DNA of 64,000 nucleotides, taken from the NCBI GenBank assembly GCA_018883245.1, contig VEQL01000003.1:1-64000 (forward strand), given 5' to 3'. A model generated the notes under the pieces. That model was not told the origin of the DNA. It was given only the letters and a program-made list of their open reading frames with translations, and did no database searches. Numbering within the stretch: position 1 is the stretch's first letter; each line of letters starts with the position of its first letter. This DNA comes from Chthoniobacterales bacterium. GTDB taxonomy: Bacteria; Verrucomicrobiota; Verrucomicrobiia; Chthoniobacterales; JACTMZ01. Below, one piece after another: positions 1 through 64,000 of this stretch. A program made the position numbers and the translations under genes.

Positions 1-2
1 TC

Positions 3-1109
3 GTCGCGGTCGGTGCCGCGGCACCTAACACTTTGTGGAGCGGTGTCCTGGCTGCTTCGCAGATGCTTGTCATCGTGTTCGGTCCGGTGCTTGGTGTGAT
101 GGCCGATGTGACGGGTGCGAAAAAGCGATTTCTGCTCGCGATGATGTGGATCTGCAGTGCGGCCACGGCGGCGTTGTGGTTCACCGGGCCCGGCACGGTC
201 GTTCTTGCATCTGCGCTCGTCATCGCCGCCTACGCGGCTTTTTCGTTCGGCGAAAATTTCTGCGCGAGCTTCCTCAGCGAACTCAGCACTCCGGAGAATG
301 TCGGCAGTGTTTCCGGCTACGGCTGGAGTTTCGGCTACCTCGGCGGGCTCGGGGCCCTCGGTTTGGCCATGATCGTCATGCGGGCTGCGCCGGATCGATT
401 GCAGTGGGTGTTTGTGGCAACAGCGGCATTCATGCTGCTGGCCACCGTGCCGGTTGTCTTGTTGCTGCGCGAACGCAAAGAGCCGGAGGTGCATGCCGGG
501 TCATGGTGGAGACTCGGATGGGAAAGCATCGCCCGGGCAGCAAGAGATCTGCCCCGGCACAGGGAGCTGCTGAAGTTTTTGGTTTCTTTCCTCTTTTACA
601 TGAGCGGTCTCGGTGCTGTCGTGGCGTTTGCCGCGATTTATGCCGAGCGTGTGCTGGGATTCTCCACCACCGAGAATGTCGTGCTGTTTGCTTCGTTGCA
701 GGTCTGCAGCGCCTTGGGAGCTTTGCTCTGCGGTTTGTGGCAGGATCGTGCGGGGTCGGTGAGTGCGTTGACTGTCGCCCTGCTCCTATGGTGCGGGGTG
801 GCGCTGGGCGCGTATTTCTGCTCCTCGAAGGCGGCCTTTTTTGTGGTTGGCAATCTTGCGGGTCTGGCCATCGGATCCAGTCAGGCTGCCAGTCGTGCCG
901 TTGTCACATTGCTTTCGCCGCGCGAACGCGCCGCGGAATTTTTCGGGTTCTGGGGCGTGGCGGGAAAATCTGCCGCCATCATCGGTCCGGTTTTCATGGG
1001 CCTGTTGGCCGACGCTTTCGGGCTCCGGCCCGCGATCCTGGCCACGCTCGTCTTTTTCGCCGCGGGTCTTTTTGTTCTGCGTTCGGTGAAAATGCCCGCT
1101 GGCAGGTGA
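3..1109 (+). CDS. MFS transporter, UMF1/Atg22-like, 5' end missing
   Basis: The frame is open from the left edge, so the N-terminus lies outside the window. About 368 residues remain, with roughly ten hydrophobic segments. An early GPVLGVMAD...GAKKRF stretch matches the MFS loop between helices 2 and 3, and its wording resembles UMF1 (Atg22-like) transporters. A second copy of the pattern occurs after the midpoint (LLCGLWQDRAG). The late GFWGVAGKSAAIIGP stretch is also typical of UMF1 proteins. It is an inner-membrane exporter or permease of unknown substrate. It converges on the next MFS gene with only 8 bases between their stop codons, and I see no terminator there. Confidence 0.8.
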   Translation, partial: VAVGAAAPNTLWSGVLAASQMLVIVFGPVLGVMADVTGAKKRFLLAMMWICSAATAALWFTGPGTVVLASALVIAAYAAFSFGENFCASFLSELSTPENVGSVSGYGWSFGYLGGLGALGLAMIVMRAAPDRLQWVFVATAAFMLLATVPVVLLLRERKEPEVHAGSWWRLGWESIARAARDLPRHRELLKFLVSFLFYMSGLGAVVAFAAIYAERVLGFSTTENVVLFASLQVCSALGALLCGLWQDRAGSVSALTVALLLWCGVALGAYFCSSKAAFFVVGNLAGLAIGSSQAASRAVVTLLSPRERAAEFFGFWGVAGKSAAIIGPVFMGLLADAFGLRPAILATLVFFAAGLFVLRSVKMPAGR

Positions 1110-1117
1110 CCGTTAGC

Positions 1118-2368
1118 TCAGGCGGATGCGGACTTCTCCGTGTCGCGCGGCCGGATGAGCAGCACGAGGACGACCGAGACCACACAAGCGCAGGCGAAAA
1201 CCCCGAAGATGAGATTCAAGGGAATCTGCCTGTCCCGCATGACGCCGAACCCCCAATCCGCAAAACCGCCGCAACTGATGCTAACAAAATTCATGATGCC
1301 ATAGCCTGTCGCCCGGAGTTCGGGACGCACAATCTGGCATAAGATCGGCATGTTGTTGGTGTCGAAAAATCCCCACCCGATGCCGAAAAGGACGAGGGAA
1401 ACAACCGCGAGGGTGAAAGACCCGACAATGGGAGAATTTCCCACACCGAAGAGCGCGGGAATGATCAACGCCATGCCGATGGCGCTGACGTAAATGCGGC
1501 CGCGGTCGGTGCGCCGCATCCAGCGGTCCGCCAGCCAGCCCCCGCTGAATGCCGCAACGATGGCCGCGCTCTGCCAATACAGCGTGGCGGAAACGCCGGC
1601 CAACCCCTGGCTGATGTTGAAACTCTGCTGGAGGATGGCGGGCATCCAGTCACGCACGACCCAACCGGCGAGAGCGGGCAGAGTGAAATAAAGCACCAGA
1701 AGAAGGAACGATCCGTTGGTCAGGAGTGCGGCGAACGAAGGCGCGGGCGAATCCGTTTTTGCTCCCGCGTCGTCAGGGCGCGCCACATCGCGCAGGAGAA
1801 AACAGAGCGGAACCGCGTAGAGGATGCCGGCCAACCCGGTGAAATCGAATGCCCGGCGCCACCCGATCGACGGAGTATCGGCTGCATACCCGGCGAACCC
1901 GCCGATTATGACACCGCAGTAAATGCCCATCTGGTGCAGGCCGGTGGCCCGGGACCGCGTGGGGCCCCGGTGGTAGTCCGATATGAGCGCGAGTGCTGCG
2001 GGAATGTAAAACGCCTCGCTGATGCCCATGGCCGTGCGCGTCCACAGCAGCCCGTCGTAGCTCGAAACGTGGCCGGTGACCCAAGTGACAAAAGACCATA
2101 CCAACAGGCTGCCGCAAATCGTCCAACGCCGGCTGAATCGGTCTGCCACATATCCGCCGACGGGACTGCAGAGCGCATAAACCCATTTGAATTGCCCGAG
2201 CATATAGCCCCATTGCGACTCGAGCGTGATGCCATGGACGTCGGCCATGACCGAGACCTTCATGGCCGCGATCATCTGGCGGTCGAGATAGTTGAGCAGC
2301 GCGACCGGGAAAAGCAGGCCCACGACCAGCCACGCATAACGGGCGGTGGTGGTCCGGGCCGGACTCAT
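1118..2368 (-). CDS. MFS transporter, anion:cation-symporter type
   Basis: A 416-residue inner-membrane protein with about 12 hydrophobic segments, full length for the major facilitator superfamily. NYLDRQMIAAMK in helix 1 is the signature seen in the sugar-acid/organic-anion branch. The helix 2-3 loop reads GGYVADRFSRRW, close to the MFS consensus GxxxDRxGRR, and a second copy (GGWLADRWMRR) begins the C-terminal half. Such proteins usually bring in hexuronates, aldonates or similar acids by proton symport, but the substrate cannot be read here. Its start codon lies 12 bases from the 3' end of the tRNA-Arg gene on the same strand. Confidence 0.85.
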   Translation of the reverse strand: MSPARTTTARYAWLVVGLLFPVALLNYLDRQMIAAMKVSVMADVHGITLESQWGYMLGQFKWVYALCSPVGGYVADRFSRRWTICGSLLVWSFVTWVTGHVSSYDGLLWTRTAMGISEAFYIPAALALISDYHRGPTRSRATGLHQMGIYCGVIIGGFAGYAADTPSIGWRRAFDFTGLAGILYAVPLCFLLRDVARPDDAGAKTDSPAPSFAALLTNGSFLLLVLYFTLPALAGWVVRDWMPAILQQSFNISQGLAGVSATLYWQSAAIVAAFSGGWLADRWMRRTDRGRIYVSAIGMALIIPALFGVGNSPIVGSFTLAVVSLVLFGIGWGFFDTNNMPILCQIVRPELRATGYGIMNFVSISCGGFADWGFGVMRDRQIPLNLIFGVFACACVVSVVLVLLIRPRDTEKSASA

Positions 2369-2380
2369 GAAAAAAGAGAG

Positions 2381-2453
2381 CGCGCCCGGGGAGATTCGAA
2401 CTCCCGACCAACGGATTAGAAATCCGCTGCTCTATCCCCTGAGCTACGGGCGC
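2381..2453 (-). tRNA. tRNA-Arg (anticodon UCU)
   Basis: On the minus strand the sequence folds as a complete cloverleaf. A 7-bp acceptor stem pairs GCGCCCG with CGGGCGC. The D arm carries AGCTCAGGGGATAGAGC. The anticodon loop is TTTCTAA with anticodon TCT, and the T arm is GGGAG-TTCGAAT-CTCCC. The discriminator is G, and CCA is not encoded. It reads AGA codons, which are rare in this GC-rich genome. No integrase or duplicated 3' end was seen, so it does not appear to serve as an attachment site here. Confidence 0.95.
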
Positions 2454-2506
2454 TTGCGCAGGGGACGATAGCGCGGCTGTCCCGCGCTGTCGATGCAAGC
2501 GGGTGC

Positions 2507-2650
2507 TTACATGCTGCGCTCGACGCCGCGGGCGCCAGCGGACACATCGCGTCCGACGGCACTGACGTCTTGGCCGACGCCGCTGATCGTGTTGCATCCG
2601 GTAAGGCCGATCACAAGGACAGCCCCGACAAGGAGGAGTATGCTTTTCAT
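2507..2650 (-). CDS. Entericidin-like small lipoprotein
   Basis: A 47-residue protein beginning MKSILLLVGAVLVIGLTGC, a lipoprotein signal peptide with a good lipobox (LTGC). The mature part of about 29 residues is small and polar, with the repeat-like phrases GVGQDVSAVG and VGRDVSAGARG. This is the typical EcnA/EcnB entericidin layout (signal, Cys, GxGxDxxxxG). It is expected to be a membrane-anchored periplasmic peptide. A longer reading from position 2704 exists but would bury the signal peptide, so the internal ATG was chosen. A 14-bp palindrome (AGCCGCATGCGGCT, 2669-2682) lies just upstream, between this gene and prc. Confidence 0.75.
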   Translation of the reverse strand: MKSILLLVGAVLVIGLTGCNTISGVGQDVSAVGRDVSAGARGVERSM

Positions 2651-2700
2651 AGCGGCGGTATTTCTAGGAGCCGCATGCGGCTTTGTCGAGACCCCTCCGC

Positions 2701-4995
2701 TCACGGAGTGTCTGCACCCGATTCCGGCACGCGAGCGCTCGCCGTGACGGGAGCCTCTGTGCCCAGACGGATGTGGTCCTGCATGATGCGGAATCCTTCA
2801 TCCCGCACCGGATCGACGAAGGGCTCCTCTTCATCGGGCGCGGAGGGGTCATTGTTCTCTTCGGTCTGTTCCGCCGAACGTTTGGGCGGTTTGTCGAGAG
2901 AGACTTTTTTCAACTCGGACGCATCCACCGTGTCGAGCGTGACTTCGAAAGCCGAGATGTCGGGCTTTTTCCGCTCCTTGCGTTCGGCGTTCCGCGCCTC
3001 GCGCCGGGCTTTTTCTTCCTCGATCTCCGCCATGCGTTTTTCCTTGTTCAGCGTGATCTCGTTTTTCTTGATGCGTTCCTGCAGGCGCGCGCCGTCTTCG
3101 CGGACGTAGGCAAACTCCGGATCCGCGGCGGCGCGAGCGTCGCTCGCGGCCCGCAAGCGGGGCACCAACTCGGCTGTATCGCCGGCCGGCGAGAAAATGC
3201 GCGAGGGGACCTCGTCGTAGTCGAGCGGATGTTTGAGCGAGTCCTCGCCGACGTCCGCGTAGTCCGTGAGCGAGGGCAGAACGATATCCGAGGCCACGCC
3301 GCGGAGTTGCGTCGAGCCTCCTTTGATCCGGTAGAACTTCTGCCGTGTGAGTTTCACCGCGCCGCTGTCGCCCCGGGAGAGGAAGGGCATGAACGGGTCG
3401 AGATTGAGCATTTCCTGCACCGTGCCCTTGCCGAAGCTCCGCGAGTCGCCGACGATAACTGCGCGCCCGTAGTCCTGCAGCGCGGCGGCGAAAATCTCGC
3501 TGGCCGAGGCGCTCAGGCGGTTCATGAGGACGATGAGCGGCCCGTCCCACAAGATTCCGGGGTCGGGGTCGTGCATCGGAGTGATTTTTCCGTTGGTGTC
3601 TTTCACCTGCACGACAGGTCCCTTGGGTATGAAAAGCCCGGTGGCCTTGATGGCCTCGGGGAGGGATCCTCCGCTGTCGTTGCGCAGGTCCACGATCAGC
3701 CCCTCGATGTTTTCGCGTTTAAGGCGCTTGATGAGGGCGGCCATGTCTTTCGTCGTGCTGCGCGCCGACGGGCCGTTCGAATTCATGTCCGCGTAAAAGC
3801 TCGGTAGTGTGATCAGGCCGATGCGGGTGTCTTTTCCGCCGGCATCCGGAACATCGATCACTTGGGCTTTGGCTTCCTGCTCCTTGAGTTCCACCTCGTC
3901 GCGGACAATGGAAACGGTCTCGAGTCGTGTCGGGTCGGGAGAGGCCGCCGGTTGGACTTGCAGGCGCACGGTCGTTCCTTTGGCTCCGCGGATGCGCTCG
4001 ACCACGCGGTCGAGTTTCATGTCCACCACGTCCTCGAATTCCTCGTCGCCTTGGGCCACCGCGACGATTTTGTCGTTGGGTTTCAATTGCCCCTGCTTTG
4101 CCGCGGGTCCGCCGGGGACAAGTTCGACAATTTTGGCGTAGCCGTCCTCGCTGCGCAGAACGGCGCCGATCCCGAAAAGTTTGAGCTTCATCTGGATCTC
4201 GAAGTTCTCCAGCGTCCGCGCGCTCATGTATTCCGAGTGCGGGTCGTAGCTTTGGGTCAGCGCGGCGAGAAAATTGTTGGCCTGATCCTCTCTTGTCTCC
4301 TCTTGCAGCGATTTGAGCAGTCGCTCGTATCGCTTCAGCACGGTTTCCTTCGGCGTGCGCTTGGCGAGCGCCGGCTTCGGTTCGGCGTTTTTCTCCGGGG
4401 TTTTTCCCGATGATGCCGCCTCTTTCTCTTTCTTCGCCGCAGCTTCGTTGGCGGCCTTCTCGGCCAGAACCGCGGTTAGTAATTCCGCTTCGATCCGGTC
4501 GGCCCAGATTTTGTCGGCATCGGCCTCGTTCGCCGGCCACGGCGCTTCGTCGCGGTTCATTTGAACGGTGCGGTCGCTTTCGAAGGTGAAATCCTTTTCG
4601 AGCAGCTTTTTGATCTTGGCCACGCGGTCTTGCACGCGCTGGAGGAACCGGTCGTAGATTTCGTAGGCGGGCTTGACGTTGCCCAGCATGATGTCGTCTT
4701 GCAGGCTGTTGCCGTAGCGCCCGACAAATTCGTCGATGTCCTGCTGCGTGAAGAACAGGCGGTTGTAGTCAAGCGTCCCCAGATACTGGTCGAGCGCTTT
4801 GCGGGCCTGCGTGGTGCCCGGGGTGGTCTCGTCGTTCAGTCGCACGCGGTTGTAGTGCGCGGACTCCAGCATCCTGGCGACAGTGGTCGTGATGTCGCCG
4901 ATCTCCGCCGCGCTCTTGTCTTCGCGGGCGGACAGGTGCGGCGCCGATGCCGACAGGAAGCCGGCGGCCAGAATGGACAGCAGAAGCGAGCGCAT
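2701..4995 (-). CDS. prc: Tail-specific (carboxy-terminal processing) protease, S41 family
   Basis: A 764-residue periplasmic serine protease of the Prc/Tsp type, which degrades or trims proteins from their C-termini. It starts with a signal peptide (MRSLLLSILAAGFLSASA). An N-terminal helical domain follows, then a PDZ domain at about residues 265-350. The S41 core includes LIVDLRNDSGGSLPEA. In the SASASEIF...FGKGTVQ block the serine-lysine dyad maps to Ser497 and Lys523, with Asp508 between them. The charged C-terminal region from about 590 matches the family's DUF3340 part. A reading 20 residues longer would put a non-signal extension in front, so ATG 4995 was chosen. The C-terminus contains a long Glu/Lys/Arg-rich stretch (about residues 640-680). 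Confidence 0.93.
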   Translation of the reverse strand: MRSLLLSILAAGFLSASAPHLSAREDKSAAEIGDITTTVARMLESAHYNRVRLNDETTPGTTQARKALDQYLGTLDYNRLFFTQQDIDEFVGRYGNSLQDDIMLGNVKPAYEIYDRFLQRVQDRVAKIKKLLEKDFTFESDRTVQMNRDEAPWPANEADADKIWADRIEAELLTAVLAEKAANEAAAKKEKEAASSGKTPEKNAEPKPALAKRTPKETVLKRYERLLKSLQEETREDQANNFLAALTQSYDPHSEYMSARTLENFEIQMKLKLFGIGAVLRSEDGYAKIVELVPGGPAAKQGQLKPNDKIVAVAQGDEEFEDVVDMKLDRVVERIRGAKGTTVRLQVQPAASPDPTRLETVSIVRDEVELKEQEAKAQVIDVPDAGGKDTRIGLITLPSFYADMNSNGPSARSTTKDMAALIKRLKRENIEGLIVDLRNDSGGSLPEAIKATGLFIPKGPVVQVKDTNGKITPMHDPDPGILWDGPLIVLMNRLSASASEIFAAALQDYGRAVIVGDSRSFGKGTVQEMLNLDPFMPFLSRGDSGAVKLTRQKFYRIKGGSTQLRGVASDIVLPSLTDYADVGEDSLKHPLDYDEVPSRIFSPAGDTAELVPRLRAASDARAAADPEFAYVREDGARLQERIKKNEITLNKEKRMAEIEEEKARREARNAERKERKKPDISAFEVTLDTVDASELKKVSLDKPPKRSAEQTEENNDPSAPDEEEPFVDPVRDEGFRIMQDHIRLGTEAPVTASARVPESGADTP

Positions 4996-5075
4996 GAGAA
5001 TGAACCCCGACACTGGTCGCCCCGAAACCCTTGTTGCGCAAGGAAATTGGTGCATTTACCTTCGACCGCTATTCT

Positions 5076-5687
5076 ATGCTCCAGTTCAAAAGATTCACCG
5101 GTGGCCCCTACGAAACCAATTGCTATCTGCTCGAGTCCCCGGGCGGAAATATCCTTTTCGATGCTCCCGAGGGTGCGGATGCCCATTTCGCCGAGGACCG
5201 TATCGATCTGTTGGTTCTGACCCACGGACACTGGGATCACACCGCGAGTGCGGCGGCGATCAAGCGCCGCCATGGTTGTCCTGTCCTTTGCCATGAGGAA
5301 ACGGTTCCCATGATCGAGACGGCCGATTTTTTCGAGCGGCAGGGATTCCCGCTGCGCATCGAACCGCTCGCAGCCGACCGGATCATCGGCGAAGGCAAGG
5401 CGCAGGATCTCTCGGGCCTGACATTTGATGTCCTTGATGTGCCGGGACATTGCCCGGGCAGCATTTGCTTTTATCAGCCCGAGGAAGGGGTCTTGATCGG
5501 CGGGGATGTGATCTTCCGCGGCGGGGTGGGGCGCTGGGATTTGCCGGGAGGTGACGGCGGGCTCCTTTTGCGCGGCATCAAAGAAAAAATCCTGCCATTG
5601 CCAGGCCAAACGGTCATCTTGCCGGGCCATGGCCCTGAAACTTCGGTCGATCGAGAGAAGACTTCTAACCCCTTCTTGCGGGACTGA
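5076..5687 (+). CDS. Metallo-beta-lactamase-fold hydrolase (glyoxalase II-like)
   Basis: A 203-residue soluble protein opening with MLQFKRFTGGPYETNCYLLE, the usual start of the small glyoxalase II-like branch. The zinc-binding signature reads THGHWDHTAS (HxHxDH). Further metal ligands fit GHCPGS, GGDVIF and the C-terminal LPGHGPET. In the C-terminal part DREKTSNPFL matches the family ending. It probably hydrolyses a thioester or a similar small substrate. The substrate is not evident. It is divergent from prc, with 80 bases between the two start codons. The longer frame reading from 5031 adds a segment that does not resemble the family. Confidence 0.85.
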   Translation: MLQFKRFTGGPYETNCYLLESPGGNILFDAPEGADAHFAEDRIDLLVLTHGHWDHTASAAAIKRRHGCPVLCHEETVPMIETADFFERQGFPLRIEPLAADRIIGEGKAQDLSGLTFDVLDVPGHCPGSICFYQPEEGVLIGGDVIFRGGVGRWDLPGGDGGLLLRGIKEKILPLPGQTVILPGHGPETSVDREKTSNPFLRD

Positions 5688-5706
5688 CGAGCGGGCCGTT
5701 TTCCTC

Positions 5707-5735
5707 TTGGATAAGTGGTATCTGCCGCTTATGAA
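5707..5735 (+). promoter_or_regulatory. Sigma-70-like promoter for the secretion platform gene
   Basis: TTGGAT (5707-5712), a 17-base spacer and TATGAA (5730-5735) lie 26 bases before the ATG at 5761. The predicted transcript start is near 5742, giving a leader of about 19 bases. Called by eye from consensus and spacing. Confidence 0.4.
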
Positions 5736-5760
5736 TGTCGGTCTTTAGCTCCCCACTCAA

Positions 5761-7053
5761 ATGCCAAGTTTTGCCTACACTGCCCTCGATGCCAGAGGCC
5801 AAGAGATAAACGACGTCATCGAAGCAGGCACCGAACAAGAGGCCATCCAAGCGTTGCGTCAAGCCGGGTATTTCCCGACCAGTGTCCTCGAAGCAGGCAA
5901 AGCGGCGAAAGCTGCCAAGGGCAAGGCAGGCAAAGCCCCCAAGGCCGCGAAAGCCGGGGGCGTGAAGAAGGAGATCAACATCAACATCCCCTTCCTCGAA
6001 CGCAAAACCATCAAGCCGAAGGTGCTGATGATTTTCACGCGCCAGCTGGCCACGCTGATAGATTCCGGATTGCCCTTGCTGCGCGGGCTGACCGTTCTCG
6101 GCAAACAGGAGCCGGACAAAGTCCTGCGAACCACCATAGGGAAGTTGGCCGATACGGTCCAAGGCGGCAGCACGTTTTCCGATGCGCTCAGCCAGCATCC
6201 GAAAATCTTCAACAAGCTTTACGTCAACATGGTGAAAGCCGGCGAATTGGGTGGCGTGATGGAGCTTGTTCTCGTGCGCTTGGCGGACTTCCAGGAAAAA
6301 GCGCAGAAACTGAAAAACAAGGTTGTCTCCGCCATGTTCTACCCGGTGATCGTTCTGGTCATCGCCATCGCCATCATGGCGTTCCTCCTCGTTTACATTG
6401 TTCCGAAGTTCGAGCAGATTTTCGCCGACATGCTCGGCGGCAAGCCGCTTCCTGCTCTCACCCAGTTTGTCATAACGCTCAGTAAATTCGTCCAGGAACA
6501 GCTCTTTTTGATCGTCGGGGGCGTTGTTGTCTTTGTTGTCGCTATCAATATGCTGTCCAAACTGCCCAAGGGCAGGACATTTCTCGACGCATTCAAACTT
6601 CGTCTTCCGCTGTTCGGCGACCTTGTCAAAAAGAGCGCCATTTCGCGTTTTACCCGCACGCTCGGAACGCTCGTCACGAGCGGCGTGCCGATTCTTCAGG
6701 CTCTCAACATCACCCGCGACACGGCAGGCAACGTCGTCCTCGCTGACGCCATCCAAAACGTTCACGACAGCGTCAAAGAGGGCGAGTCCATTGTTGCACC
6801 GCTGGAAAAAAGCGGCATTTTCCCGCCGATGGTCGTCAGCATGATCGACGTGGGCGAGGAGACCGGCCAACTTCCGGAGATGCTGCTGAAGATTGCGGAC
6901 GTCTATGACGACGAAGTGGATAACACGGTTGCCGGACTTACTTCGCTGCTCGAGCCGATCATGATCGTATTCCTCGCCGTTGTGGTTGGCACGATCGTCA
7001 TCGCTCTGTTCCTCCCGCTGATCAGCATCATCAGCAACTTGCAAGGTGGATAA
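5761..7053 (+). CDS. Type II secretion / type IV pilus inner-membrane platform protein (GspF/PilC family)
   Basis: A 430-residue protein beginning MPSFAYTALDARGQ, the classic N-terminus of PilC/GspF. These proteins form the inner-membrane platform that couples the cytoplasmic ATPase to pilus or pseudopilus assembly. Two T2SSF domains are visible (about residues 90-215 and 295-420). Each holds the TRQLATLIDSGLPLL- or TRTLGTLVTSGVPIL-type motif and is followed by hydrophobic helices. A Lys/Ala/Gly-rich linker at about 45-75 separates the N-terminal domain from the first repeat. No other secretion gene lies nearby, so the rest of the machine is encoded elsewhere. Confidence 0.92.
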   Translation: MPSFAYTALDARGQEINDVIEAGTEQEAIQALRQAGYFPTSVLEAGKAAKAAKGKAGKAPKAAKAGGVKKEININIPFLERKTIKPKVLMIFTRQLATLIDSGLPLLRGLTVLGKQEPDKVLRTTIGKLADTVQGGSTFSDALSQHPKIFNKLYVNMVKAGELGGVMELVLVRLADFQEKAQKLKNKVVSAMFYPVIVLVIAIAIMAFLLVYIVPKFEQIFADMLGGKPLPALTQFVITLSKFVQEQLFLIVGGVVVFVVAINMLSKLPKGRTFLDAFKLRLPLFGDLVKKSAISRFTRTLGTLVTSGVPILQALNITRDTAGNVVLADAIQNVHDSVKEGESIVAPLEKSGIFPPMVVSMIDVGEETGQLPEMLLKIADVYDDEVDNTVAGLTSLLEPIMIVFLAVVVGTIVIALFLPLISIISNLQGG

Positions 7054-7439
7054 AGCGCGGAGGTCTGTTTCAGTCGGGTCTTCCGCATTCAGGCAATTGC
7101 ACACGCCACGCTTCCGGAGGCTAACGTCTGGATCGGCTCCCCGCGCGCTTGTCTCAACCATCGCGAGATCTGCTCCACGCCCTCGGCCGCCTGAACCTCG
7201 CCAATAAAGAGGGTCGCTGCGATCTTTGCATCCCGCTTCCAAGGGCCCTTGGGGGCCCCGTGTCTTTAGCCAGCACTCCCAGACCCGCGTCGGCCCCGAC
7301 GACCGCATCGCCATCGGTTCCCGACGCTTGCGCCTCGAAACCCCCGCCCGATCACACAGATAGAAACCTGTCCCTTTTTGACCGCACACTTTTGTCAGGG
7401 TTTGAATGCAACACCACATGAGTTAGAAAAGGGTCGTTT
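7054..7439. other. 386-bp intergenic region without a convincing gene
   Basis: No open frame here resembles a known protein. A 90-codon frame at 7149-7421 has the skewed Pro/Ser/Arg composition of a chance frame. The clearest structure is a GGGCCC cluster. CCAAGGGCCCTTGG (7239-7252) is a perfect 14-bp palindrome and abuts GGGGCCCC (7252-7259). The two GGGCCC units can also pair with each other around TTGG as a 6-bp hairpin. No T-run follows, so it is not a standard terminator. The right end holds the promoter of the next gene. Confidence 0.5.
7402..7429 (+). promoter_or_regulatory. Sigma-70-like promoter abutting the cvpA-like gene
   Basis: TTGAAT (7402-7407), a 16-base spacer and TAGAAA (7424-7429). 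The -10 element ends 10 bases before the ATG at 7440. The predicted leader is only a few bases, matching other promoters in this window. Confidence 0.35.
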
Positions 7440-8285
7440 ATGCAGTTCTCTTCCTCATGGCTCTGGCTCGCGGCCGGGCTTTATCTGCTTTTCGAAATGT
7501 GGCGCGGTTGGCGGCGTGGCGTGGTGCGCCACGGAATCAGTGTGACAGCCCTTGCGGCAGCGGGCGGCGTTGGATGGATTTTTGCGTCGATGACGGGATT
7601 TGCGGCGGACCGCCTCATCCCGCTGCCGGTTCCGATGGGGCGCGCTTTGCTTGGTTTGGCGGCGGGCTTGGCTTTCTACATTGCCGCGGTGGTGCTTTCG
7701 TCGCTTCTTTTCAAAAAGACATCGCAGCAAAGCGGCATCGTGCGGCTGATTTACGGTGCGGGAGGATCGTTCTTCGGTCTGGTTTTCGGACTTCTGGTCC
7801 TCTGGGGCGGCATAACCATGTTCCGTGCTCTCGGTGCCGTGGCGGAAGGACAAGCATCGGTGGCCGGTCAGTTCGGCGCGCCTCCCGTGCCGGCTGCCGC
7901 GCAACTCACCTCGGCAAAACAGGCGCTGGAGGAAGGAACAACGGGCAGTGTGGTCAATGCGGTCGATATTCTTCCTGCGGAGGCCTACTCGATCATCACC
8001 GGGCTGGTGGAGGTTGGGGCATCGCCGGACGCCGCGGCGCGGCTTCTCGCGTATCCGCCGGTGCAGCAACTTTTAGCGCAGCCCAAGCTTGCCGCATTTT
8101 TTGCCGATCGCGAGATCGTGGAAGCTGCGTCGCGGGGGGATTACCTCGCTTTGATCGGCAATCCCAAGCTGATCCAAGTGGTCTCCGATCCTGAAGTGCA
8201 AAAGTCGTTCACCGAGTTCGAATGGCAAAAAGCGCTCGACTACGCCCTGCAGAAGCCTGCACCTTCGCCGGTTCCATCGTCATGA
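7440..8285 (+). CDS. CvpA-like membrane protein
   Basis: A 281-residue protein. The first ~130 residues form four hydrophobic segments separated by short basic loops (WRGWRRGVVRHG, FKKTSQQSG). This layout and wording resemble CvpA (colicin V production) family membrane proteins. The rest is soluble and Ala/Val-rich and was not recognised. Its cellular role is unknown. CvpA homologues are linked to envelope homeostasis and secretion. The gene ends inside the start of gatB (ATGA overlap), so the two are probably cotranscribed and translationally coupled. Confidence 0.6.
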   Translation: MQFSSSWLWLAAGLYLLFEMWRGWRRGVVRHGISVTALAAAGGVGWIFASMTGFAADRLIPLPVPMGRALLGLAAGLAFYIAAVVLSSLLFKKTSQQSGIVRLIYGAGGSFFGLVFGLLVLWGGITMFRALGAVAEGQASVAGQFGAPPVPAAAQLTSAKQALEEGTTGSVVNAVDILPAEAYSIITGLVEVGASPDAAARLLAYPPVQQLLAQPKLAAFFADREIVEAASRGDYLALIGNPKLIQVVSDPEVQKSFTEFEWQKALDYALQKPAPSPVPSS

Positions 8286-9739
8286 GCCAGGATTACATCG
8301 CCACCATCGGACTCGAGGTCCATGTGCAGCTGAAAACGCGCAGTAAAATGTTCTGCGCTTGTCCCGTGGAATACGGGGCCGCGCCCAATACCCACACGTG
8401 CCCGGTCTGCCTCGGTTTGCCTGGCGCGTTGCCCGTGATGAACGAGGAGGCTCTCAAACTGACAATCCTCACCGGCCTCATGCTCGATTGCAAAATCGCG
8501 GACGTCTGCAAGTTCGACCGCAAGAGCTATTACTATCCCGACATGCCGAAGAACTACCAGATTTCGCAATACGACATGCCGCTTTGCCTCGGCGGTGGCG
8601 TGCCCTTGCACGATCTGGCCTACCCGAAGGACGCGCAGAAAACCATCGCCACCAAGGACAAGGTGATCCGCCTCACGCGCATCCATCTCGAGGAGGACGT
8701 GGCCAAAAGTTTCCACCTCGAAAGCGCGTCGGGCATCGATTTCAACCGCGCAGGAACCCCGCTCATGGAAATTGTGTCCGAGGCGGACATCGCCAGCCCC
8801 GAAGAGGCTTTTGCCTATCTTACGTCGCTCAAGCAGCATTTGATTTACGCCGACGTGAGCGATGCCGATATGGAAAAAGGCCAGATGCGTTGCGACGTGA
8901 ACGTGTCCGTCCGTCCGGTCGGCACGGAAAAGTTCGGCACCAAGATCGAGTTGAAGAATTTGAACACGATCAGCGGCGTGCGCCGTGCCCTCGCTTACGA
9001 GATCGACCGCCAGATCGAAGTCCTTCGCGGTGGAGGCGCGCTGCAGCAGGAGACTCGTCGCTGGGACGACGACCTTGGCGAGACGCAGTTGATGCGCGTG
9101 AAGGAATCTGCGCACGACTACCGCTATTTCCCGGATCCCGACCTCATGCCGGTCAAAACGGAGAAGTTGCTCGCTGCCGCCAAGGAGATGCTGCCCGAGA
9201 CCCCCGCGCAAAAACGCGCCCGCTACGAAAAAGACTACGGGGTGAGCGAATACGATGCCGCTGTGCTGGCCGACAATCTGGAGCTGGGCGCCTACTTCGA
9301 GCAGGCTGCATCCGGCTCGCCGCGCGGCAAGCAGATCGCCAACTGGATCCTCAACGATCTGCAGAGCGCTCTCTCAGCGGCGGACAAAACCATCGCCGAT
9401 TGTCCGGTCAAACCCGTTCAACTCGACGCGCTCGTCGCACTGGTCGCCGGCGGACAGATCAACGGCAAGCAGGCCAAGGAAGTCTTCGCCGACATGCTCG
9501 CCACCGGACGCGACCCGTCGGTGATCGTCGAAGAGAAAGGTCTCAAACAGGAAAGTGACGCCGGCGCCATCGGCGCGCTCTGCGATGAAGTAATCGCGGC
9601 CAATCCGCAGTCCGTCGCCGACTACAAAGCGGGTAAAGCCGCTGCGCTGAATTTCCTCAAGGGTCAGGTGATGAAGCTCTCCAAGGGCAAGGCCAACCCG
9701 GCCATGGCCGGGGATCTGCTCGCGCAGAAGTTGGGCTGA
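8282..9739 (+). CDS. gatB: Aspartyl/glutamyl-tRNA amidotransferase subunit B
   Basis: A 485-residue subunit of GatCAB, which amidates Glu-tRNA(Gln) and, in some bacteria, Asp-tRNA(Asn). The N-terminal catalytic cradle is unmistakable: TIGLEVHVQLKT, FCACP, HTCPVCLGLPGALPVMN, then YYPDMPKNYQISQYD. The C-terminal half carries the helical YqeY-like tail (GGQINGKQAKEVF...). The paired cysteines of the zinc site (C..C in FCAC, C..C in TCPVC) are present. ATG 8282 was chosen because it gives the family N-terminus (MSQDYIATIGLEVHVQL). An upstream in-frame ATG would add 20 unrelated residues. Its presence implies indirect tRNA amidation in this organism. Confidence 0.97.
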   Translation: MSQDYIATIGLEVHVQLKTRSKMFCACPVEYGAAPNTHTCPVCLGLPGALPVMNEEALKLTILTGLMLDCKIADVCKFDRKSYYYPDMPKNYQISQYDMPLCLGGGVPLHDLAYPKDAQKTIATKDKVIRLTRIHLEEDVAKSFHLESASGIDFNRAGTPLMEIVSEADIASPEEAFAYLTSLKQHLIYADVSDADMEKGQMRCDVNVSVRPVGTEKFGTKIELKNLNTISGVRRALAYEIDRQIEVLRGGGALQQETRRWDDDLGETQLMRVKESAHDYRYFPDPDLMPVKTEKLLAAAKEMLPETPAQKRARYEKDYGVSEYDAAVLADNLELGAYFEQAASGSPRGKQIANWILNDLQSALSAADKTIADCPVKPVQLDALVALVAGGQINGKQAKEVFADMLATGRDPSVIVEEKGLKQESDAGAIGALCDEVIAANPQSVADYKAGKAAALNFLKGQVMKLSKGKANPAMAGDLLAQKLG

Positions 9740-9749
9740 CGGGGCGCTG

Positions 9750-10385
9750 TCACACTTTCCCAGCGGAAGGGCATAGGGAAACGAGTTCGCAGCTGGCGCA
9801 GTCGGGTTTGCGGGCGGAGCATCGGCGGCGCCCGTGCCAGATAAGCAGATGGCTCCAGAGGGTCCACGCCTCACGCGGGACGACTTTCATGAGGTCGTGT
9901 TCGATTTTGACCGGATCGGCGTGTTTGGTCAGACCGAGGCGCTTGCTCAGGCGGGCGACGTGGGTATCGACGACGACGCCTTCCTCGATGCCGTAGGCGT
10001 TGCCGAGGACGACGTTGGCCGTTTTGCGTCCGACGCCGGGTAGGTGCGTCAATGTCACCAGATCACGTGGGACCTTGCCGCCGTGCTTTTCCACGAGGGC
10101 TGCCGATGCGGCCCGGATGTTTTTCGCCTTGTTGCGGAAAAATCCGGTCGAGCGGATGAGGTCCTCGATGTCTTCCTGCGGCGCGGCGGCCATGCGCCTG
10201 GCGTCCGGATATTTTTTGAAAAGCGCCGGCGTGACCATGTTCACGCGCGCATCGGTGCATTGGGCGGAAAGAATCGTGGCGACGAGCAACTGGAACGGAC
10301 CGTCGTGGTTCAGCTCGCAATGCGCATCCGGATAGGTGCGGCGCAGAATGCGCAGGGTCTCGCCGGCGCGTTCGGATCGGGTCAT
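9750..10385 (-). CDS. nth: Endonuclease III, DNA glycosylase/AP lyase
   Basis: A 211-residue base-excision repair enzyme that removes oxidised pyrimidines and nicks the abasic site. The helix-hairpin-helix LPGVGRKTANVVL holds the catalytic lysine (Lys121). VVVDTHVARL provides the catalytic aspartate (Asp140). The C-terminal iron-sulfur loop has Cys189, Cys196, Cys199 and Cys205 in the C-x6-C-x2-C-x5-C spacing. The start ATG at 10385 is separated by one base from the stop of the upstream TPR gene, so the two form an operon. It converges on gatB with 10 bases between the stop codons. Confidence 0.96.
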   Translation of the reverse strand: MTRSERAGETLRILRRTYPDAHCELNHDGPFQLLVATILSAQCTDARVNMVTPALFKKYPDARRMAAAPQEDIEDLIRSTGFFRNKAKNIRAASAALVEKHGGKVPRDLVTLTHLPGVGRKTANVVLGNAYGIEEGVVVDTHVARLSKRLGLTKHADPVKIEHDLMKVVPREAWTLWSHLLIWHGRRRCSARKPDCASCELVSLCPSAGKV

Positions 10386-10386
10386 T

Positions 10387-13300
10387 TCACTTCTCGCCGA
10401 GGGCGTCGAGGCGTTGTTTGGCCTGGGCGGCGAAGGGCGAATCGGGGAATTTCTCCGCGAGTTCTTTGTAGGCGCGGATGGCCTGCGCGCGTTGCTTGGC
10501 GGCCTTGTCCGGGTCTTTGGCTTGGAGTTCGGCCACCTGCTGCTCGATGAGTTGACCGCCTTCCCAGAGTCCGGTGGAAGCAGCCTCGGGCACACCATCG
10601 TAAAAAGCGGAGATCTTGATGAAGTAGTCGATGGCGGCCTCGCGCTGGCCCTTGTCCTTCTGGATGTAACCGCCTAGCAACATGGCATCGGCACGCAGCT
10701 TTGACGGGGCGTTCTGGGCACGGACGATTTGCGTGAGAAGGGTAACGGCCTCGTCGGCTTTGCCTTGTGCGCGGAGCGACTGGGCGATGCCGTAATTCGC
10801 TTCGAGGACCTTGGGTGACCACGGGTAGAGCGATTTGAGCTGCTCGAAGAGTTGTCCGGCGGTGGCCACGTCTTTGTTTTCCTGCGCAACACGGCCGAGT
10901 CCGAAGAGGGAGATTGCCTGGGCCTCCTGCACGGTGGGCGTGGCCTGGGCGGGCTGTGTGTTGGCGGGAACGGGGTAGTCGGCTGCGACTTTCTCGAACA
11001 CGGCCTTGGCCTTGTCGCCTTCGCCAGCTTCGAGGAGCGCGAGGCCGTAGAGATCGAGGTCGGACGGCGCGTAAACGAGTGACGGGTTGTAGGCCTTGTT
11101 CATTTCCTCTAGCGCGCGTTTCGGGTCGGTGCCATTGATGAAGGCGGCGCGGGCGAAGAGGATTTTGCTCTTGGCGCCGTCCGGAGCCTTGGCCGCGAAG
11201 TCTTCGAAATATTTTTCCACGCCGGCGGCGTCGGTGAGTCCCGCGTCGGCTTCGAATTTTTTCACCGCGAGCAGCGAGCGCAGTCCGAGCCCGAGGTCCG
11301 CGGAGTCGGGGTAATCGGCCGCCATTTTCTCGACCGCGGCGGTCGAGGCCGCCATACGTTCTTTCCATTTCGCCTGCTCTTCGGGCGTGAGCGCGCCGTA
11401 GCGGCCCATGCGTTCGGCGGCGGCGCGTTGGATGTCGGAAGATTTCAGGAGGGCTTCGGGGGCCTTCGGGGCTGCGGGGTATTTTTCGACAAACTGCGCG
11501 TAGGCTGCGGCGGCGGCATCCGCATTGCCGCGGTTGTTTTCGGTCTGCCCGATGCTGTCATAAGCGAAATAAACTTTGTCGTCGTCTGGATATTTCCCGG
11601 CGAACTCCCGCATGAGGCGGACGACCTCGTCGGCGTTCTGCGCCGTCCCGGCGATCTGGGCGCGCTGGAAATAGGTGAAGGGTGCAGGCTGGCTCTTGGG
11701 AAACTTTTCGGCGAGCTGCGCGAGCGTGGCGACGCCCTCGTCTTGCTTGCCGAGCGCGAGCTTGGCCGCGGCATCGGAGTAAAGCGCGTTCGGCGTGAGC
11801 GCGGTGTCGGGATATTTCTGGACGAAGGCCTCGAGCAGGGGCAGGGCGCCGGCATTGTCGCCTTTTTGCTGCGTCCCGACGGCGACCCAGAATTCGGCCT
11901 CTTCCACCTGCGCGGCTTTGGGGAACTTGGTGATGACCTCTTTGTAGGCAGCGATGGCTTCGTCCCACTTGCGTTGCTCCTTAAGAACATTGCCGATACC
12001 GATTTGCGCCACGGCACCGACTTCGGGCGGCGGGTTGGTGGCGAGGAAGTCGCGGTAAGTTTTCAGCGCGCCGTCGAAGTCGCCCTGCTGCGCGCGCGCG
12101 GTTGCCTCGTTGACGACGGACAGTCCGAGGAGCGGGCTCTTCGGGTAGAGCTGCGCGGCCTCTTTGAAATATGCCGCGGCTTTTTCGGGATTCCGGATTT
12201 TCGGATCGGGGTGGGTGAGATAAAGGTTGCCCAGCGCAACGGGCAGATTGGCCGCGATGGCGTCGCCTTTGTGGGAGCGCTGGAATGCGTCGTAGCCGCT
12301 CGTCGCGGGCTCGGCGGCGTTCTGCAGCGCGTAGGTCATCGTGGTGAAGTAAAGGTTGCGCTTCTTGTCATCGTCGTCGGTGAGCAGCGGTTGGGCGTGG
12401 GCGAGAACGACCCGCGACTCGTCGTATTTTCCCTGCTGGAAGTATGACTCGCCGACTTTTTGCAGCGCGGTGACGGTCTGGTCGGGGCGTGCTTGGAGTT
12501 CCGACAATTTCCGGCGGTCGCGTTCGGCGCGGCGGTCGAGTCGTGTCTGCTCCGCCTTGTTTCGCGCCGTGAGCGCCGCGCGGCGCAGGGCGGGGATCTC
12601 GTCGATTTTTTTCTTCTGGAGGGCGAGGATATCTTCTTTCGGCAGCACGCCGCGGAAGGCGTCGCGCGCGCCTTCGAGCAGCGCGGCTTTGCGATCCTCG
12701 GGTGCGAAGGCCGCCTCGTTGAGCAGGATTTCGCCGAGTTGGAATTGGGCGGTGTTGACAAGGGTGAGGTCGGTTTTTTTGTCGATGATCCCGCGGAGGA
12801 TGTCGGCAGACTTTTTATAAAGCGCGAACGCGGCCTCTTTGTCCGCGCCCTCCTGCGAGAGCAGTTTGCTGCCCTCGGTGGCGTAGATGAGGGCGAGGAG
12901 ATTTTCGCTCTCCGCGATGCTCGGGCTGGACGGGAATTTTTTGATATTTGCCTCCAGCGCCGTTTTTGCCGCGGTGTAGTCGTTGATTTGGAACGAGGCG
13001 ATGGCGCTGCCGTAGTAGGCAGATTCAAGTTCCGTCGATTGCGGATATTTCGAGATGAACTCGCCGAATTTCTTCACCGCCTCTTCGTAGGTTGCTTTGC
13101 GCTTGGGGTCGTCCGCTTTCAGCGATGCGGCGAGGGAGGAAAGAGCCTGCGGTTCGAGCAACGCGGCCAACTCCGAAAGTTCGGTGCTGCCCGACGGCAC
13201 GCTCGAGAATTTTTTCAATATTTCGAGGCTCTTTTCGTTGGCCCCGGTGAGGAAGTAAGCGAAGGCCAGTTGAATCTGGGCTTGGGGAACGATCGGGGAT

Positions 13301-13473
13301 GTAGGGTAGTCCTTCAGCACACCTTCGAAGGCCGTGACAGCCGCGGGGTAATCGCCGGCGATGTAGATGTTGTTGGCCGCATCCAAGGCTTGGTTGGGGG
13401 CGTCTTGGGCGGCGGCTAGCGAAATCAGTGCGAGCCACGTTGCAAGGATCGTAAGGCAGTAGCGCTGCATCAT
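10387..13473 (-). CDS. Large secreted tetratricopeptide-repeat protein
   Basis: A 1028-residue protein with a signal peptide (MMQRYCLTILATWLALISLAAAQ), so probably periplasmic. The rest is a long array of TPR-like helical repeats. Examples are AIAAYKEVITKFPKAAQ, AAAYAQFVEKYPAAPKAPEAL and AYKELAEKFPDSPFAAQAK, each with the A..Y..F/Y..P pattern of YbgF/BamD-type repeats. Such proteins scaffold envelope complexes, but no partner is evident. The last repeats before the stop (KFPDSPFAAQAKQRL) look like CpoB/YbgF repeats. It lies upstream of nth on the same strand and diverges from the hlyD-like gene, with 97 bases between start codons. Confidence 0.8.
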   Translation of the reverse strand: MMQRYCLTILATWLALISLAAAQDAPNQALDAANNIYIAGDYPAAVTAFEGVLKDYPTSPIVPQAQIQLAFAYFLTGANEKSLEILKKFSSVPSGSTELSELAALLEPQALSSLAASLKADDPKRKATYEEAVKKFGEFISKYPQSTELESAYYGSAIASFQINDYTAAKTALEANIKKFPSSPSIAESENLLALIYATEGSKLLSQEGADKEAAFALYKKSADILRGIIDKKTDLTLVNTAQFQLGEILLNEAAFAPEDRKAALLEGARDAFRGVLPKEDILALQKKKIDEIPALRRAALTARNKAEQTRLDRRAERDRRKLSELQARPDQTVTALQKVGESYFQQGKYDESRVVLAHAQPLLTDDDDKKRNLYFTTMTYALQNAAEPATSGYDAFQRSHKGDAIAANLPVALGNLYLTHPDPKIRNPEKAAAYFKEAAQLYPKSPLLGLSVVNEATARAQQGDFDGALKTYRDFLATNPPPEVGAVAQIGIGNVLKEQRKWDEAIAAYKEVITKFPKAAQVEEAEFWVAVGTQQKGDNAGALPLLEAFVQKYPDTALTPNALYSDAAAKLALGKQDEGVATLAQLAEKFPKSQPAPFTYFQRAQIAGTAQNADEVVRLMREFAGKYPDDDKVYFAYDSIGQTENNRGNADAAAAAYAQFVEKYPAAPKAPEALLKSSDIQRAAAERMGRYGALTPEEQAKWKERMAASTAAVEKMAADYPDSADLGLGLRSLLAVKKFEADAGLTDAAGVEKYFEDFAAKAPDGAKSKILFARAAFINGTDPKRALEEMNKAYNPSLVYAPSDLDLYGLALLEAGEGDKAKAVFEKVAADYPVPANTQPAQATPTVQEAQAISLFGLGRVAQENKDVATAGQLFEQLKSLYPWSPKVLEANYGIAQSLRAQGKADEAVTLLTQIVRAQNAPSKLRADAMLLGGYIQKDKGQREAAIDYFIKISAFYDGVPEAASTGLWEGGQLIEQQVAELQAKDPDKAAKQRAQAIRAYKELAEKFPDSPFAAQAKQRLDALGEK

Positions 13474-13558
13474 GGGTCTCTCTTAGCGGATCGAAAGCCC
13501 GAGGGAAAGCTTTCGGGGAAGGCCTTGATTCCAGCCTGTTTTTCCGCCGCGGTGCGCG

Positions 13559-13564
13559 TAATTT
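13559..13564 (+). promoter_or_regulatory. -10 hexamer next to the hlyD-like start
   Basis: TAATTT ends 6 bases before ATG 13571. A transcript starting at the usual distance would begin at or within a base of the start codon. No good -35 element is visible at 16-18 bases upstream, so this is a weaker call than the other promoters. Confidence 0.3.
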
Positions 13565-13570
13565 GTCCGT

Positions 13571-14569
13571 ATGCAGGAGACAAGGTCCGGACGGGAAGGC
13601 TGCGGGTGGTTGCCACCGGCGGCGCGAGCCGCGGCCCTAGCTCTTCTGGCGGTGGCGTTTGCTGGCTGCACGGAGGAAGATCCCGCGCGGGTGCAAGGCT
13701 ACATCGAGGGTGAATTTGTTTATGTCGCCTCGCCGTTCGGGGGACGGCTGGAAGACCTCGCAGTCAAACGCGGGGATCAGGTGGAGAAAGGGCAACTCCT
13801 TTTCGTGCTCGACGAAACGGCGGAGCGGGCGGCGAGGGAAGAGGCGCTGCGGCGCGTCGCCCAGGCGGAGGCGCAGCTGGCCGATGCAAGACAGGGTTTG
13901 CGTCCGAGCGAGATCGACGCGATTGAGGCGCAGCTCGAACAGGCGAAGGCGTCCTTGTCGCTGGCCGAGGTGGAACTGGACCGGCAGAAAAAACTGCTCG
14001 CATCGCGCGTCACCTCGCGCCGCGAAGTGGACATGGCGCAGACGACCCGCGACGAGGACAGGCAGCGCGTGGCGCAATTGGAGTCCACGTTGGAGACGGG
14101 GAAACTGGGTGCGCGACCCGAGTTGGTCAAGGCGGCCGAGCAGAATCTGCTTGCCCAGCAAGCGGCGCTGGAGCGCGCCGACTGGACGCTCGCGCAAAAA
14201 CGGCAATCCGCGCAGCAGGCGGCGCTGGTCACCGACACGCTTTACCGTGCGGGGGATTGGGTTCCGGCGGGCAATCCGGTCGTCGCGTTGCTGCCGCCCG
14301 CCAACCTCAAGGTCCGCGCCTTCGTGCCGCAGGAAACGATCGGCAGAGTCCAAGTCGGCGGAGCGGCGCAGGTTGTGGTGGACGGCTTGCCCGAACCTTT
14401 TCCTGCCAACGTTTCTTTCGTTTCTCCGCGCGCCGAATTCACCCCGCCGGTCATCTACAGCCAGAAAATGCGGGAAAAATTCGTCTTCCTTATCGAGCTG
14501 TCGGTGGTGCCCGATGTCGCGGTCAAACTGCATCCCGGCCAGCCGGTGGATGTGGTCCTTTCGCTCTGA
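13571..14569 (+). CDS. HlyD-family periplasmic adaptor, probable lipoprotein
   Basis: A 332-residue membrane-fusion protein for a tripartite exporter. A hydrophobic segment ends in LLAVAFAGC, a plausible lipobox with Cys33. The biotinyl-lipoyl-like domain is split into two halves (YVASPFGGRLEDLAVKRGDQVEKGQLLFVLDE, and the later GDWVPAGNPVVALLP). A long alpha-helical coiled coil (about residues 95-220) lies between them, followed by a beta-barrel part (LKVRAFVPQE). It is followed 7 bases later by an ABC ATPase and then a permease. This is the YhiI-RbbA/YhhJ type of arrangement. The substrate is unknown. Confidence 0.87.
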   Translation: MQETRSGREGCGWLPPAARAAALALLAVAFAGCTEEDPARVQGYIEGEFVYVASPFGGRLEDLAVKRGDQVEKGQLLFVLDETAERAAREEALRRVAQAEAQLADARQGLRPSEIDAIEAQLEQAKASLSLAEVELDRQKKLLASRVTSRREVDMAQTTRDEDRQRVAQLESTLETGKLGARPELVKAAEQNLLAQQAALERADWTLAQKRQSAQQAALVTDTLYRAGDWVPAGNPVVALLPPANLKVRAFVPQETIGRVQVGGAAQVVVDGLPEPFPANVSFVSPRAEFTPPVIYSQKMREKFVFLIELSVVPDVAVKLHPGQPVDVVLSL

Positions 14570-14576
14570 TTTTTCC

Positions 14577-15500
14577 ATGGGCGAGCTCGTTATCGACGTT
14601 CGCGGCATGACCAAGCGCTTCGGCGAACGCACGGTGGTCAACAGCATCGACCTGCGCGTGGCGCGCGGGCAGATCTACGGTTTTCTCGGCCCCAACGGCA
14701 GCGGCAAGACAACATTCATACGCATGCTCTGCGGACTGCTGCGAGCCGATGCCGGCAGCGGGACGTGTCTGGGCCATGACGTGATCCGCGAGAGCGCCGC
14801 GATCAAGCGCGAGGTGGGCTACATGACCCAGCGCTTCAGTTTCTACGAGGACCTGACGATCCGGGAAAACCTGGATTTCGTGGCGCGCGTGTATGCGCTC
14901 CCGGACCGGCGCAAGGCGGTGGACGAAAGTCTCGACCACCTCGGCCTGCAGGACCGCAGGAACCAGCTGGCCGGACAGTTGTCGGGCGGATGGAAGCAAC
15001 GCATGGCGCTCGCGGCCTGTTTGCTGCACCGGCCGAAGCTGTTGCTCCTCGACGAACCCACCGCCGGCGTGGACCCGAAGGCGCGTCGCGACTTTTGGGA
15101 TGAGATCCACGTTCTGGCCTCCCGCGGGCTCACCTTTCTCATCACGACGCACTACATGGACGAGGCCGAGCGCTGCGATCGTCTGGCCTACATTTCTCTC
15201 GGTCATCTTCTGGTCGACGGCACGGTGGACGAGGTCATCGAGAAGGCGAAGCTGACCACGTGGTCGGTGAGCGGTCCGCGGCTGCCCGATCTGGCGCGCC
15301 GGTTGCGCGGCCTGCCGGGCGTCGAGCAGGCGGTGATGTTCGGCAAGGAACTCCATGTGAGCGGGGGTGATGCGCCGCTGCTCGAGCGCACGATCGAACC
15401 TTTCCGGCTCCCCGAATACCAGTGGCGCATGGTGTGCTCGGGGCTGGAGGATGTGTTCATCCACCTGATGACTGGAACGGCGGAGAACGACAAATCATGA
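14577..15500 (+). CDS. ABC transporter ATP-binding protein of the HlyD-linked exporter
   Basis: A 307-residue cytoplasmic ATPase. Walker A is GPNGSGKTT, the Q-loop region is YMTQRFSFYEDLT, the signature is LSGGWKQRM, Walker B is LLLLDEPTAGVD, and the switch histidine lies in ITTHYMDEAERCD. This is the DrrA/CcmA-like class that drives ABC-2 permeases. The C-terminal ~80 residues form the regulatory tail common in this class. The next gene starts at the stop codon (ATGA overlap), so ATPase and permease are coupled. ATG 14577 is the first Met that gives the family start (GELVIDVRGMTKRFG). Confidence 0.95.
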   Translation: MGELVIDVRGMTKRFGERTVVNSIDLRVARGQIYGFLGPNGSGKTTFIRMLCGLLRADAGSGTCLGHDVIRESAAIKREVGYMTQRFSFYEDLTIRENLDFVARVYALPDRRKAVDESLDHLGLQDRRNQLAGQLSGGWKQRMALAACLLHRPKLLLLDEPTAGVDPKARRDFWDEIHVLASRGLTFLITTHYMDEAERCDRLAYISLGHLLVDGTVDEVIEKAKLTTWSVSGPRLPDLARRLRGLPGVEQAVMFGKELHVSGGDAPLLERTIEPFRLPEYQWRMVCSGLEDVFIHLMTGTAENDKS

Positions 15501-16639
15501 GGGCGTCCCGGCGGTTCTCGCTCTCCCGGCTGTGGGCCATGGTGGTGAAGGAGTTCATCCAAATGTCCCGCGACCGTCTTACCTTCGCCATGATCCTCGG
15601 AATTCCGCTCATGCAGTTGATGGTCTTCGGATTTGTCATAAACACCGACCCGCGGCACATGCCGGCGGCAGTGTTGCTCGCGGACGAAGGTCCGCAGGGA
15701 AGGACTTTGCTCGAGGGGCTCAAGAACAGCACCTACTTCGACTTCGTCAAGGTGGTGCGAACCGAGGAGGAGGGCGAGATGCTTCTGCGCCAAGGGCAAG
15801 TGCAGTTCGTGGTGAGTATCCCCGAGAATTTTTCCCGCGCCCTCCTGCGCGGCGACCGCCCGGCGGTGCTTGTCCAAGCCGACGCCACCGACCCGACGGC
15901 GACCAGCGGCGGCTTGGCTGCGCTGGACGGGGTGATCAACACCGCGCTGCTCGGGGACTTCAAAGGTCCGCTCATGCGTCTTGCCCCGGTGCCTCCGGCC
16001 ATCGACCTGCGCGTGCATGCGCTCTACAACCCCGAGGCCGTCACCCAATACAACATCGTGCCCGGCCTGATGGGCGTGGTTCTTACCATGACGCTCGTGC
16101 TCATCACGGGGCTGGCCATCACGCGCGAGACCGAGAGGGGCACGATGGAAAATCTGCTGTCCATGCCCCTGCGGCCGACCGAGGTGCTGGTCGGAAAAAT
16201 CACGCCCTATATTTTTGTCGGCTACATCCAAGTCGGGATGATCCTGCTGGCGGCGCGGTTCATTTTCGACGTGCCGATCCATGGAAACCTTGCGCTGCTC
16301 CTGCTGGCCTCGCTTTTTTTCATCGCGGCGAATCTGGCCATGGGAATCACGTTCTCGACGATTGCCAAAAACCAGCTGCAGGCGATGCAGATGTCGGTGT
16401 TCGTCTTCCTGCCCTCGATGCTTCTTTCGGGTTTTCTTTTCCCGTTCCGCGGAATGCCCGGCTGGGCGCAAGTGATCGGCGAGATTCTCCCCATCACGCA
16501 TTTCCTTCGCATAGCGCGCGGGGTGATGCTCAAGGGCATCGGCTTCGCGGATCTGGGGCGGGAACTGTGGCCCATCGCGCTTTTCGCGGTGGTTGCGCTC
16601 GCCATCGGGGTGAAGCGCTATCGCCAGACGCTCGACTGA
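15497..16639 (+). CDS. ABC-2 type permease (YhhJ-like)
   Basis: A 380-residue membrane protein. A cytoplasmic N-terminus with the WAMVVKEFIQMSRDR motif is followed by one helix. A large extracytoplasmic domain spans about residues 45-175. Five further helices include the GLAITRETERGTMENLLSMPLRPTE loop typical of ABC-2 permeases. The early VKEFIQMSRDRLTF wording matches the YhhJ/YbhS/YbhR branch, which works with a HlyD-type adaptor. That is what the two genes before it encode. It completes a three-gene efflux system expected to export a drug-like, lipid or peptide substrate. The substrate is not evident. Confidence 0.93.
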   Translation: MRASRRFSLSRLWAMVVKEFIQMSRDRLTFAMILGIPLMQLMVFGFVINTDPRHMPAAVLLADEGPQGRTLLEGLKNSTYFDFVKVVRTEEEGEMLLRQGQVQFVVSIPENFSRALLRGDRPAVLVQADATDPTATSGGLAALDGVINTALLGDFKGPLMRLAPVPPAIDLRVHALYNPEAVTQYNIVPGLMGVVLTMTLVLITGLAITRETERGTMENLLSMPLRPTEVLVGKITPYIFVGYIQVGMILLAARFIFDVPIHGNLALLLLASLFFIAANLAMGITFSTIAKNQLQAMQMSVFVFLPSMLLSGFLFPFRGMPGWAQVIGEILPITHFLRIARGVMLKGIGFADLGRELWPIALFAVVALAIGVKRYRQTLD

Positions 16640-16664
16640 TCGGCGGCGGTGTCCGCGTGGGGCT

Positions 16665-16692
16665 TTGCAGAGCGGTGAGTGGCGGCTATATT
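16665..16692 (+). promoter_or_regulatory. Sigma-70-like promoter abutting the phosphohexomutase gene
   Basis: TTGCAG (16665-16670), a 16-base spacer and TATATT (16687-16692) lie 9 bases before ATG 16702. The expected transcript start is 2-4 bases upstream of the ATG, and no Shine-Dalgarno sequence fits in between. Confidence 0.5.
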
Positions 16693-16701
16693 ATTCCGCC
16701 C

Positions 16702-18663
16702 ATGAGCGACTTGTCGAAGATGCTGGAGGATGCGCGCGCGCGCGGCGAGCTGTTGGAATCCTCGCTGGGCAACATCAACGCCGTGCTTGCCTCCAATCCT
16801 TCCGCGGCCGAGCGGGAAAGCATCGCGGAGCTGGCGGCGGCCGGCGACTGGGTCGAGCTGAACAACCGGTTTTTCCGAACGCTGGCTTTCGGCACGGGGG
16901 GATTGCGCGGCAAGACGATCGGTGCGGTTGTCACGCGGGCCGAGCGCGGAACGCCGCAGGTGCTCGATCGTCCCGAGTTCCCGTGCACGGGGACGAACGC
17001 GATGAATTACCGCAATATCAGCCGCGCCACGCAGGGTCTGGTGTCTTACGTCAAAGAGTGGGCCGCACGGGAAAAGTTGCCGCACCGTCCGCGCATCTGC
17101 ATCAGCTACGACACCCGTTATTTTTCGCGGGAGTTCGCCGATCTCGCGGCCAAGGTGATCGCCGAGTCGGGATGTGATGCGCTGGTTTTTTCCGAGCCCC
17201 GTCCCACGCCGGAGCTGAGTTTCGCCATCCGGCAGCGCGGTGCGGCGGCCGGCATCAACATCACGGCCAGCCACAATCCCCCTGCCTACAACGGCTACAA
17301 AGTATATTTCAACGACGGTGGTCAGGTTGTCGCTCCGCATGACGCGGGTATCATCGCCAAAGTCGATGCGGTGGAGCGCGCGGATTACAACCCGCTGCCT
17401 GCCGCGCAGCAGGGGCGCCGGGAGGAACTTGGGCGCGACATGGACGAAGCCTATCTCGACCGTCTGGAGCGCGTTATTCTCGATCCCGCGCTGGTGGCCC
17501 GCGAGAAGGGGTTGAAGATCGTTTATTCGCCGCTCCACGGGGTCGGTGCCTCGATCGTCATGCCGCTTCTGCAGCGTCTGGGCTTCGATGTCACCGCGGT
17601 GCCCGAGCAGCTGGTGCCCGACAGCCGTTTCCCCACGGTCGAGTCGCCCAATCCGGAGTATGCCGAGGCGCTTACCATGGCGATGCAGCTGGCCGACCGG
17701 ATCGGCGCGGACTTGGTTATGGCGACGGATCCGGACGACGACCGCATGGGTGTGGCCGTGCGTGATCGCGCTGGCAAGATGCAATTGCTCACGGGCAACC
17801 AGATCGGCTCGATGCTGGCCTTCTATCGCGCGCAGCGGATGTTCGAGCTTGGCATCCTCGACGACGCGAGCAAATCGCGCGGCGTCATCATCAAGACCTA
17901 CGTGACGACGGACCTGCAGAAAGCGGTGGCGGAGCATTTCGGGTTGCGTTGTGTCGAGACGTTGACCGGTTTCAAATACAACGCCGCCAAGCTGCGCAAA
18001 TACGAGGAGGCGATTCCGGCCGCCCTGCGCGGCGATTACGCGCATCTCCCAGAGGAGGAAACGCGGCGTCTGCGCCTCGCACATTCCTCGCTCCTTGTTA
18101 TGGGCGGGGAGGAAAGTTACGGCTACACGCTTTCGGACTTCGCCCGCGACAAGGACGCGAACGCGGCGGTCGCGGCTTTCGCCGAGGTCGTGGCCTATGC
18201 GCGCTCGCGCGGTATGACGCCCGTGGAATATCTCGACGATATTTTCGCGACCCTCGGTGTCCACTTGGAGCGCGGCGAGTCACTCGTTTTCGAAGGTGCG
18301 GAGGGCGCGGCGCTCATCGCCAAGCTCGCCGATTCTTATGCGGAGAATCCTCCGGACGAAGTGGACGGATCGCGCGTGGTCAAGGTGGAGAATTTTGCGC
18401 TCGATGAAATTTTCGACTCCGAAGGCGACCGTATTCCCTCCGAAGGCATGATCATTTTCACCTTGGCCGATGGTCGCCGTTGTGCGGTTCGTCCGAGCGG
18501 AACCGAGCCGAAGATCAAATACTACATTTTCGGCGTGGAGAAGCCGCCGGGCCGCAAGCTCTCCCCGTTCGAGGTGGCTGCGGCGCGCCAGCGCGTGCAG
18601 GCCTCGGTGGACCACCTGTGGGATTGGTTGCACGCCGATGCGAAGCGGCGGGTGAATTCCTGA
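16702..18663 (+). CDS. Phosphoglucomutase/phosphomannomutase family enzyme (PGM2-like)
   Basis: A 653-residue alpha-D-phosphohexomutase, which interconverts hexose 1- and 6-phosphates. The phosphoserine loop ITASHNPPAYNG places the catalytic serine at Ser190. The metal loop DPDDDR is at 343-348. The sugar loop GGEESYG and the C-terminal phosphate loop RPSGTEPKIKYY are intact. The length and the GTGGLRGK start resemble the PgcA/PGM2 branch, so glucose 1-phosphate is the likeliest substrate. Mannose, glucosamine or pentose phosphates cannot be excluded. The htrA-like gene follows after 8 bases, so both may be cotranscribed from the promoter just upstream. Confidence 0.93.
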   Translation: MSDLSKMLEDARARGELLESSLGNINAVLASNPSAAERESIAELAAAGDWVELNNRFFRTLAFGTGGLRGKTIGAVVTRAERGTPQVLDRPEFPCTGTNAMNYRNISRATQGLVSYVKEWAAREKLPHRPRICISYDTRYFSREFADLAAKVIAESGCDALVFSEPRPTPELSFAIRQRGAAAGINITASHNPPAYNGYKVYFNDGGQVVAPHDAGIIAKVDAVERADYNPLPAAQQGRREELGRDMDEAYLDRLERVILDPALVAREKGLKIVYSPLHGVGASIVMPLLQRLGFDVTAVPEQLVPDSRFPTVESPNPEYAEALTMAMQLADRIGADLVMATDPDDDRMGVAVRDRAGKMQLLTGNQIGSMLAFYRAQRMFELGILDDASKSRGVIIKTYVTTDLQKAVAEHFGLRCVETLTGFKYNAAKLRKYEEAIPAALRGDYAHLPEEETRRLRLAHSSLLVMGGEESYGYTLSDFARDKDANAAVAAFAEVVAYARSRGMTPVEYLDDIFATLGVHLERGESLVFEGAEGAALIAKLADSYAENPPDEVDGSRVVKVENFALDEIFDSEGDRIPSEGMIIFTLADGRRCAVRPSGTEPKIKYYIFGVEKPPGRKLSPFEVAAARQRVQASVDHLWDWLHADAKRRVNS

Positions 18664-18671
18664 CACCTGCA

Positions 18672-20183
18672 ATGAAAAGTTTTCTCCAGTTCCTCGTCTT
18701 TGTTCTCGCGATCACGCTTGCCCTCGCGGGGCTTTACGCTTGGAAAACCGGTCAATTCGCCGGACAGACTCCGCCCCAGGCCTCCGCCGGGCCATCTGCG
18801 TTGCCGAGCGTGAAACCGGCCATCGCGCGGCACTCGGTGCCCGGCTTGGCTGCGTTGGACGAGGAATTCGGCCGTGTGGCCGAGGCGGTGATTCCGTCGG
18901 TGGTCAGCATCACCGCTCCGCGCGGCGCATCTGCCGACCCGCGCGAGGAATTGCTCCGCCAGTTGTTCGGCATGGGCCGGCCCCCGCAGCCCCAATCGGC
19001 CTCGCAAGGTTCGGGGGTCGTGGCCTCCGCCGAAGGACACATTGTCACCAATCTGCACGTCATCGACGGCGCCGAGGAAGTGACCGTTTCGCTCAGCGAC
19101 GGACGGCGTTTTCCGGCACGTTTGCTCGGCGCCGATCCGCTCTCGGACATTGCCATCCTCAAGATTGAAGCGGAAGGGCTGCGTCCTCTGCCGTTCGCCG
19201 ATTCCGAGAAAGTGCGCGTGGGGCAGATTGTGTTTGCGGTCGGCAATCCGTTCGGACTGCAGGAAACGATCACCCAAGGCATCATCAGCGCGCGGGAGCG
19301 GCTTTTTTCGAGCGAGTCGGTGAATGAATTTTTCCAGACCGACGCGGCCATCAACCCCGGCAACTCGGGAGGGCCGCTCGTCAACATCCGCGGCGAGATC
19401 GTCGGCATAAACAACTTCATTTTTTCGCAGTCCGGCGGCAGCCAGGGCATCGGATTTTCGATCCCGTCCAACTCTGCACGCCGCGTTCTGGACCAGATCG
19501 TCCAGCACGGTCGCGTCTTGCGCCCTTACCTGGGTGTCGTGCTGCAACCCATGGACCAAGCTTTGGCCGACCAACTCGGCCTTCCCGACTCGCGCGGCGC
19601 ACTGGTCGAGGCGGTGCTTGCAGCGTCGCCCGCCGCGGAGGGCGGCATTCTGCGCGGGGATGTCATCAGGAAATTCGACGGCCGTGATATCCGCGACTTC
19701 AACGACCTGCGCAAGCGCGTCGCTGCGGCCGACATCGGCAAAACCATCAAGATCGAGGTCGCGCGCGAAGGGCGGATGCTCGAGTTGCCCGTGCTGATCG
19801 TCGAGCAACAGCGACCGGGGCGCACCGCGGGCCAGCCGGCCCAACGTGGCGGCTTTGCCCCGCAGGGCGCCGTGCCACCGGCATCCGGTTTACCCGCCGG
19901 CAACGCGCTGGTGGGTGTCGCCGTCGAGGAAATCACTCCCGCGCTCATCCGTCGTCACGGGTTGCCGCAGAACATAGGGGGTGTTGTTGTGCGGTCGGTT
20001 GCCCCCGGTTCTCCTTCCGAAGGCATGCTGCAGCCTGGCGACGCGATCGAGCAGGTCAACGACGCCCCGATTTCATCGCTGCAAGACTTCGAAAATGCCG
20101 CGGGCTCGTTGCAACCGGGCGAGAAGGCGATCCTTCTCATCGCGCGCGGCCGGGTGCGTTCTTTCGCCGTGATTGGCAGGTGA
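18672..20183 (+). CDS. HtrA/DegP-family periplasmic serine protease
   Basis: A 503-residue protease-chaperone anchored or exported by an N-terminal hydrophobic segment (residues 4-23). The trypsin-like domain has the catalytic triad His129 (TNLHVI), Asp159 (SDIAIL) and Ser232 (NPGNSGGPL). Two PDZ domains follow at about residues 285-375 and 405-500. A Gln/Pro/Gly-rich linker separates them. A double PDZ is the DegP/DegQ layout. It is expected to degrade or refold damaged envelope proteins. No Shine-Dalgarno sequence precedes the ATG, which is 8 bases after the previous stop. Confidence 0.94.
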   Translation: MKSFLQFLVFVLAITLALAGLYAWKTGQFAGQTPPQASAGPSALPSVKPAIARHSVPGLAALDEEFGRVAEAVIPSVVSITAPRGASADPREELLRQLFGMGRPPQPQSASQGSGVVASAEGHIVTNLHVIDGAEEVTVSLSDGRRFPARLLGADPLSDIAILKIEAEGLRPLPFADSEKVRVGQIVFAVGNPFGLQETITQGIISARERLFSSESVNEFFQTDAAINPGNSGGPLVNIRGEIVGINNFIFSQSGGSQGIGFSIPSNSARRVLDQIVQHGRVLRPYLGVVLQPMDQALADQLGLPDSRGALVEAVLAASPAAEGGILRGDVIRKFDGRDIRDFNDLRKRVAAADIGKTIKIEVAREGRMLELPVLIVEQQRPGRTAGQPAQRGGFAPQGAVPPASGLPAGNALVGVAVEEITPALIRRHGLPQNIGGVVVRSVAPGSPSEGMLQPGDAIEQVNDAPISSLQDFENAAGSLQPGEKAILLIARGRVRSFAVIGR

Positions 20184-20228
20184 CGCGAAGGGCCTGACGG
20201 TCGTTGACTTCGACGGGGGCTCGAAGCC

Positions 20229-21230
20229 ATGCTTGGCGGATTGATGAAGCCGCCGGTCGGGACAACATTCGTGGTGGCCGCCAGCCTTCTCGGCGCGGCG
20301 GCGGTGGCGCAATTGGTGGCGGTGCTTATCTATTTCGGCCCGGGGTTTGCGCAGACTACCGGTAGTTCTGCCGTCGCGCCCGCGCCCACGCCGCAACCTC
20401 CGGTGGCAAAAGCGCCCGAGCCTTTGCCCTCGCCTCCGCCGGACAATAGCGCCGAGGCGATGCTCCAGCAGGAGCGCCGTCTCGGCGAGTTGATGAAGGA
20501 GGTGGAGACACTGGAGTCCGGCCCGACGCCCGATGCCGCGCTTGTCCCGCTGGAGGAGGCCGTGACTTTGCAGCCGCGCAACCCGGAAATTTTGATGAAG
20601 TTGGCCAGTCTTCACGAGAAGCTCGGCCAGTCGGACTTGGCTCAGGGGGTTTGGAAAAATCTTCTCGATCTCGGGCCGGCGGCCGGCCAGTTCCTCGACG
20701 TTGCGGAGGTGCGGCTGCGTCTTCTCAAGCAGGATTCGGCTGCGCCCGCGTCCGCTGCGGCCCTGCGCGACCAAGTCGGCCTGCAACCCGGCTCTTCGCT
20801 GGGAGTAGTGGACCTGACCGTGAAGGACGGAAAGCAGGGAGCCGGCCAAACCAAGGATTTGCGGCTTGCCGTGAAGGCGCGCCCCGGCGAAACGATCGAC
20901 GCGCGCGATGTCCGTATCAATGTGACTTTTTACGAGCTGGTGGACGGCGAGATCATCCCGACCATGAGCCGCGTGCAGTCAATGTGGTTCACCACGCCGG
21001 TGGACTGGAGGGGTGATGGCATTGAAATTCTCGAGGTCAAATATGAGTTGCCGCGCGTCGGCCGTGACGGGGGACCGGCGCCGCAATATTACGGCTACAT
21101 GGTCAATATCTACCACCGTGGCCAGCTGCAGGAGACAAGGGCGGACCCGGTGACTTTGCAGGAGCTTTTTCCTCCGCCTCTTTCCGAAATACCCGATGCC
21201 GGCGGTGCGGAGCAGGGGGCCCAGCCGTGA
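20229..21230 (+). CDS. Membrane-anchored TPR-like protein, first gene of an envelope cassette
   Basis: A 333-residue protein not assigned to a named family. A hydrophobic anchor (about residues 10-40) is followed by a Pro/Ala-rich linker. A short TPR-like helical region follows (LVPLEEAVTLQPRNPEILMKLASLHEKLGQSDLAQGVWKN reads as one to two TPR units). The C-terminal domain of ~150 residues looks all-beta, with phrases such as VRINVTFYELVDGEIIP. A second ATG at 20244 (MKPPVGTTFVV) gives an equally good anchor. It also sits about 10 bases after a weak TTGACT/CATGCT promoter-like pair (20204-20233), so it may be the real start. The stop overlaps the GTG of the next gene. Confidence 0.7.
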   Translation: MLGGLMKPPVGTTFVVAASLLGAAAVAQLVAVLIYFGPGFAQTTGSSAVAPAPTPQPPVAKAPEPLPSPPPDNSAEAMLQQERRLGELMKEVETLESGPTPDAALVPLEEAVTLQPRNPEILMKLASLHEKLGQSDLAQGVWKNLLDLGPAAGQFLDVAEVRLRLLKQDSAAPASAAALRDQVGLQPGSSLGVVDLTVKDGKQGAGQTKDLRLAVKARPGETIDARDVRINVTFYELVDGEIIPTMSRVQSMWFTTPVDWRGDGIEILEVKYELPRVGRDGGPAPQYYGYMVNIYHRGQLQETRADPVTLQELFPPPLSEIPDAGGAEQGAQP

Positions 21231-23194
21231 AAATACTGCTCGTTGATGACGAGCCGCAGGTTCTTGCCGCGTGGGGTGAGTTGCTCGAGTCGCTCGGCCG
21301 ATGCGAGGTCCGCACCGCTTCCCTCGGCGGCGAGGCGATGAAGGTGGCGCGCGAATGGGGCGGACCCGACGTGCTCGTGACCGACGTGGTGATGGAGCCG
21401 ATGGACGGCTTCAAATTGCGGGATGTCCTCCAGCGCGAATTTCCTTCGATGCGCACGGTGTTTGTCAGCGGCTACGATCTTTCTTCGCACGCGGACCGCG
21501 TTGCCGGGGCGCACGTGTTGACCAAGCCCGTCGATCTTGCGCAAATCGCTGCGGCCGTCGGCCTCGAGTCCGCATCGCCCCCCGTGTTGGCTGCTCCCGA
21601 GGGTGCGCCCGCCCTTGGATCGACCATCGGTCCTTATTACTTGCAGGAGTTCGTCGGCCGCGACGGAGCCGTGCTCGAATATCTCGCATGGCAGCAAAAC
21701 ATGTCGCGGCACGTCGAACTGCACGTTCTGGACTCCTCGCACGCCGCAAAACCGGAAGCGGTGGAAGCGTTCCTCGCGGATGCGCGTGCCAAGGCTTCAG
21801 TCACCCATCCTTATCTCCTCGCTGTGCACGAGGCGGGCGCCGCCGACGGTTGGAATTTTTACAGCTCCGACCTCGTGCCCGGCCACAGTCTCAAAGCCTA
21901 CGCCGAGGCGGGGCACAAACTGGAAGACCGCGCGCTCGTCACCGCGTTGCGGATGGTGGCGGAGGTGTCGGCGCATTTTGCCAAGCAGGGTATCGCGCGA
22001 CGCGCGATCGGTCCGGAGGATATTATTTTCGACAGCGCGATGCGTCCGCGACTCTTGAACGTGGCTGTGGCTGGTGCCCCTGCCGCGAAGGAAGAAAAAT
22101 CCGAAGTCCAGTCCGTTGCCCAATCCGTTGCCTCGGTGTCATCGCCCGCGGGGCCGGCGTCCGCGGCAGCCGCGGCTCTGCTTGCGGCGGACAATGCCGA
22201 ATGGTCACTTGCACAGCAGGCGGCCGTGGCGGCAAAACCGGCTGTTGCACCGAAGGACGCGGGACAGCTCGGTGCGCGTGCCGCGAAATCCAAGGAATTG
22301 CTGGAGAAGTCGAAGCAGAAGCAGAAGACACGTCTGATGGTCACCGCGGGTTTGTCCTTCGTCCTGCTGCTGCTGGGGCTATTCGCCATGTTCCGCATCT
22401 TCTCATCGGGGTCGCGCACCATCGTCACCAAGATGGTCAAAATTCCAGCCGGGGAATTTATTTATCAGGACGGGGAGAAAGTGAAGCTGTCCGACTTCTG
22501 GATCGATGCCAACGAGGTGACGATCGCCGACTACAAAGAGTTTCTCGATTATCTCGAGGCCAACCCGGGGGAGGCGGAAAAGCTTGCTCATCCCGACCAG
22601 CCCAAGGGCAAATCGCACGTCCCGCTCGACTGGGCCGACAACAAGGACCTCACCCCGCCGATGCCCGGCTACTACACGCGCGCCGTCCGCTGGAAACAAT
22701 ACAAAGACGCTCCGCTCGACGTCGATTCGCCCGTGTTCAATGTCGATTGGTTCGATGCTTACGCCTACGCCAAATGGAAAGGGCGCCGTTTACCGACCGA
22801 GCAGGAGTGGGAAAAGGCGGCGCGCGGCACCGACGGACGCAAGTATCCCTGGGGCAATGACGACAATACGAAGCGCGTGAACAGCGGCGCGGATTTCAAC
22901 CCGAACCCCAAGAAAGGCGGTGACATCGACGGCTACAAGCGCTGGTCTCCGGTCAATCAACCAACGGGAGACGAAAGCCCGTTCGGTGTCCACGGCACCG
23001 CCGGCAACGTGTCGGAGTGGACCGGTTCCATGGCGCCGGCCGAGGACGGCACCGGCGCGCAGGTTCCTGTCATCCGCGGCGGCAACTGGGGCAATCCCGA
23101 ACACCTGATCACGCGACGCCGCGCGATCCTCGATCCCTTGCAGGCGCAGGACACGCTCGGTTTCCGCACGGCGTCGGACCAGCCGCAAAAATGA
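21227..23194 (+). CDS. Receiver - pseudokinase - transmembrane - FGE/sulfatase-modifying-like fusion protein
   Basis: A 655-residue fusion starting at GTG (GTGA overlap with the previous gene). Residues 1-112 form a complete receiver domain, with Asp7/Asp8, acceptor Asp53, Ser81 and Lys100. Residues ~130-285 look like a Ser/Thr kinase fold stripped of catalysis. The VAxK lysine is His166, HRD has become RRA (258-260), and DFG has become Asn-Val-Ala (278-280). After an Ala-rich linker comes one transmembrane helix (370-391). A formylglycine-generating-enzyme-like domain follows (about 402-648: MVKIPAGEF, RRLPTEQEWEKAARG, GNVSEWTG, IRGGNW, LGFR). It lacks the paired catalytic cysteines of true FGE. 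The receiver and pseudokinase should be cytoplasmic and the FGE fold periplasmic. Function unknown. Confidence 0.85.
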   Translation: MKILLVDDEPQVLAAWGELLESLGRCEVRTASLGGEAMKVAREWGGPDVLVTDVVMEPMDGFKLRDVLQREFPSMRTVFVSGYDLSSHADRVAGAHVLTKPVDLAQIAAAVGLESASPPVLAAPEGAPALGSTIGPYYLQEFVGRDGAVLEYLAWQQNMSRHVELHVLDSSHAAKPEAVEAFLADARAKASVTHPYLLAVHEAGAADGWNFYSSDLVPGHSLKAYAEAGHKLEDRALVTALRMVAEVSAHFAKQGIARRAIGPEDIIFDSAMRPRLLNVAVAGAPAAKEEKSEVQSVAQSVASVSSPAGPASAAAAALLAADNAEWSLAQQAAVAAKPAVAPKDAGQLGARAAKSKELLEKSKQKQKTRLMVTAGLSFVLLLLGLFAMFRIFSSGSRTIVTKMVKIPAGEFIYQDGEKVKLSDFWIDANEVTIADYKEFLDYLEANPGEAEKLAHPDQPKGKSHVPLDWADNKDLTPPMPGYYTRAVRWKQYKDAPLDVDSPVFNVDWFDAYAYAKWKGRRLPTEQEWEKAARGTDGRKYPWGNDDNTKRVNSGADFNPNPKKGGDIDGYKRWSPVNQPTGDESPFGVHGTAGNVSEWTGSMAPAEDGTGAQVPVIRGGNWGNPEHLITRRRAILDPLQAQDTLGFRTASDQPQK

Positions 23195-24108
23195 CCGGTG
23201 TTCCTCCCCATCGACCCGGGGCCCTGCTCCCGCGTCTCCTGCTCTTCGCCTTGCTGGCTGCTCTATTCGCTCCGGCGGCGAACGCCCAAGTGCGCGTGGA
23301 TATCAGTTTCAAGCGCAAGCTCTACGTCCTCTACGAACCGCTCATTGCCACGGTGACCATCAACAACCTCAGCGGCCGCCCGCTTCTGCTCGAGGATGTC
23401 GATGACCGCCAGTGGTTCGGCTTCAGCATCGAGACGGACGATGGTCGACCCGTGCCTCCGATCAACGCCCGCTACTCGCTCGCACCTGCAGCCGTGGGGC
23501 CGGGGGAGAAGATGACGCGCGCCGTCAACATCACTCCTTTGTTTCCGCTTCACGAGTTCGGCCTCTATCGAATCAAGGCCACGGTTTATGCCGATACCTT
23601 CGGGCGCTACTTCAGTTCTCCACCGCTCGCGGTAGAAATCACCGACGGCCGCCCGATCTGGCAGGAGGTGGTCGGCGTCCCGGGACCGGACGGTCGTCCG
23701 GAATTGCGCACGGTCACGCTGCTCTCGCACAAGCTCTCGCGCACCACGCGTCTCTACGCGCGCATCGAGGACAAGGAGAACGGACGCGTTTACGCCACGC
23801 ACCAACTCGGCCAATTTCTCACCTTCGGCCGTCCCGAGGTGATGCTCGATGTGAACAACGAAATCCACATCCTGCAGAACAGTTCGCCGAAGCAATTCCT
23901 CTATACCCATCTCGGTCTGCAGGGGGAGGTGCTCGCGCGGCAGGCCTACGTGGAGACGGGCAAGCGTTCCCGTCCCTCGTTGGTCAAACAGGACGGCGGC
24001 TCCGTGGCCGTCGTCGGCGGCCGGCCTTACACTCCCGGCGAGGAGGAGCAAATCAAGGCCGAAGCCGACAAAGTGGGGGATCGCCCGGTTCCGCTTCCGG
24101 AGCCTTGA
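23191..24108 (+). CDS. Secreted beta-rich protein, third gene of the envelope cassette
   Basis: A 305-residue protein beginning with a basic N-region and the hydrophobic LLPRLLLFALLAALFAPAANAQ, a clear signal peptide. The mature protein opens with VDISFKRKLYVLYEPLIATVTINNLSGRPLLL, which reads like an immunoglobulin-like or macroglobulin-type beta-sandwich strand pattern. No enzyme motif is visible. It overlaps the stop of the pseudokinase fusion gene (ATGA) and is the last gene before a promoter at 24132. It is therefore expected to be made together with the two preceding proteins and to work with them outside the inner membrane. No family was recognised. Confidence 0.75.
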   Translation: MTGVPPHRPGALLPRLLLFALLAALFAPAANAQVRVDISFKRKLYVLYEPLIATVTINNLSGRPLLLEDVDDRQWFGFSIETDDGRPVPPINARYSLAPAAVGPGEKMTRAVNITPLFPLHEFGLYRIKATVYADTFGRYFSSPPLAVEITDGRPIWQEVVGVPGPDGRPELRTVTLLSHKLSRTTRLYARIEDKENGRVYATHQLGQFLTFGRPEVMLDVNNEIHILQNSSPKQFLYTHLGLQGEVLARQAYVETGKRSRPSLVKQDGGSVAVVGGRPYTPGEEEQIKAEADKVGDRPVPLPEP

Positions 24109-24131
24109 AACACAGGCGGTGCCGAAAAGCC

Positions 24132-24160
24132 TTGCGCCGCCGGCGCGCGGCCGGTAGCTT
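24132..24160 (+). promoter_or_regulatory. Sigma-70-like promoter of the dksA-like/rpmG/rpsR operon
   Basis: TTGCGC (24132-24137), a 17-base spacer and TAGCTT (24155-24160) lie 29 bases before ATG 24190. The leader would be about 22 bases, unlike the near-leaderless promoters elsewhere in the window. Confidence 0.4.
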
Positions 24161-24189
24161 CCTCGCCCCTCCCCGAAAGATTCAATCCA

Positions 24190-24891
24190 ATGGCTGCCAA
24201 GAAGAAAAAATCCACTGCCAAATCCGCCAAGAAACCATCTAAGGCGAAGAAGTCCGCACCCCGTCCGGCGAAGAAGGCGGCGGCCAAAAAATCCCCGGCC
24301 AAGAAGTCTGCATCGAAAAAGCCCGCCGCGTCTCCGCGCAAAAAGTCGCGTGCCACGAAGGCACCGCTCGTCGGCACGCGTGACATGCTCGCTTTCGGCC
24401 AACCGGTCGCCAAGTCCCGCCGGCTCAATCCTTGGCTCAAGAAGCAGCAGGACCGTCTTCTGGCGCTCAAGGACACGCTGCTCGATTCCATGACGGGCGT
24501 CGCCCGTGACAACCTTCGCAGCGGTCACGACGCGCACGAGGCGTCTGCCCACGGGCTGCACCAGGCAGATGCGGGCAGCGACGCATACGACCGTGATTTC
24601 GCCCTCAGTCTGCTCTCGCAAGAGCAGGATGCGCTCTTTGAAATCGACGAGGCTCTCAAGCGCATCGCCCGCGGCACCTACGGTGTCTGCGAAATGAGCG
24701 GCAAGCAGATCCCCAAAGCCCGGCTCGAGGCCCGGCCATTCGCGCGTTTCACCGTCGAGTGCCAGAATGAGATCGAGCGCAAGAACCGTCACACCAAATT
24801 CCGCCAGCCGGTTGCGCGCCTGTTTGAATCTATCGAAGAAGACGCCTCCGAAGAAAGCGACGAGGAGTCGCCGGCGGAAAGCAAGGAGTAA
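24190..24891 (+). CDS. DksA/TraR-like protein with a lysine-rich N-terminal tail
   Basis: A 233-residue protein with three parts. Residues 1-57 are a Lys/Ala/Pro/Ser tail resembling histone H1-like bacterial proteins (repeats of the KKSPAKKSA kind). Residues ~80-200 form a DksA/TraR domain: a helical hairpin, then [37 protein letters not shown]. Only two of the four usual zinc-finger cysteines remain (Cys167, Cys191). Residues ~213-233 are almost entirely Glu/Asp/Ser. DksA proteins bind RNA polymerase through the secondary channel and modulate rRNA and ribosomal-protein promoters. Its position ahead of the L33 and S18 genes fits a growth-control role, by inference. The basic tail suggests nucleic-acid binding. 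Confidence 0.82.
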
Positions 24892-24896
24892 GAACC

Positions 24897-25070
24897 ATGG
24901 CCCAGGAAATTATCACTCTCGAGTGCACCGAGGCGGCTGCCGAAGGCAAGCCTGTCTCGCGCTACATGAGCACACGCAACAAGAAGAGCCCGCGCACGCC
25001 CGGCCGTCTGGAGAAAAAGAAATACAATCCGCATCTCCGCCGGCACACGCTGCACCGCGAAACCAAATAA
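24897..25070 (+). CDS. rpmG: 50S ribosomal protein L33
   Basis: A 57-residue basic protein beginning [13 protein letters not shown]. The core [33 protein letters not shown] matches L33, including the T.KNK..P.RLE.KKY.P..R.H pattern. It lacks the two CxxC pairs and therefore belongs to the zinc-independent (C-minus) form. It lies 5 bases after the dksA-like gene and 6 bases before rpsR, so the three genes form an operon. Confidence 0.95.
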
Positions 25071-25076
25071 GACCAC

Positions 25077-25316
25077 ATGCAACCCAAAACGCCCAAACGC
25101 CGCGCCGCCATGCGCCGGGCCAACCGCCCGATGCCCCGCCGCCGCATCGACCTGCAGGTTGATGCCATCGATTACAAGAATCCCGAGTTGCTGAAGCGCT
25201 TCGTGACCGAAAGCGGAAAAATCCTGCCGCGCCGCCTCACCGGCGTGCCGGCCCACCTACACCGCCGCATCACCCGGGCAATCAAGCGGGCCCGTTCGGT
25301 GCTGCTTCTCCGATGA
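25077..25316 (+). CDS. rpsR: 30S ribosomal protein S18
   Basis: A 79-residue basic protein. The core [48 protein letters not shown] matches S18 throughout, including the RRxTG..A..QR-type helix where this protein reads HLHRR. S18 sits on the 30S platform with S6. It is the last gene of the dksA-like/rpmG/rpsR operon and converges on the AsmA-like gene. No clear terminator is visible in the 48 bases between the stop codons. Confidence 0.96.
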
Positions 25317-25364
25317 AGTAGACCGGATTTTTCGTTGCCGCGCCCCGAGGCGCCGCGGGCGGTT

Positions 25365-27767
25365 CTAACGCTCGGGCGGTTTTTCCTCCGCTGTTTTCTC
25401 CGGTTTCTTCGCATTGCCGCCCCTCGGCAAAATCCGCGGGTGCCACTCGGGCTGCGATAGTTTGCCGTCGGAGACATATTCGAAGAGCTTGCTCACCGGG
25501 TAAAGCAGCAGTCCCGGCACACCCTGCGCGTTGATCCGCACGCCGAAGTCCATCCGGTCCTCCACGAAATAGAGCGAACCCTGTCCGATCATGCTGAATC
25601 CCTGTCCGACGACATCGAGGTTGTCGGTTCGGATTTCGCCGTTCGAAACTTTGTAGTCGCAGGTGGCGCGGCGCGCCGTCTGGTAACCCGTGCCGGGGAT
25701 GATCGTGTCGAGAATCGCGGAGAGCGGGCCGAGAACGGGGATGGCGAAGACGTTTCCGTTCTCGACGAGCAGTTTGCCGTTGCCCCGCATCTCGCGCGGC
25801 TTGCCGCCGACAAAACTGAATGTGTAGTTGCCGCTCACGACGCCCTGCGAATCCTTGTAATCGAAGTAGAGGCGCGTGAGTTTTTCGAAGTCCACCGCGT
25901 CCAATGTGACATCCATCTGCTGCCGCGCGCCCGGTTCGCCGGTGGTGATGTCGCCGGTCAGCTTGACGAGCCCCCCGTAAAGACGCGCGGACGGGATATC
26001 GACACGGATCTTGCGTCCGGCGAACTCGATTGATCCCGTGGCCGTGCCGAAATTCAGCGTCCGCTCGAGCAGGTCGTAATCGAGACCTTGGGGGGCGGTG
26101 AAATTCGCCCAGATGCGCGTGGTCGTCGCATCCTCCAAGCCGATGGTGCCCCCGACGGTGACTTCGGGCGGCGCTTTGAAACGGTAGGGTTCGGTTTCCT
26201 TCGCCACTTTCGGATCGGCCCACTGAAGGACGTTGAACGGGTTCATCGTGCTGCGGATCCCGTCCAACCGCACCTGTTTGCGGCCGAAATCGTAGGTGAA
26301 TGCCCCGCTGCCTTCGCCCTCGGGGCGCTTGACGCGGATATTCGAGAGCGTGAGGGCGAGGTCGGAGAATGACAGGTCGGCCGTGGCGTTTTCCATCGGC
26401 GAACCGTGGATCGATGTCTTTCCCATCTTGAGCTTGCCGCGCGCCTTGAGATTGGCGGGTTTGAAATCCGTGCCGGCCGCCTCGAATTGGATCGAGGGCG
26501 GATCGGTGAAGGTGAGTTCCATCTTTTCGATGCCTTGGCGCGCCTTGTCATCGAGCAGCGCCGCAAAGGGCATGGGATCCGTGTTGCAGTCCATGCGCAG
26601 GCGTGCGTCGCCCGGACGGTGCATGATGTCCGCGCGGATCTCCCCGTCTTTGCGCGCGAGCACGATGTCGCTCGCGTAAAATTCCCCGTCACGCCACGCA
26701 AAGCCGCCCGAAATTCCTTCGAAGGCCAGTCCGCGGACCCGGAACGGTCCGGACGCCGCCGTGCCTATGGCGCGTATGCGCGGGGTTTGCCGCGGGTTGA
26801 TCTCGAGGGTGGCATCCAGCGACGGCGGATCGTTGAATTCCGTCGCCAGCCAAGGGCCGTCGGGCGAAAACTCCGCCAGCCAGGGCGAAGGATCGAGGCT
26901 GGAATTGGCGTCGGCACGCGCCTCGCCCGTTCCCAAATCCCACGATCCGAACGCGTCGAGGCGCCCCCACTTCGTATCCCGCGCTGAAAGTTTCTGCACG
27001 GTGAGCACGCGGTCGCGGTAAGAGGCGTCGAGCTGGATGTCGCGCAGCGCGATCTGTCCGCGGGAGGCTTGGCGGGCGTCGAAATGAAGCCGCGGAATCT
27101 GCAGAGATTGTGCATCGCCGGACTTGGCCGCGAATTCCAGTTCCAAAAGGGGCGGGGTATTGCCGAAGTCGAGGCTCTCGAGAATCTCCAGCACGCGGTC
27201 CGCCTCCGGCGGAAGACGCAGCACCGGTGTCGTTTGTGGTTCGGCGGCGTCGCCAAGCACGACCTGTCCGCTGGCGACCACGTCGATTCCCTGGAGATTG
27301 AAGCGCGCGAGCGGAACGCTCACAACGCCGTCGGAGAGCATGAGCCGGGCACGCGCTTTGGTCAGGCGGATGGTCCTGGTCACGCCTCCGTCCGAGGCGA
27401 GCGGAAGGAAAAGCTGCGCGCCGCGCAGGTCGAGCGATGTCAGCTCCACTTTGCCCTGAAGCAGCGCGCGCCAGTTGAGCGAGACCGCGGAGCGATCGAC
27501 CCCGACCTCGTTGTTCTCCGGAAGGTTGCGTGCGCGCAGGCGCACATCGTCCAGGACGAGCCCCTCGAGCAGGCTCAGGCGCATGCGGCTGAAGTCGAGT
27601 TGCAATCCCTGGCGCGCCGCGGCTTCCGTGAGCGGACGATGGAACGCTTTCGGAAGCCCTGCCGTTTGCAGCCAGATCAGCACGGCCGGCACAACCACGA
27701 AAGCGACGACCTGCACCGCGCGCAGGAGCGTCTTCAACGTGTGGTGCGCGAAGGCCCGCCAGAACAT
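25365..27767 (-). CDS. AsmA/TamB-like envelope protein
   Basis: An 800-residue protein with one N-terminal transmembrane helix (about residues 14-36: LRAVQVVAFVVVPAVLIWLQ). A long periplasmic, strand-rich region follows. It has the AsmA-like repeating phrases (LEGLVLDDVRLRARNLPE, ARGKLKMGKTSIHG, VTLDAVDFEKLTRLYF) and a C-terminal AsmA-type block (GNGKLLVENGNVFAIPVLGPLSAIL...). Members of this superfamily form grooves that move lipids between the two membranes or aid outer-membrane assembly. The start lies 31 bases after the stop of the metal ATPase gene on the same strand, so cotranscription is likely. No functional link is obvious. Confidence 0.78.
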   Translation of the reverse strand: MFWRAFAHHTLKTLLRAVQVVAFVVVPAVLIWLQTAGLPKAFHRPLTEAAARQGLQLDFSRMRLSLLEGLVLDDVRLRARNLPENNEVGVDRSAVSLNWRALLQGKVELTSLDLRGAQLFLPLASDGGVTRTIRLTKARARLMLSDGVVSVPLARFNLQGIDVVASGQVVLGDAAEPQTTPVLRLPPEADRVLEILESLDFGNTPPLLELEFAAKSGDAQSLQIPRLHFDARQASRGQIALRDIQLDASYRDRVLTVQKLSARDTKWGRLDAFGSWDLGTGEARADANSSLDPSPWLAEFSPDGPWLATEFNDPPSLDATLEINPRQTPRIRAIGTAASGPFRVRGLAFEGISGGFAWRDGEFYASDIVLARKDGEIRADIMHRPGDARLRMDCNTDPMPFAALLDDKARQGIEKMELTFTDPPSIQFEAAGTDFKPANLKARGKLKMGKTSIHGSPMENATADLSFSDLALTLSNIRVKRPEGEGSGAFTYDFGRKQVRLDGIRSTMNPFNVLQWADPKVAKETEPYRFKAPPEVTVGGTIGLEDATTTRIWANFTAPQGLDYDLLERTLNFGTATGSIEFAGRKIRVDIPSARLYGGLVKLTGDITTGEPGARQQMDVTLDAVDFEKLTRLYFDYKDSQGVVSGNYTFSFVGGKPREMRGNGKLLVENGNVFAIPVLGPLSAILDTIIPGTGYQTARRATCDYKVSNGEIRTDNLDVVGQGFSMIGQGSLYFVEDRMDFGVRINAQGVPGLLLYPVSKLFEYVSDGKLSQPEWHPRILPRGGNAKKPEKTAEEKPPER

Positions 27768-27798
27768 GACGGCAAACTAACAACCGCAGGCGCTGTTG

Positions 27799-30111
27799 TC
27801 AGGCGCGGCGCATGAAGAGCAGGCGCAGGCTGTTGAGCACCACCACCACGGTGCTGCCCTCGTGGGCCGCGACGCCCAGAGCCAGCGGAACGGGAAACAC
27901 GAAAGTGGCCAGGACCATGACCGTGACGGTTCCCAACGCCACGAACATATTCTGGCGGATGACGCGGCGCGCATTCGTGCTGAGATCAAGCGCCAGGATG
28001 AAATTCTCGAGCTTGTCGTTCATCAGCACGACCTCGGCCTGCTCGAGGGCCGCATCCGATCCGCGCGCGCCCATCGCCACGCCGATGTCCGCGGCGGCGA
28101 GGCACGGGGCATCGTTCACGCCATCGCCGACCATGGCCACGCGCCGTCGTCCGCCGTCTTTCAATTCCTCGATGGCCGCGACTTTGTCCTGCGGCAGAAG
28201 GCCGGCTCTGATCTCCTCGATACCGGCCGCGCGACCCATGGCGGTTGCCGGGCCCTCGCGGTCACCGGTGAGCATGACGGCGGCGATTCCCCGGGCTTTG
28301 AGTTGCTCGAGCAGCGCACGGCTTTGCGGCCGGATTTCGTCGCGGAAGCGCAGGCAACCTGCTTCGTCCGGTCCCGCCACCCAGACCTCGGCGGCGTCCG
28401 CACCGTGGGGCGCGTCGGGCAACTGCAGTCCGGTCTCGCCGGCCACGAAGGCACGGTTGCCGAGAACGCAGGATTTGCCGCCGATCCTCGCGCGCACGCC
28501 GCGTCCCGCCACGGTGGAGTGTTCATCGGCGCCGCGATCCCCAGCGCCGCGCTGGGCTGCCGTGCGGGTGATGGCACGCGACAACGGATGCGACGAATGC
28601 CGGGCCAGCGAATGCGCGAGGGAGAGCAAGCCCTCTTCTGTTCCGCGCAGGACATCGACACCGGCCAAGGTCAAACGTCCCGAGGTGAGCGTGCCTGTTT
28701 TGTCGAGGGCGACGACGTTGACCAGCGCCAGGTTCTCGATCGGTGCGCCTCCGCGGAAAAGAACTCCGCGCCTCGCTCCGCTGGCGATGGCCGAGAGGAT
28801 ACCCGAAGGAACGGACAGCACGAGGGCGCACGGTGACGCCACGACGAGCAGTGTCATGGCGCGGTAAAAAGCGCTTCTTGTTTCTCCGTCCGACGCGAAC
28901 GGCGGCAATCCCAAAACAAGCCACCAGATACAGAACATGAGTGCGCAGGCACCGAGAATCGTCCACGTGTAGGTGGTCCCGAAGCGGTCGGTGAAAGTTT
29001 GCGAGGGCGCGCGCAGCGACTGCGCCTCGCGGATCATGCGGATGATGCGCTGGAGCGAACTTTCGCTCGCCGGGCGCAGCACCTTGCCTTCGAGGATGCC
29101 GCCGATGTTGATTGTTCCGGCCAGAGCGGTGTCACCCGGCCCCTTGGGCACGGGGACCGATTCGCCGGTCAAGTTTGACTCGTCGCACTCCGATTGCCCG
29201 CGCGTCACCACGAGATCGACCGGGATCTGGCCGCCGGCCGTCACGCGCACGGTCATTCCCGGCAGCAGATCATCAACGGGAATTTCGCGCTCTCTGCCGC
29301 CCTCGAGCACCATCGCCGTTTTGGGCGCGCCGCGCAGTAGAGCGCCGATCTCCCGCCGGGTGCGTCCCATGGCGTAGTGCTCCATCGCCCCGGAGGCCGA
29401 AAAGAGGAAAAGCAGCAGCGTGCCCTCGCGCCACGCACCGATCGCCGCCGCGCCGGCGGCCACCGCGAGCATGAGGAAGTGAATGTCCAGTTGGCCGTGT
29501 TTGAGGCGGTCCCATGCATCGACCGCGGCGTCCCAACCGCCGCACAGATAGGCTGCGATGTATGCGGCTAGCGGTGCCCACGCGGGAACGGGCGCAAATT
29601 CCAGAGCCCAGCCCGCAAGTCCGAACACCGCGCAGCCCGCGGCGAGGGCCGCCATCGGTTTCCATTCGACCTCGCTGTGCTCCTCGATGGTGCCTTTTTG
29701 GCGCGGAGCGTAGGCCGGCCAGACAATTTTGATCCACTGCCACAACGACACGGCTGTGACGCATGTGGCTTTGCGGACCACGGTGGTGCCTAGTTTTTCC
29801 GAGACCAGAATGCGGGACCTGCCCGGAAGATGTTCGGCGCTGACGCCGCAAACCTCGCAGCGCTCCGGGCGGAAATGCGGACAAGGTTCGTGGCTGGACA
29901 GCATCGTCTCGGTGACGCGGCGCGCAAGGTATCCGTCCTTGTCCCCGCCCAAGGTGGCGATCGAGAGACGGCGCGTGGCGGGATTGAAAGCGACAGCCTC
30001 GAGCCGGGGTTCCTCCTCGAGCAAGGCGGCGAGACGCGCCACCGGGCACGGTGGCAGGTTGCGGCTTGGCTCGGCCGCGCCGCCGGGAAGGACGGAGGAC
30101 TTTGCTGTCAT
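27799..30111 (-). CDS. P1B-type metal-transporting ATPase, P1B-4-like
   Basis: A 770-residue inner-membrane pump. The phosphorylation site is DKTGTLT (Asp470), the actuator motif is LTGESVP, and the nucleotide-binding HP dipeptide is His508-Pro509. The metal-site helix reads SPC (426-428), not CPC. The last membrane pair carries HEGST (750-754), close to the HEGGT of P1B-4 ATPases (CoaT, CtpD, PfeT). Cobalt or ferrous iron export is therefore the likeliest role. No classical heavy-metal-associated domain is present. An N-terminal cluster (Cys77, His79, Cys85, Cys88 in CPHFRPERCEVC) could bind metal. It is followed by the AsmA-like gene. Confidence 0.88.
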   Translation of the reverse strand: MTAKSSVLPGGAAEPSRNLPPCPVARLAALLEEEPRLEAVAFNPATRRLSIATLGGDKDGYLARRVTETMLSSHEPCPHFRPERCEVCGVSAEHLPGRSRILVSEKLGTTVVRKATCVTAVSLWQWIKIVWPAYAPRQKGTIEEHSEVEWKPMAALAAGCAVFGLAGWALEFAPVPAWAPLAAYIAAYLCGGWDAAVDAWDRLKHGQLDIHFLMLAVAAGAAAIGAWREGTLLLFLFSASGAMEHYAMGRTRREIGALLRGAPKTAMVLEGGREREIPVDDLLPGMTVRVTAGGQIPVDLVVTRGQSECDESNLTGESVPVPKGPGDTALAGTINIGGILEGKVLRPASESSLQRIIRMIREAQSLRAPSQTFTDRFGTTYTWTILGACALMFCIWWLVLGLPPFASDGETRSAFYRAMTLLVVASPCALVLSVPSGILSAIASGARRGVLFRGGAPIENLALVNVVALDKTGTLTSGRLTLAGVDVLRGTEEGLLSLAHSLARHSSHPLSRAITRTAAQRGAGDRGADEHSTVAGRGVRARIGGKSCVLGNRAFVAGETGLQLPDAPHGADAAEVWVAGPDEAGCLRFRDEIRPQSRALLEQLKARGIAAVMLTGDREGPATAMGRAAGIEEIRAGLLPQDKVAAIEELKDGGRRRVAMVGDGVNDAPCLAAADIGVAMGARGSDAALEQAEVVLMNDKLENFILALDLSTNARRVIRQNMFVALGTVTVMVLATFVFPVPLALGVAAHEGSTVVVVLNSLRLLFMRRA

Positions 30112-30246
30112 CGGCCGCCTTCCGGCGCGGGTTTTTCCGGCGTCCGATCCCAGTTCTCGTCGGCAAGTCGCGCGCTGCGCATGGCGAGGATGCTAGGCAC
30201 CGCCGCGGTATTGCGCAATGGCGCCGCAGGTGACAGCCTCGGCGCC

Positions 30247-30729
30247 ATGCACGAGGCCCGCATTGTGAGCGCAGAGGAGTTGGCGGTCGTGCGCGAGCGC
30301 ATGGACCGCGAGGGACGTCAGCTGGTCTTCACCAACGGCTGCTTCGATATTCTCCACGCCGGGCATGTGCGCTATCTGCGTCAGGCCCGTGCTCTCGGTG
30401 ACGCCCTCGCCGTCGGGCTCAATGGCGACGGGTCCGTTCGTGCGCTCAAGGGCGAGGGACGTCCGATCAACACCGAGCAGGATCGCGCCGAGGTGCTTTC
30501 AGCCCTTCGCTGCGTGGATTACGTGGTTATTTTCGAGGACAAACGCGCCACCGGCCTCCTGCGCTGTGTGCGGCCGCATGTTTATGCCAAGGGCGGGGAT
30601 TACACCCCCGACACGCTCGATGCCGGCGAGCGCGACGCTTTGCGTGAATCCGGCGCCCGCATCGAGATCTTGCCGCTGGTGCCCGGACGATCCACCTCCG
30701 CGCTGTTGCAAAAGATGCATGGCGGGTGA
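30247..30729 (+). CDS. rfaE2: D-glycero-beta-D-manno-heptose 1-phosphate adenylyltransferase
   Basis: A 160-residue nucleotidyltransferase. FTNGCFDILHAGHVRYLRQAR holds the HxGH motif of the cytidylyltransferase-like fold. The later phrases LNGDGSVRALKGEGRPI, YAKGGDYT and LPLVPGRSTS match the HldE C-terminal domain. It would convert heptose 1-phosphate to ADP-heptose for the LPS inner core. Only this domain is encoded here. The kinase half (RfaE1/HldE N-terminus) must be a separate gene elsewhere. The gene diverges from the metal ATPase, with 135 bases between start codons. Confidence 0.88.
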   Translation: MHEARIVSAEELAVVRERMDREGRQLVFTNGCFDILHAGHVRYLRQARALGDALAVGLNGDGSVRALKGEGRPINTEQDRAEVLSALRCVDYVVIFEDKRATGLLRCVRPHVYAKGGDYTPDTLDAGERDALRESGARIEILPLVPGRSTSALLQKMHGG

Positions 30730-31068
30730 GTGCCGGGGATAGATTGCGGATCCGGTCTCGGCGCCAACATTGATGCCGGTTTTCGCGCGATCCGGGAAAC
30801 GTGATTCCGGTGGCTGTGCTCGAGAGGTCAGGGTTTTGACCCGCCGATCGGTCCCCCGTAGCTATCCGCTTTTCCGCAACGCATCCTGAATACCCGTCCT
30901 TCGCCGCTTCCTGAAGCCGGACTTGTGGCCGCGCGGGAAGAGCCGGCCCTACGTGGGATTCTTTGTGGCTCTTTCGGCAATTTTGGCACGGCTCCTGCTT
31001 TATCCCTTAACGACGGCCGTGCCAACGGCTCGACAGAGATAAACCAAACAAAAAAACACACACCTCAC
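30730..31068. other. 339-bp intergenic leader region of the outer-membrane barrel gene
   Basis: No coding frame is convincing. Toward its right end lie a candidate sigma-54 promoter (30984-30999) and a 7-bp inverted repeat. The repeat arms are GGCACGG at 30985-30991 and CCGTGCC at 31017-31023, separated by 25 bases. The bases just before the barrel start are A-rich (about 31041-31060), as in a translation-enhancing leader. The left 200 bases contain short GC-rich inverted repeats but nothing I can name. Confidence 0.5.
30984..30999 (+). promoter_or_regulatory. Candidate sigma-54 (RpoN) -24/-12 promoter
   Basis: TGGCACGGCTCCTGCT matches the TGGCACG-N4-TTGC(A/T) consensus except for C at the first base of the -12 element. 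The -24 GG and -12 GC are 10 bases apart, the spacing RpoN requires. The predicted transcript start is near 31010, about 59 bases ahead of the barrel gene. No enhancer-binding site was identified. Confidence 0.4.
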
Positions 31069-32046
31069 ATGAAAAAAACGACACTTGTGTTGCTGGGGCT
31101 CTTTGCGGCCGCCGCAGCTCATGCACAAACAGAAACAGGAACCTCGGCCGGCGAGCGCGCTCTCGACGAGTCACGCTCTGGCGCGATCAGCTCCGCGGGC
31201 ACGCCCGCCGCGCCGGCTTCGACTACCGTTGCAGTCACCGATGGCAAATCGACAGCAGTGGTCGAGGAAACCGAGGCGGACAAATGGTGGTCGGTCAACG
31301 CCGGCACCGGATGGGACAGCCTTTACATGTTCCGCGGCGTCAACGTCCTCGGCAACGGCAACGGCATTTACTGGCTGAACGCCGGCCTCGGCGTCTCGCC
31401 TTGGGAAAACGGCACCTTCACGGCCAACTTCTGGTATGGAGTCGGTTCGTGGTGGAACGGCGCCAACGCGCACCAACCTTACGGGGAGATCGATGTCACT
31501 CTCGGCTACGCCCACGAGTTTGGTCCGCTCACGTTGTCGGCCGGCTGGATTTATTACAGTTTCCCGAATGTCGCGGACGTCAACGGCAATACGCCGACCA
31601 GCCAAAACGAGATCTACTTCGGCGCGGCTTACGAGATCGAATTGGGCAAAGTAACCATCACCCCCAACTCGACCTTCTACTACAACCTCGGTCCGGAATG
31701 GGGCAAGGCGGGCGGCTTGATCAATGGCGGCTCGTCCTACTGGTCGTTCGGCCTGAGCTCGAGCATACCGCTCGCCTATGACGGGGCGGTCTCGCTCGCT
31801 CCCTACACGCAGTTCAACCTGAACTTCCGCTTCAACCAGCGCGCCAATCCGCTGACGCCTTTCAGCGGTGGAAACAACTGGCAGTCCGGCATCGCTCTGC
31901 CGATCCAGTTCACCAGCTGGTTCAGCGTGTCACCCTACGTTGCTTATTCGTGGACTTGGCAAAATCTGGCCAGCCCGTTCGGTGGCGTCCAACCGACCTC
32001 GGCCAACACTTGGTGGGGTGGTATCAGCGCCAACTTCTCTTACTGA
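31069..32046 (+). CDS. Outer-membrane beta-barrel protein (putative porin)
   Basis: A 325-residue protein with the signal peptide MKKTTLVLLGLFAAAAAHAQ. The mature chain is rich in aromatic residues and alternating amphipathic strands (GTFTANFWYGVG, LTLSAGWIYYSF, ITPNSTFYYNLG, WWGGISANFSY). It ends in Tyr after an aromatic-alternating strand, as BamA-dependent barrels do. About 12 strands could fit. The DSLYMFRGVNV opening after a polar linker resembles TorF-type putative porins. The polar linker (residues ~20-60) carries Thr/Ala/Pro. It is preceded by a candidate sigma-54 promoter and followed by a strong terminator, so it is monocistronic. Confidence 0.78.
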   Translation: MKKTTLVLLGLFAAAAAHAQTETGTSAGERALDESRSGAISSAGTPAAPASTTVAVTDGKSTAVVEETEADKWWSVNAGTGWDSLYMFRGVNVLGNGNGIYWLNAGLGVSPWENGTFTANFWYGVGSWWNGANAHQPYGEIDVTLGYAHEFGPLTLSAGWIYYSFPNVADVNGNTPTSQNEIYFGAAYEIELGKVTITPNSTFYYNLGPEWGKAGGLINGGSSYWSFGLSSSIPLAYDGAVSLAPYTQFNLNFRFNQRANPLTPFSGGNNWQSGIALPIQFTSWFSVSPYVAYSWTWQNLASPFGGVQPTSANTWWGGISANFSY

Positions 32047-32064
32047 GGATTGTTTGCGCCTCGC

Positions 32065-32095
32065 AAAGCCCCTCCGGTTGCCGGAGGGGCTTTTT
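32065..32095 (+). terminator. Intrinsic terminator after the barrel gene
   Basis: AAAGCCCCTCCGG and its complement form a 13-bp stem around the loop TTG, followed by TTTTT. It starts 19 bases after the stop codon and is the clearest rho-independent terminator in the window. Confidence 0.9.
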
Positions 32096-32100
32096 GCCGT

Positions 32101-32129
32101 TTGGCGGACGGCCAGGACCCGCCTAGACT
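32101..32129 (+). promoter_or_regulatory. Sigma-70-like promoter abutting the DUF4126 gene
   Basis: TTGGCG (32101-32106), a 17-base spacer and TAGACT (32124-32129) end 9 bases before ATG 32139. It lies directly behind the terminator. The predicted leader is about 3 bases. Confidence 0.5.
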
Positions 32130-32138
32130 TTTCGCCGC

Positions 32139-33128
32139 ATGGAAATTCTCCAACTCCTCGGCGTGGCGGTCGGCTTGGCCTCGCTCGCCGGGCTGAATCT
32201 CTATTTGACGGTCTTTCTCACCGGCATGGCGGTCCGCTTCCAGTGGATCACGCTGGCGCCCGACTACGAGCGTTTGCAGGTGCTGGCCGATCCGTGGGTC
32301 CTGTTGGTGGCCGGACTTCTTTTTGCCATGGAATCTCTGGCCGATAAATTTCCTTGGGTTGATTCCGCCTGGGATGCCGTCCACACGGCGATCCGCCCGG
32401 TCGGCGCGGCACTGCTCGGCGTCATGGTGCTGGGCGACAGCAATCCGGTGTTCAACGTCATCGTCGGCCTGCTGGCCGCGTGGCTCGGCTTTACCACGCA
32501 CGCGCTCAAAGCCACGGTGCGTCTGCAGGCCAATGCCTCGCCCGAGCCGGTCACGAACGTGGTCCTCAGTGTGGCCGAGGATGCGACCGTCATCCTGGGG
32601 CTCGGGCTCATTTTCACCTATCCGCTGGTTGCTCTGGCTGTTGCCATCGTGGCCCTTGCCGCGATCTGGTATTTTGTCCCGCGCATGCTGCGCTCCACAT
32701 GGGTGAAGCTCTGGCTGTGCGGACGCAAATTGCGCCTTGCGCCAGAGGATGCGGTGCTGACTTCGCTTCCCGACGAACTTCCCTCCGCTGCACGGACCGC
32801 GGTGGGCGACCACGCCGGTGCCGAATGGAAAGTGGAATGGTCCGTCGCTTGCATCAGCGGCACCGGCCCCGGCTACCCGCGCAATCGTTTCGGCTGGCTC
32901 GTGTCCGCCGCCGGTCCCGCCCAGATGCTCTACTTCGTCCCGCGACGATCGCGTCGCCCGCGCGCGTTGCCGCCGGGAACTCCGGCCGCCAGGATCGAGC
33001 AGAAATTTCTCGCCGATGTTCTGGTCCTCGCGTGGCCGGGCGGCGAGGAAGCGCGTTTTCTTTTCGAGCGCGGAGCGCGCCCGCTCGTCCGCTTGGTTTT
33101 CGAAAAATTCACCGGAGCCGCCAAATGA
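32139..33128 (+). CDS. DUF4126-type membrane protein
   Basis: A 329-residue protein. The first ~190 residues contain about six hydrophobic helices and the phrases GLASLAGLNLYLTVFLTG, ESLADKFPWVDSAWDAVHTAIRPVGAALLG and GLLAAWLGFTTHALKATVRL, which match DUF4126. The C-terminal ~140 residues are soluble (about residues 195-329) and unrecognised, with a basic patch RRSRRPRALPPG. The function of DUF4126 proteins is unknown. The stop overlaps the start of the M20 peptidase gene (ATGA), so the two are coupled. Confidence 0.75.
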   Translation: MEILQLLGVAVGLASLAGLNLYLTVFLTGMAVRFQWITLAPDYERLQVLADPWVLLVAGLLFAMESLADKFPWVDSAWDAVHTAIRPVGAALLGVMVLGDSNPVFNVIVGLLAAWLGFTTHALKATVRLQANASPEPVTNVVLSVAEDATVILGLGLIFTYPLVALAVAIVALAAIWYFVPRMLRSTWVKLWLCGRKLRLAPEDAVLTSLPDELPSAARTAVGDHAGAEWKVEWSVACISGTGPGYPRNRFGWLVSAAGPAQMLYFVPRRSRRPRALPPGTPAARIEQKFLADVLVLAWPGGEEARFLFERGARPLVRLVFEKFTGAAK

Positions 33129-34255
33129 ACACACAAGCCAGCAGCGTGACCGAACTTTTGCAGAAGCTCGTGCGCATCCCGAGCGTCAATCCCGATGGCA
33201 ATCCCGGAACGGATCGCACGGGCGAGCAGGCCTGCGCCGAGTTCGTCATGGAATTTCTCCGCTCGATGGGAGCCGAGGCCGGATTGCACGAAGTGCACCC
33301 CGGGCGCCCCAATGTCGTGGGGCGGTTTGCGTCGGACCCCGCGAAACCGCGCCTGCTTTTCGCCCCACATCTCGACACGGTCAGCGTTGCGGGCATGACC
33401 ATCGACCCGTTCGGCGGGGAGTTGCGTGACGGGCGCGTTTACGGGCGCGGAGCCAGCGATACCAAGGGGCCGATGGCGTCGATGCTTTGGGCGCTTTGCG
33501 AATGCCGCGACATCCTGCCGTCGCTCTCGCACGAGATCTGGTTCGCCGGATTGATGGGCGAAGAGGCCGGGCAGGATGGCGCCAAGGCGCTCGTGGCCCG
33601 CGAGAGGTTCGATTTCGTCCTCGTCGGTGAACCGACCGGCTTGGATGTTGTTTTCAAACACAAAGTCGATGTGACGGCGCGTATTGTGGCCAGGGGCCGC
33701 GCCGCGCACAGTTCGTGTCCGGAACGCGGCGAGAACGCGATCACCAAGCTCGCTTCGGGCCTTCTTTCGTTGCATGAAGCGCTGACGGATTATTTCAAAA
33801 CCATCGAGGACCCCGTGCTCGGCCATCCGACCTTCAGCATCGGCACGATCCGCGGAGGAGCGAAGTTCAACATTGTTCCGGATTACGCCGAGGCCGTCGT
33901 CGATCTGCGCCTCCTTCCTTCGCAGTGGAAGGCCGATCAAGCCGCTGCGGTTTTCGACGCCATGCGCTCGGCGTGTCCGGGGCTCGAAGTCACCCGCATT
34001 GCCGGTTCCGAGGCGCTGGACACCGATCCCTCGCACCCGGTGATCGCAAAGCTGGCCGCCGCGGGCGGGCGACCAGCCGGTGCCGCGTGGTTTTGCGACG
34101 CGGCCATATTCTCGGCGGCAGGAATCCCCGCCGCCGCCGCGGGCCCGGGTTCGATCGCCCAGGCCCACACCGAGGACGAATACATCGAAGTGGCGGCTCT
34201 CGAGGAAGGCGTGGAGTATTTCAAAAAGTTTCTCCGCAGCCTGCGCGTCGGTTAG
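33125..34255 (+). CDS. M20-family zinc peptidase/deacylase (ArgE/DapE-like)
   Basis: A 376-residue metalloenzyme. The metal ligands appear in FAPHLDTV (His-x-Asp), in YGRGASDTKGPMASML (bridging Asp), and in LMGEEAGQDG (catalytic and ligand Glu pair). The dimerisation domain shows KHKVDVTARIVARGRAAHSSCPERGENAI, typical of ArgE/DapE/CPG2 enzymes. The substrate could be an N-acyl amino acid such as acetylornithine or succinyl-diaminopimelate, and cannot be settled by eye. The gene overlaps the DUF4126 gene by four bases and precedes proS by 17 bases. Confidence 0.88.
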   Translation: MNTQASSVTELLQKLVRIPSVNPDGNPGTDRTGEQACAEFVMEFLRSMGAEAGLHEVHPGRPNVVGRFASDPAKPRLLFAPHLDTVSVAGMTIDPFGGELRDGRVYGRGASDTKGPMASMLWALCECRDILPSLSHEIWFAGLMGEEAGQDGAKALVARERFDFVLVGEPTGLDVVFKHKVDVTARIVARGRAAHSSCPERGENAITKLASGLLSLHEALTDYFKTIEDPVLGHPTFSIGTIRGGAKFNIVPDYAEAVVDLRLLPSQWKADQAAAVFDAMRSACPGLEVTRIAGSEALDTDPSHPVIAKLAAAGGRPAGAAWFCDAAIFSAAGIPAAAAGPGSIAQAHTEDEYIEVAALEEGVEYFKKFLRSLRVG

Positions 34256-34272
34256 TATCCGCGCCCTTGTCC

Positions 34273-35790
34273 ATGAGTGCCGCAAAAACCGCTATCACGC
34301 CGACCCGCGCTGACAATTTTCCCGAGTGGTATCAGCAGGTCATCAAAGCCGCGGACCTCGCGGAAAACTCCGATGTGCGCGGATGCATGATCATCAAACC
34401 GTGGGGCTGGGGGATCTGGGAAAATGTCCAGCGGCAGCTCGATGCCATGTTCAAGGAGACCGGCCACGTCAACGCCTACTTCCCGCTCTTCATCCCGCTG
34501 AGTTTCCTTGAAAAAGAAGCCGAGCATGTCGAGGGCTTCGCCAAAGAGTGTGCCGTGGTCACGCACCACCGTTTGGAAGAAAAAGACGGGAAACTGGTGC
34601 CCGCCGGCGAACTTGCCGAGCCGCTCATCGTGCGTCCTACGTCGGAGACGATCATCGGCGCGGCCTACGCGCGCTGGGTGCAGTCGTATCGCGATCTTCC
34701 CGTGCTCATCAACCAGTGGGCCAACGTTGTCCGCTGGGAGATGCGTCCGCGTCTTTTCCTCCGCACCGCCGAGTTCCTCTGGCAGGAAGGGCACACCGCG
34801 CACGAGACGAGGGAAGAAGCTGTTGCGGAGACCGAAAAAATGCTGGGTGTTTACGAAGCCTTCGCGCGCGAGCATCTGGCGCTGCCGGTCTTCACCGGCG
34901 AAAAATCCGAGAGCGAGCGCTTCCCGGGAGCGGTCAACACGCTCTGCATCGAGGCGATGGTGCAGGATCGCAAGGCCATCCAAGCCGGCACTTCGCATTT
35001 TCTCGGACAGAACTTTTCCCGCGCGGCGGGCATCGAATTCGCCGCGCGCGACGGCAGCCAACAGCTGGCATGGACCACGAGTTGGGGGGTCAGCACGCGA
35101 CTTATCGGCACGCTCATTATGGCGCATTCCGACGACGACGGCCTGGTCCTTCCACCGCGCGTTGCGCCTTCGCAGATTGTCATCCTGCCGGTGCTTGCCA
35201 AGGAGGAGTCCCGCGCCGCCGTGCTCGAGGCGGCGGACAAGCTTGCCGCGCAGCTTCGCGCGCAGACCGCCTTCGGCGAGGCGGTGCGGGTCGAGATCGA
35301 CCGACGCGACGCCGGAGGCGGCGTGAAAAATTGGGATTGGATCAAAAAAGGCGTGCCGCTCCGCGTGGAAATCGGTCCGCGCGACATCGAGAAAGGCTCG
35401 GTGGCCGTCAGTCGTCGCGACCGCGGTCCGAAAGAAAAAGAGTTTCCTTCCGTTGCGGAATTTTTGGCGGGGGTTGGTGCACTTCTCGAATCCATGCAGG
35501 CAGGGTTGCTCGAACGCGCCACGAAGTTCCGCGACGAGCATACCAGGATCATCGATTCCGCCGGCGACTTCCGCGCATTCTTCACGCCCGCGAACCCGGC
35601 GCAGCCCGAGATCCACGGCGGGTTTGCGCTGGCCCATTGGGACGGCACGCGCGAGACGGAAGAAAAGATCAAGGACGAGTTGAAAGTCACCATCCGTTGC
35701 ATCCCGCGCGAAAAAGACCCGCAGCCGGGTGTCTGCCCGTTCTCCGGCAAGCCAAGCCGCCAGCGCGTCCTTTTCGCCAAAGCTTATTGA
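34273..35790 (+). CDS. proS: Prolyl-tRNA synthetase, archaeal/eukaryote-type
   Basis: A 505-residue class II synthetase that charges tRNA-Pro. The motif 2 region reads RWEMRPRLFLRTAEFLWQEGHTAH, the wording of the short ProS form lacking the bacterial editing insertion. The anticodon-binding domain begins near VAPSQIVILPVLAKEE. The C-terminal zinc-like domain (KVTIRCIPREKDPQPGVCPFSGKPS) ends in the Tyr typical of this class. The preceding TAGTAT hexamer (34253-34258) overlaps the M20 stop codon and may be a -10 element. The downstream secreted protein starts at its stop codon (TGATG). Confidence 0.96.
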   Translation: MSAAKTAITPTRADNFPEWYQQVIKAADLAENSDVRGCMIIKPWGWGIWENVQRQLDAMFKETGHVNAYFPLFIPLSFLEKEAEHVEGFAKECAVVTHHRLEEKDGKLVPAGELAEPLIVRPTSETIIGAAYARWVQSYRDLPVLINQWANVVRWEMRPRLFLRTAEFLWQEGHTAHETREEAVAETEKMLGVYEAFAREHLALPVFTGEKSESERFPGAVNTLCIEAMVQDRKAIQAGTSHFLGQNFSRAAGIEFAARDGSQQLAWTTSWGVSTRLIGTLIMAHSDDDGLVLPPRVAPSQIVILPVLAKEESRAAVLEAADKLAAQLRAQTAFGEAVRVEIDRRDAGGGVKNWDWIKKGVPLRVEIGPRDIEKGSVAVSRRDRGPKEKEFPSVAEFLAGVGALLESMQAGLLERATKFRDEHTRIIDSAGDFRAFFTPANPAQPEIHGGFALAHWDGTRETEEKIKDELKVTIRCIPREKDPQPGVCPFSGKPSRQRVLFAKAY

Positions 35791-36659
35791 TGCGAGGACT
35801 TGTCCGCATAACCGCGCTTCTGCTTTTGGCGGCCGCGCCCGCCGGGGCGCAATGGCCGTGGCAAGTCCTCTACAGTCTCAAACCGGTCGGGACGATCAGT
35901 CCCTCGCTCGTCACCGAGTGTTCGGGTCTGGTGCAGAGCCTGCGCTACGGCGGCGTTTTCTGGGTCCATGGTGATTCCGGATGCGGGGCGCGGATCGTGC
36001 CCGTCGCTCTCAACGGGAAGCTGGCGCGCGGTTGGCAGGGACCGGTGACCATCGAAGGCTGCAAGAATTACGACTGGGAGGACATCGCCCTCGACGAAAA
36101 GGGCAACCTGATCATCGCGGACATCGGAAACAACAGCGGCAAGCGCAAGCAACTGATGTTGCATTTTGTCCGCGAACCGAAGCCCGGCGCGAAAACGGTG
36201 CGGCCGGATCGCACCTTGCGCGTGCATTACGAAGACCAAAAAGCGCCGTCACCGGATTACGATTGCGAGGCGGTCTTTTGCGCCGGCGGACACATCTATT
36301 GCCTGACCAAACGCCGCAGCGACACGCGGACGTTCCTCTACCGCCTGTCGGGCGATTCGACCCGGTCGTCCAACGCGTTGCGCTTCGTGGACTCGTTCGA
36401 CGTCGGGGGCATGGTGACCGCCGCCGATGTTTCACCGGACGGAAAACATGTGGCCGTGCTCACTTACTCGACCGTTTGGATCTTCGGCTACGATCCTGAT
36501 TCGGGAAGTATTTTCCGGGGGAGCGTGAGGAAAATGCCCATTTTCGCCTGGCAGGCGGAAGGGGTGGCTTTCGACGGCAACGATGCTCTGGTTTTGTTGA
36601 ACGAGGACGGCAAACTCTATCGCGTGACGTTGGCCGAGTTCCGGACGGTGGGGCCCTGA
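35790..36659 (+). CDS. Secreted protein of unknown function, beta-propeller-like
   Basis: A 289-residue protein with a signal peptide ([21 protein letters not shown]). The mature chain contains repeated blade-like phrases: [68 protein letters not shown] and [24 protein letters not shown]. These suggest a small beta-propeller. Such proteins are often lactonase-like, phytase-like or structural, but I could not assign one. It has four cysteines in the mature part (CSG, GCG, GCK, DCEAVFC) that could form disulfides. The ATG overlaps the proS stop by one base. Confidence 0.7.
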
Positions 36660-36663
36660 GTGT

Positions 36664-36692
36664 TTGCCCGCGACCTTCCTCTCGTGCATAAA
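36664..36692 (+). promoter_or_regulatory. Sigma-70-like promoter abutting the M29 peptidase gene
   Basis: TTGCCC (36664-36669), a 17-base spacer and CATAAA (36687-36692) end 7 bases before ATG 36700. The expected transcript starts at the start codon or one base away. The -35 starts 4 bases after the previous stop. Confidence 0.45.
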
Positions 36693-36699
36693 TCCGGCC

Positions 36700-37812
36700 A
36701 TGACTGACGCGCGTTTCGACGAACTGGCCACCGTGCTGGTCAAGCATTCCACGGCCCTCAAGCCCGGCGACAAAGTCCTCATCGAGGTCTCGGATGTTCC
36801 CGACGGCATGGTGGTCGCCTTGATCCGCGCGGCACGCAAAGCCAAGGCCCTGCCTTTTGTGCAACTCCAGCACAGCCGCGTGGCGAGGGAAATGGCCATT
36901 GGTGCGGCCCAGGAACAGATTTCCGTGGCGGCCGAGATCGATCTGGCGCGGATCAAAAAAATGGATGCCTACATCGCCATCCGCGGCAGCGACAACGCCA
37001 CCGAAATGAGTGATGTGCCGGCGGACAAAATGAAAATGATCGCCGCGACGATGCGTCCGGTGATGAACCACCGCATCAACAAGACGCGCTGGGTTGTCCT
37101 GCGCTGGCCATCGCCATCAATGGCCCAGCAGGCGCAAATGAGCACCGAGGCCTTCGAGGATTATTACTTCCGTGTCTGCACGGTCGATTACGCGAAAATG
37201 CGCAAAGGCATGGAGACGCTGAAGGCGCTGATGGATTCCACCGACCGCGTGCACATCAAGGGGCCCGACACCGACCTGCGGTTCAGCATCAAGGGCATCG
37301 GTTCGGTCATCTGCGGCGGTGACCGCAACATTCCCGACGGCGAGGTTTTCACCGCGCCGGTCAAGCGGAGCGTCGAAGGTTGCGTGCATTTCAATGCGGC
37401 GAGCATTTACCACGGGACGGTGTTCGACGATGTGCGCCTCGAATTCAAACACGGGCGCATCATCGGGGCGACGGCGGGTCGCAATACGGCCAAGCTCAAC
37501 TCGATTTTGGACTCCGATGCCGGCGCACGCTATATCGGCGAATTTTCCCTCGGCTTCAACCCGCACATTCTCCACCCGATCCGCGACATCCTTTTCGACG
37601 AGAAGATCGCCGGCTCGTTCCATTTCACGCCCGGGCAAGCCTACGAGGTTGGCGGCAACGGCAACCGCAGCCAGGTCCACTGGGACATGGTCTGCATCCA
37701 GCGCTCCGACTACGGCGGCGGCGAGGTGTGGTTCGACGGAAAGCTTGTGCGCAAAGACGGAATCTTCGTCCTTCCCGAGTTGAAATCGCTCAATCCCGAG
37801 CGCGCGAAATAG
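36700..37812 (+). CDS. M29-family (thermophilic-type) aminopeptidase
   Basis: A 370-residue metallopeptidase of the AmpS/PepS type, which removes N-terminal residues from peptides. Recognisable features are the N-terminal [27 protein letters not shown] block and the central TDLRFSIKG with [15 protein letters not shown], which is the metal-binding block with its Glu. FSLGFNPHI and [27 protein letters not shown], which hold further metal ligands, follow. The ATG chosen gives [14 protein letters not shown] and sits just after the promoter. An upstream in-frame ATG at 36664 is less likely because it would lie within the -35 element. It converges on rarA. Confidence 0.88.
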
Positions 37813-37830
37813 CCGGCCGGCGCCCGGTTG

Positions 37831-39171
37831 CTATCTCTGCGCCGCCTCGAACAGCGAACGCCAGTGTGCGAGGCGCTCGGCGATGCGCTTTTCCTCGCCG
37901 CGATCGGTGGGTTGGTAGAAAACGCGACCCTCGGGAAGATAGGCTTGGGGAACGTAGGCATCCGGAAAATCGTGCGAATATTTGTAGCCCTTGCCGTGGC
38001 CGAGCTTTTCCGCACCCTTGTAATGCTTGTCGCGCAAATGCTCCGGCACCGCGAGTGTCCGTCCCTTCTGAAGATCCGATTGCGCGGCCATCAGACCCAT
38101 GTAGGCCGTGTTGCTCTTCGGAGCGGTAGCCAGATAGACCGTCGCGTGGGCGAGCGGAATCTGGGCCTCGGGGAGTCCGACGAACTCGCAGGCCTGTTGC
38201 GCGGCCACCGCGACGAGGAGTCCGCGCGAATCCGCCAACCCGATATCCTCGCTCGCGGCGATCACAAGCCTCCGTGCGATGAATCGGATGTCTTCGCCGG
38301 CGTGCAGCATTTTCGCGAGCCAGTAAAGCGCGGCATCGGGATCGCTGCCGCGGATGCTCTTGATGAACGCGCTGATTGTGTCGTAGTGCGCGTCGTCCTT
38401 CGCGTCGTAGACCACGGCTTTGCGCTGGATGCTTTCCTCGAGGACTTGGCGGGTGAGGTGGATCGCTCCGGACTTGTCCGTTCCGGTCGTGAGCGCCGCG
38501 AGTTCGAGCGCGTTGAGGCAGCGCCGAGCGTCGCCGTCGCAGATCTCCGCAAGGTGTGCGGCGGCGTCCTCATCGAGGCGGATGTTTTTCCCGCCCAAGC
38601 CGCGCTCCGGATCGGCGAGGGCGCGGTCCATCAACAACCGCAGGTCGGCGGCGGAAAGAGGCCGAAGCTCGAAAACCAGAGAGCGCGAAACGAGCGGGCT
38701 GTTGACGTAAAAGAACGGGTTCATCGTCGTGGCGCCGATGAGTCGCACGGTGCCGCGTTCGACATCCGGCAGAAGAACATCCTGCTGGGCTTTGTTGAAC
38801 CGGTGGATCTCGTCGATGAAAAGAATGGTCCGCGTCCCGTCGCGCGACAGGCGCAGCGCTGCCGCGGCCATGACCTTGCGAAGGTCGGCGACCGTGCTTT
38901 CCACGCCGCTCAACCTCTCGAACCGGGCATTGGTCGTGCGCGCAATGATTTCGGCAAGGCTTGTCTTGCCGGTTCCCGGAGGACCGTAGAGCACGATGGA
39001 CGAAAACCGGTCGGCCTCGATGGCCCGGCGTAGCAGTTTCCCGTGTCCGAGGATGTGCTCTTGGCCGGCGTATTCTTCGAGCGATCGCGGACGCATCCGC
39101 TCGGCGAGCGGGGCGTGGGCGGGGATGCCGGCGGGCGCGGATTCCACGAAAAGGTCGTCGTTCGGCACCAT
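37831..39171 (-). CDS. rarA: Replication-associated recombination protein A (RarA/MgsA)
   Basis: A 446-residue AAA+ ATPase related to clamp loaders that acts at stalled replication forks. RMRPRSLEEYAGQEHILG opens the family core. Walker A is GPPGTGKTS, Walker B is LFIDEIHRFNKAQQD, and sensor 1 is LIGATTMNPFFYVNS. The C-terminal half (AFIKSIRGSDPDAALYWLAKML, then GDFPDAYVPQAYLPE-like wording) is the tetramerisation domain. A TAAATT hexamer ends 6 bases before the start codon on its strand, as in several other genes here. It diverges from proA with 52 bases between start codons. Confidence 0.96.
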   Translation of the reverse strand: MVPNDDLFVESAPAGIPAHAPLAERMRPRSLEEYAGQEHILGHGKLLRRAIEADRFSSIVLYGPPGTGKTSLAEIIARTTNARFERLSGVESTVADLRKVMAAAALRLSRDGTRTILFIDEIHRFNKAQQDVLLPDVERGTVRLIGATTMNPFFYVNSPLVSRSLVFELRPLSAADLRLLMDRALADPERGLGGKNIRLDEDAAAHLAEICDGDARRCLNALELAALTTGTDKSGAIHLTRQVLEESIQRKAVVYDAKDDAHYDTISAFIKSIRGSDPDAALYWLAKMLHAGEDIRFIARRLVIAASEDIGLADSRGLLVAVAAQQACEFVGLPEAQIPLAHATVYLATAPKSNTAYMGLMAAQSDLQKGRTLAVPEHLRDKHYKGAEKLGHGKGYKYSHDFPDAYVPQAYLPEGRVFYQPTDRGEEKRIAERLAHWRSLFEAAQR

Positions 39172-39185
39172 GCCGCCAATTTAGC

Positions 39186-39215
39186 TTGGACGCGCGGCGG
39201 CGCGAGGCGGATATT
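39186..39215 (+). promoter_or_regulatory. Sigma-70-like promoter abutting proA
   Basis: TTGGAC (39186-39191), an 18-base spacer and GATATT (39210-39215) end 8 bases before ATG 39224. A leader of 2 bases or fewer is predicted. It shares the 52-base gap with the rarA promoter on the other strand. Confidence 0.4.
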
Positions 39216-39223
39216 GCAGGTCT

Positions 39224-40492
39224 ATGGCCGTTCCGGATCTCGCGCAGCAAATCGAGCAACTCGGCAAAAAAGCCCGCACCGCGGCCCGCTCGCTGGCCTT
39301 GTGTTCCAAGGACCAGAAAAACGCCGCGCTCATGGCCATGGCCGACGCCATGGAGGCGGCGGAAGCCGGCATCCTCGCGGCGAACGCCAAAGATTTGGAT
39401 GCGGCGCCCGGCTACGGACTGAACGCGGCGGCGATCGATCGCCTTCGTCTCACGCCCGAGCGCATACGCGCGATGGCCAAGGGCGTGCGCGAGGTTGCAC
39501 TTTTGCCCGATCCGGTCGGCGAAATCATCCGCGAGTGGACGCGCCCCAACGGTCTCAAGATCACCAAGATCCGCGTGCCCATCGGCGTGGTCGGCATCAT
39601 TTACGAATCACGTCCTAACGTGACCGCCGATGCGGCGGTGCTCTGCCTCAAGTCCGGCAACGCGTGCATTCTCCGCGGCGGGAAGGAGTCGATTTATTCC
39701 AACCTGGCCATCGCCCAAGCACTCTCGGCCGGTGCGGTCAACTCGGGGCTCTCCGCCGATGTTATACAGCTGGTGCCTTTCACCGACCGGGACGGTGTGC
39801 GACTGCTGGCGCAGATGGACCGCTATCTTGATGTGATTGTTCCGCGGGGTGGCCATGCCCTCATCGAGGCCGTGGTGCAGCATGCGCGCATGCCCGTGAT
39901 CAAGCACTACCATGGAGTGTGTCACGTGTTCGTGGACAAATCCGCCGACCTCGGCATGGCGGAGAAAATCGTCATCAACGCGAAATGCCAGCGGCCCGGC
40001 GTCTGCAACGCGATGGAAACCCTGCTCGTTCACCGCGATATCGCGGAAAAGTTTTTGCCTTCGATCGCGCGGGCTTTGAAAGACAAGGGCGTCGAGCTGC
40101 GCGGCGATGCACGCACCTTGGAGGTTCTGGGTAGCGGCGTGAAACCCGCCACCGAAGGGGACTGGACGGCGGAATACCTCGATCTGATCCTCAGCATCCG
40201 CGTTGTGGATTCGCTCGGGGATGCCATCGATCACATCGAGCAATACGGATCGCATCACACCGACTCGATCGTGACATCCGACGAGGCGGCGGCGCGTCGG
40301 TTCCTCGCGGCTGTCGATTCGGCGACCGTCCTGTGGAACGCTTCGACGCGTTTCAGCGACGGCGGCGAATTCGGATTCGGCGCGGAAATCGGCATCAGCA
40401 CGGACAAGTTGCACGCGCGCGGCCCGATGGGTTTGGAGGAGTTGACGACATACAAGTATCTCGTCACCGGCAACGGCCAGGTGCGCGGCTGA
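39224..40492 (+). CDS. proA: Gamma-glutamyl phosphate reductase
   Basis: A 422-residue enzyme that reduces glutamyl 5-phosphate with NADPH to glutamate semialdehyde, the second step of proline synthesis. KVPIGVVGIIYESRPNVT and CLKSGNACILRGGKE mark the nucleotide-binding part. The catalytic cysteine lies in KCQRPGVCNAMETLLVH. The C-terminal ARGPMGLEELTTYKYLVTGNGQVR is the usual ending. The acylphosphatase gene follows after 3 bases. The glutamate kinase gene (proB) is not adjacent. Confidence 0.97.
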   Translation: MAVPDLAQQIEQLGKKARTAARSLALCSKDQKNAALMAMADAMEAAEAGILAANAKDLDAAPGYGLNAAAIDRLRLTPERIRAMAKGVREVALLPDPVGEIIREWTRPNGLKITKIRVPIGVVGIIYESRPNVTADAAVLCLKSGNACILRGGKESIYSNLAIAQALSAGAVNSGLSADVIQLVPFTDRDGVRLLAQMDRYLDVIVPRGGHALIEAVVQHARMPVIKHYHGVCHVFVDKSADLGMAEKIVINAKCQRPGVCNAMETLLVHRDIAEKFLPSIARALKDKGVELRGDARTLEVLGSGVKPATEGDWTAEYLDLILSIRVVDSLGDAIDHIEQYGSHHTDSIVTSDEAAARRFLAAVDSATVLWNASTRFSDGGEFGFGAEIGISTDKLHARGPMGLEELTTYKYLVTGNGQVRG

Positions 40493-40495
40493 GCG

Positions 40496-40771
40496 ATGGC
40501 GAAGACCGTCCAGGTTTTTTACGAGGGGCGCGTGCAGGGCGTGGGGTTCCGCTACGCCGCGCGCCGCGTGGCCGCGGGATTCGACGTGGCCGGCTATGTG
40601 CGCAATCTGCCGGACGGACGCGTGGAATTGGTGGCCTCCGGGGACGCAGGCGAAGTGGAAGATTTCTTGCAGGCCTTGCGCGACAGCGAGTTGGCCGGTC
40701 ATATTGACGGGGAGGCTTCGGCGGACATTCCCAAGCCCGTTGCCCTCCGCGGTTTTGAAATTCGTCCATGA
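40496..40771 (+). CDS. acyP: Acylphosphatase
   Basis: A 91-residue protein that hydrolyses carboxyl-phosphate bonds. GRVQGVGFRYAARRVA contains the phosphate-binding loop and the catalytic arginine. VRNLPDGRVELVASG supplies the catalytic asparagine. It sits between proA and an ABC ATPase and overlaps the latter by four bases (ATGA). The placement right after an enzyme that uses an acyl phosphate may be chance. Confidence 0.93.
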   Translation: MAKTVQVFYEGRVQGVGFRYAARRVAAGFDVAGYVRNLPDGRVELVASGDAGEVEDFLQALRDSELAGHIDGEASADIPKPVALRGFEIRP

Positions 40772-41643
40772 ACAGATTTCCGGTCGAGATTGATCATCTG
40801 ACAAAGGTCTTCAAAGTGCCGATGCGGCGCGATCGCGTGGTGGCGGTCAGGGATCTTTCGCTGCGTGTGGAGCCCGGCGAGGTTTACGGCCTGCTCGGGC
40901 CGAACGGCTCCGGCAAAAGCACGACGCTCAAGATCGTCCTGGGTCTCATTTCCCCCACGCGCGGCCGGACGAAAGTTTTCGGTGAAGACAGTGCCCTCGT
41001 GCGCAGCCGCAGGGACGTGGGTTTTCTTCCGGAGAACCCGTATTTCTACAAGTTCCTCACCGGAGCGGAAACCGTGAGATTTTTCGGAAAACTCAGCGGT
41101 CTCGGTGCGCGGGAACTCGAGCCGAGGATCCGCGAGCTTCTCGAGCTTGTCGGGCTGACCGAGGCCGCGGACCGCCGCGTCGGTTCTTACTCCAAGGGAA
41201 TGTTGCAGCGCATCGGTCTGGCGCAGGCTTTGGTGCAGGATCCGGGATTGCTCGTGCTCGATGAGCCGACGGCCGGTGTCGATCCGGTCGGTTCGCGCGA
41301 AATCCGGGATCTGATCCTTGCGCTCAGGAAGCGCGGCAAGACCATCCTTCTCTGCTCGCACCTGCTCTCCCAAGTGCAGGAGATTTGCGATCGTGTCGGC
41401 ATTCTAGCCCGGGGAACTCTCGTTCGGGAGGGGCGGGTCGATGACCTGCTTTCCGTGCGCGATCGCGAGGAGTTTGTGCTCGAGAAAACCTCGCCGGAGA
41501 AAATGGCGGCGCTGCGCCGGGCGGCGGAGGATCTCGGGCTCAAAGTGGTGTGGAGCGGGCGTCCCCAGACAACCCTGGAAAATCTTTTTCTCGAAGCCAT
41601 CGAACCCGGGCAGTCGGCCGACGCCGGCACCGGGATGAATTGA
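40768..41643 (+). CDS. ABC transporter ATP-binding protein without an adjacent permease
   Basis: A 291-residue ATPase with Walker A GPNGSGKST, a Q-loop region followed by FLPENPYFYKFLT, signature SYSKGMLQRIGLAQAL, Walker B LLVLDEPTAGVD, and the switch LLCSHLLSQVQEICDRVG. The signature reads SYSKGM where most ABC proteins have LSGGQ, a form seen in the YhaQ/NatA/CcmA-like ABC-2 class. Its C-terminal ~80 residues make an extra domain. The gene ends four bases from tpiA on the opposite strand, and no permease is encoded nearby. The partner must lie elsewhere, or it acts without one. Confidence 0.88.
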   Translation: MNRFPVEIDHLTKVFKVPMRRDRVVAVRDLSLRVEPGEVYGLLGPNGSGKSTTLKIVLGLISPTRGRTKVFGEDSALVRSRRDVGFLPENPYFYKFLTGAETVRFFGKLSGLGARELEPRIRELLELVGLTEAADRRVGSYSKGMLQRIGLAQALVQDPGLLVLDEPTAGVDPVGSREIRDLILALRKRGKTILLCSHLLSQVQEICDRVGILARGTLVREGRVDDLLSVRDREEFVLEKTSPEKMAALRRAAEDLGLKVVWSGRPQTTLENLFLEAIEPGQSADAGTGMN

Positions 41644-41646
41644 CGG

Positions 41647-42411
41647 CTAAGAGCGCGCCGAAGCCTTGACGATCTTGGCGAAGCTGCGCGGGTCGAGACT
41701 GGCGCCGCCGACGAGCGCGCCATCGATGTCCGCCTGATGAAGAAGCTCTTTGGCGTTATCCGGTTTGACGCTGCCGCCGTATTGGATGCGGACCTTGGCC
41801 GCAGTGGGGGCGTCGAACATTTCCGCGAGGGTTTTGCGGATGAACGCATGGGCTTCCTGCGCCTGCTCGGGCGTGGCGGTGCGGCCGGTGCCGATGGCCC
41901 ACACGGGCTCGTAAGCGATGACGGTGTCGAGCATCTGGTCGGTGTCGAGACCTGCGAGGCTTCCCTTGAGCTGCTTGGCGAGCACCTCGTGGTGCTTGCC
42001 GGCGTCGCGCTCGGCGAGGGTTTCGCCGACGCAGAGGATCGGTCGGAGGCTCGCAGCGTGCGCGGCCTTGACCTTTTTGTTCACGATCTCGTCGGTCTCG
42101 CCGAAGATGGTCCGTCGCTCGCTGTGCCCCAGCACGACGTAGCGGGTGAAAAATTCGCGTAGCATGGCGGCGCTGACCTCGCCGGTGAATGCGCCCGAAG
42201 CTTCGTGCCACATGTTCTGCGCTCCGAGGGTGATGCCGGGTGTCTCGGAGATGATTTCGCTCAGGCGCGGCAAAGCGGTGAATGGCGGGACGATGACCAC
42301 ATCGGTTCCCTCGAAATGCTTCAGCTCCAGAGCGAGGTCTTCCATGAAGGAAGCGGCCTCGGCCGAAGTCATGTTCATCTTCCAGTTCGCGGCGATAATC
42401 TTTTTACGCAT
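41647..42411 (-). CDS. tpiA: Triosephosphate isomerase
   Basis: A 254-residue TIM-barrel enzyme that interconverts dihydroxyacetone phosphate and glyceraldehyde 3-phosphate. The start AANWKMN holds the catalytic lysine region. VLGHSERR has the catalytic His. YEPVWAIGTG has the catalytic Glu. RIQYGGSVKP and DGALVGGASL close the phosphate site. ATG 42411 gives the family N-terminus (MRKKIIAANWKM). A 14-codon extension is possible but unlikely. It is the last gene of the metF-zwf-opcA-tpiA run, 64 bases after opcA. Confidence 0.97.
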   Translation of the reverse strand: MRKKIIAANWKMNMTSAEAASFMEDLALELKHFEGTDVVIVPPFTALPRLSEIISETPGITLGAQNMWHEASGAFTGEVSAAMLREFFTRYVVLGHSERRTIFGETDEIVNKKVKAAHAASLRPILCVGETLAERDAGKHHEVLAKQLKGSLAGLDTDQMLDTVIAYEPVWAIGTGRTATPEQAQEAHAFIRKTLAEMFDAPTAAKVRIQYGGSVKPDNAKELLHQADIDGALVGGASLDPRSFAKIVKASARS

Positions 42412-42475
42412 AAATCGAACCTGTATTCTGCTCCTGCGCAGCGCTGCTGACAAGCACCGGCAGCACGCGCACCGG

Positions 42476-43525
42476 TCAAAGCAGCGGCTCGATTGCTTTG
42501 ATCGCCGGCCAGAACAGGGGATGCCGGCTGTCCCTGCTCAGCTCCGAAAGCAAAATATCCGCGGTTTTTTCCCGGCCGGCGGGCATCATCTGGGCCACCG
42601 GTTCCTGCCCGGCGCAGGCGAATTCCGCGAGATAAAAGTCCCCGGCGGCTTCGCGGCGCACCGTGGCCCGCGCATCGCCCATGTCGAGTTCCACCGCGGC
42701 AACGCAGGCTCCAGCGTCCGCCTGTTCGCGAAGTTGGAAGCCGGCCTCGCCGCCGTCCGGTCGGAGGAAAGAATCGCCCCCGGGGGAGAGTTGCCATCCG
42801 AGGCGACTCGCTATCCAGCCGAGGAGTTCCAGCGCCGTCACGCGCGCGCCGATTGCGTGGCAGATGTCGATATGTCGGAGACTGGCGATGCGGCCGCATG
42901 CGCCGGGCAGATCGAAAATGTGTGCCAGCGCGTAGCGCAGGTGAAACAACCGCGTCCAATTCAGGTCGCAAAGCGCGCGCCGTCCGCGGCCCATGTTCGC
43001 TATTTCGCCGAGGATGGCGAATTGCTCCGCCGCATCCATCCACGAGTTGCTGTCCACAATCAAACGGTCCACCCAGGTCCACAGTTGCGGTTCCGGCGCC
43101 GGGTGCAACTCTCCTTGCCACCAAAGGTAAAGCGGAAGGTCCGAGTCAAGATGGGAAAAAACGATGCTCGGCAGGCGCCCAGCCGCCGGACCGTCGAGCT
43201 TGAAGGTGATTTGCTCCGAACAAATTTCTTTTTTCCCCGCTTCCCGCAGGTGGCAGTGCGCGGTGATCCACGCTTGGATGCCGTTGTCTTTTTTTCGCGG
43301 GTCGGCCTGCACGAGCAGAGCGCGGAAAGCGTGGTCCGCGGCGATTTCGGCTAGCAGCGGCGTGTTCCCGGCGATGGCGTCCGCGGCTTCGCTGTAGATC
43401 ACGAGGTTGACGAGCGAGGCGCGCACTTTGCCGGCGTCGGATTGTTCCCATAGCCGTCCGAGTTGCCGGTCGATGTCCCCGACCTCGACCGCAATGCCGG
43501 GGGAGATGGACAGTTTGCCGCTCAT
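42476..43525 (-). CDS. opcA: Glucose-6-phosphate dehydrogenase assembly protein OpcA
   Basis: A 349-residue protein. The wording LWEQSDAGKVRASLVNLVIYSEA, the central LPSIVFSHLDSDLPLYLWWQGE, and DRLIVDSNSWMD match the OpcA family. OpcA allosterically activates and helps assemble glucose-6-phosphate dehydrogenase. It starts one base after the stop of zwf on the same strand, so it is made alongside its partner. The family is best known from cyanobacteria and actinobacteria. Confidence 0.9.
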   Translation of the reverse strand: MSGKLSISPGIAVEVGDIDRQLGRLWEQSDAGKVRASLVNLVIYSEAADAIAGNTPLLAEIAADHAFRALLVQADPRKKDNGIQAWITAHCHLREAGKKEICSEQITFKLDGPAAGRLPSIVFSHLDSDLPLYLWWQGELHPAPEPQLWTWVDRLIVDSNSWMDAAEQFAILGEIANMGRGRRALCDLNWTRLFHLRYALAHIFDLPGACGRIASLRHIDICHAIGARVTALELLGWIASRLGWQLSPGGDSFLRPDGGEAGFQLREQADAGACVAAVELDMGDARATVRREAAGDFYLAEFACAGQEPVAQMMPAGREKTADILLSELSRDSRHPLFWPAIKAIEPLL

Positions 43526-43526
43526 C

Positions 43527-45062
43527 TCACAGGCGCCGCCAGACCGCGTCGTCCTGCGCCAGCAACTCGTCCGCTTCGTGCGGACCCCACGAGCCGGCGG
43601 GATAAAAATCGAGACGCGGCGCCTCGCCGTCGCTCCACGCTTTCCGGATGCCGTCGATGAACGTCCAGGCGTGTTCCACCTCGTCGCGCCGGGCGAAGAG
43701 CGTCGCGTCCCCGCTCATCGCGTCGAGCAGGAGGCGCTCGTAGGCCTCGGGTGTGGCCTTGCCGAACGAGGTTCCGTAGTGGAAGTCCATCTTCACCGGC
43801 TCGAGTTGCAGGATCGCGCCGGGCATTTTCGCCGCCATGCGGAAAGAAATTCCTTCGTCCGGCTGGATGCGGATGACGAGGACGTTCGGGTCCTTCAGCT
43901 GGCTCTCGCGGTTGAAAAGGACGGGCGGGGTGCCGCGGAAGCGGATGGCGATCTCGGTGCCGGACTTCGGAAGGCGTTTGCCCACGCGCATGAAAAACGG
44001 GACGCCCGCCCAGCGCCAGTTGTCGATGTGCAATCGCAGTGCGACGTAGGTTTCGGTCATGGATCCCGGCGCGACGCCGGGTTCTTCGCGGTAACCGGGG
44101 ACCTCCTTGCCGTTGATGTAGCCCGCGGTGTATTGCGCGCGGACGACATTTTCGGCGACGGCTTTTCCGGTCAGCGGGCGCAGGGCCTGCATGACTTTCA
44201 CTTTCTCGTTCCGCACGGCATCGGCGCCGAGGTCGATGGGTGGTTCCATCGCGGTGAGGCAAAGCAATTGCAGCAGGTGGTTCTGCACCATGTCGCGCAG
44301 CGCCCCGGCATTCTCATAGTAGCCGGCTCGCGATTCGACGCCCAGCGGTTCACTCGCGGTGATCTGCACGCTTTCCACGTAGCGCCGGTTCCAGAGGGCT
44401 TCGAAGACTGTGTTGGCAAAACGCAGGACCATGATGTTCTGCGCCGTCTCCTTGCCGAGGTAGTGGTCGATGCGGAAGGTTTCGCGTTCAGGGAACGCCG
44501 CCGCCACCGCGGAATTCAGCCGCTCCGCGCTGGGAAGGTCGGTTCCGAAAGGTTTTTCGACGATCAGTCGCGACCACGCGCCCGCGTTGGCATGGCTGAG
44601 TCCGCTGGCCCGCAGGTTCTCGAGGATGACGTCGAATTCGGTCGGCGAAGACGCGAGGTAAAAGAGCCTGTTGCCTCCCGTGCCGAGGCGTGCATCGATC
44701 GCGTCGAGTTCGCGACCGAGCGATGTGTAGCCCTCGGGGTTGTCGAAGCTGCTGCGGTGATAAAAAATATTCGCGGCAAACCGCGCCCAGAGTTCCTCGT
44801 TGACGGGACGCCGCGAGTATTTGCGGGCGGCTTCGCCCAGTTCCTCGCGGAAATCTTCGCTGGTTTTGTCGCGGCGGGCGAAGCACACGACGGCGAGCGA
44901 GGACGGCAGATTGCCGTCGGCCGCGAGGTTGTAAAGGGCGGGGATCAGCTTGCGGCGGGTGAGGTCGCCGGTTGCGCCGAAGATGACAATGACACAGGGC
45001 GCGGGCACGGCGCGGTTCACCAGATCGACGCGCAGAGGGTTCGGGTTCGCGGATTCGGGCAT
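43527..45062 (-). CDS. zwf: Glucose-6-phosphate 1-dehydrogenase
   Basis: A 511-residue NADP-linked enzyme opening the oxidative pentose phosphate pathway. VIFGATGDLTRRKLIPALYNL is the dinucleotide-binding start. The catalytic motif RIDHYLGKE holds the active-site His/Lys. RVGKRLPKSGTEI and the C-terminal FYPAGSWGPHEADELL follow. The ATG at 45062 was preferred. A TTG at 45071 would overlap the metF stop and add three residues. It forms a run with metF upstream and opcA downstream. Confidence 0.97.
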   Translation of the reverse strand: MPESANPNPLRVDLVNRAVPAPCVIVIFGATGDLTRRKLIPALYNLAADGNLPSSLAVVCFARRDKTSEDFREELGEAARKYSRRPVNEELWARFAANIFYHRSSFDNPEGYTSLGRELDAIDARLGTGGNRLFYLASSPTEFDVILENLRASGLSHANAGAWSRLIVEKPFGTDLPSAERLNSAVAAAFPERETFRIDHYLGKETAQNIMVLRFANTVFEALWNRRYVESVQITASEPLGVESRAGYYENAGALRDMVQNHLLQLLCLTAMEPPIDLGADAVRNEKVKVMQALRPLTGKAVAENVVRAQYTAGYINGKEVPGYREEPGVAPGSMTETYVALRLHIDNWRWAGVPFFMRVGKRLPKSGTEIAIRFRGTPPVLFNRESQLKDPNVLVIRIQPDEGISFRMAAKMPGAILQLEPVKMDFHYGTSFGKATPEAYERLLLDAMSGDATLFARRDEVEHAWTFIDGIRKAWSDGEAPRLDFYPAGSWGPHEADELLAQDDAVWRRL

Positions 45063-45067
45063 AGGAT

Positions 45068-45955
45068 TCAAGACGGCTGCCGTTCAAGCGAGCGGGCGAG
45101 GGTGATCGCCGACGAGGAACGGTTCAAAATGTAAAGGTGGATCCCGGGCGCCCCGTGGCGGAGAAGCTCGCGGATTTGGTGGTAGGCCCAAGTGATGCCG
45201 ACGGCTTCGGCCGCACGCGCATCGTCTTCGACAACCTGCAACTGCTCCACGAGTGCGGGCGGCAGCGACGACCCGCACATCGGCCCGAAGCGTTTCACCT
45301 GGGCCAGCGAGAGGGCCGGGAGCACGCCTGGAATAACGGGAAGGTCGATCCCGCGTGCGCGGCAGGCGCCGAGGAATTTGTAGTAGTGGTCGTTGTCGAA
45401 AAACAACTGCGTGGTGAGGAACGATGCCCCGGCGTCGGCCTTGATCTTGAGATGCGCCAGATCTTCCTCCATCGACGCGGCCTCGGGGTGCTTTTCCGGA
45501 TAGGCCCCGGCCCCGAGACAAATGTCCGGGAAATTTTCCCGGATGAGCGCCACCAGGTCGCTGGCGTAGCGCAGTCCGTCCGGGCACGGCACAAACTCGG
45601 TCTGCCCTTTCGGCGGATCCCCGCGCAGGGCCATGATGTTGCGGATGCCGTCCGCGTGGTAGCCGGCGACGATGTCGAGAAGCTCTCCTTTGGTCGATCC
45701 AACGCACGTGAGGTGCGGCATGACACGCCAACCGAAGTCCTCGCGGAGGATTTTGGCGTATTGGAAGGTCCGCTCGCGCGTCGTGCCGCCTGCCCCGTAG
45801 GTGATGGATACGAAATCCGGATGGTAGGGGCGCAGCGCTTCGGCCGTGCGCAAGAGTTGCGCGCCGCCTTCGTCGTTCTTCGGCGGGAAGAACTCGACCG
45901 ACAGAAGCGGTTTGCCCGAGGAGAGAAGTTCGGTGATCGGACGGTCGGGTTTCAT
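45068..45955 (-). CDS. metF: Methylenetetrahydrofolate reductase
   Basis: A 295-residue flavoprotein that makes 5-methyl-THF for methionine synthesis. The FAD-barrel motifs are SVEFFPPKNDEG, SITYGAGGTTRERT, PHLTCVGSTK, ALRGDPP and TTQLFFDN. The C-terminus (GPMCGSSLPPALVEQLQ...GVHLYILNRS-like) completes the family length. ATG 45955 gives MKPDRPITELL, a normal start. It leads metF-zwf-opcA-tpiA on this strand. Methyl-group supply and NADPH production are thus encoded together. A 15-bp inverted repeat lies 18 bases ahead of the start. Confidence 0.95.
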   Translation of the reverse strand: MKPDRPITELLSSGKPLLSVEFFPPKNDEGGAQLLRTAEALRPYHPDFVSITYGAGGTTRERTFQYAKILREDFGWRVMPHLTCVGSTKGELLDIVAGYHADGIRNIMALRGDPPKGQTEFVPCPDGLRYASDLVALIRENFPDICLGAGAYPEKHPEAASMEEDLAHLKIKADAGASFLTTQLFFDNDHYYKFLGACRARGIDLPVIPGVLPALSLAQVKRFGPMCGSSLPPALVEQLQVVEDDARAAEAVGITWAYHQIRELLRHGAPGIHLYILNRSSSAITLARSLERQPS

Positions 45956-45972
45956 GAGCGGCGACGCAAGAT

Positions 45973-45987
45973 GCTGCACCGTGCAGC
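45973..45987. promoter_or_regulatory. 15-bp inverted repeat between metF and the small-peptide/ABC operon
   Basis: GCTGCAC-C-GTGCAGC is a perfect 7-1-7 inverted repeat. It lies 18-32 bases upstream of metF on the minus strand and about 60 bases before the GTG at 46047 on the plus strand. In this position it could bind a dimeric repressor acting on either gene. No known operator consensus was recognised. Confidence 0.3.
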
Positions 45988-46046
45988 GGCGGTGCCCAAG
46001 GAAAATTGCGTTGCCAAACGGCGGAGCCGCGCTGGATGCTCCCGCC

Positions 46047-46220
46047 GTGCCATCCGATCCGACTGCGCAGACTTCATCCGCTTCCCCGGGGCCGCGCGTG
46101 CTCATTTCCTGCGCGGTGATTCTGCTCGCCGGATATGCCGTGCTTCTGGGGCGCGCGCCGTCAGTCGCCAGCGGAGTCGTGGTGCGCGTAGTTCCCGCGG
46201 AAACCGCGGTGTCACGATGA
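46047..46220 (+). CDS. Possible small single-pass membrane peptide
   Basis: A 57-residue frame starting at GTG. A polar N-terminus (PSDPTAQTSSASPGP) is followed by the hydrophobic VLISCAVILLAGYAVLL and a short Arg/Val tail. The stop overlaps the start of the ABC ATPase gene by four bases (ATGA), the same coupling as between the next two genes. That overlap is the main reason to think it is real. No homologue was recognised and no Shine-Dalgarno sequence is obvious. The frame is open further upstream, so a longer form is possible. Confidence 0.45.
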   Translation: MPSDPTAQTSSASPGPRVLISCAVILLAGYAVLLGRAPSVASGVVVRVVPAETAVSR

Positions 46221-47179
46221 ACGGACCGGTCAGAGCAGAAAACTTGAAGAAGGTTTTCGGCGCGCGCACCGCTCTTGATGACGTGAGTTTTTCCGTGGGC
46301 GAAGGAGAAATATTCGGCTTGCTGGGGCCCAACGGAGGGGGAAAAACCACGCTCTTCCGTATCTTGTCCACGCTCCTTCCGCCGACGGGCGGGACCGCAA
46401 GCGTGTGCGGACACGATGTGACGCGCGATCCCGCGGGGGTGCGGCGTTGCCTTGGTGTCGTCTTCCAATCGCCGAGCCTCGACCCGCAGCTCACGGTGGC
46501 GGAAAATCTGCGCTACGGAGGCAACCTCTACGGCCTGAATGGCGCGGGGTTGGAGGAGCGACTGCGGGAAATGGCGGAAGCGTTGCGCGTGGCCGATCGT
46601 TTGAATGACCGGGTGAAAATTCTATCCGGCGGCCTGCAACGGCGCGTCGAGATCGCCAAGAGTCTGCTGCCGCGTCCGCGCGTGCTGCTTCTCGACGAGC
46701 CCTCGACGGGCCTCGATCCCGTGGCGCGCGTGGATCTGTGGAGCATTCTCGAACAATTGCGTGCGAAATTTTCCATGACGGTGGTGCTCACCACGCACTT
46801 GATGGACGAGGGGGAGCGCTGCGACCGCGTAGCCATCCTGCACCACGGGAAACTGCTCGCCTGCGATGCGCCGTCCGCGTTGCGCGCCACGGTGGGGTCG
46901 GATGTCTTGACGCTTGTCGGGCGCGATCCGGCCGCTCTGGCGGAAAAGTTGCAGGCCGAATTCGGCTGGGCCGCGTCGCTGCAGGACGGCGAAGTGCGCG
47001 TGGAGATTCCCGCCGCGCATGAGCAAGTGGCGCGGATCGTCGAGGCTTTCCCCGGCGAGATACGGTCCGTGACAGCCGGGCATCCGACGCTTGAAGACGT
47101 GTTCGTCCGCCTCACCGGCGAGCGGTTGTCCGCGCCGTTTTTCGACGACGCACCGGCCCCGCGGAAGAAAAAGAAATGA
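46217..47179 (+). CDS. ABC transporter ATP-binding protein (DrrA/NodI-like)
   Basis: A 320-residue ATPase with Walker A LGPNGGGKTT, Q-loop region GVVFQSPSLDPQLTV, signature LSGGLQRRVEIA, Walker B LLLDEPSTGLD, and the switch LTTHLMDEGERCD. The C-terminal ~100 residues form the regulatory domain of DrrA/NodI-type proteins, ending in a basic KKKK. The permease starts at the stop codon (ATGA), so this is an ABC-2 exporter. Lipids, polysaccharides or antibiotics are the usual substrates, but none can be chosen here. Confidence 0.95.
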   Translation: MNGPVRAENLKKVFGARTALDDVSFSVGEGEIFGLLGPNGGGKTTLFRILSTLLPPTGGTASVCGHDVTRDPAGVRRCLGVVFQSPSLDPQLTVAENLRYGGNLYGLNGAGLEERLREMAEALRVADRLNDRVKILSGGLQRRVEIAKSLLPRPRVLLLDEPSTGLDPVARVDLWSILEQLRAKFSMTVVLTTHLMDEGERCDRVAILHHGKLLACDAPSALRATVGSDVLTLVGRDPAALAEKLQAEFGWAASLQDGEVRVEIPAAHEQVARIVEAFPGEIRSVTAGHPTLEDVFVRLTGERLSAPFFDDAPAPRKKKK

Positions 47180-47985
47180 CCTCATCACCGGCAACATCTT
47201 CGCGCACGGGACTCTGGCTTCCGGCCTTGGCGCTTTGGAAGCGGGAGATCGTGCGCTTCCTGCGTCAGAAAAACCGCATCATCGGCGCACTGGCGACACC
47301 GTTGGTGTTCTGGCTTCTCATCGGCTCCGGCGTCGGCCCCGGTTTCCGTCTGCCCGGCCTGCCGGCGGACATGACCTATCTCGCCTATTTTTTCCCGGGC
47401 ACGGTGGTCCTCATTCTTTTGTTCACCGCCATCTTTTCCACGATCTCGATCATCGAGGACCGCCGCGAAGGTTTTTTGCAGGGTGTCCTTGTCGCCCCGG
47501 TTGCGCCGGAAGCGATCGTCCTGGGGAAATTCCTCGGCGGCATGACACTCGCCGCGGGGCAGGGATTTGTCTTTTGCCTGGCTGCACCGCTCGCGGGATT
47601 GCCGCTTGATTTTTCCGTGGTCGCACGGCTGGTGCCGGCTTTGCTGCTTGCGGGTTTCGGTCTGGTCGGGCTGGGTTTTCTCATCGCGTGGCCTCTGGAT
47701 TCGACGCAGGGTTTCCATGCCATCATGAATGTTTTTCTCATGCCGCTCTGGCTGCTTTCCGGATCGCTTTTTCCGGCGGCTCCCGACTCGTGGATGCGTT
47801 TTGCGGTGATGGCGAACCCCGTGGCCTACGCCACGGCGGCCGTGCGGCGCGCGTTCTACGGCGACGCCGCGGGCTTCGGCGCGCTGCCTGATTACGGCAC
47901 GGCCATGTTCGCATCGGGGCTGTTCGCCTTGCTGATGTTCGCCCTCTCGGTCTGGATGGTGCGTCGCCGGCGCGGCGCGGCGTGA
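47176..47985 (+). CDS. ABC-2 type permease (DrrB/NodJ-like)
   Basis: A 269-residue inner-membrane protein with about six helices. Landmarks are WKREIVRFLRQKNRIIGALATPLVFWLLIGSG near the N-terminus, the IEDRREGFLQGVLVAPV loop and PLWLLSGSLFP. These match the ABC-2 permease family used with DrrA/NodI-type ATPases. It has overlaps of four bases with the ATPase gene before it and the TVP38-like gene after it. Confidence 0.93.
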   Translation: MTSSPATSSRTGLWLPALALWKREIVRFLRQKNRIIGALATPLVFWLLIGSGVGPGFRLPGLPADMTYLAYFFPGTVVLILLFTAIFSTISIIEDRREGFLQGVLVAPVAPEAIVLGKFLGGMTLAAGQGFVFCLAAPLAGLPLDFSVVARLVPALLLAGFGLVGLGFLIAWPLDSTQGFHAIMNVFLMPLWLLSGSLFPAAPDSWMRFAVMANPVAYATAAVRRAFYGDAAGFGALPDYGTAMFASGLFALLMFALSVWMVRRRRGAA

Positions 47986-48749
47986 ATCGCATGAAACCGG
48001 CGGTCAGGGCGACGGTGCTTCAAACGCTCGTGGCGCTGGCGGTGGTGGCCGCGCTCGTGTGGCTGGCGCGTTCCGCGCCGTTCCTGCGCGTCGTCGAAGA
48101 CACCGAAAATGTCGTGAGCCGCTGGGGCGCCTTGAGCGTGCTCGCCTACCCGGCGATGGTGATGGTCGCGACGGTGCTGTTTCTGCCGGGAGGAATACTC
48201 AGCTTGGGGGGCGGATTTTTTTTCGGACTGTGGTGGGGGACGCTGCTCGTGCTCGCGGGAAACCTGCTCGGAGCGGCGGTTGCATTCTTCGTCGGACGCA
48301 AGCTCGGACGCCGGTTCGTCCGCAGCAGGATCCTGCGCGACCCGCGCTGGGCGGCGTTGGATGGAGCCATCGGCAAGCACGGGCCCCGCATCATATTTTT
48401 CAGCCAACTCAACCCGTTGTTTCCGACGAGTCTGTTCAACTATCTCTACGGTGTCACCAAGGTGCCGTTTTGGAGGTGCCTCCAGTGGGTCGCGCTGGGG
48501 CGCTTGCCGGGGATTTTCCTCTATTGCTACCTCGGCACGCTCGGGCAGTTGGGGATCCGCATTTTGCGTGGCGACTCGGAGCCGGGTCCTGCCGATTACG
48601 TCGTTTGGGGAGCTGGCCTTGTTGTCACCGTGGTCGTCGCGGGAATGCTCGGCCACACGGCGTCCAAGGTGATCGACGAATACCGGCGCTCCGTCCCCGC
48701 TGCGACGCCCGACGAGGACGAGGAGCAAGGGGATTGTTGCCGGTCTTAA
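47982..48749 (+). CDS. TVP38/TMEM64 (DedA-related) membrane protein
   Basis: A 255-residue membrane protein. LFLPGGILSLGGGFFFGLWWGTLLVLAGNLLGAAVAFFVGRKLGRRFV matches the VTT/SNARE-associated domain, and SQLNPLFPTSLFNYLYGVTKVPFWR is its second half. Such proteins are lipid scramblase-like or transport related. The start is a GTG overlapping the permease stop (GTGA). An ATG nine bases later is an alternative. It ends in an acidic, Cys-containing tail (TPDEDEEQGDCCRS). Confidence 0.88.
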   Translation: MNRMKPAVRATVLQTLVALAVVAALVWLARSAPFLRVVEDTENVVSRWGALSVLAYPAMVMVATVLFLPGGILSLGGGFFFGLWWGTLLVLAGNLLGAAVAFFVGRKLGRRFVRSRILRDPRWAALDGAIGKHGPRIIFFSQLNPLFPTSLFNYLYGVTKVPFWRCLQWVALGRLPGIFLYCYLGTLGQLGIRILRGDSEPGPADYVVWGAGLVVTVVVAGMLGHTASKVIDEYRRSVPAATPDEDEEQGDCCRS

Positions 48750-48762
48750 CTTGCGATAATTT
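48734..48762 (+). promoter_or_regulatory. Sigma-70-like promoter before the PagL-like gene
   Basis: TTGTTG (48734-48739), a 17-base spacer and TAATTT (48757-48762) end 10 bases before ATG 48773. It overlaps the end of the TVP38-like gene. A leader of about 4 bases is expected. Confidence 0.45.
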
Positions 48763-48772
48763 GCGCGGCTCG

Positions 48773-49390
48773 ATGCGCAGATTTTTTCCGGTTTTGTTCA
48801 TGGTGGCAGCTTTGGCCGGTGTGCGCGGCGCGATTGCGGAGTCTGCGACCGCGCTGGATCGCAAACCCGAGGCGCGGAAAATCTGGGAGGTCAGCGTCGA
48901 GACGGCGCAAACGCTGGGCGCGGACAATTCCAGCGACAACTACTTCTCCACGCAGTTTGTCTCTTTGGCGGTCGAGCCGTTCCGTCCGCTGGTGCTCGGC
49001 CCGGTGCGCCTGCGGGGACAGCTGATCAACTCGTTCGTTGCCTCGGCGATTCTCGAGGGCCCCGACCAATATTTTCTCGGATGGGCGCCGCAGATCCGGG
49101 TGATCGCGCCGCTTGCGGACACGCGCTGGTCGCTTTACGGGACGTTCGGCGCCGGTATGGGGACCGCCCAGGCCAACCAAAACGCGACGGACGACGGCGG
49201 CTTGGGTCAGGACTTCAACTTCCTGCTCATGGCGAATGCCGGTCTGCGCTACGCGATCACCGAGTCGTGGTCGGTCTGGGCCGGAGGCATGTGGCTGCAT
49301 TTGTCCAGTGCCGGCCAATCCGAACCGCAAAAACAGAACATCGGCGCGGATTCCTTCGGCGCGGTGATCGGAACGGGGTGGGCGTTTTAG
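48773..49390 (+). CDS. PagL-like outer-membrane barrel (acyloxyacyl hydrolase family)
   Basis: A 205-residue protein with the signal peptide MRRFFPVLFMVAALAGVRGAIA. The mature chain has alternating strands (WEVSVETAQTLG, WSLYGTFGAGMG, ALLMANAGLRYAI-type) and ends in Trp-Ala-Phe, an outer-membrane barrel end. WLHLSSAGQSEPQKQNIGADSF resembles the H-x-S-N active-site stretch of PagL lipid A 3-O-deacylases, placing His176 and Ser178 as candidates. Here the residue after the serine is Ser, not Asn. Activity on lipid A is inference. The amidase follows 3 bases later. Confidence 0.6.
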   Translation: MRRFFPVLFMVAALAGVRGAIAESATALDRKPEARKIWEVSVETAQTLGADNSSDNYFSTQFVSLAVEPFRPLVLGPVRLRGQLINSFVASAILEGPDQYFLGWAPQIRVIAPLADTRWSLYGTFGAGMGTAQANQNATDDGGLGQDFNFLLMANAGLRYAITESWSVWAGGMWLHLSSAGQSEPQKQNIGADSFGAVIGTGWAF

Positions 49391-49393
49391 GCG

Positions 49394-50809
49394 ATGCGGG
49401 CGTTTCTCAAGCGGTCGCTCCTGGTCCTGGCTTTCGCTGCCGTGGCGTCGCCGGTCGGGGCTGCTGACGGTGCGGCGTCCTGGAAAATAATGCGCTTGGG
49501 CGGGCGCGATTATCTCCCTGTCTCGCAGATCGCCGCATTTTACCGGATGCAAGCTGTCCCGCGCGGCGACCGTGGTGTCGCGCTTTCCTCCGCGGAGCGC
49601 AGCATGAGTTTCGAAAAAGGTTCGCGCGAGGCCCGCATCGACGGCGTCAAGCATTGGCTGTCGTTTCCGGCCCTTTACTTCGCCGGACAGTTTTACGTCT
49701 CGCGCATGGACATGGCCAAGACGATCGATCCGATGATGCGTCCGCAAAAAATCCCGGGTCTCAAACCCGTGCACACGGTGGTGCTCGACCCGGGGCACGG
49801 TGCGCACGATCGCGGGGCCGTCAATCGCTGGAACGCGGAGAAGAATTACAATCTCGACATAAGCCGACGCATACGCGCCTACCTCAAGCAGGCCGGGTTG
49901 AGGGTTGTCATAACAAGGAGCCGCGATGAGTTCATCCCGCTGGAGCGCCGGCCGGCGGTGGCCAACCGTCTCGGCGACGGGACAATTTTTGTCAGTGTTC
50001 ATTGCAACGCCTCGGGCGGGCGTGATTCCGTCGCCACCGGGTTCGAGGTTTTCTCCATGGCGCCGCGCGGCGCACCGAACAGCAACGACAGCTACCTGAC
50101 GCGCCGCAGTTTTTCCCCCGAACGCGGGCATGCGCACGACCGGGCGAGCAATGTGCTCGCGGCTTCGATCCAGAGTGCGAAGCTCGGACGCGTGCCGATG
50201 TTCGACCGCGGAGTCAAACGGGCGCGTTTTGCCGTCCTGCGCCACGCCTCGGTGCCCGCGGCGCTCATCGAGTGCGGGTTCATGTCCAACCGGCAGGACG
50301 CGCGCAAGCTGCACACCGTGGAATGGCGCGAGCGCCTCGCTCAATCGGTCGCGATGGGCATCCTCGAATTTTGCAAGCTGGCGTCCGGGGGCGGGCGACC
50401 CAAGACGCTGGCGCAATATCGCGCCGAGGAGCAAGAGGCCTTGGCTGCCGCCGGATGGGATTACCAGCCGCTTGCCGGCATCGGCAACCTCGTGCGCTCG
50501 CCGGTGCCGGGGGTGTCCGGTTGGCGCGCACTGCTCGACGGTCCGCTGTCCGAGGAGATGCCGCCTTTCCGCTTGGAGTATGAGCCGGCCGGATGGGTGC
50601 TCCTGGAATCGTGGGCCGCGGGCTCGGCCGAAGATGCGCGTTCTGCCGCCGCGACCGGCGGCGCGGGCGCCGAACAGGCGAGGGAGTGGCCAGATCCTCC
50701 GGTCGGTTGGCCGGAGCTGCGCGGGTGGCGGATACTTGTTCCCGTCCGCGCTGACGGCGAGATTTTTGTGCCCTTCGAGTCCCCTGAGGGCGCCCCGGTG
50801 GCCGACTAA
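49394..50809 (+). CDS. N-acetylmuramoyl-L-alanine amidase (AmiC/Amidase_3 type)
   Basis: A 471-residue exported cell-wall hydrolase with a signal peptide (RSLLVLAFAAVASPVGAA). A front domain of ~120 residues holds a copper-amine-oxidase-like/AMIN-type fold (GGRDYLPVSQIAAFY). The zinc amidase core follows: VVLDPGHGAHDRGAV (His and Glu region), LERRPAVANRL, SVHCNAS and AALIECGFMSN (catalytic Glu). It cleaves the bond between MurNAc and the stem peptide. The C-terminal ~130 residues are unassigned. It is coupled to the PagL-like gene and converges on pta, overlapping it by four bases. Confidence 0.92.
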   Translation: MRAFLKRSLLVLAFAAVASPVGAADGAASWKIMRLGGRDYLPVSQIAAFYRMQAVPRGDRGVALSSAERSMSFEKGSREARIDGVKHWLSFPALYFAGQFYVSRMDMAKTIDPMMRPQKIPGLKPVHTVVLDPGHGAHDRGAVNRWNAEKNYNLDISRRIRAYLKQAGLRVVITRSRDEFIPLERRPAVANRLGDGTIFVSVHCNASGGRDSVATGFEVFSMAPRGAPNSNDSYLTRRSFSPERGHAHDRASNVLAASIQSAKLGRVPMFDRGVKRARFAVLRHASVPAALIECGFMSNRQDARKLHTVEWRERLAQSVAMGILEFCKLASGGGRPKTLAQYRAEEQEALAAAGWDYQPLAGIGNLVRSPVPGVSGWRALLDGPLSEEMPPFRLEYEPAGWVLLESWAAGSAEDARSAAATGGAGAEQAREWPDPPVGWPELRGWRILVPVRADGEIFVPFESPEGAPVAD

Positions 50810-51864
50810 CGCGCGGCCCGGCGTTTCTTGTCTTCGTCGGCCATTTCCTGGAGCCGGCGCATCTCGATGGCCTGCAGTCCGACGATGGCCGCCACGGCGG
50901 TGATGGTGTCGGTGTCATCCGCGCGCGACACGTCGGCCGCCGGCTTGGTGAGTCCGGTGATGATCTGTCCGTAGGCGCGCCCGCAGAGGATGCCGGCGAG
51001 CTTGCCCGCGATGTGTCCGCTGTTGAGGTCGGGAAACACGAGGACGTTGGCCCGCCCGGCGACTGCGCCCGCCACGGACTTCGCCTTGGCCGCTCCGGGC
51101 AGCAACGCGGCGTCGAGTTCGAGTTCGCCGTCGATTTCCACTTCGAGGTGCTTCGCCTGCGCCTGCTGCCGGGCCAACGCGGCGGCCGCGGCGATTTTTT
51201 CCGTTCCCGGCGTGACGGAGCTTCCTTTGGTCGAGAAGCTCAGGAGGGCCACGCGCGGCGTGTCGCCCGTGAGCTGCCGGCAAAGGTGCGCCGATTGCAG
51301 GGCGATGGCGGCGAGCTGATGCACGTCGGGCGATGGGATGACGCCGCAGTCGCCGAGCACGAGAACGCCGCGGTGCCCGATGTCATCGCGCCCCGTGTCG
51401 GCTATGACACAGCTGCTTACCAGATGCTGCGCTCCGGAGGGCTTGACCACGCGCAGAAGCGGGCGCAGAAGGGCCTGGGTGGCCGATTCGATGCCGCCGA
51501 CCACGCCGTCGGCCCGGCCGTATTGCACCATCATCGCGGCATAATAGTTGGGGTTGAGCATGACCGTGCGCGCATCGGAAAGGCCGAGGTTCCGGTAGCG
51601 ATCGAGCGTCTCAAGGAAGCGGCAGAAGTCGGGCAGATCAGCCGAGTTTTCCGGGTTGATCACGCCGAGGTGATCGAAGGGTATGCGCTCACGTCGCGCG
51701 AGATCCTCCACCACGGCGCGGCGCCCCAGGAGAATCGGGACGCCGAGACCCAGTTCGTAAAACCGTCGACCGGCACGGAGAACGCGCGGGTTTTCTCCCT
51801 CCGGGAAAACGATGCGTTTCGGATGGCGTCGCAGCCGGGCGAAAACAGATTCGATGAATTGCAT
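50806..51864 (-). CDS. pta: Phosphate acetyltransferase (PTA/PTB family)
   Basis: A 352-residue enzyme that interconverts acetyl-CoA and acetyl phosphate. IVFPEGENPRVLRAG is the family start. The core phrases are MVQYGRADGVVGG, RGVLVLGDCGVIPSPD, ALLSFSTKGSS, NVLVFPDLNSGHIAGKL and GQIITGLTKPAADVSR, all typical of the PTA_PTB domain. A longer reading from 51945 would add 27 residues (LPAVSATLSASAQA) that look unlike the family. ATG 51864 was therefore preferred, with some doubt. No acetate kinase gene lies nearby. It diverges from mraZ, with 158 bases between start codons. Confidence 0.9.
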   Translation of the reverse strand: MQFIESVFARLRRHPKRIVFPEGENPRVLRAGRRFYELGLGVPILLGRRAVVEDLARRERIPFDHLGVINPENSADLPDFCRFLETLDRYRNLGLSDARTVMLNPNYYAAMMVQYGRADGVVGGIESATQALLRPLLRVVKPSGAQHLVSSCVIADTGRDDIGHRGVLVLGDCGVIPSPDVHQLAAIALQSAHLCRQLTGDTPRVALLSFSTKGSSVTPGTEKIAAAAALARQQAQAKHLEVEIDGELELDAALLPGAAKAKSVAGAVAGRANVLVFPDLNSGHIAGKLAGILCGRAYGQIITGLTKPAADVSRADDTDTITAVAAIVGLQAIEMRRLQEMADEDKKRRAAR

Positions 51865-51953
51865 GGCTTGCGCGCTGGCGGACAGCGTGGCCGAGACGGC
51901 GGGGAGTCTCAAGCACGGGCGGAAAAATTTCCGAGTTTTTTGCATGAAAGGGG

Positions 51954-51983
51954 TTGACGCTTGGTCGGCTTCAGTGGTTTAAA
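51954..51983 (+). promoter_or_regulatory. dcw-cluster promoter overlapping MraZ boxes
   Basis: TTGACG (51954-51959), an 18-base spacer and TTTAAA (51978-51983), or GTTTAA one base to the left at 17. It lies about 40 bases before the mraZ start. The first two AGTGG boxes lie in or over the -10 region, which suits repression. Confidence 0.5.
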
Positions 51984-52007
51984 GTGGGTAAAAGTGGTGC
52001 CAAATGG
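51973..52007 (+). promoter_or_regulatory. MraZ operator: four direct repeats at 10-bp spacing
   Basis: AGTGG occurs at 51973-51977, 51983-51987 and 51993-51997, and AATGG at 52003-52007, each exactly 10 bp apart. Known MraZ boxes are direct TGGG- or AAAGTG-type repeats with the same 10-bp pitch, next to mraZ itself. Finding the array right before mraZ and over its promoter is strong evidence for autoregulation. Confidence 0.8.
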
Positions 52008-52022
52008 CGCCCATTCCCTGAA

Positions 52023-52481
52023 ATGCCAAGATCAGCCCCAGCTCCAATTGTCTACGCCGGCGAGTTCCGCCATGCGGTCGATGCCAAGCACCGCGTGACA
52101 ATTCCCTCGCGTTGGCGGTCCGAGGACGACGGGGAGGAATTCTTTGCCGTGCCCGACCCCGCGGGAAAATTTCTGATGGTGATGCCCCCGCGGGAATTCG
52201 ACCGCGTGAAGGCCGATGTGGAGGCCAACCCCGCGATCGCGCCGGCCGACCGCCGCAAATTCATCCGCCGATTTTATGCCCTCGCGCAGTTGGTCGCCGT
52301 GGACAAGCAGGGCCGCGTGCTGCTGCCCGAGGAACCGTGCCGCCGCCTGGGACTCGAAGGCGAAGTGGTGCTCATCGGCAGCCACAGCCGAATGGAAATC
52401 TGGAACCCGCAACGTTGGGCGGCCGCGACGGCCGAAGAGGACGAAGTCTTCCGCCGGGTGGCGGGGGAGGTCGGCCTGTAG
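52023..52481 (+). CDS. mraZ: Transcriptional regulator MraZ
   Basis: A 152-residue DNA-binding protein of the dcw cluster, built of two AbrB-like swapped-hairpin halves. YAGEFRHAVDAKHRVTIPSRWR is the first conserved block. LAQLVAVDKQGRVLLPEEPCRRLG is the second. MraZ forms rings that bind 10-bp-spaced repeats upstream of its own gene, which are present here. ATG 52023 was chosen because an in-frame TTG at 51954 would start inside the -35 element. RsmH follows after 150 bases, the usual partner. Confidence 0.95.
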   Translation: MPRSAPAPIVYAGEFRHAVDAKHRVTIPSRWRSEDDGEEFFAVPDPAGKFLMVMPPREFDRVKADVEANPAIAPADRRKFIRRFYALAQLVAVDKQGRVLLPEEPCRRLGLEGEVVLIGSHSRMEIWNPQRWAAATAEEDEVFRRVAGEVGL

Positions 52482-52631
52482 CACGCCCTCGCTGCACGAA
52501 CCCCCGGACAACAAAACGCACGAGCATGGCAAAGCCAGGACGCAAGTTCGCCTTCGGTTTTTCCGCGAAAAAAGACGCGGCGGGCCGGGCGGAAGGTGCG
52601 GTCTGCCTCCGTCTGCGCGTGCGCAGCGTTT

Positions 52632-53621
52632 ATGAACAATTTGGCCTCCGAAAACCCGCAAACCAGCGCAAACATTGACGCGCCCTTCTGGCACCGCCCG
52701 GTAATGAGCACCGAGGTGGTAGCCATGCTGCGGCCCGCGTCCGGGCGCGTGTTTCTCGACGGGACCCTGGGCGGGGGCGGCCACAGCGGGGCTCTCCTCT
52801 CAGCCGGTGCGCGCGTGGTCGGGGTCGACCGCGATCCGGAAGCGTTGGCCGAGGCTTCGTCACGCCTCGCGAGCTACGGGGAAAACTTCCGCGCGGTGCG
52901 GGGAAATTTCGCCGATGCGGCGGAGCTGCCGCCCGTTCTCGATTCCGCTCCTTATGACGGGGCTGTCCTCGATCTTGGCGTCTCCTCCCATCAACTTGAC
53001 TCGGCGCATCGGGGGTTCAGCTTCCGCCATGACGGCCCGCTCGACATGCGCATGGACCCATCGCTGGGTGCAAGCGCGGCCGATCTGGTGAACACGGTCG
53101 AAGAGGGCGAACTGGCCCGCATTCTCCGCGAATACGGCGAAGAACCGCAGGCACGCCGCATTGCGCGGGCCATCGTGGCCGAGAGAAACCGGCTGCCTTT
53201 CACGCGCACCGGCCAGTTGGCGGCGCTGATCGAAAAGGTGCTCGGGCGCCGGGGACGGACGCATCCGGCCACCCGCTCATTCCAGGCCCTGCGCATCGCG
53301 GTGAATGACGAACTCGGTTCGCTTCGCCGCGCACTGGAATCCATCCCGGGGTTGCTGCGCGCCGGCGCGCGTCTGGTTGTCATCACTTTTCATTCGCTCG
53401 AAGACCGTCTGGTCAAAACGTTCTTCCGTGCGGGCAGCGAGCAGTGGCTCGATCGCCCCGAGTGGCCCGCACCTCAGCCCAATCCCGGATGGCGCTTCCG
53501 GGACCTGACCCGTCATCCGGTCGAAGCCGGCGCGGAGGAAGTGGCGGTCAACCCGCGGGCTCGCTCGGCGCGGTTGCGCGCCGTGGAAATCCTTGCCATG
53601 CAACAGGAGGTGGCGGCATGA
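52632..53621 (+). CDS. rsmH: 16S rRNA (cytosine(1402)-N(4))-methyltransferase
   Basis: A 329-residue SAM-dependent methyltransferase (MraW). FLDGTLGGGGHSGALL is the SAM-binding motif, and DGAVLDLGVSSHQLD is the DLGVSS signature. FSFRHDGPLDMRMD and the C-terminal FHSLEDRLVKTFFR complete the family. It methylates C1402 of 16S rRNA. ATG 52632 gives NNLASENPQ...FWHRPVM. ftsL starts at its stop codon (ATGA). Upstream lies a 150-bp gap containing a 50-codon frame (52526-52678) that I could not support as a gene. Confidence 0.95.
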   Translation: MNNLASENPQTSANIDAPFWHRPVMSTEVVAMLRPASGRVFLDGTLGGGGHSGALLSAGARVVGVDRDPEALAEASSRLASYGENFRAVRGNFADAAELPPVLDSAPYDGAVLDLGVSSHQLDSAHRGFSFRHDGPLDMRMDPSLGASAADLVNTVEEGELARILREYGEEPQARRIARAIVAERNRLPFTRTGQLAALIEKVLGRRGRTHPATRSFQALRIAVNDELGSLRRALESIPGLLRAGARLVVITFHSLEDRLVKTFFRAGSEQWLDRPEWPAPQPNPGWRFRDLTRHPVEAGAEEVAVNPRARSARLRAVEILAMQQEVAA

Positions 53622-53968
53622 GGCGTGCCGGGCACGACCATACCCTCCCGCTCGGACCACTCATGCGCTGGGTGGTGCTTGTTTTTCTGGCCGGACTGCT
53701 CGGACTTTGCTTCGTGCATATGAAGCACAAGCTCAAGGTGGACGGAGACCGCTGCCGCGACCTCGAGCAGTCCGTGGCCGACTTGGACGAGAAACTCAAG
53801 GTGGCCGACAACGAGATCATGCGCCTCACTTCGCGCCCGGCTCTCGAGCGGAGACGCGAGGAAGGATTCATCCGCATGATCGAAGTGCAGGCCAACCGCA
53901 TGGTGCGCCTGCGTCTGTCGGAAACGCAGTCGGCGCCGATTGCATCGGCCAGGGAGGTCGCGCCATGA
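53618..53968 (+). CDS. ftsL: FtsL-like septum protein
   Basis: A 116-residue bitopic protein. A short cytoplasmic start is followed by one transmembrane helix (RWVVLVFLAGLLGLCFVHM). A ~45-residue heptad-like coiled coil comes next (LEQSVADLDEKLKVADNEIMRL). Position between rsmH and the FtsI-like synthase, size and topology are those of FtsL, which bridges FtsB and FtsQ to FtsI. Sequence identity of FtsL is low in all bacteria, so the call rests on context and layout. An AGGAGG lies upstream, and the ATG overlaps the rsmH stop. Confidence 0.75.
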   Translation: MRRAGHDHTLPLGPLMRWVVLVFLAGLLGLCFVHMKHKLKVDGDRCRDLEQSVADLDEKLKVADNEIMRLTSRPALERRREEGFIRMIEVQANRMVRLRLSETQSAPIASAREVAP

Positions 53969-55725
53969 GCAGCGCCACCCATCGCCGGGCGGGCATTGTT
54001 TGCGTCGGGTTGGCCCTCGTCTTCAGTGTTTATTCCGGGCGTCTCGTTCATCTTCAGGTCGGCAAGCACCGCGAATACGCGCAGCTGGCGGTGGAAAAAA
54101 CCGCCAAGAAAAAAGTTGTTCCGGCCGAGCGGGGAATAATCACCGATCTCCACGGCGAGCCGCTGGCGGTCAATGTCCCGATTTACTCCGTCGTGGTGGA
54201 CGGCACGCTGGTCACGGATCGTCCCCGCCTTGTCGGTATTCTCGCGCGGATGCTGAATCTTCCGCCGGAGCAAGTCACGGAGCGTATTGCGCCGAAACGA
54301 CCCTATATCGTCGTGCAGCGCAAGGTGGATGCCGAGACAAAGAGCCTTCTGCAGAAGGAACTCGCCGCCGCGAAACTGCGCGGCGTGATGTATGAGCCCG
54401 AGCCGGTGCGCAATTACCCCAACGACTCGATGCTCGCGCCGGTCATCGGATTCCTCGACCACGACGGCCGCGGTGTCCAGGGCGTGGAGATGATGATGGA
54501 GCCCTACCTGCGGGGCGAAGACGGATTCGTTTACACATCGCGCGATCGTATGGGCCGGGAAATCGTCGCCTACCGCGGCCTGGAGCGACCGCCGCGCAAC
54601 GGTATGACTGTGCAGCTCACCATCGACCTGGCGCTGCAGGACATTGTCGAGGAGGAATTGGCCGAGGCCTACCGCATGCTCCGGCCGCGCATGATCTCTG
54701 CCGTGTTTGTGCGTCCGCGCACGGGTGAGATTCTGGCCATGGCGACGCTGCCGGGTTTCAACCCGAACGACCCTGGCAACGCGGAGATCGAATCGACGAA
54801 GAACCGCTCGATCATCGACATCTACGAGCCGGGATCGACTTTCAAACTGGTTGTCATCTCGGCGGCTCTCGAAGAGCGCGCCGTCACCCCCGAGACGGTC
54901 TTCCACTGTGAGAACGGCAGCTTCGCCTACGCGGGGAAAACGCTGCGCGACGTGCACGCCTACGGCCCGCTTTCGGTCCACGACATCCTCGTCAAGTCGT
55001 CGAACATCGGCTGCGCGAAAATCGCGATGCATCTCGGCGCGGACAAATTCCACGAATACATCCGCCGGTTCGGGTTCGGCGAGCGCACCGGCCTCGGTCT
55101 TCCCGGCGAAGTCGGCGGAATCGTGCGTCCGCGCCACAGTTGGAACGGGCTTTCCATCACGCGCGTCCCCATGGGCCACGAAGTCGCGGTCACGCCGCTG
55201 CAGGTGGTCATGGCGCTTTCCGCCATCGCCAACGGCGGCAACATGATGCTTCCGCAGATCGTGCAGTCGGTTCGTGACGATTCCGGCAAAGAGGTCGTTT
55301 CCCTGCGTCCGCAGGTTGTGCGCCGCGTGGTGAGTGAGGAAACGGCCGCGCAGGTTTCTTCGGCTTTGGCAGAAGTGGTGAGCGAACGCGGCACGGCGCG
55401 CCTTGCGGCATTCCCGGGGTTCCGCGTCGCGGGCAAGACGGGGACCGCGCAGCGCGTCGATCCCAAGGGCGGCTACACGCCGGGAAAGTATGTGGTTTCC
55501 TTCGCGGGATATTTCCCCGCGGGTAATCCCGAGGTCGCCGGTATCGTGGTGGTGGACGACCCCGGCACGCCCGGGGGCACGGTTTACGGCGGCACCATCG
55601 CTGCGCCGATTTTCTCGGCCATCGGCGCCCGGATGGCCCGACAAATGGACCTTGAACCCGAGACGGAGGAATCCGACGGGGCCACCGTCGCCCTGCTGCC
55701 GGCGGTGCAGGAGGAGGTCAATTGA
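53965..55725 (+). CDS. ftsI: Peptidoglycan transpeptidase FtsI (PBP3-like)
   Basis: A 586-residue class B penicillin-binding protein that crosslinks septal peptidoglycan. An N-terminal membrane anchor is followed by a dimerisation/pedestal domain (RGIITDLHGEPLAVNVP). The transpeptidase domain begins near 210 and has the SxxK serine at Ser291 (STFK), SSN at 345-347 and KTGTA at 491-495. This is the order of the FtsI/PBP2B branch. It overlaps ftsL by four bases (ATGA). murE follows through an overlap or a 5-base gap. Confidence 0.96.
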   Translation: MSSATHRRAGIVCVGLALVFSVYSGRLVHLQVGKHREYAQLAVEKTAKKKVVPAERGIITDLHGEPLAVNVPIYSVVVDGTLVTDRPRLVGILARMLNLPPEQVTERIAPKRPYIVVQRKVDAETKSLLQKELAAAKLRGVMYEPEPVRNYPNDSMLAPVIGFLDHDGRGVQGVEMMMEPYLRGEDGFVYTSRDRMGREIVAYRGLERPPRNGMTVQLTIDLALQDIVEEELAEAYRMLRPRMISAVFVRPRTGEILAMATLPGFNPNDPGNAEIESTKNRSIIDIYEPGSTFKLVVISAALEERAVTPETVFHCENGSFAYAGKTLRDVHAYGPLSVHDILVKSSNIGCAKIAMHLGADKFHEYIRRFGFGERTGLGLPGEVGGIVRPRHSWNGLSITRVPMGHEVAVTPLQVVMALSAIANGGNMMLPQIVQSVRDDSGKEVVSLRPQVVRRVVSEETAAQVSSALAEVVSERGTARLAAFPGFRVAGKTGTAQRVDPKGGYTPGKYVVSFAGYFPAGNPEVAGIVVVDDPGTPGGTVYGGTIAAPIFSAIGARMARQMDLEPETEESDGATVALLPAVQEEVN

Positions 55726-55730
55726 GCGGC

Positions 55731-57230
55731 ATGAATCTCTCGAAAATCATCGCGGCTCTGCCGCCCGGATCGCTCGAGGTGGCGGGGACGCCCGATCGCG
55801 AGATCGCATCGATCACGCACGACTCGCGTCGCGCCGGCCCCGGGTCGCTTTTTGCCGCGCTGCCAAGTGTCACCCCGGGGCGCGGTGCTGAAGCGGCGGC
55901 TGGCGGCGCGGGCTTCGTGCTCGAGGCCGTCGAAAAAGGCGCTGTCGCCGTGCTCACGTCCGCGGACATCGATGTTCCGCGCGCCACCGTGCTGCGCGTT
56001 CCGGATCCGCGGGCTGCGCTGGCGGATGCCGCCGCGCGCTTTTACCGCCACCCGTCGCTGCAGTTGCAGACCGCGGGTGTCACCGGCACTAACGGCAAAA
56101 CCACGACGACCTTCCTCATCAAGCATCTTCTCGACGCGGCCGAGCGGCCTTGCGGCCTCATCGGCACGGTGCGCTACGTGATCGGGCCGCGCGAGCTTCC
56201 GGCTGCGCGCACCACGCCGGAGGTTGATGACGTGCAGCGTCTCATGCGGGAGATGCGCGACGTCAACTGCCGCGCTGCCGTCATGGAAGTCTCCAGCCAT
56301 GCGCTAGACCAGGGACGCGTGCGCGGGGTCGAGTTCGACGCGGCGGTATTCACCAATCTCACGCAGGACCATCTCGATTACCACGGGACGATGGAGGAAT
56401 ACTTCCGCGCCAAGAGCCGCCTTTTCGCGCAACTCGCGGCGCAGAAGCAGAAGCGCGGAAAGGCCGTGCTCAACATCGACGACCGCCACGGCCGGCGGCT
56501 GCTCGACGAGTCGGGCGAAGCCGTGGAGGCAATCACCTACGGCCAATCGTCGAACGCGATGTTCCGCGCGACCGATCTGCGCACGGACTTGCACGGGACC
56601 CGCTACACGCTGGAAGCGGGAGGGAGGAGTTTTCTCGTCCGGCTTCCCCTGTTCGGTTCCTTCAACGTTTACAACTCTCTTGCAGCACTCGCGGCCATGC
56701 AGGCGTTGGGGCACGACGTTCGCAAGTCGGTCGATGCCTTGAAGAGCGCTCCGCAGGTTCCGGGGCGCCTCGAAATGGTCCAAGGGCCCAAGTCGTTCCG
56801 CGTGTTCGTCGATTACGCGCACACGCCGGATGCTTTGGAAAATGTCCTTCGCACCCTGCGTTCACTCGAACCGCAGCGGCTGGTCACTGTCTTCGGTTGC
56901 GGGGGCGACCGCGATCGCGCCAAGCGCGGGCCGATGGGGCGTGCCGCGGAAGAGCTTTCCGACTGGTGCATCGTCACCTCCGACAACCCGCGCAGCGAGG
57001 ATCCCGAGGCCATTTGCCGCGAAATCACCGCGGCCCTGCGCGGAAACAACCACGAGGTGGTGACCGACCGCCGCGCAGCCATCCGCCGGGCTGTGGCCAT
57101 GGCGGGCCCGGGTGACATTGTGCTCATCGCGGGCAAAGGGCACGAGGACTACCAGGAATTTGCCGACCGCAAGGTCCCGTTTGACGACGTTGCCGAATCA
57201 GCAGCGGCTATCAGGGGGAAGGCTGCGTGA
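55731..57230 (+). CDS. murE: UDP-MurNAc-tripeptide synthetase (meso-DAP-adding)
   Basis: A 499-residue ligase that adds the third residue to the peptidoglycan stem. ATP-binding reads GVTGTNGKTTTTFL. EVSSHALDQGR and DYAHTPDALENVL are family landmarks. SDNPRSEDPEAI contains DNPR, the motif for meso-diaminopimelate instead of lysine, so the organism's peptidoglycan is predicted to be DAP-type. ATG 55731 gives NLSKIIAALPP. A TTG at 55722 has a better-spaced AGGAGG and would overlap the ftsI stop (TTGA), so it may be the true start. Confidence 0.95.
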   Translation: MNLSKIIAALPPGSLEVAGTPDREIASITHDSRRAGPGSLFAALPSVTPGRGAEAAAGGAGFVLEAVEKGAVAVLTSADIDVPRATVLRVPDPRAALADAAARFYRHPSLQLQTAGVTGTNGKTTTTFLIKHLLDAAERPCGLIGTVRYVIGPRELPAARTTPEVDDVQRLMREMRDVNCRAAVMEVSSHALDQGRVRGVEFDAAVFTNLTQDHLDYHGTMEEYFRAKSRLFAQLAAQKQKRGKAVLNIDDRHGRRLLDESGEAVEAITYGQSSNAMFRATDLRTDLHGTRYTLEAGGRSFLVRLPLFGSFNVYNSLAALAAMQALGHDVRKSVDALKSAPQVPGRLEMVQGPKSFRVFVDYAHTPDALENVLRTLRSLEPQRLVTVFGCGGDRDRAKRGPMGRAAEELSDWCIVTSDNPRSEDPEAICREITAALRGNNHEVVTDRRAAIRRAVAMAGPGDIVLIAGKGHEDYQEFADRKVPFDDVAESAAAIRGKAA

Positions 57231-58585
57231 TGGATCCGACACCGATTCAACTCATTGCAGGGGCCTGCGGCGGCAAACTTTTGCGCGGGGATGGGAACCG
57301 TGCGGTGGACTGCATATCGAAAGATTCGCGCACCATCGCCCCCGGGAGCCTTTATTGGGCTTTGCAGGGCGAAAACCACGACGGCCACGACTTCGCGTCA
57401 GCCGCGGCGGCGGCCGGGGCGGCGGCTGCCGTGGTCGGGCGCGAGCCTGCCGGATGGCCGGCGCACCTGCCCCTCGTTCTTGTGGATGACACCCAGGATG
57501 CGCTGACCCGCCTTGCCGCGTGGCATCGCGACCGTCTGCACGCACGTGTCATCTGCATCACCGGAAGCAACGGAAAAACCAGCACGAAAGATTTCACGGC
57601 TTCCGTTGCTGCCACGCGTTTCGCCGTCAACAAGACCGAGGGCAACTTGAACAACCACCTCGGCCTGCCGCTGACGATCCTGACCGCCAAAACAACCGAC
57701 GAGGTTGCGGTGTGGGAGATCGGCATGAATCACGAAGGGGAGATCGCCGCGCTGGCGCGGTTGGCGCGCCCGGACATCGGCATCATCACCAACGTGGGCG
57801 TGGCACACATCGAATTTCTCGGGTCGCGCGAAGCGATCGCGCGGGAAAAAGGCGCACTGGCCGAGGCCTTGGGTCCGGACGCCGTGCTCGCGATGCCTTG
57901 CGATGACGACTTCACGGCAACGATCTGCGCCCGGACGAAAGCGCGGGTCGTTCTCGCGGGGGCGGACGGGCGCCTGAGCGCGGAGAGTCTCCGTCCCGCG
58001 GCGAACGGCCTCGATTTCGAACTTGTTTCCGGAAAAGAGCGCGTCGCGGCGCATCTTCCGGTTTTCGGCGAGCACATGGTGCGCAACGCGTTGTTGGCCG
58101 TGGCGGCCGGACTCGAGCTGGGGCTGAGTCTCCGCGAATGTGCGTCCGGCCTTGCCTCGACCAAGCTGTCCGCGCGTCGTCTGGCTTGCCTCGATGTGCG
58201 GGGTGTCACCGTTCTCGACGACAGTTACAATGCCAACCCGGATTCGATGGAGGCCGCGTTGCACGCGCTGCGCGGTTTGCCCGGCGGAGGCAAACGCTTT
58301 GCCGTGCTTGGGCGGATGGGCGAACTCGGTTCCTACGCGGAGGAAGGTTACCGGCGCGTGGGCCGGACGGCCGCGGGCACGATCGACATTCTCATCGCCG
58401 TTGGGCCGGAAACGGGAGTCATGGCCGAGGAGGCCGAGTCGGCCGGGGCGCGCGAAGTGCGCCGCGCTTCCGACACTTCGGAGGCCGCGCGCTTGCTGCG
58501 CGATCTCGCGCGTCCGGGCGACGCGGTTGTCATCAAGGGTAGCCGCGCGGCGCGCATGGAACGGGTTTTGGAGGAGTTTTCCTGA
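57230..58585 (+). CDS. murF: UDP-MurNAc-tripeptide:D-Ala-D-Ala ligase
   Basis: A 451-residue Mur ligase that attaches D-Ala-D-Ala to the stem peptide. CITGSNGKTSTKDFTAS is the ATP-binding loop. NKTEGNLNNHLGLPLTIL and ELGVAHIEFLGSREAIA-type wording follow. DDSYNANPDSMEAAL is the MurF signature. KGSRAARMERVL closes the protein. The ATG overlaps the murE stop by one base. A GTG three bases earlier is an alternative. mraY starts at its stop codon (TGATG). Confidence 0.95.
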   Translation: MDPTPIQLIAGACGGKLLRGDGNRAVDCISKDSRTIAPGSLYWALQGENHDGHDFASAAAAAGAAAAVVGREPAGWPAHLPLVLVDDTQDALTRLAAWHRDRLHARVICITGSNGKTSTKDFTASVAATRFAVNKTEGNLNNHLGLPLTILTAKTTDEVAVWEIGMNHEGEIAALARLARPDIGIITNVGVAHIEFLGSREAIAREKGALAEALGPDAVLAMPCDDDFTATICARTKARVVLAGADGRLSAESLRPAANGLDFELVSGKERVAAHLPVFGEHMVRNALLAVAAGLELGLSLRECASGLASTKLSARRLACLDVRGVTVLDDSYNANPDSMEAALHALRGLPGGGKRFAVLGRMGELGSYAEEGYRRVGRTAAGTIDILIAVGPETGVMAEEAESAGAREVRRASDTSEAARLLRDLARPGDAVVIKGSRAARMERVLEEFS

Positions 58586-59733
58586 TGCTTTACTACCTCC
58601 ATATCCTGCACGACTACGGCATCGGGCTCGACTCGGAGTTCCTGAAGGCCTTCAACGTTTTCCAATACATCACGTTCCGGGCGGTGGCGGCCGGGGTGAC
58701 GGCGTTCCTGCTGAGTCTTTTCTTCGGGAACTGGGTGATCCGCCATCTGGTGTCGCTCAAGCTCGGTCAACCGATCCGCTCGCAGGACGAGGTTCACCGC
58801 CTGCACGAGCTGCACGGCGCCAAGGCCGGAACGCCCACCATGGGCGGCGTTCTGCTGCTCGGCGCGATCCTCATTTCGACGCTGCTCTGGGCGCGTCCGA
58901 CCAACACGCTCGTCTGGCTCGCGCTGTTCTCGGTCATCTACCTCGGCACCGTCGGTTTCATCGATGACTACCTCAAGGTGACGAAAAAGTCTTCGGACGG
59001 CATCAGCAGCCGACTCAAGTTCGCGCTCCAGTGCGTGCTCGCCGTTTTCATCACCGGCTATTTCCTCTTCGCGCTTTGGCTCAACGACATGCCTTGGGAT
59101 CTTTACGTCCCGTTCTCCAAGGAGCCTGTTGTCCATCTGCGCGTGGCTTTCCCTTTCATCTTCACCTTCATTGTGGCCCTCGTCTTTTACCTGCTTGTCA
59201 TTGTCGGTTCGTCGAACGCGGTGAACCTCACCGACGGTCTCGACGGTCTCGCCGCCGGTTGCACGGCGACGGTGGCTTTCGGGTTTGCCGTCCTCACCTA
59301 CGCCGCCGGACATCACAAGATCGCCCAGTATCTGCAGATTCCCTACGTGCCGTTTTCGGGGGAACTCGCGGTCGTTTGTCTCGCGCTGGTTGGTGCGGCG
59401 CTTGGTTTCCTTTGGTGGAATTGCCACCCGGCGCGCGTGTTCATGGGCGACACGGGATCACTCGCCATCGGGGGTTTGCTCGGTGTGGTGGCCATCGCGG
59501 CCAAGCAAGAGTTGCTCCTCGCGCTCATCGGCGGCGTGTTCGTGCTCGAGGCCGGCTCGGTGATTCTCCAAGTCGCGAGCTTCAAATTGACAGGCAAGCG
59601 CATCTTCAAGATGTCGCCCTTGCATCATCACTTCGAACTGAGCGGGTGGAAAGAGAGCACGGTGATCGTGCGGTTCTGGATCCTCTCGGTGATTTTCGCC
59701 CTTCTCGGGCTGGCAACTCTCAAACTCCGGTGA
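58585..59733 (+). CDS. mraY: Phospho-MurNAc-pentapeptide transferase (MraY)
   Basis: A 382-residue inner-membrane enzyme that loads phospho-MurNAc-pentapeptide onto undecaprenyl phosphate to form lipid I. HGAKAGTPTMGGVLLL, FIDDYLKVTKKSSDGIS and NLTDGLDGLAAG are the catalytic and metal loops. FMGDTGSLAIGGLLG and LHHHFELSGW close the family. About ten membrane helices are apparent. It starts on the murF stop and overlaps murD by four bases. Confidence 0.97.
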   Translation: MLYYLHILHDYGIGLDSEFLKAFNVFQYITFRAVAAGVTAFLLSLFFGNWVIRHLVSLKLGQPIRSQDEVHRLHELHGAKAGTPTMGGVLLLGAILISTLLWARPTNTLVWLALFSVIYLGTVGFIDDYLKVTKKSSDGISSRLKFALQCVLAVFITGYFLFALWLNDMPWDLYVPFSKEPVVHLRVAFPFIFTFIVALVFYLLVIVGSSNAVNLTDGLDGLAAGCTATVAFGFAVLTYAAGHHKIAQYLQIPYVPFSGELAVVCLALVGAALGFLWWNCHPARVFMGDTGSLAIGGLLGVVAIAAKQELLLALIGGVFVLEAGSVILQVASFKLTGKRIFKMSPLHHHFELSGWKESTVIVRFWILSVIFALLGLATLKLR

Positions 59734-61088
59734 ACGACGAGGACTACAACGGAAAACGCGCGCTGGTGCTCGGCTTGGGGCGCAGCGGGGAGGCGGCCGC
59801 CAGCCTTCTGCTCGAACGCGGTGCGACGGTGACCGTGCTCGACTCCGGAGACCCGGCCCCGCGCGGGGCGTCGGCCGGAAAACTTTCCTCGCGCGGCGCG
59901 CGTGTCGTTTTGGGGGACGACGCGTTGCGCTGCGCGATGGACTTTGACTTCGCGGTTCTCAGCCCGGGGATCGATCCCGCGGTGCCGCTCGCGCGGAGAC
60001 CTGTCGAGGCCGGTGTTCCGTTGATCGGGGAGATCGAGTTGGCCTTCCGCAGCTGCCGCTGCCCCGTGGTGGCCATCACGGGGACCAACGGGAAGACCAC
60101 GACAACCGGGCTCACCGCGGCTCTCCTCGCGGCGGCCGGGCTGCAGGTCGAGGCTTGCGGCAACATCGGCCTTCCTTTCAGCGAGGTGGCCGCGCGCAGC
60201 ACCGCTCTCGACGCGGCGGTGGTGGAGATCAGCTCCTTCCAACTTGAAACCACGGACACTTTTCGTCCCCGGGTGGCGGTCTGGACAAACTTCAGCGCAA
60301 ACCATCTGGACCGCTACCCGGATGTCGATTCCTACCGCGCGGCGAAACTGCGCATTTTCGAGCGCCAAACGGGGGATGATTTCGCGGTGACCAACGCACG
60401 CGAAGAGTTGCCCGCCCTGCGTGCGCGGCGTGTCACGTTCACCGCCGCGCCGGACGTCGGGGCCGACTTCACGTTGTCGGGAGGCGGGGAAATTTTGCAC
60501 CGCGGCAAACCGGTCATCGCTTTGAGCGAGACAAAACTTCGCGGCCCGCACAATGCGGAGAATCTCATGGCGGCACTCGCCGCGGGCGCCTGCCTCGGGG
60601 TGGATCTCGGCGCCATGCTTCCGGGTGCTCGCGCTTACGATCCGCCGCCGCACCGCTGCGAATTCGTGCGCGACATTGACGGTGTCACATGGGTGAACGA
60701 CTCCAAATCGACCAACCTCGATGCGCTCTCCCGCGCCCTGCAGGGGCAAACCGGTGGTGTCGTCCTCATCGCGGGGGGCAAAAACAAAGGTTTCGACTTC
60801 GCACCCTTGGCAACGGTGGTGAAACAGCGTGTTCACGATGCCGTTCTGATCGGCGAAATGCGCGAGTCCATCGCGCGCGACTGGGCTGCCGCCTGCGCCT
60901 GCCACTGCGAGCCGACCCTGGTAGCTGCTGTCGCCAAGGCTCGCAGCCTCGCCCGCGCCGGCGACACCGTCCTTTTTTCGCCCGGCACTTCATCGTTCGA
61001 CATGTTCCGCAGCTACGAGGAACGCGGCGATCTTTTCAAACAATTCACCCGCCTGATCCAAACCAACACAACCACACCACAATCATGA
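59730..61088 (+). CDS. murD: UDP-MurNAc-L-alanine:D-glutamate ligase
   Basis: A 452-residue Mur ligase that adds D-glutamate, the second stem residue. An N-terminal Rossmann part (RALVLGLGRSGEAAASLL) is followed by the ATP loop AITGTNGKTTTTGLT. ISSFQLETT and SKSTNLDALSRAL are MurD landmarks. FSPGTSSFDMF completes it. The start is a GTG overlapping the mraY stop (GTGA). The next gene starts on its stop (ATGA). Confidence 0.95.
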   Translation: MNDEDYNGKRALVLGLGRSGEAAASLLLERGATVTVLDSGDPAPRGASAGKLSSRGARVVLGDDALRCAMDFDFAVLSPGIDPAVPLARRPVEAGVPLIGEIELAFRSCRCPVVAITGTNGKTTTTGLTAALLAAAGLQVEACGNIGLPFSEVAARSTALDAAVVEISSFQLETTDTFRPRVAVWTNFSANHLDRYPDVDSYRAAKLRIFERQTGDDFAVTNAREELPALRARRVTFTAAPDVGADFTLSGGGEILHRGKPVIALSETKLRGPHNAENLMAALAAGACLGVDLGAMLPGARAYDPPPHRCEFVRDIDGVTWVNDSKSTNLDALSRALQGQTGGVVLIAGGKNKGFDFAPLATVVKQRVHDAVLIGEMRESIARDWAAACACHCEPTLVAAVAKARSLARAGDTVLFSPGTSSFDMFRSYEERGDLFKQFTRLIQTNTTTPQS

Positions 61089-61822
61089 GAATACCATTGT
61101 TCAGCAAACTGACGGCCAAGTCCCGCGGCCGCAAAGTGGTGCGCGCCACGGCGGCGCGTGCCATGCGCGGAGCGGACGAGGAATACTACGAAGCCGAACC
61201 CAACATGAAGCTGTCCCACGCCTTCATGGTCGTGCTGATTCTGCACGTCGTCGCGGTCGGGGGTATTTACGCCTTCAACAAGATCAAAGTGCAGAAGAGT
61301 GGCGACCTTCTGGTGAATATTACCGATAAGATCTCGAAAGTGTCCGGAGGCGCGGCATCCGCGAAATCCCAGCCTGCGACTGCACCGTCCGCATCCGCCG
61401 TTGCCGCCGCGCCCTCAGCGGAAATGGTGCCCAGCGCACGCCTCACGAGCGATGATGCGGACGAACCGCTGCCGGCCGTAGTTTCGAATGTGCCGACGGG
61501 CGGACCCGCCATCGCCGCCGCGTCCACCGTCGCGCCTGCCGCCGAACAAACAACGCCGGTCGTTTCCGCATCTGCCGTCGCGGCCCCGGCCAAGACAGCG
61601 GTGAAGTCCGCCGAAGCCTTGCAGTCCAAGACCGCGCCCAAGGTCGAGACCAAGGCGGCCGCGGCATCCGGGACTTACAAGGTGGCGAAGGGGGACAACC
61701 CTTACACCATCGCGAAGAAACTCGGCGTGCGCTACCAGGACTTGCTCAAGGCCAACGGTATCGACGACCCGACAAAATTGCAGATCGGCCAAGTGCTCAA
61801 AGCTCCGCCCAAAGCGAACTGA
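61085..61822 (+). CDS. Bitopic LysM-domain protein inserted in the dcw cluster
   Basis: A 245-residue protein. A basic cytoplasmic N-terminus is followed by one helix (residues ~45-62, FMVVLILHVVAVGGIYAF). An Ala/Ser/Pro-rich periplasmic linker spans ~85-195. A LysM domain at the C-terminus reads YKVAKGDNPYTIAKKLGVRYQDLLKANGIDDPTKLQIGQVL. LysM binds peptidoglycan glycans. It lies between murD and ftsW, overlapping murD by four bases, where the E. coli order has no gene. A role in septal wall binding or spanning is inference. Confidence 0.82.
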   Translation: MRIPLFSKLTAKSRGRKVVRATAARAMRGADEEYYEAEPNMKLSHAFMVVLILHVVAVGGIYAFNKIKVQKSGDLLVNITDKISKVSGGAASAKSQPATAPSASAVAAAPSAEMVPSARLTSDDADEPLPAVVSNVPTGGPAIAAASTVAPAAEQTTPVVSASAVAAPAKTAVKSAEALQSKTAPKVETKAAAASGTYKVAKGDNPYTIAKKLGVRYQDLLKANGIDDPTKLQIGQVLKAPPKAN

Positions 61823-61828
61823 CGACCC

Positions 61829-62971
61829 ATGCCCCGGCGCACGGCCTACGTTCTGATCCTGTCGATGCTGAGCCTCACGGCGATCGGTATCGTCATGCTT
61901 TTCAGCACGGGGGCCTACGCGCAGGACAGCCGGGGCGACATGTATTACTTCGTCAAGCGACAAGCCATGTGGCTCGCGATCGGCGGCGTGGCCTTGGTGG
62001 GTGCCGCAGTGGTCGATTATCGCATGTGGGCGCGTGCCTGGCCGTGGCTCTATGGGATTGCCGCTGTCATGCTGGTGCTGTGCTTCGTCCCGGGTGTGGG
62101 GATGAAGATCAACGGCGCCCATCGGTGGGTGAATCTCGGTTTCGCCACCTTCCAGCCGAGCGAACTGGGCAAAGTCGCGGTGCTGCTTTTTCTCGCGTGG
62201 TGGTATCATCGCAACGAGGAGCGTTCGGCGGAGTTCTGGCGCGGGTTCGTCATCCCTCTGGCCGTGGCCGGGGCGATCATGGCTCTGATCGTCATCGAGG
62301 TGGATCTCGGCGCCACCGCGTTGATCGGCGCGACAACGCTCGCCGTGATGTTCGTTGCCGGCACCGGCCTGCGCTGGCTCCTGCCTTTGCTCGGGGCCGG
62401 CTTGTGCGGACTGGTTTATGCGGTGTTGAACATCGAGGAGCGCATGGGGCGCCTGCTGGCGTTTCTCGATCCAGAGAAATACCGACTCACCGAGGGCCTG
62501 CAGCAATGGCAGGCGATGCTCGCGTTCGGTGCGGGCGGGGTCGAGGGGCTCGGACTCGGGAACGGGAGGCAGAAAATGCTCTACCTTCCTTATGCCCACA
62601 CGGATTTCATTTTTCCCATGATCGGCGAGGAACTGGGGCTGCGGTTCACGTTGCTCACCGTGTTTTGTTTCCTGCTCATGCTCCTGGCCGGGGCGCTCAT
62701 CGCGATGAACGCGCGCGACCGTTTCGGCATGCTCCTGGGTTTCGGTATCACGATCATCATCAGTCTGCAGGCGGCGATAAACATCGGTGTGACCACGTCG
62801 CTTTTGCCGAACAAGGGCATGCCGCTGCCGTTCATCAGCTACGGCGGGAGCAACCTCGCCGTCTCCATGCTGCTCGTCGGCATGCTGCTGAATATCCACC
62901 GCCAAGGCCGGCGTGTGCCGAAAACCCGCGCGCGTGCCGTCCCGGCCACCAGCCTCGCGGTCCGTTTCTGA
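61829..62971 (+). CDS. ftsW: Lipid II polymerase/flippase-type protein FtsW
   Basis: A 380-residue SEDS-family membrane protein that polymerises septal glycan with FtsI. Landmarks are GVGMKINGAHRWVNLGFATFQPSELGKVA, YRLTEGLQQWQAMLAFGAGGVEGLGLGNGRQKMLYLPYAHTDFIFPMIGEELGL, and the C-terminal LPFISYGGSNLAVSMLLVGMLL. The conserved Asp in HTDFIFP and Lys in the GNGRQK-type loop are present. About ten helices fit. It begins 6 bases after the LysM gene and ends 3 bases before murG. Confidence 0.97.
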   Translation: MPRRTAYVLILSMLSLTAIGIVMLFSTGAYAQDSRGDMYYFVKRQAMWLAIGGVALVGAAVVDYRMWARAWPWLYGIAAVMLVLCFVPGVGMKINGAHRWVNLGFATFQPSELGKVAVLLFLAWWYHRNEERSAEFWRGFVIPLAVAGAIMALIVIEVDLGATALIGATTLAVMFVAGTGLRWLLPLLGAGLCGLVYAVLNIEERMGRLLAFLDPEKYRLTEGLQQWQAMLAFGAGGVEGLGLGNGRQKMLYLPYAHTDFIFPMIGEELGLRFTLLTVFCFLLMLLAGALIAMNARDRFGMLLGFGITIIISLQAAINIGVTTSLLPNKGMPLPFISYGGSNLAVSMLLVGMLLNIHRQGRRVPKTRARAVPATSLAVRF

Positions 62972-62974
62972 TCC

Positions 62975-64000
62975 ATGAAATTCGTCATCGCTTGCGGCGG
63001 AACGGGCGGTCATTTGTTTCCCGGGTTGGCGGTGGCGGAGGTCCTGCGCGCGGGCGGGCACGACGTCCTGCTGCTTGTCTCCGAAAAACAGGTCGATCAG
63101 CGCGCCCTGCGAAACCATCCCGATCTGCCGAGCGAAAAACTGCCGTCCATCGGGCTGCCTTCGTTGTTTTCGCCCGCGCTCGTCGCCTTCCTGAGCCGTC
63201 TGCGCGCGAGCTTCAAAAAGTGCGGGGCGATCTTTGGTGCGGATCCGCCGGACGCGGTTTTGGGGATGGGTGGATTCACCAGCATCGCGCCGCTCATTGC
63301 GGCGCGGCGGCGGGGCATACCGGCTTTCCTGCACGAGTCGAACGCGATTCCCGGCAAGGCCAACCGTCTTGCCGCGCGATTTTGCCGCGCGGTGCTGCTC
63401 GGATTCGATGATTGTGCGCGGCACTTTCCGGCCGGCAAAACACGCGTCACGGGGACGCCTATCCGCCGCGAGCTGGGCGAAAATGTCCCGACGCGCGAAG
63501 AGGCCAGACAGCGGCTGGGGTTGGACGCCGGAAAGCCGACGCTGCTTGTGATGGGCGGCAGCCAGGGAGCCTCCGGCATCAACGCGCTGGTGACACGCGC
63601 CGCCCCGAACATGACAGACAAAAAACTGCAGGTCATTCACCTCGCCGGGGAGCGCGAGGCGCCCGCCGTGGAGGACGCTTACCGCCAAGCCGGTATTCCC
63701 GCCGTCGTGTTGCCGTTTTGCGACCGTATGCAGGATGTTTATGCCGCGGCGGACCTTGTCATATCCCGCTCCGGCGCCGCGAGCCTCGGCGAATTGTCGT
63801 GGTTCGGATTGCCGTCGGTTCTCATTCCCTATCCGCATGCCGCCGAGGACCACCAGCGTTTGAACGCCGGGATCTTCGTGCGGGCCGGTGCGGCGCGCGT
63901 GACCGAGGAAACGGGCACAACGCCGGAGGAGTTTGCCGCGCTGATTCTGTCTTTGCTGGAGTCGCCCTCGATTTTGTCCAACATGGCAACGGCAGCCAAG
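62975..64000 (+). CDS. murG: UDP-GlcNAc:lipid I N-acetylglucosaminyltransferase, 3' end missing
   Basis: An open frame reaching the right edge (342 residues present), so the C-terminus is outside. FVIACGGTGGHLFPGLAVAEVL is the glycine-rich donor loop, and LGMGGFTSIAPLIAA is the usual MurG second block. HESNAIPGKANR, GTPIR and LVMGGSQGASGINALV follow, with SRSGAASLGELSWFGLPSVLIPYPHAAEDHQ in the UDP-GlcNAc site. It makes lipid II. It continues the dcw operon 3 bases after ftsW. Confidence 0.96.
   Translation, partial: MKFVIACGGTGGHLFPGLAVAEVLRAGGHDVLLLVSEKQVDQRALRNHPDLPSEKLPSIGLPSLFSPALVAFLSRLRASFKKCGAIFGADPPDAVLGMGGFTSIAPLIAARRRGIPAFLHESNAIPGKANRLAARFCRAVLLGFDDCARHFPAGKTRVTGTPIRRELGENVPTREEARQRLGLDAGKPTLLVMGGSQGASGINALVTRAAPNMTDKKLQVIHLAGEREAPAVEDAYRQAGIPAVVLPFCDRMQDVYAAADLVISRSGAASLGELSWFGLPSVLIPYPHAAEDHQRLNAGIFVRAGAARVTEETGTTPEEFAALILSLLESPSILSNMATAAK

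Follow-up and report, generated by a model that had tools for sequence, protein, structure and literature searches.

A conserved array of four putative MraZ boxes at the mraZ promoter of the dcw cluster in a Chthoniobacterales bacterium

The sequence directly ahead of mraZ in a Chthoniobacterales bacterium contains four short direct repeats, which raises the question whether they are the operator of the regulator encoded by this first dcw gene and, if so, whether they are of the kind found in mollicutes or in Escherichia coli. We addressed this question in a stretch of 64,000 nucleotides (assembly GCA_018883245.1, contig VEQL01000003.1, positions 1 to 64,000), referred to here as the window. 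The original prediction of three AGTGG boxes and one AATGG box at an exact pitch ahead of mraZ was confirmed at the same positions. On the plus strand, AGTGG occurs as box 1 (51973..51977), box 2 (51983..51987, AAAGTGGG in context) and box 3 (51993..51997), and AATGG as box 4 (52003..52007). The pitch is exactly 10 bp throughout, and all four boxes are flanked by TTGACG (51954) on one side and the mraZ start (52023) on the other. The sequence from 51950 to 52030 reads ...GGTTGACG-CTTGGTCGGCTTCAGTGG-TTTAAA-GTGGGTAAAAGTGGTGCCAAATGGCGCCC...GAAATG. As expected of an MraZ operator, the array consists of at least three direct repeats with GTGG or GTG cores at an exact 10-bp pitch, lies in the promoter region of the mraZ gene that opens the dcw cluster, and is conserved in related mraZ-bearing genomes. 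A candidate fifth box, GGTCG at 51963, is in register but is not conserved in the genus (40% identity), so that four was retained as the right count.

The presumed binding protein is encoded by mraZ itself (52023..52481, plus strand, 152 amino acids). It matches PF02381 with 64.4 bits (cut-off 23) and shows the two half-domains of the MraZ protein family, with the DXXXR motifs DAKHR and DKQGR. It aligns with solved MraZ structures at an E value of 3e-11, and its best NCBIfam match, TIGR00242, scores 86.6 bits, which is under the cut-off of 98.35. The gene is present as a single copy in the genome; elsewhere in the phylum, several genomes have mraZ twice, as separate genes (G090 on contigs 40 and 60, G072 on contigs 2 and 17, G151 at two places on contig 1). 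Downstream on the plus strand follow the second cluster gene, rsmH/mraW (52596..53621; PF01795 and TIGR00006 over cut-off), an open frame holding ftsI (53593..55725; PF00905 and PF03717), whose true start lies downstream of the listed one, a murE-like Mur ligase gene (55722..57230; PF08245 and PF02875) and a murF-like one (57227..58585; PF08245, PF02875 and PF01225). The succession of mraZ, rsmH, ftsI and two Mur ligase genes is the dcw order. On the other side lies a divergent phosphate acetyltransferase gene (50806-51945, minus strand), set apart from mraZ by a short intergenic region. This neighbourhood is kept in the genus; among mraZ loci sampled elsewhere in the phylum it was not found.

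The array had also been predicted to overlap the -10 element of a TTGACG/TTTAAA promoter. The -35-like hexamer TTGACG (51954..51959, plus strand) and the -10-like hexamer TTTAAA (51978..51983, plus strand) are separated by a spacer of 18 bp, and TTTAAA occupies precisely the 6 bp that link the GTGG cores of boxes 1 and 2. The overlap therefore holds, with a -10 that is only TATAAT-like and has no terminal T. A strict sigma-70 scan, which demands T at position 6, calls no promoter here, and the promoter assignment therefore rests on conservation: across 11 genomes of the genus, GTTGAC is 97% and the linker 91.5% identical, the latter appearing as TTTAAA, TTAAAA or TCTAAA. Just upstream of the promoter, a short AT-rich hairpin with a run of T after it (51920-51933) resembles a terminator on the plus strand. 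At the other end of the array, the ATG inside box 4 starts a frame of five codons, ATG GCG CCC ATT CCC TGA (52004-52026), which ends at TGAAATG, just ahead of the mraZ start. The majority of the genus members have a comparable short frame with CCCTGA at its end; it may be due to chance or represent a leader ORF.

Conservation in close relatives had been set beforehand as the check on which the prediction could fail. The array is present in all 11 genus genomes, each of which has one exact three-box site. The GTGG cores of boxes 1, 2 and 3 are 100% identical in the genus and the core of box 4 is 95.5% identical, reading ATGG rather than GTGG in the relatives as well. For comparison, identity averages 38% in the far-upstream DNA and is 34% in the spacer. 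Such a pattern is expected from a -35 element, a -10 element and four boxes that are bound. In the wider order, for which pattern-match positions were compared with mraZ positions, the strict three-box pattern lies immediately ahead of mraZ in 25 of the 38 genomes sampled. The closest named records are metagenome assemblies of Chthoniobacterales or Verrucomicrobia. Two genomes of the order carry a second three-box match remote from mraZ (L048 on contig 2 of G037, L069 on contig 86 of G022), which is either a chance match or an additional MraZ target.

We then extended the comparison to the phylum. In 138 distinct mraZ upstream regions, GTGG pairs were counted 96, 58, 26 and 15 times at spacings of 10, 20, 30 and 40 bp, respectively, and 0-9 times at other spacings, while the complement word CCAC on the same strand gave no spacing peak at these loci. 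The 10-bp peak was kept in 66 divergent representatives, reduced to less than 55% MraZ identity (46 pairs, with at most 2 at any other spacing between 1 and 19 bp). Of the 66, 30 passed an array score that was never attained in shuffles. Many of the remaining representatives have arrays with changed cores (ATGG/TTGG, GTGT or GGGG), which suggests a drift of MraZ specificity. Examples of GGGG, GTGT and ATGG/TTGG arrays with the same 10-bp pitch upstream of mraZ are seen at L117, L127, L163, L103 and L164, which belong to other families of the phylum. When the drift from GTGG to ATGG was compared with MraZ residues, many alignment columns differed, but the groups are different families and phylogeny confounds the comparison, so that no claim is made. 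In other classes, what look like additional boxes some 41 bp past the first one were not counted, as on inspection they resemble start-codon contexts. Beyond the phylum, similar arrays were found in one actinobacterium and in Dehalococcoidia.

The position of the arrays relative to the promoter is likewise shared. Of 30 divergent arrays, 27 are preceded by TTGAC at a distance of no more than 40 bp, compared to 0.8 expected. In 27 of the 30 divergent relatives with arrays, the first box follows TTGAC by 7-30 bp, mostly by 9-10 or 19-20 bp; in the window the distance is 20 bp. Periodicity of this distance is moderately supported, as a period of 10 was the best of those tried (R 0.80), with 9 and 11 close behind (0.75 and 0.74). 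With the usual spacer of 17-18 bp, the -10 falls in the linker between two boxes, like TTTAAA in the window. At one Dehalococcoidia locus, the first box is located 37 bp after TTGAC, beyond the -10. We consider it about an even bet that, across the phylum, the operator is interleaved with the core promoter, in a preferred helical register and with the -10 as a linker, that RNA polymerase and the MraZ ring compete for this DNA, and that the drifted cores imply matching shifts in MraZ specificity.

Judged by its conservation, the array is a real and functional feature, and the four repeats are very probably the operator of MraZ. The array itself, the identity of mraZ, the dcw order and the relatives all agree with the predicted MraZ boxes at the mraZ/dcw promoter, as far as sequence comparison can tell. 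What we infer is that the MraZ of the window binds the array, that it does so as a ring, and that it represses and does not activate. A single MraZ ring, an octamer or similar, would touch the GTGG cores in succession, all on the same face of the DNA and each a helical turn from the next. Bound to all four cores, MraZ would cover the -10 and the start region and, most likely, repress its own cluster; the position of the boxes over the promoter likewise suggests that MraZ covers and represses it.

The alternative that survives best keeps the same operator and makes MraZ mainly an activator, which recruits or stabilises RNA polymerase at a weak -10. The poor -10 and the long 18-bp spacer would fit, as both are seen at activated promoters, and an activating role was reported for the MraZ of mycoplasmas in another study, according to the citation in PMC7761207; given this report, the site does not fix the sign of regulation. 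However, the boxes overlap the -10 and the expected start site, as is usual for repressors, and are not located upstream of the -35, and MraZ represses its own cluster in E. coli and Mycoplasma genitalium (PMC8475190). We therefore regard activation as unlikely. It is far less probable that the repeats are the site of another regulator, or an RNA leader element, that precedes mraZ by coincidence. With a transcription start near 51990, boxes 3 and 4 would be part of the leader RNA, but the boxes reach upstream of the expected start site too, the arrays travel with mraZ across the phylum and beyond, and the same box and pitch make up the MraZ site known from E. coli, Burkholderia and Mollicutes. 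A chance or low-complexity repeat can be dismissed as practically negligible and already refuted by conservation: short G-rich words are common in this GC-rich genome, but no such array is expected even allowing three mismatches (100 dinucleotide-preserving shuffles of the window), each genus member has its one exact site, and the cores are nearly perfectly conserved compared to 34-38% in the flanks.

A search of the whole 2.9-Mb genome found the exact three-box pattern at a single site, at mraZ, whereas the reversed pattern gave no match and no other MraZ boxes were present at 0 mismatches. The sole other place within three mismatches of the four-box pattern, on contig 28, is a weak and unrelated match that was taken as chance.

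An MraZ operator ahead of mraZ would, on strong comparative evidence, add an uncultured verrucomicrobial lineage to those in which this autoregulatory site is known. Moreover, the phylum-wide arrays, with their preferred promoter register and drifting cores, lend themselves to tests of how the boxes are read by MraZ, and they can be used to ask whether the position of the operator sets the strength or the sign of dcw control.

Comparison with known MraZ sites does away with the distinction between an E. coli and a mollicute box type. In the original prediction, the array had been said to resemble the mollicute type, on account of the AAAGTGG wording and the four boxes, more than the E. coli TGGG type. 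The resemblance to the mollicute site is there, in wording and in the 10-bp pitch (PMC5282649). However, the motif published for mollicutes, which are wall-less and AT-rich organisms, is given in PMC5282649 and PMC8475190 as three units, (AAAGTGKN3)3, and tolerates GTGT. In E. coli K-12, the sequence ahead of mraZ, TTTCAGTGGGAAATTGTGGGGCAAAGTGGGAATAAGGGGTGAG, holds four in-step repeats, CAGTGGG, TTGTGGG, CAAAGTGGG and AAGGGG, at the same 10-bp pitch. The array of the window resembles this operator (mraZ1p) in its pitch, its (A)AGTGGG cores, its place directly ahead of mraZ and the 18-bp promoter spacer, the -35 of E. coli being TTGACA. Burkholderia cenocepacia has four 7-nt repeats with 3-nt spacers at its mraZ promoter, PmraBc, and its MraZ gel-shifts a promoter fragment holding them; a GTG repeat is common to Bacillus subtilis, E. 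coli and mycoplasmas (PMC7761207). Because E. coli has CAAAGTGGG and B. cenocepacia has four repeats, AAAGTGG wording and a set of four boxes are not a mollicute signature, and neither wording nor number separated a mollicute from a proteobacterial type in the comparison with these two species. 'TGGG' and 'AAAGTGG' differ in where the same box has been trimmed, and the contrast lies in the notation. Nor is the array notable for a diderm, as had been supposed: B. cenocepacia is one, and similar arrays occur throughout this diderm phylum. What differs is the position of the array on the promoter. In E. coli the first box follows TTGAC by 37 bp, downstream of the -10, and in B. cenocepacia the repeats likewise come after the -10 and extend over the start site (PMC7761207), whereas in the window they begin upstream of the -10, which falls between boxes 1 and 2. 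This placement is the sole departure from the well-studied examples, and it is common to much of the phylum.
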